A stretch of DNA of 35,682 bases from Georgenia satyanarayanai (GTDB taxonomy: Bacteria; Actinomycetota; Actinomycetes; Actinomycetales; Actinomycetaceae), in the NCBI RefSeq assembly GCF_023715365.1, contig NZ_JAMBNZ010000020.1, positions 1 through 35,682 of the forward strand, read 5' to 3'. Below the pieces are notes generated by a model. That model was not told the DNA's origin. It saw only the letters and a program-made list of their open reading frames with translations, and searched no databases. Shown here piece after piece: positions 1 through 35,682 of the stretch. The translations under genes and the position numbers were made by a program. Position 1 is the first letter of the stretch. Each line of letters begins with the position of its first letter.

Positions 1-24
1 GGGCGGGGGAAGGGGGCGGGGGTG

Positions 25-2028
<2,004 letters not shown>

Positions 2029-2191
2029 GTTTCCTCCGGACGACGTTGTTCGTTTCCATCGCCGTGCCCCCGTATGGCCGGGATCACATCGGCACATCCC
2101 GAATGTACCGGTCGTGCGACGCTCGCGGGCACGGCGTCCGGAGCCGTGGCTCCCCGCGAGTTCGAAATCGATCTCTGATAGGTTTCCCGCT

Positions 2192-2217
2192 GGTCACGGC
2201 GTCGTGACCTGCGTCAC
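2192..2217. promoter_or_regulatory. CRP/GlxR-type dyad between acs and the acetate permease genes
   Basis: GTGA-N6-TCAC at 2204-2217 has the exact half-sites and spacing of the CRP/FNR-family consensus (TGTGA-N6-TCACA, as for GlxR of Corynebacterium). It overlaps a second perfect dyad, GGTCAC-N6-GTGACC, at 2192-2209. The site lies only 16 nt before the DUF485 start and about 175 nt upstream of acs. The position would suit control of permease transcription or early elongation. The pattern is seen; the binding protein is inferred. Confidence 0.45.
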
Positions 2218-2233
2218 TGAGAAGGGGGAGACC

Positions 2234-2575
2234 ATGACCTACCCACCCGGAGCTCTGCGGCAGCCCACCGCCGAGGAGTTCCAGGCCGTGCACGAGTCGG
2301 CGGAGTTCCGCCACCTGCGCAGCACGTTCCGCGCGTTCGCCTTCCCGATGACGGCGGCGTTCCTCGTGTGGTACCTGTCCTACGTCCTGCTCTCGACCTA
2401 CGCCGAGGGGCTCATGTCCCGGCAGGTGCTGGGCAACCTCAACATCGGCCTGGTCTTCGGGCTGGCCCAGTTCGCCACCACGTTCCTCCTCACGTGGCTC
2501 TACGTGCGCCACGCGAACAAGTCGCTCGACCCCGTCGCCACGCGGCTGCGGACCGAGCTGGAAGGAGGCGTGTGA
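2234..2575 (+). CDS. DUF485 family small membrane protein, partner of acetate symporter
   Basis: A 113-residue membrane protein of the DUF485 (YjcH) family, typically encoded directly before ActP acetate symporters; its molecular role is not established, though an accessory function is usual. The sequence shows two membrane segments, about residues 38-57 and 70-92, with a charged N-terminus carrying the typical S-x-E-F-x-x-L-R-x-x-F pattern and a basic tail. The ATG at 2234 is preceded by GAAGGGGGAG. The stop codon shares its last base with the next start (TGATG), so translation of the two genes is coupled. An upstream open frame exists but would run antisense through acs. Confidence 0.9.
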   Translation: MTYPPGALRQPTAEEFQAVHESAEFRHLRSTFRAFAFPMTAAFLVWYLSYVLLSTYAEGLMSRQVLGNLNIGLVFGLAQFATTFLLTWLYVRHANKSLDPVATRLRTELEGGV

Positions 2576-4158
2576 TGGACGTCGGAAACCCGTGGCTCAA
2601 CATCGGCATCTTCCTCGTCTTCGTCGTCGTCACCCTCGTCATCGTCGTGAGGGTCTCGCGGACGACGACGAGCGTCGGGGACTTCTACCACGGCGGGCGC
2701 AGCTTCTCCGGGCGTCAGAACGGCATCGCGATCGCGGGTGACTACCTCTCCGCGGCCTCGTTCCTCGGCATCGTCGGCGCCGTCGCGCTCTACGGCTACG
2801 ACGGCCTGCTCTACTCCGTCGGCTTCCTCGTCGCCTGGCTGGTGGCGCTGCTGCTCGTCGCCGAGCCGCTGCGCAACACCGGCAAGTACACGATGGCCGA
2901 CGTCCTCAGCTTCCGGATGAAGCAGCGGCCGGTCCGCACCGCGGCGGCGATCTCGACCCTGGCGATCACCTTCTTCTACCTGCTCGCGCAGATGGCCGGC
3001 GCCGGTGCGCTCGTCTCACTGCTGCTCGGCGTGGACAGCCGGGCGGGGCAGTCGCTCGTCATCGCGATCGTGGGCGCGCTCATGATCGTCTACGTGATGA
3101 TCGGCGGGATGAAGGGCACCACATGGGTGCAGATCATCAAGGCGGTGCTCCTCATCGCCGCCGTCGGCGTCATGACCGTGTGGATCATGGCCTCCAACGG
3201 CTTCAACCTCAGCGCCCTGCTGGGCCGGGCGGTCGACGCCCACCCCGAGGGCGGAGCGATCCTCGAGCCGATGCTCCAGTACGGCACCTCGGACGCGAGC
3301 AAGATCGGCTTCGTCTCGCTGGCGATCGCACTCGTCTTCGGTGCCGCAGGCCTGCCCCACGTCCTCATGCGCTTCTACACCGTGCCCAGCGCCAAGGAGG
3401 CGCGCCGCTCGGTGGTCTGGGCGATCTCGCTCATCGGCTTCTTCTACCTGTGCACGCTCGTCCTCGGGTACGCGGCGGTCTACCTCGTGGGTGCGGACAC
3501 GATCCGCAACGCCCCGGGCGGTTCGAATGCCGCCGCGCCCGCTCTCGCCTACGAGCTCGGCGGCACGCTGCTCCTGGGGATCATCGCCGCGGTCGCCTTC
3601 GCCACGATCCTCGCGGTCGTCGCCGGCCTGACGATCACCGCCTCGGCCTCCTTCGCGCACGACGTCTACAACGGCGTGCTCAAGGACGGCAAGGCCTCCC
3701 CCGAGGCCGAGATCACGGTGGCCCGGCGCACCGCCGTCGTCATCGGGGCGATCTCGATCGTCGGCGGCATCCTCGCGGCCGAGCAGAACGTCGCATTCCT
3801 CGTCTCGCTCGCCTTTGCGATCGCGGCGAGCGCGAACCTGCCCTCGATCCTCTTCTCGCTGTACTGGAAGCGTTTCAACACGCGAGGGTCGACGTGGAGC
3901 ATCTACGGCGGGCTGCTCAGTGCGCTGCTCCTCATCGCCTTCTCCCCGGTGGTGTCCGGTAGCGAGACGGCGATGATCGCCGGCGCCGACTTCGCGTGGT
4001 TCCCACTGTCCAACCCCGCGATCGTCTCCGTCCCGCTGGGCTTCTTCCTCGGCTGGCTCGGGTCGGTCACCTCGAAGGAGCACAACGACGTGAAGCAGGC
4101 GGAGATGGAGGTGCGCTCGATGACGGGGGCCGGCGCGGAGCGCGCCGCCAGCCACTGA
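2575..4158 (+). CDS. actP: Cation/acetate symporter, sodium:solute symporter family
   Basis: A 527-residue polytopic membrane protein of the SSS family that imports acetate (and often other short monocarboxylates) with Na+ or H+. Starts NPWLNIGIFLVF and has about 13 hydrophobic segments. The ActP-like region YHGGRSFSGRQNGIAIAGDY is followed by the TMADVLSFRM and ITFFYLLAQMAGAG blocks characteristic of ActP/MctC-type carriers. The ATG at 2575 overlaps the DUF485 stop and the ribosome-binding site GGAGGCG lies inside that gene. With acs on the other strand this forms an acetate uptake and activation module. Substrate is assigned from family and context; related carriers (MctC) take pyruvate and propionate too. 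Confidence 0.93.
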   Translation: MDVGNPWLNIGIFLVFVVVTLVIVVRVSRTTTSVGDFYHGGRSFSGRQNGIAIAGDYLSAASFLGIVGAVALYGYDGLLYSVGFLVAWLVALLLVAEPLRNTGKYTMADVLSFRMKQRPVRTAAAISTLAITFFYLLAQMAGAGALVSLLLGVDSRAGQSLVIAIVGALMIVYVMIGGMKGTTWVQIIKAVLLIAAVGVMTVWIMASNGFNLSALLGRAVDAHPEGGAILEPMLQYGTSDASKIGFVSLAIALVFGAAGLPHVLMRFYTVPSAKEARRSVVWAISLIGFFYLCTLVLGYAAVYLVGADTIRNAPGGSNAAAPALAYELGGTLLLGIIAAVAFATILAVVAGLTITASASFAHDVYNGVLKDGKASPEAEITVARRTAVVIGAISIVGGILAAEQNVAFLVSLAFAIAASANLPSILFSLYWKRFNTRGSTWSIYGGLLSALLLIAFSPVVSGSETAMIAGADFAWFPLSNPAIVSVPLGFFLGWLGSVTSKEHNDVKQAEMEVRSMTGAGAERAASH

Positions 4159-4170
4159 CGGACGAAGGAA

Positions 4171-4204
4171 CGGGCCGGTCGCGAGAGCTCCCGCGACCGG
4201 CCCG
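4171..4204. terminator. Bidirectional terminator hairpin between convergent genes
   Basis: A perfect 13-bp stem (4171-4183 with 4192-4204) closes an 8-nt loop, 12 nt after the actP stop and 13 nt from the stop of the convergent membrane-protein gene. There is no clear T-run, as is common for actinobacterial hairpins. Confidence 0.75.
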
Positions 4205-4216
4205 TCCGCGACGTGC

Positions 4217-5521
4217 TCAGGCCTCGACGGCGGGGCGCACCTCGCGGCGGCCCTGGCGGCGGGCGCCGTGGGAGACGACGCCGACGAGCACGAGGGCGAC
4301 GCCGACGGCGACGAGCCGGCCCGTGCTGCCCGAGGCGATGAGGTGGTGGGCGATGTTGTCGCCGAAGTCGCCCAGGCCGGCGAGCCACGACTCCACCGGC
4401 TGGAGGAGGTCCTGGGTCCACGCCGGCACGGCGACGAAGGGGACCCCGACGATGATGACGAGCGCGCCGGTGACGATCGCTCCCACCGAGCTCCACCGGG
4501 CCGCGAGGAGGACGAGGACGAGGACGAGCAGGCCGGCGGCGAGCTCGAGCAGGGCCGCGACGTTGAGGTTCGCGGTGTCCCACGGGTTGCCCTGCGGGAG
4601 TGTGAGGCGCGCGCCGGCGTCGGCCAGGAGGTACCAGGCCACCGGCGTGAGGAGCAGGGTGAGCAGGATCGTGAGGACGTGCGCCTTGGCCCGCGACGGC
4701 GGGCGGGTGTGGGCGGTCGTCCCCTCGAGGACGACGTCACGCTCGGGCCGGGTCCGCTCCTCCTCGGCCCGGTGCACTGCCGGGGCGGCGGGGGCCGGAC
4801 CGACGGCGGTCGCAGCGGTCGCAGCGGTGGCGCCTGCCCCTGTCCCCGCACCGGACAGCCACGGCGCGGGGGTGGTCGCCGTGTGTTCTTGGTCCGGGCG
4901 GGGCTCGGGCTCGGCGGGGCGCTCCCCGGTGAGGTAGGCGGCGCTGCGGTGCTCGGCGAGGCCGGAGCGCGGCACCGGACGCTCCGCTTGGTGGGTGCGA
5001 AGGACCTGCGTGCGCTCGGCATCACCGGTTTCCGCGCGCAGGACGGTGGTCGGCTCGCCCCGGGTGTCGGTCGGCTCGGCGTCGCGGGTGGCCGGCTCGT
5101 CGTCGGCGGTGGCGCGGTGCTCGGCGCCCGTTGCGTCGTCCACGGCGTGCTCGCCGTCGGCGTGCGGGTCGCGCGCGGCCGGAGCCGGACCGTGGTCCTC
5201 ACCGTCGGCGTGCGGGTCGCGCGCGGCCGGTGCCGGACCGTGGTCCTCGGCGGGAACCGCTCGCTCCGCATCCGGGCCCGGGTCCGCGGGGACGGTGGGG
5301 ACCGGACCGGTGTCGCCGTCGGCCGGGGGCGTGGCCTGGCGGACGCCGTCGTCCTGGACGAGCCAGGGTGCGTCGTCGTCGGGCGGCGCGGGATCGAGCC
5401 GCTGCGACCACGGCGCGTCGGACGGGGCCGTGCTCGCGCCGCCTGAGTCGGTCGCGGCGTCGGCACTCACCGGCTCGACCGGCTGGCCGGGGTTGGTGCG
5501 CTCATAGGGGTTGTCGGACAC
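4217..5521 (-). CDS. Membrane protein with long acidic, Pro/Ala-rich N-terminal region
   Basis: A 434-residue protein of unknown function. About the first 255 residues are low-complexity, rich in Ala, Pro, Asp, Glu and Thr, and look disordered; they contain a 16-residue unit (EDHGPAPAARDPHADG) repeated twice in tandem. The C-terminal 170 residues hold about four hydrophobic segments, starting with VLTILLTLLLTPVAWYLL and ending near LVAVGVALVLVGVV, then a basic tail. No enzymatic motif is visible. The GTG start at 5521 is preceded by AGGAGG at a good distance. It converges on actP across a strong hairpin and is followed upstream by the HAD phosphatase gene on the same strand with a 69-nt gap. 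Likely a conserved actinobacterial cell-envelope protein; no function is proposed. Confidence 0.8.
   Translation of the reverse strand: MSDNPYERTNPGQPVEPVSADAATDSGGASTAPSDAPWSQRLDPAPPDDDAPWLVQDDGVRQATPPADGDTGPVPTVPADPGPDAERAVPAEDHGPAPAARDPHADGEDHGPAPAARDPHADGEHAVDDATGAEHRATADDEPATRDAEPTDTRGEPTTVLRAETGDAERTQVLRTHQAERPVPRSGLAEHRSAAYLTGERPAEPEPRPDQEHTATTPAPWLSGAGTGAGATAATAATAVGPAPAAPAVHRAEEERTRPERDVVLEGTTAHTRPPSRAKAHVLTILLTLLLTPVAWYLLADAGARLTLPQGNPWDTANLNVAALLELAAGLLVLVLVLLAARWSSVGAIVTGALVIIVGVPFVAVPAWTQDLLQPVESWLAGLGDFGDNIAHHLIASGSTGRLVAVGVALVLVGVVSHGARRQGRREVRPAVEA
5154..5249. repeat. Two 48-bp tandem repeat units inside the membrane-protein gene
   Basis: Units 5154-5201 and 5202-5249 differ at only two bases by my alignment, and both changes are synonymous in the minus-strand frame, so 16 residues are exactly duplicated. 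The period is a multiple of three, so copy-number change would keep the frame open. Confidence 0.9.
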
Positions 5522-5590
5522 GTCGCCTCCTCGGGTCTGCGATTCTCAACGTAGCGAGGCGCGGACGTGGGGCGGGGGGCGGCGCGCCGG

Positions 5591-6379
5591 TCAGCGCTCG
5601 GCGCGTCGGAGAGCCCGTCCCACGACGGCGGCGAGCAGGACCGTGCCGACAGCCACGGCCAGCAATGCGCGGGGGCGGCGGCGGGGCCGCACCGGCACGG
5701 GTCGGGAGAAGTCGCGCACGTGCCACCCCTGCGCGATCGCGTGGCGGCGCAGCGCACGGTCCGGGTTGACCGCGACCGGGTGGCCGACCGCCTCGAGCAT
5801 CGGCAAGTCGGTGACGGAGTCGCTGTAGGCGTGGCTGGTGGCGAGGTCGTACCCGCGCTCGCGGGCGAGCTCGCGGATCGCCGTCGCCTTCGTCGGCCCG
5901 TAGGCGTAGAACTCGAGCTGGTCGGTGAAGCGGCCGTCGGTGACGACGGGCCGGGTGGCGATGACGTGGTCGGCGCCGAGGAGCTCCCCGATCGGGCGGA
6001 CGACGGCCTCGCTCGACGCGGAGACGACGACGACGTCCTCGCCGGCGGCCTGGTGCGCGGCGATGAGGTCGAGCGCCTCCTGGTAGACGACCGGACGCAC
6101 GTGCGAGTCGACGGCAGCGGCGGCCACGGCCTCGGTCCGGGCCGCGTCCCAGCCCAGGGAGACGCGCGCCAGGCGCTCCTTCATCCGCTCGGTCTGGTCG
6201 TGGTCCGCGCCGAAGGAGAGGTAACCGAGCTGGGCGTACAGGCCTCGCAGCGCCCCGGCGCGGGTGAGCAGCCCGTCGGCGTAGAAAGCCTTGGACAGGG
6301 CGAGCGACGAGGAGCCGGCGATGACCGTCTTGTCCAGGTCGAAGAACGCCGCGGGACGGCCCGGGGAAGTGTGTGGCAC
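5591..6379 (-). CDS. HAD-IB family phosphatase with C-terminal membrane segment
   Basis: A 262-residue HAD-superfamily hydrolase of subfamily IB (SerB/SerB2-like). The nucleophile motif FFDLDKTV gives Asp14 and Asp16; motif II is VVVVSASSEA; a lysine lies in the GPTKATAIREL region; motif IV is AYSDSVTDLPML. A hydrophobic stretch, LLAVAVGTVLLAAVVG, follows an Arg-rich linker at the C-terminus and may anchor the protein. Physiological substrate is unknown; phosphoserine is the family guess, but many actinobacterial members are uncharacterised (Rv3661-like). The GTG at 6379 is chosen because AGGAGG precedes it by 8 nt and the homologous N-terminus begins just before the DxD motif. It diverges from the NSS transporter genes. 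Confidence 0.88.
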   Translation of the reverse strand: MPHTSPGRPAAFFDLDKTVIAGSSSLALSKAFYADGLLTRAGALRGLYAQLGYLSFGADHDQTERMKERLARVSLGWDAARTEAVAAAAVDSHVRPVVYQEALDLIAAHQAAGEDVVVVSASSEAVVRPIGELLGADHVIATRPVVTDGRFTDQLEFYAYGPTKATAIRELARERGYDLATSHAYSDSVTDLPMLEAVGHPVAVNPDRALRRHAIAQGWHVRDFSRPVPVRPRRRPRALLAVAVGTVLLAAVVGRALRRAER

Positions 6380-6535
6380 GGAAGAACCTCCTTCCCCGAC
6401 CCTAACGGCCCCGTCCCACACCCCACCCCGAGGACGTGTCCGACAGGTGAGACATGCGCTCGTCGCCGCCCGAGCGGGGGCGCTAGATTGCCCGGCACCA
6501 CCGACGCGGGTGGACCGAGACGACGAGGGGACGCG

Positions 6536-8074
6536 ATGGCAGAGCGCACGACGACGCCGGAACGCGAGCAGTGGACCGGCCAGTACGGCTTCATCCTCGC
6601 CGCGATCGGATCGGCGGTGGGGCTCGGGAACATCTGGCGCTTCCCCGGCGTGGCCTACGAGAACGGCGGCGGCGCCTTCCTCATCCCCTACCTCGTCGCG
6701 CTCCTCACGGCCGGCATCCCGATCCTCCTGCTCGACTACTCCCTCGGGCACCGCTTCCGCGGGTCGGCGCCCACGGTCTTCCGGCGACTGGGGAAGAAGT
6801 TCGAGCCGCTGGGCTGGTTCCAGGTGGCCATCTCCTTCGTCATCGCGACGTACTACACCGTCATCATCGTGTGGTCGCTGCGGTACGTCGGCTTCTCCCT
6901 CGACCTCGCCTGGGGCGACGACCCCGGAACCTTCTTCATCGAGGACTTCCTCCAGTACAGCGGTCCCGGGCTGAGCACCGACTTCGTCGGCGGGATCTTC
7001 TGGCCGATGCTCGTGCTGTGGCTCGTCGTCCTCGTCGTCCTCGCCCTCGGCGTCCAGCGGGGGCTGGAGCGGGCGAACAAGATCTTCATGCCGCTCCTCG
7101 TCATCCTCTTCGCGATCCTCGTCGTGCGTGCCCTCTTCCTCGATGGTGCGGTCGAGGGCCTCAACGAGTTCTTCACCCCGAACTGGGAGGCGCTGGGCGA
7201 CGCCAACGTGTGGATCGCCGCTTACAGCCAGATCTTCTTCTCGTTGTCGATCGCGTTCGGCATCATGATCACGTACTCGAGCTACCTCAAGCGCCGCTCC
7301 AACGTCGCCCCCACCGCGTACGTCGTCGCCTTCGCCAACTCCTCCTTCGAGCTGCTCGCTGGGATCGGCGTCTTCGCCACCCTGGGCTTCATGGCGGCGC
7401 AGCAGGGCGTGGCCGTGGGGGAGCTGGAGAACCTCACCGGGCCGATGCTCAGCTTCGCCACCTTCCCGCAGATCGTGTCGGCGATGCCGGGTGGCCCCAT
7501 CTTCGGGGTGCTGTTCTTCACCTCCCTGGCGCTCGCCGGCTTCACCTCGCTCATCTCGATCCTCCAGGTGGTCTCGGCCGCCTTCCAGGAGAAGTTCGGG
7601 CTCAGCCGGGTGCAGGTCTCGCTCCTCATCGGCGGCCTCGCGGCCGTCATCTCCCTGGTCCTGTACTCCTCGACCTCGGGCCTGGCGATCCTCGACGTCG
7701 TCGACAAGCACACGAACGAGGTCGGCGTCGTCCTCTCCGCGGTCCTCACCTGCGTCATCGTCACGCTCGGGGCACGCAAGCTGCCGGAGCTGCGGGCCCA
7801 CCTCAACGCGGTGTCCACCGGTCACGTCGGTCGCTGGTGGAGCCTGCTCGTCGGGGTGATCGTGCCCATCGCGCTCGTCGTCATGCTCGTCTCGAGCGTC
7901 CTCGGCCTTATCGAAGAGCCCTACGAGGGGTACCCGCGGTCCTTCCTCGCTGTCGCCGGCTGGGGCGTGCTGGGGCTCATGGCTGTCGCCGCGCTCGTCT
8001 ACACGCTCATCCCGTGGCGCCGGCCCGTCGACGACTTCACCCCCGACCCGCTGCCCGAGGAGGCCCGGCGATGA
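6536..8074 (+). CDS. Sodium-dependent transporter, NSS (SNF) family, MetP-like large subunit
   Basis: A 512-residue Na+-coupled symporter of the neurotransmitter:sodium symporter family. The N-terminal signature GFILAAIGSAVGLGNIWRFP with the following NGGGAFLIPY is the Na+/substrate-binding core of TM1-TM2; about 11-12 membrane segments follow. Bacterial members carry amino acids or related compounds. The following 50-residue gene overlaps its stop by 4 nt, as in the MetP-MetS methionine/alanine transporter of Corynebacterium glutamicum, so the pair probably works as one carrier. The ATG at 6536 is chosen by GAGGGG upstream and by the family N-terminus; the frame stays open far upstream but that part is antisense to the HAD gene. 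A TAGATT box at 6484-6489 is a plausible -10 element. The exact substrate is inferred only. Confidence 0.92.
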   Translation: MAERTTTPEREQWTGQYGFILAAIGSAVGLGNIWRFPGVAYENGGGAFLIPYLVALLTAGIPILLLDYSLGHRFRGSAPTVFRRLGKKFEPLGWFQVAISFVIATYYTVIIVWSLRYVGFSLDLAWGDDPGTFFIEDFLQYSGPGLSTDFVGGIFWPMLVLWLVVLVVLALGVQRGLERANKIFMPLLVILFAILVVRALFLDGAVEGLNEFFTPNWEALGDANVWIAAYSQIFFSLSIAFGIMITYSSYLKRRSNVAPTAYVVAFANSSFELLAGIGVFATLGFMAAQQGVAVGELENLTGPMLSFATFPQIVSAMPGGPIFGVLFFTSLALAGFTSLISILQVVSAAFQEKFGLSRVQVSLLIGGLAAVISLVLYSSTSGLAILDVVDKHTNEVGVVLSAVLTCVIVTLGARKLPELRAHLNAVSTGHVGRWWSLLVGVIVPIALVVMLVSSVLGLIEEPYEGYPRSFLAVAGWGVLGLMAVAALVYTLIPWRRPVDDFTPDPLPEEARR

Positions 8075-8223
8075 CCTCGCTCTCGATCGCGCTCATGGTG
8101 ATCTCCATCCTCATCATCTGGGGAGGGCTCGCCGTGGCCATCACCTTCCTCGTCAAGCACCCGCTCGAGGACGAGGACACCTCGCCGGCGCAGCCCGGAC
8201 AGTACCGACCGCCCCGGCGTTGA
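8071..8223 (+). CDS. MetS-family small subunit of NSS transporter
   Basis: A 50-residue protein with one membrane helix (about residues 3-28, IALMVISILIIWGGLAVAIT) and a short hydrophilic tail that starts KHPLEDED. Size, single helix, and position directly after an NSS carrier match the MetS family (NSS small subunit), which is needed for activity of MetP in Corynebacterium. Its ATG overlaps the transporter stop (ATGA), so the two are translationally coupled. It is too short for most gene finders and easily missed. Confidence 0.85.
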   Translation: MTSLSIALMVISILIIWGGLAVAITFLVKHPLEDEDTSPAQPGQYRPPRR

Positions 8224-8226
8224 GCC

Positions 8227-8245
8227 GCCGGTCCCCAGGACCGGC
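8227..8245 (+). terminator. Hairpin after the transporter pair
   Basis: An 8-bp GC stem (8227-8234 with 8238-8245) with a 3-nt loop begins 3 nt after the small-subunit stop. Likely ends the transporter transcript and separates it from the Tad locus that starts at 8334. Confidence 0.55.
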
Positions 8246-8333
8246 TCACGAGCTGCTCCTCCCCAGCCGTGGGCAGTGCCGGCCCACCGGCGCCCCCGGC
8301 TGGTCATCCTCGTGGTGAGCGAGGAGGGCGAGC

Positions 8334-9323
8334 ATGGAGACACGGGTACGGGCGGCACTCCGCTCGGGGGACCGGCACGTCGTCGAGCGGGTGCGGCGGC
8401 TGTGCGTCCTCGCGGGCGTGGAGCTCGAGGTGCGCGCGCCCGGCAGCGACCCGCCGACGACGGCGGCCGTGCTCATCGACGACCGCGCCGACCCGGCCGA
8501 CCCGCCCTGGCAGGGGAGCGCCACGTCCGGGGAGGTGCTCGAGCTCGATGACGGCGGGCTGACCCTGCCCGCGGACGCCGAGGTGGTGCTCGACGCGCTC
8601 AGCCGCGCGGTCGCACCCCGCCGTGCCCGGGTGGTGGGGGTGGTGGGCGCCGTGGGCGGCGTGGGGACCTCCGCGCTCGCCGCCGTCCTCGCGCGGCTGG
8701 CGGTGACGGCCGGACGGACGACGGCGCTCGTCGACCTCGATCCGTCGGGCGGCGGGCTCGAGGTGCTGCTCGGCGTGGAGCACGACCCCGGTCCGCGCTG
8801 GTGCGACGTCCTCACCGAGCGCGGCGGCTTCCCACCCGACCGGCTCATGGCGGCGCTGCCCCAGTGGCACGGGGCACGAGTGCTGTCCTCGGACGTCCGC
8901 GGCGGTGTAGCGGGCGGTCACCCGGTGGCCCTCGACGCCGTCGGTGCGCTGACCCGGGCAGCCGACGCCCTCGTCCTCGACCTGCCGCGCGCGGTGCTGG
9001 CACCCGGCGCAGAGCGCGAGTGGCTGGCGCTGTGCGACGAGACGGTGCTCCTCACCGCCTGCGACACCCGGGCGGCCGCTGCGGCCGCTGCGGCGGTGGG
9101 CGTGCTCGGTGAGGTGCGGCTGGTGGTGCGAGGACCGGCAGCGGGGACGCTGCTCCCCGAGGACGTCGCCGACGTCTGCGGACGGCCGCTCGCCGCGGTC
9201 CTGCGTCCGGAGCGGGCCTTCAGCGCAGGGGTCGAGCGCGGGCTGTCACCGGGCGACCAGCGGCGCGGACCGCTCGTCGCCACCGGGCGCCGGCTGCTGC
9301 GGACGGTGGGGCTGGGCCCATGA
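8334..9323 (+). CDS. ssd: Septum site-determining protein Ssd / TadZ-CpaE-like ATPase
   Basis: A 329-residue MinD/ParA-type protein that heads a Tad locus, the position of TadZ/CpaE (polar localisation of the pilus machine) and of Ssd (Rv3660c) in mycobacteria. An N-terminal receiver-like part of about 95 residues precedes the ParA-like domain. The P-loop, at about residues 105-113, reads GAVGGVGTS: both lysines of the deviant Walker A motif (KGGxGKT) are replaced. The A' motif ALVDLDPSGGG is intact at about residues 131-141. Nucleotide hydrolysis is therefore doubtful. The ATG at 8334 has GAGGAGGGCG before it. Its stop overlaps the start of the next gene, making it the first gene of a coupled seven-gene set. 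Confidence 0.85.
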   Translation: METRVRAALRSGDRHVVERVRRLCVLAGVELEVRAPGSDPPTTAAVLIDDRADPADPPWQGSATSGEVLELDDGGLTLPADAEVVLDALSRAVAPRRARVVGVVGAVGGVGTSALAAVLARLAVTAGRTTALVDLDPSGGGLEVLLGVEHDPGPRWCDVLTERGGFPPDRLMAALPQWHGARVLSSDVRGGVAGGHPVALDAVGALTRAADALVLDLPRAVLAPGAEREWLALCDETVLLTACDTRAAAAAAAAVGVLGEVRLVVRGPAAGTLLPEDVADVCGRPLAAVLRPERAFSAGVERGLSPGDQRRGPLVATGRRLLRTVGLGP

Positions 9324-10471
9324 CGTCGGTGGCCGACGTCCGCGCGGCAGTGGCCCGAGGAGGGGGCGAGGCCGACGGCGCGGCGGTGAGCTCCGCCGTC
9401 GTCGGCGCGGCGGGCCAGGCGGCGCAGGGCTGGCGGGCGCTGCTCGAGCTCGACGCACGCGCCCGCGCCGCGCTGGTGGGGGCCGGTGAGCTGCAGGACC
9501 TCCTCGAGGACCCGCTCGTGACGGACGTGCTCGTCAACGGCCCCCGTGGCGTGTGGGTCGACCGCGGCCGGGGGCTGGTGCCCGTGCCGATGGAGCTCGG
9601 CGGGGAGGCAGCGGTCCGGGCACTGGCCACCCGGCTGGCGGCGGCGTGCGGGCAGCGGCTCGACGAGGCGTGCCCGGTCGTCGACGGCGCGCTGCCCGAC
9701 GGCACCCGCCTCCACGCGGTCCTACCGCCGGTCTCCGCCGACGGCACGCTCATCAGCCTGCGTACCCAGCGCGGCCGGGCGCTGACGGTCGAGGAGCTCG
9801 TGGCCGGCGGCACCGTCGCGCCGCCGCTCGCCGACGTCCTGCGTGGGCTGGTCGCCACGCGCGCCAACGTGCTCGTCAGTGGCGCCGCCGGGGCGGGCAA
9901 GACGACGCTCCTCGCCGCGCTGCTGTCCACCGTGGGCCCGCACGAGCGGATCGTCTGCATCGAGGAGGCCGTCGAGCTGCGGCCCGACCACCCCCACGTC
10001 GTCCACCTCCAGGTACGCCGGGCCAACGTGCAGCGGGCCGGCGGCGTGGAGATGGCCGAGCTCGTCCGCGCGGCCATGCGGATGCGGCCCGACCGCCTCG
10101 TCCTCGGGGAGTGCCGCGGCGCAGAGGTGCGGGAGGTCCTCGGCGCGCTCAACACCGGGCACGACGGCGGCTGGGCCACCGTCCACGCCAACGCCCCGGC
10201 CGACGTGCCCGCCCGGCTCATCGCCCTCGGATCCCTCGCCGGGCTCGGGGAACACGCCGTCGCCGTCCAGGCCGTAAGCGCGCTGGACGCCGTTCTCCAC
10301 GTGAGCCGGACCGAGGACGGACGGCGGCTGACGGAGGTCGGCGTCCTCGCGCGTCGCGGCCCCGAGCTCGTGTGCGACACCGCGCTGCGGGTCACGGCTC
10401 GCGGGGAGGTGCGGGAGGGGCCCGCGTGGGCGGCGCTCGCGGACCGCCTCGACCGGCGGGAGCGGGCATGA
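9320..10471 (+). CDS. tadA: TadA/CpaF family secretion ATPase
   Basis: A 383-residue member of the TadA/VirB11 type II/IV secretion ATPase family, the cytosolic motor for Flp pilus assembly or secretion. The N-terminal domain has LVTDVLVNGPRGVWVDR; Walker A is GAAGAGKTT (188-196); the Asp box is IEEAVEL (214-220), here with Glu; Walker B region is RLVLGECRG (about 259-267); the His box is WATVHANAP (about 285-293). The family length is normal. ATG at 9320 overlaps the ssd stop and the gene's own stop overlaps the tadB start, so it is translated as part of a chain. Equivalent to Rv3659c. Confidence 0.93.
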   Translation: MTSVADVRAAVARGGGEADGAAVSSAVVGAAGQAAQGWRALLELDARARAALVGAGELQDLLEDPLVTDVLVNGPRGVWVDRGRGLVPVPMELGGEAAVRALATRLAAACGQRLDEACPVVDGALPDGTRLHAVLPPVSADGTLISLRTQRGRALTVEELVAGGTVAPPLADVLRGLVATRANVLVSGAAGAGKTTLLAALLSTVGPHERIVCIEEAVELRPDHPHVVHLQVRRANVQRAGGVEMAELVRAAMRMRPDRLVLGECRGAEVREVLGALNTGHDGGWATVHANAPADVPARLIALGSLAGLGEHAVAVQAVSALDAVLHVSRTEDGRRLTEVGVLARRGPELVCDTALRVTARGEVREGPAWAALADRLDRRERA

Positions 10472-11193
10472 CGTTCCTCGTGCTCCTCGCCGTGCTCGCC
10501 GCGGTCGTGTGGGCGCCCGGGCGTCCGGTGCCCCGGACGCGGGACGGGCCACGGGTGAGCTGGTCCCGCCGGTGGTGGCCGCCCCGCGGGCGGCGGCGTC
10601 CCAGGAGGCTGGACCTCGCCGTCGTCGTCACCGAGGTGGCGAGCCGGCTGCGGACGGGCGCGACGCCCGAGGCCGCCTGGGCGGCGACGGTGGGCCGGCT
10701 GCTCGGTCCGGACGAGGTCCCGAACGGGGGCGGCGTGAGTCCTGGCGGGGACGACGGCATCCCGCCCGCGCTGAGCCGTCTCGCCGCCCACTGCGCCGCC
10801 GACCCGGCGGCTGCTGCCGCGGTCCGCACCGTGGTCGCCGCCAGCCGCCTCACGCACACCCTCGGCTCCCCGCTGGCCGAGGTGCTCGACCGCTGCGCCG
10901 TGACGGTGACCGAGGCGGAGCAGGCCCATGACGCCCGCCGGGTGGCACTCGCCGGGCCCCGCTCCACCGCGAGGATCCTCGCCGGGCTGCCGCTCCTCGG
11001 CCTGCTGCTCGGCGCGAGCCTCGGTGCCGACCCGCTCGGCTCGGCAACCGACGGCGGCTGGGGGACGGTCAGCGTGCTCGCCGGGCTGCTCCTGCTCGTC
11101 GCGGGGAGGCGGTGGACGGCCGCACTCGTCACCGCCGCGGAGGCACCGGGCCACATGGGACGTCGGCGCTCGCGGGCGGCGGCCCGGCGGTGA
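10468..11193 (+). CDS. tadB: TadB-like type II secretion system F-domain protein
   Basis: A 241-residue inner-membrane platform protein for the Tad machine. It begins with a membrane segment (about residues 2-14), has an Arg-rich cytoplasmic stretch, then the T2SSF helical domain (LAVVVTEVASRLRTGATPEA...) and two C-terminal hydrophobic segments (ILAGLPLLGLLLGASLGA and VSVLAGLLLLVAG). The start is the ATG that overlaps the tadA stop (ATGA); a longer open frame exists but is a shadow of tadA. A compact actinobacterial version; sequence is weakly conserved in this family so the call rests on domain pattern plus position between TadA and TadC. Confidence 0.85.
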   Translation: MTFLVLLAVLAAVVWAPGRPVPRTRDGPRVSWSRRWWPPRGRRRPRRLDLAVVVTEVASRLRTGATPEAAWAATVGRLLGPDEVPNGGGVSPGGDDGIPPALSRLAAHCAADPAAAAAVRTVVAASRLTHTLGSPLAEVLDRCAVTVTEAEQAHDARRVALAGPRSTARILAGLPLLGLLLGASLGADPLGSATDGGWGTVSVLAGLLLLVAGRRWTAALVTAAEAPGHMGRRRSRAAARR

Positions 11194-11738
11194 GCGGCGC
11201 GCTGCTGCTGATCGCGGGCGCCCTTGCCGCGGTGCCCTGGCTGCTCGCGCGGCCCGGCGCTCCGCGCGCGCGGCCGGCACGACGCCGGGCGAAGCGGCCA
11301 CCCCTCGGGACCGACCCCGCAGTCCTCCTCGACCTCCTCGACGTCGCCCTCGCCTCGGGCGCGTCGGTGCCCGGGGCGCTCGCGGCCCTCGCCGCAGCCA
11401 CCACCCCCGACCCCGTGGCGGACCGCCTGCGGTCCGCCGCCACGTCCCTGCGCCTGGGGGCCACGTGGGAGGAGGCCTGGGAGCGCTGCCCACTGTCGCT
11501 CCGACCTCTGGCGGTGGCCCTGGAGCCGGGCTGGACCGACGGCGTGGACCCGTGCCCGCTCGTGCGGCAGGCCGCGGCCTCGATCCGCTCCCGCCGGCGC
11601 CAGGAGGCTCAGGAGGCCGCGGCCCGCCTCGGCGCGCGCCTCGTCCTGCCGCTGGGCCTGTGCTTCCTGCCGGCCTTCGTCCTCCTCGCGATGGCGCCGG
11701 TGCTCCTCTCCGGGGTCGGCTCGCTGCTCGGGGGCTGA
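11190..11738 (+). CDS. tadC: TadC-like type II secretion system F-domain protein
   Basis: A 182-residue second platform protein. After an N-terminal hydrophobic segment and basic linker comes the T2SSF-like helical region (VLLDLLDVALASGASVPGAL ...) with a TWEEAWERC motif, then a C-terminal hydrophobic pair (LVLPLGLCFLPAFVLLAM and the following stretch). The GTG at 11190 overlaps the tadB stop (GTGA), the same arrangement as the preceding junctions; an upstream ATG at 11112 in frame would overlap tadB by 82 nt and is less likely. Together with TadB it would form the membrane anchor for the TadA ATPase. Confidence 0.83.
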   Translation: MSGALLLIAGALAAVPWLLARPGAPRARPARRRAKRPPLGTDPAVLLDLLDVALASGASVPGALAALAAATTPDPVADRLRSAATSLRLGATWEEAWERCPLSLRPLAVALEPGWTDGVDPCPLVRQAAASIRSRRRQEAQEAAARLGARLVLPLGLCFLPAFVLLAMAPVLLSGVGSLLGG

Positions 11739-11865
11739 GCCCCAGGCCCGACTCGCGGGGTCGCCGTGCACAGAAGAGGCACCGGCCTCAGCAGCAGGTG
11801 GGGACGCGGACCCACAGTGGACGGACCGGCTGATCCGCAGCCGGACCGACGAAAGGACGACCATC

Positions 11866-12075
11866 ATGCGTTGGGCACGAACTGCACGAGCGTCACTGCA
11901 GGCCCGCTTGCGGACGCTGCGGCGCACCGCCGAGGCCGGTATGGCCACGGCCGAGTACGCCATCGCCACCCTCGCCGCGGCGGGATTCGCCGGGCTGCTC
12001 CTCGTCATCCTGCGCAGTGCCGAGGTGCGGGGCTTCCTCCTCGGCATCATCCGCCAGGCACTCCAGGTGGGGTGA
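11866..12075 (+). CDS. DUF4244 Flp-pilin-like small protein
   Basis: A 69-residue protein with a basic N-terminus of 25 residues, then GMATAEYAIATLAAAGFAG. Cleavage after Gly25 would leave Glu at +5 followed by Tyr, the G-xxxx-EY pattern of Flp-type prepilins; one hydrophobic helix (about residues 31-48) and a short tail follow. It is the DUF4244 family, the expected pilin of the actinobacterial Tad locus (Rv3656c position). GAAAGGAC precedes the ATG by about 7 nt. It has a 127-nt gap before it, the only real gap in the locus, so it may have its own promoter or an mRNA processing point, as pilin genes often need higher expression. Prepilin peptidase is not in the window. Confidence 0.85.
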   Translation: MRWARTARASLQARLRTLRRTAEAGMATAEYAIATLAAAGFAGLLLVILRSAEVRGFLLGIIRQALQVG

Positions 12076-12076
12076 C

Positions 12077-12454
12077 GTGGACGGCGGGGCAGGACGGCGC
12101 CGCGCGCGTCCCGGGGACGAGCGGGGCGCGGTGACGGCCGAGCTGGCGCTCGTCCTGCCCGCCGTCGTCATGGTCCTGCTCGTGTGCTGCACCCTGGGTG
12201 CGGCCGTGCTCGGGCAGGTGCGCTGCGCCGACGCGGCACGCGCCGCGGCCCGTGCGGCGGCGATCGGTGAGCCGGCGGCGGTCGTCACGTCCGTCGCCCG
12301 TGAGCTCGCCGGCGCGGACGCCGCAGTCAGCGTCGACATCGACGGGTCGTGGGTGGAGGTCGTCGTCTCGCGTCCGGTGGCCTCCGGGGTGCTGGGCGCC
12401 GGCACGCTCGAGGCTCGGGCCAGCGCCCGGGCCTGGGTGGAGCCGGGGCCGTGA
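12077..12454 (+). CDS. tadE: TadE-like pseudopilin
   Basis: A 125-residue TadE-family protein. The N-terminal leader ends RGAVTAELALVLPAVVM: Gly17 as the -1 residue and Glu22 at +5 fit class III prepilin-type processing, and a hydrophobic helix follows. The rest is a periplasm/exterior domain beginning CADAARAAARAAAIGE, typical of TadE, with a beta-rich C-terminal half. The GTG at 12077 is used: it lies one base past the DUF4244 stop, and in-frame upstream ATG would overlap that gene. Likely a minor pilin of the Tad apparatus (Rv3655c-like). Confidence 0.82.
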   Translation: MDGGAGRRRARPGDERGAVTAELALVLPAVVMVLLVCCTLGAAVLGQVRCADAARAAARAAAIGEPAAVVTSVARELAGADAAVSVDIDGSWVEVVVSRPVASGVLGAGTLEARASARAWVEPGP

Positions 12455-13005
12455 GCTCCACCCGCCGGGGCGTCCCGCCTCCCGCGAGACCGGGGGAGCG
12501 CGGCTCGGGGACCGTCCTGGGGCTCGGGGTGGTCGCCGTCGCGCTCGTCCTCCTCGTCGCGGTCGCGACGCTCGGGCAGGTGGTGGCGGGACGCGGGTCG
12601 GCTCAGGCCGCCGCCGACCTCGCCGCCCTGGCCGCGGCTGAGCGCCTGCACGCGTCCGGCGCATCGGCCGGTGCCTGCGCCGTGGCGGCACAGGTCGCGT
12701 CCGCGCACGGGACTGCGCTGACCGGCTGCGCCGTCCAGGGGGAGGAGGTGACGGTCGAGGTCGCGCGTGAGGTCGGCCCGGGGCTTGTGGCGCGGGCGGG
12801 CGCGCGTGCCGGCCCGGCGCGCCGAGGCGGCGGCCCGCCGGCCGCCCGGGCTACGCGGGGCAGGCGGCGACGAGGAAGCGCAGCACGCGCACCGCCGCCG
12901 CCTTGTCGAGGGGGGAGTTGCCGTTGCCGCACTTGGGCGACTGCACGCAGCTCGGGCAGCCGTCGGCGCAGCCGCAGCCGGCCACCGCGCCGAGGGTGGC
13001 GGTGA
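12451..13005 (+). CDS. TadE-like protein (Rv3654c/TIGR03816 type) with overlong 3' end
   Basis: The GTG start overlaps the tadE stop (GTGA). The first about 115 residues match the helicase-neighbourhood TadE-like family: a short leader RPGERGSGTVLGLGVVAVAL without Glu at +5, a hydrophobic helix, then QVVAGRGSAQAAADLAALAA and a domain with two cysteines. In relatives the protein stops near here. In this sequence no stop occurs in the frame until 13005, so the product would be 184 residues with an Arg/Pro/Ala-rich tail that lies antisense over the last about 155 nt of the convergent helicase gene. The tail does not look like a conserved domain. Either a natural loss of stop, or a small sequencing error around 12780-12850. 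Function: probable minor pilin-like or secreted component of the Tad system. Confidence 0.7.
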   Translation: MSSTRRGVPPPARPGERGSGTVLGLGVVAVALVLLVAVATLGQVVAGRGSAQAAADLAALAAAERLHASGASAGACAVAAQVASAHGTALTGCAVQGEEVTVEVAREVGPGLVARAGARAGPARRGGGPPAARATRGRRRRGSAARAPPPPCRGGSCRCRTWATARSSGSRRRSRSRPPRRGWR

Positions 13006-15262
13006 GCCACTCCCGGGCGGCCCGGAAGCCGCGCTCGGCGAAGCCCGCGCCGCCGGGGTAGGCGTCGTGGACGAAAACCGTGGGCACGAGCGTGTCCTGG
13101 TGGACGGCGGTCGACAGGCCACCGAGGTCCCACCGGTCGCAGGTGGCGACGATCGGCAACAGCCCGATGGACGCGTGCTCGGCGGCGTGAAGGGCGCCGG
13201 GCAGCACGTCGGCGCCCACTCCGACCTCCGCCAGCGCCTCCGCGCTCACCGACCACCACACCGCGCTCGTGCGCAGGACGCGCTCGGGCAGCTCGAGCGG
13301 GTAGCTGCCGACGATCTCCAGCCCAGGCAGCCGGCGCCGGTCGAAGCCGGTCACCTGGGAGGTCACCTCCACCGCGCCGCGGGACCACCTCACGGTGGCG
13401 CCGCCGGGGTGGGGCCACTCGGCGTGCTCCTGCTCCTCGATGATCCGCACGGTCGTCGCGCTGCGTGCCTTGGTGCGGTAGGACACCTCGGGCTCGGCGT
13501 GGACGAGGGCGACGTCGTCGGCGAGCTGGTCGACGACGAAGGTGCGGCCCTGGTGGACGTAGACGGCGCCCGGGTGGACCGTGCCGTCGGCGCGCGCACC
13601 GTCGACCGTGCCGAGCACCCGGCCCGTGCCGGCCTCGACGACCTGCACCGGCTGACCGTGACCACCGCGCAGGTCGGTGAGGGAGGAAGGCTGCTCGGGC
13701 CGGGAGAAGTTCCAGAACCAGCCGTTCGGGCGGCGGCGCAGGAACTCCTGCGTGGTGAGCAGCTGGAGGAGGGAGTCGTCGGGCAGTCCGAAGCGCGGCA
13801 GATCAGCCTCGGTGAGCGGGACCTCCGCGGCCGCTGCGCACAGGTGCGGGGCGAGGACGTAGGGGTTGGCGGGGTCGAAGGTCGTCACCTCCACGGCCTG
13901 GCCGAAGACCGCCTCGGGGTGGTGGACCAGGTAGGCGTCCAGCGGGTCCTCCGAGGCGACCAGCACCGCCAGGCCGTCACGCCCGGCGCGGCCGGAGCGG
14001 CCGGCCTGCTGCCACATCGACACGCGCGTGCCCGGCCAGCCGGTCATGACGACGGCGTCCAGCCCGGAGACGTCCACCCCCAGCTCGAGGGCGTTCGTCG
14101 TCGCGAGCGCGAGCAGGTCGCCCTCCCGCAGGGCCCGTTCCAGGGCGCGGCGCTCCTCGGGAAGGTACCCGCCGCGGTAGGCGGCCACGCGGCCGGAGAG
14201 CCCGGTGCCGGCGAGCTGGTGCTGGATCTGCTCGGCCACCGCCTCGGCCCCGTAACGGGAGCGGACGAAGGCGAGCGTGCGCGCGCCGGCCCGCACGAGG
14301 CGGGCGACAAGTGCGGACGCCTCGCTCGACGCACTGCGGCGGGGGCCGGCGGCGTCGAGCTCGGCCTGCTCCTCGGGCAGCACAACCCCCTCCGCGGGCC
14401 ACTGGCGGCCCTCCTTGGTGAAGCCGGGCTGCCACAGGACGATCGTGCGGGTCCCGCTGGGCGCCGTGTCCTCGACGACCGCGTGCACCTCGGCGGGGTC
14501 GACACCGATGAGGCGGGCACCGGTCGCGGCCGGGTCACCGGTCGTCGCGGAGGCGAGGACCACCGTCGGGTGGGCGCCGTAGTGCTCCGCCACGCGCAGC
14601 AGCCGGCGCAGCACGAGGGCCACGTGCGCGCCCAGGACCCCGCGGTAGGCGTGGCACTCGTCGACGACGACGAAGCGCAGCCCGCGCAGCAGCCGCTGCC
14701 AGCGCCGGTGGCGGGGCAGCATGGAGAAGTGGAGGAAGTCCGGGTTGCTCAGCACGATGTCGGCGTGGTCGCGGGCCCAGTCCCGCTCGGCGAGCGGGGT
14801 GTCACCGTCGCAGGTGGTGGCCCGTACGCCGCGCAGCGACGCCGCGTCGAGGAGCCGCTCGAGACCGGCGAGCTGGTCGGCGGCAAGGGCCTTCGTCGGT
14901 GAGAGGTACAGCGTGGTGGGCCGGCGCGCGTAGCCGGCGATGCGGCCGGAGCCCGGGCCGGCGGCCGCCTCGGCGCCCTCCCGCACGGCGCTGATCGCCG
15001 GCAGCCACGCCGCCAGCGACTTCCCCGAGCCGGTGGCCGTCGCGATGACGGTGTGCCGCCCCGACCACACGGACTCCGCCGCCTCGACCTGGTGCTCCCA
15101 GGGCGCCTCGACGCCCAGCCGCCGGTAGCCCGCGACGAGGTCGGTGTCCGCCCACGCGGGCCAGTCCCCCGTGCGCCCCGGGCGGGCGGGGATCCGCTCG
15201 ACGTGGAGGAGCCGGTCGTCGCCCTCGCCGAGCTGGTGCAGGAGGGGGAGGAGCTCGGTCAC
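12851..15262 (-). CDS. DEAD/DEAH-box helicase with C-terminal DUF1998 (MrfA/YprA-like)
   Basis: An 803-residue superfamily 2 helicase. Walker A is ATATGSGKS (about 74-82), the DExH motif is DECH (201-204), motif VI region is QQAGRSGRAGRDG, followed by a long C-terminal part ending in a cysteine cluster CGCADGCPSCVQSPKC (about 763-778) typical of DUF1998. The family includes Bacillus MrfA, a 3'-5' helicase for repair of mitomycin-type DNA damage, with a four-cysteine metal site. In actinobacteria it sits next to the Tad locus (Rv3649). The GTG at 15262 gives the normal N-terminus (VTELLPLLHQLG); the longer frame to 15565 adds unlike low-complexity sequence antisense to the hppA leader. Converges and overlaps with the upstream TadE-like frame. 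Confidence 0.9.
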   Translation of the reverse strand: MTELLPLLHQLGEGDDRLLHVERIPARPGRTGDWPAWADTDLVAGYRRLGVEAPWEHQVEAAESVWSGRHTVIATATGSGKSLAAWLPAISAVREGAEAAAGPGSGRIAGYARRPTTLYLSPTKALAADQLAGLERLLDAASLRGVRATTCDGDTPLAERDWARDHADIVLSNPDFLHFSMLPRHRRWQRLLRGLRFVVVDECHAYRGVLGAHVALVLRRLLRVAEHYGAHPTVVLASATTGDPAATGARLIGVDPAEVHAVVEDTAPSGTRTIVLWQPGFTKEGRQWPAEGVVLPEEQAELDAAGPRRSASSEASALVARLVRAGARTLAFVRSRYGAEAVAEQIQHQLAGTGLSGRVAAYRGGYLPEERRALERALREGDLLALATTNALELGVDVSGLDAVVMTGWPGTRVSMWQQAGRSGRAGRDGLAVLVASEDPLDAYLVHHPEAVFGQAVEVTTFDPANPYVLAPHLCAAAAEVPLTEADLPRFGLPDDSLLQLLTTQEFLRRRPNGWFWNFSRPEQPSSLTDLRGGHGQPVQVVEAGTGRVLGTVDGARADGTVHPGAVYVHQGRTFVVDQLADDVALVHAEPEVSYRTKARSATTVRIIEEQEHAEWPHPGGATVRWSRGAVEVTSQVTGFDRRRLPGLEIVGSYPLELPERVLRTSAVWWSVSAEALAEVGVGADVLPGALHAAEHASIGLLPIVATCDRWDLGGLSTAVHQDTLVPTVFVHDAYPGGAGFAERGFRAAREWLTATLGAVAGCGCADGCPSCVQSPKCGNGNSPLDKAAAVRVLRFLVAACPA

Positions 15263-15393
15263 CCCGCCATCATCGCCCCGCAGGCGCCGCGGGGCGGCAC
15301 GAGGACTGGACGGAGGGACGAGCGGGGTCGTCCGACAGCCGGATTCTCGCGCCGTCGCCGCCCGAAGTGCTCGGCAGGAGCCGTCGACGTGCG

Positions 15394-15399
15394 TAGACT
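15394..15399 (+). promoter_or_regulatory. Probable -10 box of the pyrophosphatase gene
   Basis: TAGACT, with TCGGCA 17 nt upstream (15371-15376) as a weak -35 match. Transcription would start near 15406 and give a leader of about 86 nt before hppA. Confidence 0.4.
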
Positions 15400-15491
15400 C
15401 CGGCACGTCAATGCGCGGCGGTTGCGCCGCACGAACGCCGCCGAGCGCTGACACTGCTGTGGGCGCCGGTGGGCACTGCCGAGGAGGGCGG

Positions 15492-17801
15492 ATGCTCGAG
15501 CTGAGTGCGTCAAGTCTGGTCATAGTCGGGGTCATCGCGGGTGTCGCGGTCGTCGCGCTGCTCATCGCGGTCGTGCTGCGGGGGCAGGTGCTCGCGGCCG
15601 ACGAGGGATCGGTCCGGATGAGGGAGATCGCCCAGGCGATCCAGGAGGGCGCCCGCGCCTACCTCAACCGGCAGTTCCGGACGCTGGCGCTGTTCGTCGT
15701 CGTCGTCTTCGCGCTGCTGTTCCTGCTGCCTGGTGACGGCGGGATCAAGGTGGGCCGCGCCGTCGCCTTCCTCTTCGGCGCCGGGTTCTCCGCCGCGATC
15801 GGCTACCTCGGCATGTGGCTGGCCACCCGCGCCAACCTGCGCGTCGCCGCGTCCGCCCAGCACCCGGGCGGTCGCGCGGAGGGTGCCCGCATCGCCTTCC
15901 GCACGGGCGGGGTCGTGGGCATGTCCGTCGTCGGCCTCGGCCTGCTCGGCGCGGCCGGCGTCGTGCTCATCTTCCAGGGCGACGCGCCGGCGGTGCTCGA
16001 GGGCTTCGGCTTCGGCGCCGCCCTGCTCGCCATGTTCATGCGCGTGGGCGGTGGCATCTTCACCAAGGCCGCCGACGTCGGCGCCGACCTCGTCGGCAAG
16101 GTCGAGCAGGGCATCCCCGAGGACGACCCGCGCAACGCGGCCACCATCGCCGACAACGTCGGTGACAACGTCGGCGACTGCGCCGGCATGGCCGCCGACC
16201 TCTTCGAGTCCTACGCCGTCATGCTCGTGGCCTCCCTCATCCTCGGCAAGGCCGCCTTCGGGGAGCAGGGCATGATCTTCCCGCTCATCGTCGCGGCCAT
16301 CGGTGCGGTCGTCGCCGTCCTCGGCGTAGCGATCACCCGGGTGCGGGGCACCGAGGACGCGCTCGCGACGATCTACCGCGGCTTCTACATCTCCGCGCTC
16401 GCCGGGGTGCTCCTCGCGGCGCTCGCCGCCTTCCTCTACCTGCCCTCTACCTTCGGTGCCATCACCGGGGTGAGCGCCGAGCTCGCCGACCACTCCGGCG
16501 ACCCGCGGCTCATCGCCGCCGCCGCCGTGGCGATCGGCGTCGTCCTGGCCGGCATCATCCTGTGGCTCACCGGCTACTTCACCGGCACCACCTCCAAGCC
16601 GACCCTCCACGTGGCCAGCACCTCCCAGACCGGGGCGGCGACCGTCGTGCTGTCCGGCATCGGGGTGGGTTTCGAGTCGGCCGTCTACACCGCGGGCATC
16701 ATCGCCGCCGCGATCTGCGGGGTCTTCCTCCTCGCGGGCGGCTCGGTGTGGCTCTCGCTCTTCCTCGTCGCGCTCGCCGGCTGCGGGCTGCTCACCACCG
16801 TCGGCGTCATCGTCGCGATGGACACCTTCGGGCCCGTGTCGGACAACGCCCAGGGCATCGCCGAGATGTCAGGAGAGGTCGACGCGGAGGGCGCCCAGAT
16901 CCTCACCGACCTCGACGCCGCCGGGAACACGACCAAGGCCATCACCAAGGGCATCGCGATCGCCACCGCGGTCCTGGCCGCCACGGCGCTCTTCGGCTCC
17001 TACGCCGATGCCGTCGCCACGTCCCTGCAGGACATCCTCGACTCCGGCAAGGAGGTCGCCGGCGGGGTCATCACCTCGATGCTCGCCTACGACATCATCT
17101 CGCCGGTGACCCTCGTGGGCGTCATCCTCGGCGCCGCCACGGTCTTCCTCTTCTCCGGCCTCGCGATCGACGCCGTCACCCGGGCGGCCGGCGCCATCGT
17201 CTTCGAGGTGCGCCGCCAGTTCCGGGAGAACCCGGGCATCATGACCGGCGAGGTGCGCCCCGAGTACGGCCGCGTCGTGGACATCTGCACCCGCGACTCC
17301 CTGCGCGAGCTCGCCACCCCCGGGCTGCTCGCGGCCTTCGCCCCGGTCGCGGTGGGCTTCGGGCTCGGCGTCGGTCCGCTCGCCGGCTTCCTCGGCGGGT
17401 CGATCGCCGCCGGGGTGCTCATGGCGGTGTTCCTCGCCAACGCCGGTGGGGCGTGGGACAACGCGAAGAAGATCATCGAGGACGGGAAGTACGGCGGCAA
17501 GGGCTCCGACGCGCACGCCGCCGTCGTCATCGGGGACACCGTCGGTGACCCGTTCAAGGACACCGCCGGCCCGGCCATCAACCCGCTCATCAAGGTGATG
17601 AACCTTGTCGCGCTCCTCATCGCGCCCGCCGTGGTCCAGCTGAGCGTGCCGGCCGACGCCAACCACGTGCTGCGCATCGGCATCGCCTCGGCGGCCGCCG
17701 CGGTCGCCTTCGGCGCCGTCATCGCCTCCCGCCTGCGGGCCGCGAAGGTGGACCAGGAGAACGAGGCCCGCGCCGCGGTCGCCGCGGCCAGCCAGCGCTG
17801 A
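15492..17801 (+). CDS. hppA: Membrane-bound proton-pumping pyrophosphatase, K+-independent type
   Basis: A 769-residue integral membrane pump that couples hydrolysis of pyrophosphate to H+ export, with about 16 membrane segments. The pyrophosphate-binding signature DVGADLVGK (195-203) is followed by the acidic motif EDDPRNAATIADNVGDNVGD; a second acidic cluster DTVGDPFKDT lies near the C-terminus. The region GNTTKAIT (478-485) has Lys at the position where K+-dependent enzymes have Ala, and Thr three residues later where they have Gly; this pair marks the K+-independent H+-pumping class. The ATG at 15492 has GAGGAGGGCGG directly before it. It stands alone, with a strong hairpin just after its stop. 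Likely recycles pyrophosphate made by biosynthesis and by acetyl-CoA synthetase. Confidence 0.97.
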   Translation: MLELSASSLVIVGVIAGVAVVALLIAVVLRGQVLAADEGSVRMREIAQAIQEGARAYLNRQFRTLALFVVVVFALLFLLPGDGGIKVGRAVAFLFGAGFSAAIGYLGMWLATRANLRVAASAQHPGGRAEGARIAFRTGGVVGMSVVGLGLLGAAGVVLIFQGDAPAVLEGFGFGAALLAMFMRVGGGIFTKAADVGADLVGKVEQGIPEDDPRNAATIADNVGDNVGDCAGMAADLFESYAVMLVASLILGKAAFGEQGMIFPLIVAAIGAVVAVLGVAITRVRGTEDALATIYRGFYISALAGVLLAALAAFLYLPSTFGAITGVSAELADHSGDPRLIAAAAVAIGVVLAGIILWLTGYFTGTTSKPTLHVASTSQTGAATVVLSGIGVGFESAVYTAGIIAAAICGVFLLAGGSVWLSLFLVALAGCGLLTTVGVIVAMDTFGPVSDNAQGIAEMSGEVDAEGAQILTDLDAAGNTTKAITKGIAIATAVLAATALFGSYADAVATSLQDILDSGKEVAGGVITSMLAYDIISPVTLVGVILGAATVFLFSGLAIDAVTRAAGAIVFEVRRQFRENPGIMTGEVRPEYGRVVDICTRDSLRELATPGLLAAFAPVAVGFGLGVGPLAGFLGGSIAAGVLMAVFLANAGGAWDNAKKIIEDGKYGGKGSDAHAAVVIGDTVGDPFKDTAGPAINPLIKVMNLVALLIAPAVVQLSVPADANHVLRIGIASAAAAVAFGAVIASRLRAAKVDQENEARAAVAAASQR

Positions 17802-17806
17802 CCCCC

Positions 17807-17854
17807 GACGCCGCCTCCCGCCGCTGCGCTCAGCTCCCGGCGGGAGACGGCGTC
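17807..17854. terminator. Large hairpin at the hppA / lipoprotein convergent junction
   Basis: A 17-bp stem with a single mismatch (17807-17823 with 17838-17854) and a 14-nt loop starts 5 nt after the hppA stop. Its right arm lies inside the last codons of the convergent lipoprotein gene, so it could end both transcripts. Confidence 0.7.
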
Positions 17855-18270
17855 GTCGTCCCCAGCCGCGGGGACGTGCACCGGGCGAAGTCGCCGCTGC
17901 GGCTCGCGTGGTAGGAGAACTCCCGGCCCTCGGCCGCAAGGACGAGGCGGGCGCCGGGCACCTGGGCCTGGATGTAGCTCATCCCCGGCCGTGGGCAGCC
18001 GAGGGAGCCGTCGGGCCACGTGACGTCCTCCTGGCTCACCACGGTGACCTCGGCCGGCTCGACGCCGAGGTGCGCGGCGAGGTCCGCGACGGCCGCGTCG
18101 ACCTGCGGCGTCCGTTCGCCCGCGGAGCCGCTCGGTGCGGGCGTCGTCGGCGCCGGCAGCTCGTGGGACGACGGCGCCTCCTCGGTCGTCCCGCTGGGGG
18201 AGGGCTCACCTCCGCAGGCGGTGAGCAGGAGGACGACGACGGCGAGTACGGCGGTGCGGGTGGCGCTCAC
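17830..18270 (-). CDS. Small secreted lipoprotein of unknown function
   Basis: 146 residues. The N-terminus is a lipoprotein signal: short basic start, hydrophobic VLAVVVLLL and lipobox LTAC with Cys19 as the likely lipidated residue. A Ser/Pro/Thr-rich linker (about 22-52) leads to a small domain with VTWPDGSLGCPRPGMSY and a closing FARC, two cysteines that could form a disulfide. The WPDxSLGCPxPG signature is shared by many actinobacterial lipoproteins of unknown role. The GTG at 18270 overlaps the stop of the upstream gene by 4 nt (GTGA), so the two are co-translated. No enzyme motif recognised. Confidence 0.85.
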   Translation of the reverse strand: MSATRTAVLAVVVLLLTACGGEPSPSGTTEEAPSSHELPAPTTPAPSGSAGERTPQVDAAVADLAAHLGVEPAEVTVVSQEDVTWPDGSLGCPRPGMSYIQAQVPGARLVLAAEGREFSYHASRSGDFARCTSPRLGTTTPSPAGS

Positions 18271-19163
18271 AGTCCCAGCCCCTCCCCGACGGCGACGAGC
18301 CGCTCGCGCAGGGGAGCGGAGCGCTCCGCGAAGGCTCGCTGCGCCGCCACGTATTCCGCCCGGCCCTCGGCCGTCTCGATGGCCACCGGTCGGTGCCCCA
18401 GGGACGTGACGTCGTAGGGGGAGGCCCGCATGTCGAGCACCCTGATGTCGCGGGCCAGCTCGACGCAGTCCAGGAGCAGCTCACCGGGGCACGCCGGCCC
18501 GAGGCTGAGGGCCGCGCGCATGAGGTCCATGTTCGCGTGGAGGCAGCCGGGCTGCTCGAGCTCGGGCTGGTTCTCCCGGGTGGGCTGCAGTCGGTTGACC
18601 GGCCGCGCGGCGGGGGTGAAGAAGCGGAAGGCGTCGAAGTGCGTGCAGCGCACGGGATGTGCCTCGACCACCGCGTCGGTCCCCTCCGGTCCCAGCCGCA
18701 GCGGGAGGTCGTGGCGCCGCTCGGCCTCCGGCTGCCGGTAGACCATCGCCCACTCGTGCAGGCCGAGGCAGCCCAGGTGCGCGGGACGCGCGGCGGTGGC
18801 GCGCAGGACGGTGAGGAGCTGGCGCAGCGCCCGCCCACGGTCGGCGACGAACGCCTCCGCGTCGAGCTGCACCCCGCCGTCGGGGGTGCGCACGTGCCAG
18901 CGCCACCCGGCCCGCGCGGCCAGCAGCTCGTCGTCGTCGGCGAGGAGCACCACGCCGGTGCCGGGGTGCCAGCGGTCGAGCCGTCCGGCGCGGAGCGCGT
19001 AGTAGTCGAAGAGGAAGTCCTCGACCGGGTGCTTCTCGCCGCGCGAGCGGCGCTCCCGGTGCGCCCGGGTGAGCTCCAGTGCGCGCTGCCGGTGGCGCGA
19101 CTCGCGCGCGAGCCACTCGGGTGCAGCCAGCACCCGAGCCTCCACCACTGCCGTGACGCTCAT
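18267..19163 (-). CDS. Conserved actinobacterial protein (labelled 3-methyladenine DNA glycosylase in some databases)
   Basis: 298 residues. I recognise the family from conserved blocks: EKHPVEDFLFDYYALR near residue 45, RWHPGTG, LHEWAMVYR, RCTHFDAFRFFTPAARPVN and the strongly conserved EQPGCLHANMDL region near residue 210. Database entries for such proteins often carry the name 3-methyladenine DNA glycosylase, but none of the AlkA helix-hairpin-helix, Tag or AAG motifs is visible, so that name is not supported by the sequence. The conserved His, Cys, Asp and Asn residues suggest an enzyme. It overlaps the lipoprotein start by 4 nt. A TAGGCT box lies 6 nt before the ATG, consistent with leaderless initiation; no ribosome-binding site is needed or obvious. 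Confidence 0.75.
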   Translation of the reverse strand: MSVTAVVEARVLAAPEWLARESRHRQRALELTRAHRERRSRGEKHPVEDFLFDYYALRAGRLDRWHPGTGVVLLADDDELLAARAGWRWHVRTPDGGVQLDAEAFVADRGRALRQLLTVLRATAARPAHLGCLGLHEWAMVYRQPEAERRHDLPLRLGPEGTDAVVEAHPVRCTHFDAFRFFTPAARPVNRLQPTRENQPELEQPGCLHANMDLMRAALSLGPACPGELLLDCVELARDIRVLDMRASPYDVTSLGHRPVAIETAEGRAEYVAAQRAFAERSAPLRERLVAVGEGLGL

Positions 19164-19169
19164 GCCCTC

Positions 19170-19175
19170 AGCCTA
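19170..19175 (-). promoter_or_regulatory. -10 box, leaderless start of the 18267-19163 gene
   Basis: Minus-strand TAGGCT ends 6 nt before the ATG at 19163, so the transcript should begin at or next to the start codon. Confidence 0.55.
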
Positions 19176-19226
19176 GGCAGCCCACCGCCCTCCTCCCCGC
19201 TGAGAGCTGAGCTGTTCCGGTCACAA

Positions 19227-19245
19227 CTCATCTCTCGGCGATGAG
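19227..19245 (-). terminator. Small hairpin after the CpdB-like gene
   Basis: A 6-bp stem (19227-19232 with 19240-19245) and 7-nt loop, followed on the minus strand by TTGTGA. It may end the nucleotidase transcript; as it is also upstream of the next minus-strand gene it could instead be an operator. Confidence 0.3.
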
Positions 19246-19282
19246 AAAGGAGGGCGGGGGCGGGCCGGCCGCGACGGGGCCG

Positions 19283-21310
19283 CTACAGGGCGGCCCGGCG
19301 GCGGCGGGCGAGCAGGCCCGCCCCGCCGGCCGCGGTGAGCAGCGCCAGGCCGGCGAGTGCTGCCACGGGGGCGCCGGTGCTCGGCAGGCGCCCGGGTCCG
19401 GCGGCCGGTGGCGGTGTCGTCGCGTCGGGGCTCGGCGGTGCAGTGGTCGGCGAGGGCTCCGCGGTGCTCGGCTCCTCGGTCGGCTCCTCGCCGGGCGTCG
19501 TCGGCTCCGGCTCGGGGAGCGGCTCGGTGACGAGCCACCAGTTCTCGACGAAGAAGTCCGCCGGGTCGATGACCCCGCGCTCCTGGGCCCACTCGATGAG
19601 CAGCTGGCGGATCTCCAGCCGCTCGTCGTAGACGACCTCGGCCTCCGCGACGTGGGGGAAGGCGCCGCCGCCGCTCTGGCGGTAGTTGTTCACCGCCATG
19701 ACGAACTCGTCGTCCGCACCCACGGGCGTGCCGTCGGGGTAGGTGAGGGTCGCGATCCGCTCGCCCACCGGCTGGGAGATGTCGATGACGTACTCCAGCC
19801 CCGAGATCACGTCGTAGTTGTAGTCCGGCACTCCCTCCGGACGGTCCGGGTAGACGGCGTTCGTGCCGGTCTCGGGGTCAAACTCCGCCCCCTCCGCCAC
19901 CTGGTTGAAGTACCGCGCCGAGTACTCGAGGTAGTCGCGCAGCTCGGCACCGGTGAGGACCACCGCCGAGAGCGTGTTCTCGTAGATGTACAGCCCCGCG
20001 ATGTCGGCGATCGTCACCTCTCCCTCGGGGAAGACGGCCGTGCGGGAGAAGGGCGAGGCCTGGGAGATGACCGTCCGTCCGGCGCTCTCCTCCTCGCTCA
20101 GCGCGGCCTCGACGGTTGTCTGCTGGACGTGGTTGATGAAGTCGATGATCGGGGTGTCCTCGTAGCGGGACGTCTCGGCGAGCAGCTCGGTCACCGACTC
20201 CGCGACCGGGGTGTTGACGTACTCGACGGTCGTCGCGTGCTCGTCGGCGAGTGCCGCGCGCAGCTCCTCGTCCTCGGCGTAGTCCGTGCCGCGGTGCGCT
20301 ACCGCCGTGGGGGCGTCGTCCTCGCTCCAGTCGACCTCCCAGCCGTCCTCGCCGTCGGGCACGAGGCCGAGCGTCGTCTCGGTGAGCGAGCGCGCCCAGT
20401 AGGTCGGCTGCGTCATGAGGACGGGGTCGCCCTCGACGTTCGTCAGCACCTCCTGGGGACGGTCCTGGTGGGTGTGGCCGGCGACGATGACGTCGATGCC
20501 GGGCACGAAGTGCGCGATGTTGTTCGTGACGTCCTCGTGGAGCGCGGCGCGGTCGTAGGCGTCGTTGTCCACGTTGCCGAGGCCGGTGTGGGCGATGACG
20601 ACGACGACGTCGGCCAGCGCGTCCACCTCCGGGACCCACCGCTCGGCGGCGGTCACCATGTCCTGGAACTCCAGGACGCCCTCGACGTGCTGCTTGTCCC
20701 AGATCCGCACGCCGGGGGTCACCAGGCCGATGACGCCGACGGTCACCGTCTCGCCGTCGATCTCGCGCTCCAGGAGCTCGTAGGGCTGGTGGTAGGGCTC
20801 GCCCGTCTCGACGTCGATGACGTTGGCCCCGAGCAGCGGGGCGTCGAGGTCCTCGTCGTAGGCCTCGAGGAGGTCCAGCCCGTAGTTGTACTCGTGGTTG
20901 CCGACCACCTGGACGTCGTAGTCCAGCTGGTTGAAGGCGGTGGCCATCGGGTGGGTGACCTCATCGTCGAGGACCTCGTCGCGGCCCTCACCCATGCCGT
21001 AGTAGTAGGTGAGCGGGGTGCCCTGGATGGCGTCGCCGTTGTCGAGGAGGAGGACGGACTCCTCCCCCTTCTCCGCCCGGATCTCCTCGACGGCGGTCGC
21101 CACGCGGGTGAGTCCGAGCGAGTCGTCCTCGGGGAAGGGCTGGTTGCGGAAGTAGTCCCAGTCGTAGACGTGACCATGGACGTCCGTGGTGGCGAGGAGG
21201 GTGAGCTCGAGCCGGTCCGGCTCGACGGGCTGGCCGACGGCGGGCGCGGCCGCCGCTGCCAGGAGGAGCGCCGCCGTCGTCGCGGCGGGAACTGCTCTGC
21301 GTGTGCGCAT
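19283..21310 (-). CDS. cpdB: Cell-wall-anchored 2',3'-cyclic-nucleotide 2'-phosphodiesterase/3'-nucleotidase (CpdB-like)
   Basis: A 675-residue exported metallophosphoesterase that dephosphorylates external nucleotides. Signal peptide of about 28 residues; metal-binding motifs ATTDVHGHVYDWDYF, LLLDNGDAIQGTPL, VVGNHEYNYGLD and VIVAGHTHQDR in order. The DWDYF and NHEYNYGLD variants resemble CpdB more than UshA. The C-terminal 5'-nucleotidase domain includes GLYIYENTLSAVVLTG and the substrate loop NNYRQSGGGAFP. After a Pro/Glu/Thr-rich linker the protein ends with LPSTG, a hydrophobic helix and RRRR: a sortase anchor. The ATG at 21310 has GGAAGGA 5-6 nt upstream; the longer frame to 21367 lacks a proper signal start. 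It stands alone, divergent from the methyltransferase gene. Confidence 0.93.
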   Translation of the reverse strand: MRTRRAVPAATTAALLLAAAAAPAVGQPVEPDRLELTLLATTDVHGHVYDWDYFRNQPFPEDDSLGLTRVATAVEEIRAEKGEESVLLLDNGDAIQGTPLTYYYGMGEGRDEVLDDEVTHPMATAFNQLDYDVQVVGNHEYNYGLDLLEAYDEDLDAPLLGANVIDVETGEPYHQPYELLEREIDGETVTVGVIGLVTPGVRIWDKQHVEGVLEFQDMVTAAERWVPEVDALADVVVVIAHTGLGNVDNDAYDRAALHEDVTNNIAHFVPGIDVIVAGHTHQDRPQEVLTNVEGDPVLMTQPTYWARSLTETTLGLVPDGEDGWEVDWSEDDAPTAVAHRGTDYAEDEELRAALADEHATTVEYVNTPVAESVTELLAETSRYEDTPIIDFINHVQQTTVEAALSEEESAGRTVISQASPFSRTAVFPEGEVTIADIAGLYIYENTLSAVVLTGAELRDYLEYSARYFNQVAEGAEFDPETGTNAVYPDRPEGVPDYNYDVISGLEYVIDISQPVGERIATLTYPDGTPVGADDEFVMAVNNYRQSGGGAFPHVAEAEVVYDERLEIRQLLIEWAQERGVIDPADFFVENWWLVTEPLPEPEPTTPGEEPTEEPSTAEPSPTTAPPSPDATTPPPAAGPGRLPSTGAPVAALAGLALLTAAGGAGLLARRRRAAL

Positions 21311-21422
21311 GTGGTCCTTCCGGGTGGGTGTGGACGTGTGCTGCCACCGCACGGGCCGGTCCGGCACGCCGTCGGCAGACGCTGACGAGGCTAGCGCCCG
21401 GCTGTGACGCAGGACACCCCCG

Positions 21423-21428
21423 TACTCT
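21423..21428 (+). promoter_or_regulatory. -10 box, leaderless start of the methyltransferase gene
   Basis: TACTCT ends 7 nt before the ATG at 21436; no ribosome-binding site precedes that ATG. Confidence 0.55.
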
Positions 21429-21435
21429 CGGGTCC

Positions 21436-22983
21436 ATGCCGAGCCCCCTCCCGCCCCGCCTACCCGCTGCGCTCGCCGACGGGCTGCGCGCCGACCTCGC
21501 CGCCGGCTACACCCGCGGCGCCGTCGAGGACGCGCTGGGGCCGGTCGCCACCGCGGCTCTGCAGCGCGAGGAGCCGGTCGCCGCCCGCCGGGCCACGGAC
21601 GGGGTGACCGAGGCCGCCGCCGTCCTCACCCGGCTCTTCCTCCTCGGCGAGCCGGTCACCCGGGCCGAGCTCGACACCGCGCTGCCGCGGACGACGACGG
21701 CGGGGGCCACCGCCGTCGGCCTCGTCACCGCGGCGGGGGAGGGCGATGACGACGAGGTGCGCGCCGCCGTCGACCTCCGTCCCTACGAGGCCAGCGACGC
21801 GGCCGGTGAGGCCCGGTGGTGGCTCGCCTCGGACCTCGGCGAGCTCGCGACGGGCCGCAGCCTCCACGCCGACCACGTCCTCGGGATCGGGGGCGCCTCC
21901 CTCACCCTGGCCCGCATCACCGTGCGCGACCACCGGCCGCGCGTGCTCGACCTCGGCACGGGCTGCGGCGTCCAGGCGCTCCACGCGTCGCGGCACGCCG
22001 AGCACGTCCTCGGTACGGACGTCTCTCGGCGTGCCCTGGACTTCGCCGCCTTCAACGCCGCGCTCGCCGGGACGCCCCTGGAGCTGCGCGAGGGTTCGCT
22101 GCTCGAGCCGGTCGGCGGGCAGCGCTTCGACCTCGTCGTGTCCAACCCGCCCTTCGTCATCACCCCGCCGGCCGCGCACGCCGCCGGCCTGCCCGTCATG
22201 GAGTACCGCGACGGCGCCCGGCCCGGTGACTCGCTCGTCGCCGACCTCGTCTCCGGGCTCGGCGGCCACCTGGCGCCGGGCGGGGTGGCGCAGCTGCTGG
22301 GCAACTGGGAGCACCACGCCGGGGAGGACTGGCGGGAGCGGGTGGGCGGCTGGCTGGAGGCCGCCGGCACCGACGGCTGGGTGGTCCAGCGCGAGGTGCA
22401 GGACCCGGCCGAGTACGCCCACACCTGGCTGCGCGACGGCGGGCTGCGGCCCGGTAGCGCGCTCTTCGACGCCGTACTGTCCGCGTGGCTGGACGACTTC
22501 GCAGCCCGCGGCGTGGAGGCCGTGGGCTTCGGCTACCTCGTCCTGCGCCGGCCCGCCGACGAGTCGCGTCCACGTTGGCGCCGCGTCGAGGAGCTGACGT
22601 CGCCGGTCCAGGGACCGCTCGGCGGGCACGTCGCGCACGTGCTCGCCGCCCAGGAGTGGCTCGCCGCGACCGACGACGCCGCGCTCGCGGCGCAGACCTT
22701 TCAGGTGGCCGAGGACGTCACCGAGGAGCGCCACCTGCGCCCGGGGGAGCCGGACCCGCGCGTCCTGCTGCTGCGCCAGGGCGGCGGATTCGGCCGCACG
22801 TACCGGCCCGGCACGCTTGTCGCCGGGGCCGTCGGCGCCTGCGACGGGGAGCTGACGCTCGGGCAGATCGTCGGGGGGCTCGCCGTCGTCCTCGACCAGC
22901 CGGCCGACGCCGTCGCCGCCGAGGTGCTGCCCGCCGTCCGCGAGCTCGTCCTCGACGGCCTCCTCGTCCCTGGGCCCTACTGA
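21436..22983 (+). CDS. SAM-dependent methyltransferase with NPPF motif (DUF7059-type N-terminus)
   Basis: 515 residues in three parts: an N-terminal helical region of about 150 residues (DUF7059-like), a class I methyltransferase core, and a C-terminal region of about 150 residues seen with it in actinobacteria. Motif I is VLDLGTGCG (170-178), the acidic end of strand 2 is GTDVSRRAL, and motif IV is SNPPF (236-240), which marks methylation of a planar nitrogen, as in HemK/PrmC, RsmC or adenine-N6 enzymes. Target is unknown (protein glutamine, rRNA or DNA base). Comparable genes stand near topA in other actinobacteria. The ATG at 21436 is chosen from the TACTCT box 7 nt upstream and from the domain start; the frame stays open to 21301 but lacks support. 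Confidence 0.87.
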   Translation: MPSPLPPRLPAALADGLRADLAAGYTRGAVEDALGPVATAALQREEPVAARRATDGVTEAAAVLTRLFLLGEPVTRAELDTALPRTTTAGATAVGLVTAAGEGDDDEVRAAVDLRPYEASDAAGEARWWLASDLGELATGRSLHADHVLGIGGASLTLARITVRDHRPRVLDLGTGCGVQALHASRHAEHVLGTDVSRRALDFAAFNAALAGTPLELREGSLLEPVGGQRFDLVVSNPPFVITPPAAHAAGLPVMEYRDGARPGDSLVADLVSGLGGHLAPGGVAQLLGNWEHHAGEDWRERVGGWLEAAGTDGWVVQREVQDPAEYAHTWLRDGGLRPGSALFDAVLSAWLDDFAARGVEAVGFGYLVLRRPADESRPRWRRVEELTSPVQGPLGGHVAHVLAAQEWLAATDDAALAAQTFQVAEDVTEERHLRPGEPDPRVLLLRQGGGFGRTYRPGTLVAGAVGACDGELTLGQIVGGLAVVLDQPADAVAAEVLPAVRELVLDGLLVPGPY

Positions 22984-22999
22984 CGAGCGCAGGCGAGAG

Positions 23000-23035
23000 C
23001 ACCGAGCGCGGGCGGCGTATCGGGCGCGCTCGGTG
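23000..23035 (+). terminator. Terminator hairpin after the methyltransferase gene
   Basis: A perfect 11-bp stem (23000-23010 with 23025-23035) with a 14-nt loop, 16 nt after the stop; flanking GAGA and TCTC could lengthen it past one mismatch. No T-run. Confidence 0.6.
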
Positions 23036-23075
23036 GTCTCACGTGCGGTGGCGCGGCAGCGCCTCTCGCAGGGAG

Positions 23076-23081
23076 TACGTT
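23076..23081 (+). promoter_or_regulatory. -10 box, leaderless start of the DUF2071 gene
   Basis: TACGTT ends 6 nt before the ATG at 23088. Confidence 0.55.
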
Positions 23082-23087
23082 CGCCGC

Positions 23088-23801
23088 ATGGACCAGGCGC
23101 CGGGCCCGCACACGTTCCGGGCGGTCAACCTCCAGGGCTGGCGCGACCTCACCTTCCTCCACTGGTCCTACCCGCCGGAGGTCGTGCAGGCGCTCCTGCC
23201 GCAGGGGCTGACCGTCGAGACCGTCGACGGCCGGGCCTGGGTGGGGGTCCTCCCGTTCCGGATGCACGCCGTCCGGACGCCGGGCCTGCCACCGCTGCCC
23301 CACCTCTCCTCCTTCCCCGAGCTCAACTGCCGCACCTACGTGCGTCACGCCAACGGGACGAGCGGCGTCTGGTTCTTCTCCCTCGACGCCGCGCGGCTGT
23401 GGATCGTCGCGGCGGCGCGCGTCCTCGGGCTGCCGTACATGTGGTGCCGTGGCGACGTCGACGGCGAGGCGCCGGGCACGGTCCGCTACCGCAGCGACCG
23501 ACTCGTGCCCTGGCGTGGCCCTGTCCGCCTGCGCGCCGAGATCGAGGTCGGCGCGCCCGTCGACACCGACGACCTCGCCCTGTTCCTCAGCGCACGGTGG
23601 TGGGCCTTCAGCCGGCGGGCCGGGCGGCTGTGGCAGGTTCCCGTGGCCCACCCGGACTGGCCGCTGCACGAGGCGCGCGCCGTCGTCGTCGACGTCGGGG
23701 ACGTGCTGGGCGCGGCCGGTCTGCCCGCGCCGACGGGTGCTCCGCTCGTCCACTTCTCGCCCGGGGTGCGCACCCGTCTGGGGCTGCCCAGACCGAGCTG
23801 A
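23088..23801 (+). CDS. DUF2071 (YqjF) family protein
   Basis: 237 residues of the YqjF/DUF2071 family, whose function is unknown; structures of the family show an acetoacetate-decarboxylase-like fold. Conserved blocks seen: LTFLHWSYPPEVVQALLP at the N-terminus, GRAWVGVLPFRMHAVR, FPELNCRTYVRH, GVWFFSLDA and a late FLSARWWAFSRR. No membrane segment or signal. The ATG at 23088 matches the family start and has a TACGTT box 6 nt upstream, so it is probably leaderless. It is separated from the methyltransferase gene by a terminator hairpin and from topA by 72 nt, so it looks monocistronic. Confidence 0.85.
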   Translation: MDQAPGPHTFRAVNLQGWRDLTFLHWSYPPEVVQALLPQGLTVETVDGRAWVGVLPFRMHAVRTPGLPPLPHLSSFPELNCRTYVRHANGTSGVWFFSLDAARLWIVAAARVLGLPYMWCRGDVDGEAPGTVRYRSDRLVPWRGPVRLRAEIEVGAPVDTDDLALFLSARWWAFSRRAGRLWQVPVAHPDWPLHEARAVVVDVGDVLGAAGLPAPTGAPLVHFSPGVRTRLGLPRPS

Positions 23802-23873
23802 CACCGACGCCCGCCAGTCCCATCAGGTACCGTCACCCCGACACGCCCCCTGTGGACAGAAGGAAGGTAGGCG

Positions 23874-26597
<2,724 letters not shown>

Positions 26598-26600
26598 GTC

Positions 26601-26915
26601 ATGGCGCCCGCCTCACAGCCGGTCATCAACCCGAAGCACATCGCCATCACAGCGACGGTGGCCGGCCTGGTGCTGGCCGTCGCCGTGCTCCTGTGGGTCT
26701 TCGAGATCGTGCCCTTCGGGGTGTTCATCGCCGTGCTCGCCGTGGTCGTGGTCTCTCAGGCGGGCGTCATCCTCGTCCTTGCTCGGAGCGGGCGGGAGCG
26801 CGCCAGCCGCGTCGACGGCCCGTCCGGCGGCACCTCGACCATCGGGCCCGACAGCCCGGCCGCCGGCTACGGCTACGACCCGATGGGCGACATCGGCCGC
26901 GACGGGCGCCGCTAA
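26601..26915 (+). CDS. Small two-helix membrane protein of unknown function
   Basis: 104 residues. Two hydrophobic helices (about 15-35 and 38-61) are joined by a short turn; the rest is a hydrophilic Gly/Ser/Asp-rich tail ending in GRDGRR. The ATG lies 3 nt after the topA stop, so it is probably translated from the topA transcript. I do not recognise a named family. Codon use is like that of its neighbours and the hydrophobicity pattern is clear in this frame only, which supports it being a real gene. Confidence 0.7.
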   Translation: MAPASQPVINPKHIAITATVAGLVLAVAVLLWVFEIVPFGVFIAVLAVVVVSQAGVILVLARSGRERASRVDGPSGGTSTIGPDSPAAGYGYDPMGDIGRDGRR

Positions 26916-26918
26916 TCT
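26913..26918 (+). promoter_or_regulatory. -10 box, leaderless start of the oxidoreductase gene
   Basis: TAATCT, the best match to TATAAT among the local boxes, begins at the stop codon of the small membrane gene and ends 6 nt before the ATG at 26925. Confidence 0.6.
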
Positions 26919-26924
26919 CGTGAC

Positions 26925-27944
26925 ATGACCTCGACGCTCGAGCTGACCTCCGCCCCCGACCCCCTCGACGCACCCCCGCTGCGCTGGGGCATCCTCGGCG
27001 CGGGCGGCATCGCCCGCACCTTCGCCCGCCAGGTGCCCGCGCACAGCAGCGGCCGGGTCGTCGCCGTCGGGTCCCGTGACGGCGCCCGCGCCGCGGCCTT
27101 CGCCGCCGAGCACGGCATCGACCGGTCCCACGGCGGCTACGGCGAGCTGCTCTCGGACGGTGACGTCGACGCCGTCTACGTCGCCACGCCGCACAGCGAG
27201 CACCGCGACCACGCGCTGCTCGCGATCGCCGCGGGCAAGCACGTCCTCGTCGAGAAGGCCTTCACCCGCAACGCCGCCGAGGCCCGCGAGGTCTTCGCGG
27301 CCGCCGAGGAGCGCGGTGTCTTCGTCATGGAGGCGATGTGGACGCGCTTCCTGCCGCACGTCGTCGCTATCCGCGAGCTCGTGCGCAGCGGCGCCATCGG
27401 GGAGGTCGTCGCCCTCCACGCCGACCACGGGCAGCGCCTGGACGGCGATCCTGCCGGCCGCCTGCTCAACCCTGCGCTCGCCGGCGGGGCGCTCCTCGAC
27501 CTCGGCGTGTACCCGCTGTCCTTCGCCCATGACCTCCTCGGCACGCCGCAGACCGTCGTGGCCGCTGGCGCGCTCACCGAGACCGCTGTCGACGGCCAGG
27601 AGACCGTGCTCCTGCAGTACGCCGGCAAGACGCAGGCCGTGTGCTCCTCGACCCTCTGGGCCCGCACGCCCTGCCGGGCCACCATCAGCGGGACCGACGG
27701 CGTCATCGAGATCGAGGGCCCCTTCTACGGCGCGACGAGCTTCACCGTCACCCGCGGCGACGAGGAGGTCACCGTCCGCCCGCGCCACGAGGGCGGCTTC
27801 CAGTACGAGGCCGCCGAGGTGGCGCGCTGCGTCGCCGAGGGCCGCCGGCAGTCGGCGACGATGAGCTGGGACGAGACCCTCGCGGTCATGGCGACGATGG
27901 ACGAGGTCCGCCGCCAGCTCGGCGTCGTCTACCCCGGGGAGTAG
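26925..27944 (+). CDS. Gfo/Idh/MocA family NAD(P)-dependent oxidoreductase
   Basis: 339 residues. The N-terminal Rossmann fold carries RWGILGAGGIARTFA (dinucleotide-binding GxGxxA); AVYVATPHSEH and VLVEKAFTRN follow. The lysine of the family's EKP motif is present, with Ala instead of Pro, as in the dimeric dihydrodiol dehydrogenase/trans-1,2-dihydrobenzene-diol dehydrogenase branch. The C-terminal half has GGALLDLGVYPLSFAHDLLG with the conserved Asp/Tyr pair. Substrate is probably a sugar or polyol derivative; it cannot be named from sequence. A TAATCT box 6 nt before the ATG suggests a leaderless transcript of its own. Confidence 0.9.
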   Translation: MTSTLELTSAPDPLDAPPLRWGILGAGGIARTFARQVPAHSSGRVVAVGSRDGARAAAFAAEHGIDRSHGGYGELLSDGDVDAVYVATPHSEHRDHALLAIAAGKHVLVEKAFTRNAAEAREVFAAAEERGVFVMEAMWTRFLPHVVAIRELVRSGAIGEVVALHADHGQRLDGDPAGRLLNPALAGGALLDLGVYPLSFAHDLLGTPQTVVAAGALTETAVDGQETVLLQYAGKTQAVCSSTLWARTPCRATISGTDGVIEIEGPFYGATSFTVTRGDEEVTVRPRHEGGFQYEAAEVARCVAEGRRQSATMSWDETLAVMATMDEVRRQLGVVYPGE

Positions 27945-27951
27945 CCGTCGT

Positions 27952-27957
27952 TAGGCT
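27952..27957 (+). promoter_or_regulatory. -10 box, leaderless start of tmk
   Basis: TAGGCT ends 6 nt before the GTG at 27964, in the 19-nt gap between the oxidoreductase gene and tmk. Confidence 0.55.
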
Positions 27958-27963
27958 GGGGCG

Positions 27964-28593
27964 GTGAGGACCCACGCAACGCCCCTGTTCATCGCCCTCG
28001 AGGGCGGGGACGGCTCGGGCAAGACCACCCAGGCCAGGTTGCTGCGGGAGTGGCTCGAGGGCCGCGACCGCGAGGTCGTCCTCACCCGGGAGCCCGGTGG
28101 CACGGACCTGGGCCGCACGCTGCGCCGCGAGGTCCTGCACGGCGAGGAGCTCGACCCGCGCACCGAGGCCCTCCTCTACGCCGCCGACCGCGCCCACCAC
28201 GTCCACACGCTCGTGCGGCCCGCGCTGGCACGCGGCGCCGTCGTCGTCACCGACCGGTACATCGACTCCTCCGTCGCCTACCAGGGCGCCGGGCGCCGGC
28301 TCGGTCGCGAGGAGATCCGCGAGCTGTCGACGTGGGCCACCGGGGGGCTGCTGCCCGACCTCACCGTGGTCCTCGACCTCGACGCCGCCACGGCCGCCGC
28401 CCGTCGCTCGGGCGAGCCGGACCGCCTCGAGCGGGAGCCGCACGCCTTCCACGAGGAGGTGCGTGCCGGGTTCCTCGCGCTCGCCGGCGCCGAGCCGGCT
28501 CGCTACGCCGTCGTCGACGCCTCCCTGCCGCCGCAGGACGTCCACCGCGCCGTCGTCGCCGGCCTGAGCCCCCTGCTGGGGGCCGACCGATGA
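27964..28593 (+). CDS. tmk: Thymidylate kinase
   Basis: 209 residues; phosphorylates dTMP to dTDP for DNA synthesis. The P-loop is EGGDGSGKTTQA, followed by the TREPGGT motif, the DR(Y) motif TDRYIDSSVAYQG, and LDLDAATAAARR before the lid region. Length is normal for a stand-alone enzyme. The GTG at 27964 gives the standard N-terminus and is 6 nt downstream of a TAGGCT box. The stop overlaps the holB start (ATGA). The tmk-holB pair is a common replication-gene coupling in bacteria. Confidence 0.96.
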   Translation: MRTHATPLFIALEGGDGSGKTTQARLLREWLEGRDREVVLTREPGGTDLGRTLRREVLHGEELDPRTEALLYAADRAHHVHTLVRPALARGAVVVTDRYIDSSVAYQGAGRRLGREEIRELSTWATGGLLPDLTVVLDLDAATAAARRSGEPDRLEREPHAFHEEVRAGFLALAGAEPARYAVVDASLPPQDVHRAVVAGLSPLLGADR

Positions 28594-29783
28594 GCGTCTG
28601 GGACGACGTCGTCGGGCAGCGGGAGGCGGTCGAGACGCTGCGCTCGGCCGCCGAGGCGGCCCGCGGGATCGCCGCCGGGGGCGACTCGCGCGGGACGAGC
28701 ATGACCCACGCCTGGCTCGTCACCGGTCCCCCCGGCTCGGGCCGCTCGGTCGCGGCCCGCGCTTTCGCCGCCGCTCTCGCCTGCACCGACCCTCACGAGG
28801 TGGGCTGCGGCCACTGCCACGGCTGCACGACCACCCTCGCCGGCACGCACGCCGACATCCAGGTGATCGCCACCGAGCGGGTGAGCTTCCGCATCGAGGA
28901 CATGCGCCCGATCGTCTCCGACGCCCAGCAGGCCCCCTCCCAGGGGCGCTGGCGCGTCATGCTCATGGAGGACGCCGACCGGATGGTCGAGCGCACCTCC
29001 AACGTCCTGCTCAAGGCGATCGAGGAGCCGCCGCCGCGCACGGTGTGGCTGCTGTGCGCGCCGAGCCCCCAGGACCTCATCGCCACCATCCGCTCCCGCT
29101 GCCGCACCGTCTCCCTGCGCGTCCCGGCCGCGGAGGACGTCGCCGAGCTGCTCGTGCGCCGCGACGGCATCGACCCTCGGATCGCGCTCATGGCCGCCCG
29201 CGCCGCCCAGAGCCACGTCGGTGTGGCCCGGCGGCTGGCCACCGACCCGCAGGCCCGGGAGCGGCGCCGGGCCATCCTCACCGTGCCGAGCCGCATCCGC
29301 GGGGTCGGGGACGCCGTCCTCGCCGCCGCGGACCTCGTCGAGCTCGCCCAGGCCGAGGGCAAGGCCGCCACCGAGGAGCGCGACGCCATCGAGCGCGCCG
29401 AGCTGCTGCGGACACTGGGCGCCGAGGGCGAGACGCGGCTGCCGCCGGCCGTGCGGTCCCAGGTCAAGCGCCTGGAGGACAACCAGAAGAGCCGGGCCAC
29501 CCGCGCCCAGCGCGACGTCCTGGACCGCGCCATGGTCGACCTCCTCTCGCTCTACCGCGACGTCCTCGTCGTCCAGCTCGGTGCCGACGTGCCGCTCGTC
29601 AACATGGACCTCGAGGCGGAGGTCCGCGCCCTGGCCGGGGACTCCACCGCCGAGCAGACGGTGCAGCGGATGGATGCCGTCGGCACCGCCCGGACCCGCC
29701 TCGCGGCGAACGTCGCCCCGCTCCTGGCGGTCGAGGCGATGATGGTCGAGCTCCGTCCGCAGGCGGGCGCAGCCCGCTTGTAG
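28590..29783 (+). CDS. holB: DNA polymerase III delta' subunit
   Basis: 397 residues; part of the clamp-loader complex. The N-terminus MSVWDDVVGQ is typical of actinobacterial HolB. The P-loop GPPGSGRS (46-53) has Arg52 in place of Lys, fitting a subunit that does not hydrolyse ATP. A zinc-binding cysteine set (C65, C73, C76, C79) follows. VMLMEDADRM is the Walker B-like strand, NVLLKAIEEPP the conserved helix, and IRSRCR holds the SRC motif that acts as arginine finger for the gamma/tau subunits. Coupled to tmk by a 4-nt overlap. Equivalent to Rv3644c. Its TAG stop lies inside the TAGAGT box that probably starts the next gene. Confidence 0.95.
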   Translation: MSVWDDVVGQREAVETLRSAAEAARGIAAGGDSRGTSMTHAWLVTGPPGSGRSVAARAFAAALACTDPHEVGCGHCHGCTTTLAGTHADIQVIATERVSFRIEDMRPIVSDAQQAPSQGRWRVMLMEDADRMVERTSNVLLKAIEEPPPRTVWLLCAPSPQDLIATIRSRCRTVSLRVPAAEDVAELLVRRDGIDPRIALMAARAAQSHVGVARRLATDPQARERRRAILTVPSRIRGVGDAVLAAADLVELAQAEGKAATEERDAIERAELLRTLGAEGETRLPPAVRSQVKRLEDNQKSRATRAQRDVLDRAMVDLLSLYRDVLVVQLGADVPLVNMDLEAEVRALAGDSTAEQTVQRMDAVGTARTRLAANVAPLLAVEAMMVELRPQAGAARL

Positions 29784-29786
29784 AGT
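29781..29786 (+). promoter_or_regulatory. -10 box, leaderless start of the TAP hydrolase gene
   Basis: TAGAGT ends 7 nt before the GTG at 29794; its first three bases are the holB stop codon. Confidence 0.5.
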
Positions 29787-29793
29787 GGCGCCG

Positions 29794-31338
29794 GTGAGCC
29801 GGATCCTGCGCGCGAGCCTCGCCCTCGTCACCGTGACCGCCCTCGTCGCCTGCAGTGCGAGTGAGGACCCCGACGACGCCGACGGCGCCGCCGCCGAGGA
29901 GTCCCGCGGTCCCCGGACCGAGGAGCCGATGCCCGAGGTTCCCGCAGGGCTCGAGGACATCTACGGGCAGTCCCTCTCCTGGGAGGAGTGCGGCAACGGC
30001 TTCGACTGCACCGACGTCACCGTGCCCCTCGACTGGGAGGAGCCCGACGCGGAGTCGATCACCCTCGCCGTCAAGCGTCGCGCCGCTGGTGACGAGGAGC
30101 CGGTCGGCTCGCTGCTCATCAACCCCGGTGGCCCCGGCGGCTCCGGGGTCCAGCTCGTCGAGGCGGCCCCGCTCATGTTCTCCGCCGACCTCGTCGACGG
30201 CTACGACGTCGTCGGTTTCGACCCACGCGGCGTGGGCGCCTCCACCCCGGTGGACTGCGTGAGCGACGCCGAGCTCGACAAGATCCGCGCGGAGGACTTC
30301 GACACGAGCACCGAGGACGGGCTGGCCGCGTTCGCCGCGGCCGCCGACGAGCTCGCCGCGGCCTGCGAGAAGAACAGCGGGGACCTGCTCGCCCACGTCG
30401 ACACCATCAGTGCGGCCCGCGACCTGGACGTCCTGCGCCACGTGCTCGAGGAGCCCCGCCTCGACTACCTCGGCTACTCCTACGGCACCCACCTCGGCGC
30501 CGTGTACGCCGAGCTCTTCCCCGACAACGTCGGGCGGATGGTCCTCGACGGCGCGATGGACCCCTCGCTGGGCAGCGACGAGATCGTCCGGGGCCAGGCC
30601 GAGGGCTTCGAGCGGGCGATCCGCGCGTACGCCGAGGACTGCCTCGCCGGCGGCGGCTGCCCGCTCAGCGGGAACGTCGACACGGCCGTGGGGCAGGTCC
30701 AGGACCTCCTCGAGCTGGCGTCCCACACGCCGCTGGAGACGGGCACCGACCGCACGCTCACCGCCCCGCTCATGTTCTCCGGCATCATCATGCCGCTGTA
30801 CGACGACGCGTACTGGATGCTGCTCACCTCCGCCCTCGACGCCGCGATGAACCAGCAGGACGGCTCACAGCTGCTCTTCCTCGCCGACCTCGCCGCCGAG
30901 CGCGAGGAGGACGGGACCTACCTGACGAACTCCAACGAGGCGAACATCGCGATCAACTGCATCGACTACCCCGTCGAGGGCGGGATCGAGGAGTGGCGCG
31001 AGCAGGCCGCGGCGCTGGAGACGATCTCCCCGACCTTCGGACCGGCTCTCGCCTACGGTGACGTCACCTGCGCCGCGTGGCCGCACGAGCCGCGTGTCGG
31101 ACCGGCGGCGGTGACCGCGGCCGGCGCCGAGCCCATCGTCGTCATCGGCACGACCGGTGACCCGGCCACCCCGTACGCGTGGTCCGAGCAGCTTGCCGAG
31201 CAGCTGGAGTCCGGCGTGCTCGTCACCTACGAGGGCGAGGGGCACACGGCCTACGGCCGCGCCGGCGACTGCGTGACCGGCGCCGTCGACGGCTTCCTTC
31301 TCGAGGGCACCGTCCCCGAGGACGGCCTCGTCTGCTGA
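29794..31338 (+). CDS. Secreted alpha/beta hydrolase, TAP/SlpE-type peptidase lipoprotein
   Basis: 514 residues, exported and probably lipid-anchored: hydrophobic signal with lipobox LVAC (Cys20), then an acidic linker. The alpha/beta-hydrolase core has the oxyanion motif NPGGPGGSG (about 110-118), VVGFDPRGVGAS, the nucleophile elbow GYSYGT (Ser229), and near the end GTTGDPATPY (Asp) and GEGHTAYG (His), with the TAP C-terminal domain. This is the tripeptidyl aminopeptidase family (SlpD/SlpE/TAP of Streptomyces, CaeA of mycobacteria); substrate may be peptides or esters. GTG at 29794 is preferred from the TAGAGT box 7 nt upstream; an in-frame GTG at 29785 would add three residues. It lies downstream of holB as SCO3540 does in Streptomyces. 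Confidence 0.92.
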   Translation: MSRILRASLALVTVTALVACSASEDPDDADGAAAEESRGPRTEEPMPEVPAGLEDIYGQSLSWEECGNGFDCTDVTVPLDWEEPDAESITLAVKRRAAGDEEPVGSLLINPGGPGGSGVQLVEAAPLMFSADLVDGYDVVGFDPRGVGASTPVDCVSDAELDKIRAEDFDTSTEDGLAAFAAAADELAAACEKNSGDLLAHVDTISAARDLDVLRHVLEEPRLDYLGYSYGTHLGAVYAELFPDNVGRMVLDGAMDPSLGSDEIVRGQAEGFERAIRAYAEDCLAGGGCPLSGNVDTAVGQVQDLLELASHTPLETGTDRTLTAPLMFSGIIMPLYDDAYWMLLTSALDAAMNQQDGSQLLFLADLAAEREEDGTYLTNSNEANIAINCIDYPVEGGIEEWREQAAALETISPTFGPALAYGDVTCAAWPHEPRVGPAAVTAAGAEPIVVIGTTGDPATPYAWSEQLAEQLESGVLVTYEGEGHTAYGRAGDCVTGAVDGFLLEGTVPEDGLVC

Positions 31339-31341
31339 TTT

Positions 31342-31369
31342 TTGTCCACGGGGCTCGCCCCGGTACAGT
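31342..31369 (+). promoter_or_regulatory. Promoter of tRNA-Thr
   Basis: TTGTCC (31342-31347) and TACAGT (31364-31369) are separated by 16 nt and match -35 and -10 consensus well. Transcription would start near 31376, giving a 5' leader of about 20 nt before the tRNA. A 5-bp GC hairpin (31349-31362) in the spacer may end the upstream hydrolase transcript. Confidence 0.6.
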
Positions 31370-31395
31370 GGCCTGCGCTGCCCCGCGTGGGCCGC

Positions 31396-31468
31396 GCCGC
31401 CTTAGCTCAGTCGGCAGAGCGTCTCACTCGTAATGAGAAGGTCGTGGGTTCGATTCCCACAGGCGGCT
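31396..31468 (+). tRNA. tRNA-Thr (anticodon CGT)
   Basis: A full cloverleaf can be drawn. The 7-bp acceptor stem is 31396-31402 with 31461-31467, discriminator T at 31468. The D arm is GCTC/GAGC; the anticodon arm TCTCA/TGAGA encloses loop CTCGTAA with anticodon CGT at 31429-31431 (reads ACG); the T arm GTGGG/CCCAC encloses TTCGATT. The 3' CCA is not encoded (CCG follows). It marks the border between core genes and an A/T-richer accessory segment, and tRNA genes of this kind are common integration sites. Confidence 0.97.
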
Positions 31469-31477
31469 CCGACAGAA

Positions 31478-31514
31478 TCGGCGCTATCTCAATGAGAACT
31501 GGAGATGGCGCCGA
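31478..31514 (+). terminator. Strong hairpin directly after tRNA-Thr
   Basis: A 13-bp stem with one G-T wobble (31478-31490 with 31502-31514) and an 11-nt loop, starting 9 nt after the tRNA. Probably the tRNA terminator; no T-run beyond TTT at 31521-31523. Confidence 0.6.
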
Positions 31515-31530
31515 CCCCCGTTTCGGGCCA

Positions 31531-31551
31531 GGTAGGGCCATCGGTAGGGCC
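31531..31551. repeat. Direct repeat GGTAGGGCC, period 12
   Basis: Two exact 9-nt copies (31531-31539 and 31543-31551) separated by ATC. Close direct repeats beside a tRNA can be integrase arm-type sites, but this is only a possibility. Confidence 0.5.
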
Positions 31552-31773
31552 AAACGATCCTGGCGGCTGTCGCCAAGGGATAGGGCGCGGCCGTCACGTG
31601 TATAGCACCTTCGACGGTCCCTGGGTGTGTCACCGATGGACTCCTAGCGGACGGGAGCATGGTGGTGCCCATGGCGGGTCTCGATATGGACGCACCATTG
31701 CACCCTGGACGGCTTCGTGGGGCTGTAGTTGGCCAGGCTTGCAAGACTTCGCGCGCGATCTGCCACGGCGCCG

Positions 31774-34587
31774 CTACTGCGGTAGCGCGAAGTCGAGAGT
31801 ATCGGCAACGGGGCGACGTTCGCGTGCTCGCCAGAGGAGGGCGGTGATAGTGGCGCGAGCGGTCCAGTTTGTTGGGTTGATGGCGTCGATCGCCGTGACG
31901 ACCTCAAGCAACTGATCAGGATTGGCAACGACCTCGAGTGCACTGGCCGGGACGGACAGCCCTTCCGGGATGGCGAATACGCCGCTCTCGTCGGTCGTGG
32001 TCTTCACTCGACGTAGGTGGTCGCGAAAGGTCCGCGCTGGGCTGCTCTTCGGCCACGTCCGCGTAGCGTCTGGGAGCGCGTCGGCGAGAGTGACAGGGCG
32101 ACCCGCCTTGCTAGGCGGCACTAGACGAGCAGCGCCGGAACTCGACCACAGTTGGCGCGCCTGAGCGGCGAGCTCCCCCACTTGGTTCTTGCCGCGGAGT
32201 TCGGCGAGGACCAGGCGGGCGGCTTGTTGGTTCTCGGGTTGTCCAGTCGATGCGCTTTGGAGAGCTCGGACGATCAGCGTGCGGGTCGCCGCGTTGAGGT
32301 CGGGCTGGTCGGCGAGCACTTCTCCGAGTCGTGACGCTCCTAGGTTGACGCCGTGCAGTGCTTCGAGGGCGTGAGCGACGAGGAGACGCACGTGTTTGGG
32401 ATTGTTGGCCGCTACGCCGTCTTCGAGGATCGCTGTTGCTAGGCGGGGCCCGGTTGGGGCGAGGACGCTCAGTGTGTCGTCGGCGTCGATGTCCCGCATG
32501 CCTTGCAGCACGCCGTCGAAGAGGTGCGGCTGGTCGCGGTAGAGGGTCCCGACGGCGAGGAGCCACGTGTTGCGCCAGTGTGCGGAGTGGGCGATCGCGT
32601 TGAGGTTGGTTAGTGCGTTGGGGTCCGGACCGAACGTAAGGGCCTGGGCAGCCATGTACTCCTGGAGGCTGCGGAGATCGAAACCGACCTGATTCTTGCC
32701 GTTGGCTGCCAGGAGCACGAGACGGTCCCGTGCAGCGCGGGTCAGGTTCGTGACGAGTCTGTCCAGTTCCGGACCGAAGTGTTCCTGATCGACCAGTCGC
32801 TGTCGGATCACCTGGTGCAGTTCCTCGGCTGGCATGAGGGACTCAGACTCGAAGTCTGTCTCGGCGCGCTTCTGGAGGGTCAGGGCGACCGTGCGGTGGA
32901 TCGCGTCGATGTCGAGGCGGTGGCTAGCCAGCACGTCAGACAGGAAGTTCTTCTTCTCGACCTCGCGATCGTAGATCACGTCGTAGTAGGCGGCGAATAG
33001 TGCTGCCCGGTCCTGCGGGGGTTTGCGGCGCTTCTCCAGAAGCAGCGACAGAATCATGACCTGCAGCGGTGTACGCATCAGCCGGCTGGTCACCTCGTTG
33101 TCGACGGCGGCGGTGATGCGCTCGATAACCTCACCCTTGGATGGGTCGGTGCCCATGCGGACGTTGGTCAGCCGTGTCGCGTAGGCGACCGCATCCTTTG
33201 CCGAGAGGTTGGCGAGGTGAATCTGCTGGAGGGATGGCGGCAGTTCGTTCGCGTATCCCTGTGGCCGCGTCGTGACCACCAGGACGAGATCTGCGTCGAG
33301 GGTCGCAGCGGTCTGGAGAAGATTGGTGACGGCCTGGGCAACAAGATCACGGGCGTGTGCGGCCGCGACCTCGTCGTATCCGTCGAGCACTAGCAGCCAA
33401 GGCCACGCCGCGAGCCAGTCGCGGGTGTTCTTGGCGGTGAACGCGGCACCGGTGGCGGCGTTAATCTTCATCGCGATGTACTCGACGAGCGGCGTATCGG
33501 GGCCTGCGGCGGTCGCGTACTCAGACAGGTCCACGCGGAACGGCCAGCGCCTGACAGTTGTGGAGGGCAGGCCTATCTCGGTAGCTCGAGTCAGGCTCGC
33601 TCCGACGACGCGGCGGACATCCTCGGACAGGGCCGGTCGGTCCTGCAGCAGTGCGGAACGATAGGTCTGCACGAGGATACGGCCGAGAGTTGTCTTGCCC
33701 TGTCCAGGCCCGCCCATGAGCAACACGTGCGGGGATGCGCCACCGGTGACCGATGGACGTTGGTTGCGGTTGCCCCTGGTGATCAGGTGCCGAAGCACAC
33801 GGATGCGCGAGATCGGGTCGGACTCAGACTCCCCGTGTGCCGGCAGGTCGATCGCGACACCGGCGAGATCGATCCGGTCGTTCGCAAGGTGGCCGGCCTC
33901 CCCAAGCGCGAGCTTGCCGCGGTGGAGGAGCTCGGCGCGTGCGTGCTCCTCAAGCAGCGGGACAGCGTCGGCCAGCGCCACAGTTGGGTCCGTCATCGTG
34001 CCGCCAGCCAGGGCGGCGAGGACGTCGCCCACCGTCAGAAGCCCGTTGAAAGTCATGCGGACGTCTGCGTATGCGTCGAGCAACCGCTCCACCTTGGAGC
34101 GATCCCAGACGGCGCAGTCTCTAATCGGCCATTGGTTGGCCGGGTCCTTGGCGTGGTCGCGGATGAGTCGCTCCACTTCGTCGATCCCCCCACCGATCTG
34201 GCCTGAGAGGGCGACGTTGGTGATGACGACGTAGTAGTCGGGTCTCTGCCCTTTGCGTTTCAGTTCCACCTTTCCGTTCCGGGTTACCGTGTCGCTCCAC
34301 TTAGCGAGTTCGCGCCGAACCTGAGCGAGTAGCCAGGTCTTGCTTGCCTGGGTGTTCAGGGGCCTCTCGTGGTGCTTGGCCTGAAAAACGTGGTACCCGT
34401 CCCAGTGGTCGTGCCCGACGGGGCGCTCCGGCGACGTCGGTCCCGAAGGGCCGTCGTAGGTGGCGTCGCGGCCGTCATCCTTCCCAGTGCCGAGAACCTT
34501 CACCGTGGGCCCATAGGAGCGAAGGATGAGGGCCTGCGCCAGGCGCTCAAACTCGTGTGGTCCTAGATTCTCAAGGCTGTAGGGCAC
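31774..34587 (-). CDS. NACHT-domain NTPase with N-terminal PD-(D/E)XK (Mrr-like) nuclease domain; candidate anti-phage STAND protein
   Basis: 937 residues. The N-terminal about 175 residues resemble a restriction-endonuclease fold: FERLAQALIL (Glu14), GKDDGRDATYDG (Asp41) and YHVFQAKHH (Gln69-x-Lys71) fit E...D...QxK of Mrr-type nucleases. A NACHT-type NTPase follows: Walker A GGPGQGKTT (292-300), Walker B LLVLDGYDEVAA (398-409), sensor VVTTRPQGY (437-445). The C-terminal about 450 residues are helical, Leu/Ala-rich and without a recognised repeat; in STAND proteins this part senses the trigger. Known relatives (bacterial NACHT and Avs proteins) detect phage proteins and activate a nuclease to stop infection. 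GTG start at 34587, with GGGAGGG somewhat far upstream. Codon third positions are clearly less GC-rich than in the core, suggesting acquisition. A 6-bp hairpin (31772-31787) overlaps the stop. Confidence 0.85.
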   Translation of the reverse strand: MPYSLENLGPHEFERLAQALILRSYGPTVKVLGTGKDDGRDATYDGPSGPTSPERPVGHDHWDGYHVFQAKHHERPLNTQASKTWLLAQVRRELAKWSDTVTRNGKVELKRKGQRPDYYVVITNVALSGQIGGGIDEVERLIRDHAKDPANQWPIRDCAVWDRSKVERLLDAYADVRMTFNGLLTVGDVLAALAGGTMTDPTVALADAVPLLEEHARAELLHRGKLALGEAGHLANDRIDLAGVAIDLPAHGESESDPISRIRVLRHLITRGNRNQRPSVTGGASPHVLLMGGPGQGKTTLGRILVQTYRSALLQDRPALSEDVRRVVGASLTRATEIGLPSTTVRRWPFRVDLSEYATAAGPDTPLVEYIAMKINAATGAAFTAKNTRDWLAAWPWLLVLDGYDEVAAAHARDLVAQAVTNLLQTAATLDADLVLVVTTRPQGYANELPPSLQQIHLANLSAKDAVAYATRLTNVRMGTDPSKGEVIERITAAVDNEVTSRLMRTPLQVMILSLLLEKRRKPPQDRAALFAAYYDVIYDREVEKKNFLSDVLASHRLDIDAIHRTVALTLQKRAETDFESESLMPAEELHQVIRQRLVDQEHFGPELDRLVTNLTRAARDRLVLLAANGKNQVGFDLRSLQEYMAAQALTFGPDPNALTNLNAIAHSAHWRNTWLLAVGTLYRDQPHLFDGVLQGMRDIDADDTLSVLAPTGPRLATAILEDGVAANNPKHVRLLVAHALEALHGVNLGASRLGEVLADQPDLNAATRTLIVRALQSASTGQPENQQAARLVLAELRGKNQVGELAAQARQLWSSSGAARLVPPSKAGRPVTLADALPDATRTWPKSSPARTFRDHLRRVKTTTDESGVFAIPEGLSVPASALEVVANPDQLLEVVTAIDAINPTNWTARATITALLWRARERRPVADTLDFALPQ

Positions 34588-34730
34588 GAGTCACATACTG
34601 CCCTCCCGACGCTCGATCAGGCTCATAACGCACTGGAGAGCATGCGGTCACGGCGTCGCTGATGCGCGTCGTCGCAGGTCAGCGGGCCTATCTATACGTC
34701 ACCAGATGGCTCAACGGAGGTCCCAGGGTC

Positions 34731-34736
34731 TACCTT
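34731..34736 (+). promoter_or_regulatory. Possible -10 box of the divergent accessory gene
   Basis: TACCTT ends 5 nt before the ATG at 34742, one base closer than the other leaderless starts. A second candidate, TATACG at 34693-34698, ends 7 nt before an in-frame ATG at 34706, so the start is not settled. Confidence 0.35.
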
Positions 34737-34741
34737 GCAGC

Positions 34742-35356
34742 ATGGCCATCGAGGACGGGATCGACCTGCTCGATCAACAGGCTGAGGCTACGTTCCCAGG
34801 CTGGCGGCCGATGCTGCGCGGCTTGCGAATGGCACTGGCTGAGCCGCCCGACACCTTGGTCTGGGATCCCCTCTCCGCACGTCCGCGCTTCGCGCGACGG
34901 ATCGAGAAGATGTACCTCCTCGAACTCGCCGGAGAGGTGCTCAGCACGACATGTGAACGGTGCGGCGCTCTGGGGTCGCGCATGGCCGTGGGAGACGCGC
35001 TTGCCATCCGCTGCGCCGCGCACTGCGACAGGCATCCGGATCTCCCGGGCGTCTGGGAGGCGCTCGAGGGCGAGGAATGGGTCATCACCCGAGAAGGCGA
35101 CGTGGTCCGAGTCGCGGATCTGAGTGCCACTGACCGGCGCGAACTCGCGGAGTGGCTCGTCGAGTCAGCCCACGATCTCGCGACAGAAGCGCTAGGCCGA
35201 GCGCTGGTCGCGGCCCACCACGCTGGGACGGCACGAGATGTCAAGGCCGCGCTGCGGGCGATTCCGTCCCACGATCCCGACAGGGCACGGAAGCACGTGG
35301 AGCGCTCCCTGCTCTACCAGGCCCTCACCCAGACATCGGAAGAGGACGCATCGTGA
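34742..35356 (+). CDS. Uncharacterised accessory protein with CxxC...CxxxC cluster
   Basis: 204 residues, family not recognised. A central CERCGALG followed about 18 residues later by CAAHC could bind zinc. The N-terminus is helical (MAIEDGIDLLDQQAEATFPG), with WRPMLRGLRMAL and a proline-rich turn; after the cysteine cluster come a short beta-like stretch (EEWVITREGDVVRVADLS) and a long helical C-terminal part. The start could be 34742 or 34706 (12 more residues). It diverges from the nuclease-NACHT gene across about 154 nt and its stop overlaps the next start (GTGA). Base composition is like that of the NACHT gene rather than the core. It could be part of the same acquired module or an unrelated passenger. 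Confidence 0.7.
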   Translation: MAIEDGIDLLDQQAEATFPGWRPMLRGLRMALAEPPDTLVWDPLSARPRFARRIEKMYLLELAGEVLSTTCERCGALGSRMAVGDALAIRCAAHCDRHPDLPGVWEALEGEEWVITREGDVVRVADLSATDRRELAEWLVESAHDLATEALGRALVAAHHAGTARDVKAALRAIPSHDPDRARKHVERSLLYQALTQTSEEDAS

Positions 35357-35682
35357 CCGACGCCGAAGATCTCATCGGCAGACCGGGGGAGCTTCATATT
35401 GGCATCTTCGCTCAGGACCAAGTGTGGGTGGACGTCCGCGGCGTTCCGCACGCTCTGGAGGAGATGACCCTGCAGTACCGGGCGAACGTGATCCGCCATT
35501 TGCGTGAACACGCTGCTCAGTACCGGAGGGCCGTGGCGTCGGGCGATGCCATCGACGGTCAAGCCCTGGGGAGTGGTGTATCGGTCCTCGAGATCGGGGG
35601 GTTGGATCAGGCGCTGATGGCGCCGATGGGTTCGGTGGTGGTCACCTCCTCGGGGCTGGTCTCGGCGACAAGGGCCAGTCGA
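35353..35682 (+). CDS. Small accessory protein, cut by the window edge
   Basis: GTG at 35353 overlaps the previous stop. The frame stays open to the edge (110 codons). The first about 65 residues look like a real domain: GELHIGIFAQDQVWVDVRGV, then HALEEMTLQYRANVIRHLRE, a pattern (aromatic/Asp-Gly..., E-M-x-x-x-Y-R-x-N-V-x-x-x-L) that reminds me of short proteins carried by actinobacterial phages and integrative elements; this is from memory and weak. The last about 35 codons look less convincing and may be non-native sequence, since the other strand carries a plausible C-terminus ending at 35607. Partial at 3' end. Confidence 0.55.
   Translation, partial: MTDAEDLIGRPGELHIGIFAQDQVWVDVRGVPHALEEMTLQYRANVIRHLREHAAQYRRAVASGDAIDGQALGSGVSVLEIGGLDQALMAPMGSVVVTSSGLVSATRASR

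Follow-up and report, generated by a model that had tools for sequence, protein, structure and literature searches.

Single proteins that join a PD-(D/E)XK nuclease to a NACHT module are already described as anti-phage systems. In bNACHT25 and bNACHT32, the nuclease is N-terminal, and the D48A substitution abolishes both defence and infection-triggered DNA loss (PMC12169576). Other studies describe further PD-(D/E)XK and NACHT systems from DefensePredictor (PMC13092281), bacterial NACHT proteins with TIR and Sir2 effectors (PMC10952713), and Mrr-like effectors in related conflict systems (PMC7159879). Rousset et al. 2022 (PMC9122126) also present the gpA-gpQ interval of P2 as an anti-phage hotspot and place STAND proteins with an Mrr_cat nuclease in the hotspot of P4-like satellites.

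We analysed a window of 35,682 nucleotides (the whole stretch of DNA examined) from Georgenia satyanarayanai, with a focus on the gene at 31774..34587 (minus strand). Its product is most likely a bacterial cousin of the inflammasome sensors of animals, fitted with a DNA-cutting domain of its own. Most likely, too, it adds one more case to a known class of anti-virus suicide switches and does not define a new type of system. An earlier note on this DNA had proposed a new anti-phage system. We rejected a categorically new system because the same architecture has been published, both in bNACHT25/32 and in the Mrr_cat STAND proteins of the satellite hotspot (PMC12169576 and PMC9122126). Our literature search found no title on this particular actinobacterial nuclease-NACHT family, which is not proof of absence.

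Comparison with known systems

Like bNACHT25 and bNACHT32, which belong to clade 6, the window protein is a single protein with an N-terminal PD-(D/E)XK nuclease and a central NACHT. The C-terminus of those two proteins is NCH1, whereas the window protein shows no NCH1 in the Pfam list at E <= 1, a list drawn from a library in which the presence of NCH1 is unconfirmed. Avs4 (AVAST type 4) likewise has an Mrr-like nuclease at its N-terminus. The C-terminal sensor of Avs4 is long and of the TPR type; in contrast, the window gene ends about 130 residues past the core, with no TPR at E <= 1. The Avs4 chains solved bound to the phage portal (PDB 8dgf) reach 1,534-1,541 residues. The STAND proteins of the P4-like hotspot, compared by description only, share an N-terminal Mrr_cat nuclease effector but are described with C-terminal repeats, unlike the window protein (PMC9122126).

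The animal NLRs NLRC4, NLRP3 and NOD2 share their NACHT-HD1-WHD-HD2 arrangement with residues 203-808 of the window protein, although identity is about 14% and a nuclease stands in place of the CARD/PYD effector. The window protein is not a true NLR in the sense of NACHT plus LRR, since no LRR family is found at E <= 1 and only some 130 residues follow the core.

Gene and domain architecture

The gene has a GTG start and encodes 937 amino acids (ORF call, Pfam and alignment A1). Homologues in A1 share this start, which supports it; the seven rows of A1 include six other proteins 24-36% identical to the window protein. Furthermore, the reading frame is not a chance ORF, because homologues occur in several phyla. 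A1 left out two minus-strand loci (L007 and L009) and four partial or distant ones (L010, L011, L025 and L026). A second alignment, A2 (10 rows), left out L051 and L053, whose reading frames are broken, and L040-L049 and L054, whose matches are limited to the P-loop or to a portion of the NACHT region.

The NACHT-HD1-WHD-HD2 core of NLR type spans residues 203-808 (32164..33981, minus strand) and is defined by Pfam, predicted secondary structure and a modelled fold compared with NLRs. The motifs named in the earlier note are all in place: Walker A GGPGQGKTT at 292-300, Walker B LDGYDEV at 401-407 and TTRPQGY at 439-445, with G292, G295, G297, K298, T300, D402, G403, D405, E406, T439 and R441 invariant in both A1 and A2. 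The Pfam NACHT model scores above its cut-off (E 1.5e-6, 28.6 vs 26.7 bits), and the protein has the central NACHT module of a bNACHT, which, together with the modelled fold, bears out the STAND assignment. A search of solved structures with the full profile ranked P-loop proteins first and reached NLRC4 at 0.0025; the single protein as query gave no match at E <= 1. The one BFVD match at E <= 0.001 is a siphovirus protein named after NLRC4. No Avs entry stood among the 50 matches listed for the whole model in the VIA list, which does not exclude Avs. PHROGs returned phrog_18297 (unknown function) over residues 369-673, plus two weak P-loop matches to clamp loaders, and NCBIfam gave no match near its cut-offs.

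The Mrr-like PD-(D/E)XK nuclease domain occupies residues 1-190 (34018..34587, minus strand), as delimited by alignment A3, with 21 N-terminal domains, and by the modelled fold. A3 left out L036 and L037, which lack the N-terminus, L077, which is split by an insertion sequence, and L085 (match without the N-terminus; no annotation). The core fold, the acidic residues and the (Q/E)xK motif are present: E/Q14 lies in helix 1, followed by D37, R40 and D/E41, and Q69-x-K71 ends a strand. D37, R40, Q69 and K71 are invariant across A3. The active site read earlier as E14, D41 and Q69xK71 is thus firm at Q69 and K71; the two acidic positions vary, since counts by eye give E in 15 and Q in 6 of the 21 rows at position 14, and D in 9 and E in 12 at position 41. 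By eye, too, Q14 is seen only alongside D41, and E41 only alongside E14. Positions 14 and 41 of the active site thus appear to vary together. The suspected nuclease fold was found in the structure model, close to the modification-dependent enzymes AspBHI and MspJI. Of the profile matches anticipated, NACHT passed, but Mrr_cat, although listed, fell below its own cut-off (E 0.0038, 17.8 vs 21 bits), and the N-terminal profile matched no solved structure by sequence at E <= 1.

Two PADLOC models weakly match the same region: Aga_REase-TIR-PNTD1-PNTD2 at residues 1-48 (E 1.1e-5) and PDC-S73 at residues 2-44 (E 4.2e-4). Scores are weak, and neither model matches the remainder of the protein. N-terminal PADLOC matches are longer in relatives (3-170 in L030, 2-187 in L082). 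Among A2 members, PDC-S73 matched 6/10 and Aga_REase 4/10; in L052 the PDC-S73 match lies at 286-309 instead of the N-terminus. The E. coli and Klebsiella relatives have no PADLOC match at E <= 0.01. The N-terminal matches therefore suggest that the nuclease may be common to Argonaute-associated and candidate single-gene defence proteins.

The nuclease profile was found at E <= 1e-6 in 20/394 genomes of the class, our own included. A motif check of 20 loci, our own included, recovered the nuclease motif in 15, eight of which also have the NACHT form of Walker B. We scanned ten proteins, namely nine from the motif-checked loci and the E. coli relative, chosen to include proteins lacking the NACHT motif, so that the counts are not rates: four matched nSTAND1 (E 1.7e-115 to 4.3e-120) and three the NACHT model at E <= 0.01. 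Fusions of the Mrr-like nuclease to an nSTAND1 NTPase were seen in other class genomes at L099:67-2070 (minus strand), L100, L103 and L104. Additionally, in a protein of the Arthrobacter plasmid pAL1, an HNH domain precedes a related NACHT (28% over residues 278-730); in Pfam, HNH_2 lies above its cut-off in this protein and NACHT below. That one nuclease is joined to NACHT switches in some proteins and to nSTAND1 switches in others is evidence that effectors and switches combine in a modular way.

The nearness of the N-terminal fold to AspBHI and MspJI, together with the weak Mrr_cat match, would also suit a modification-dependent restriction enzyme (type IV, Mrr/McrBC-like), whose ATPase would do no more than power or gate the cutting of foreign methylated DNA. 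We regard such an enzyme as improbable, since Pfam finds no modification-reading domain, the ATPase is NLR-like with HD1-WHD-HD2 instead of the McrB type, and the occurrence of the nuclease on nSTAND1 proteins fits a switch.

A short, variable and mostly helical tail at residues 809-937 (31777..32163, minus strand), recognised by a drop in pairwise identity and by secondary structure, is a candidate sensor. Mean pairwise identity declines from 0.36-0.37 at residues 601-720 to 0.14-0.19 at 801-937. The earlier note had described about 450 C-terminal residues without a known repeat. Pfam indeed lists no repeat family, TPR and LRR included, in the 937-residue protein at E <= 1, but the fold alignment with the NLR core reaches about residue 808 and leaves only about 130 residues outside it. 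Three parts are present (nuclease 1-190, core 203-808, tail 809-937), of which the tail would be the putative sensor.

An integrative element at tRNA-Thr

As the earlier note had seen, the gene lies beside a tRNA-Thr (anticodon CGT; 31396..31470, plus strand; ARAGORN), and the acquisition it proposed there is borne out. DNA identity to congeners G001-G003 (91-93%) ends at the last tRNA base, 31470; that to G004 (82%) reaches 31475, and for G005 the match breaks off before this, close to a contig end of that genome. The attL core (31423..31470, plus strand) consists of the last 48 bases of the tRNA-Thr and is identical at 48/48 positions to attR at G000:C13:111305-111352, with no extension on either side. 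From the attR copy onwards, collinearity with these congeners resumes in contig C13 (82-95%). A tyrosine-integrase element has integrated at this tRNA-Thr, its attachment gene, and carries the nuclease-NACHT gene as cargo. The N-terminal part of a tyrosine integrase lies beside attR, close to the contig end (L070:7552-8424; phrog_1 E 4.2e-36, Pfam Phage_int_SAM_3). Motif search found two direct copies of GGTRGGGCCA, probable integrase arm-type sites, at 31531..31552 (plus strand), and two more just inside attR (L070:7445-7467). The window holds three copies (expected 0.28), one of them outside the element at 13408, and L070 holds two (expected 0.02).

The element is atypical in composition. 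GC content is 65.3% at 31471-35556 and 65.2% in the gene, against 73.8% at 1-31470; the A/T-richer codons noticed before are reflected in a third-position GC of 0.78, against 0.96 in the adjoining chromosomal gene at 29785-31338.

Both element-end contigs finish in multi-copy repeats, where the middle of the element is broken. The repeat in the window (35557..35681, no strand assigned) recurs at each end of C109 as well as in C101 and C115, and is perhaps an insertion-sequence end. A repeat scan of 31380-35682 found short families only, mostly two-copy. The DNA at 34588-35682 has no match in the five congeners. It includes a divergent orphan ORF of 216 amino acids (34706..35356, plus strand) to which family and genome searches assigned no function; neither Pfam nor PADLOC nor PHROGs gave a family at E <= 1. 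We considered this ORF as a partner of the nuclease-NACHT gene and rejected it, given that it has no relative in the plasmid or phage collections or in the 393 other class genomes. A further ORF begins at a possible GTG at 35353, overlapping the preceding stop, and runs into the repeated contig end (35353..35556, plus strand).

Distribution and genomic context of homologues

The plasmid collection gave matches in 26/72,556 records, eight of which have one place covering >= 80% of the protein; the best 20 of the 26 were considered, with H1-H14, H18 and H19 retrieved and H15, H16, H17 and H20 left out. No match was found in the 50,697 records of the phage collection. Genome contigs yielded at least 17 confirmed loci, among them seven that either span most of the protein or begin at a contig end, and IMG/VR viral contigs yielded five. 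Hosts include Actinomycetota, an uncultured Dehalococcoidia, Azonexus, Bradyrhizobium, Variovorax, Klebsiella and Priestia. As a rule, the best local match runs from residue 3 to about 740-810, and the final 130-200 residues are poorly conserved. In the Rhodococcus sp. USK13 plasmid (L031:7995-18487), the gene apparently occurs twice, with downstream neighbours in mirror image, beside genes for a CRISPR RAMP and an Abi family protein. An IS3 family transposase gene interrupts the nuclease-NACHT gene in a plasmid of Rhodococcus qingshengii (L077:7992-12132).

Among 58 genomes of relatives (the five congeners, one only 57% complete, and 53 further ones), none holds a full-length relative, and four give matches that span about 60-70 residues around the P-loop. 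Some STAND NTPases are transcription regulators, so that a domesticated housekeeping or regulatory role in the host has a precedent. Such a role is nonetheless scarcely credible for a gene missing in full length from these relatives, located on an integrated element, atypical in composition, and equipped with a conserved nuclease domain and no known DNA-binding regulator domain.

With the Klebsiella relative as query, matches were found in 3/5,426 E. coli genomes (64.8% DNA identity over 60% of the query); the window protein and its E. coli relative are 24% identical over 699 residues (E 6e-50). All three E. coli proteins adjoin the replication endonuclease of a P2-like prophage. On the far side, two records have the portal gene (incomplete in NZ_CP028733.1, full in NZ_LR782232.1), and the third record stops there. 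The relative in NZ_CP028733.1 is located at 1819520-1823512. The E. coli relatives thus occupy the P2 gpA-gpQ hotspot. This supports in part the defence context expected for homologues, but the neighbours sampled at seven genome or viral-contig homologues do not look like a rich defence island, and this context is weak. For these loci, 56 neighbours picked from 79 called ORFs were scanned. Pooled over loci, PADLOC at 1e-5 returned TnsB, CSD_V, capH, two RmrA models and HTH_VI, and terminase and minor tail genes are among the 25/48 Pfam families listed. In the annotated plasmid regions (flanks of 8-10 kb or to the record end), 5/13 have a neighbour whose name we judged to be of defence type, a count without a control rate: CRISPR RAMP and Abi (L031), a type I methylase subunit (L079), a type ISP enzyme (L083), the Lit family (L084) and HEPN (L077).

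The 26 plasmid records (eight with the coverage given above at one place), set beside no phage record in two collections, and the position of our gene as cargo of an integrated element raise the question of whether the same switch serves its carrier element, mainly excluding competing plasmids and integrative elements instead of phages. We consider this unlikely as the main role, because the prophage hotspot occupied by the E. coli relatives is known to harbour anti-phage genes, and because IMG/VR viral contigs hold relatives too. Anti-plasmid and anti-phage roles are not exclusive of each other.

Discussion

We read the protein as a putative NLR-type abortive-infection nuclease on an integrative element; its architecture is well supported. 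Most probably, the gene encodes a single-protein defence switch of NLR type, carried by the tRNA-Thr element, whose nuclease would cut DNA on an invader or stress signal. What we observed is the gene, its motifs, the modelled folds, the element boundary and the place of the E. coli relatives in a hotspot. The resting state with ADP, the assembly into oligomers, the cutting of DNA and the abortive outcome are inferred by analogy with bNACHT25/32, Avs4 and animal NLRs. In the resting protein, the NACHT-HD1-WHD-HD2 core (203-808) would probably be closed with ADP bound. A signal derived from an invader or from host stress, picked up by HD2 together with the variable C-terminal tail, would open the core, and nucleotide exchange would then lead to oligomerisation. 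This would gather the N-terminal Mrr-like PD-(D/E)XK nucleases (1-190) for DNA cutting, which would halt phage or plasmid replication and probably kill the cell.

More tentatively, these proteins may form a compact branch of the bacterial NLRs that lacks repeats and resides mainly on plasmids and integrative elements of actinobacteria; within it, one Mrr-like nuclease would have been passed between NACHT and nSTAND1 switches. Sensing in such a branch might fall to HD2 and the fast-changing tail of about 130 residues, or to a host chaperone, and not to a repeat array; we hold this broader picture to be possible, if somewhat doubtful.

In summary, the actinobacterial bNLR repertoire gains a compact nuclease-NLR, with relatives extending to P2-like prophages of E. 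coli. With so little following the NLR core, the protein would offer a simple model for infection sensing by a repeat-less NLR.
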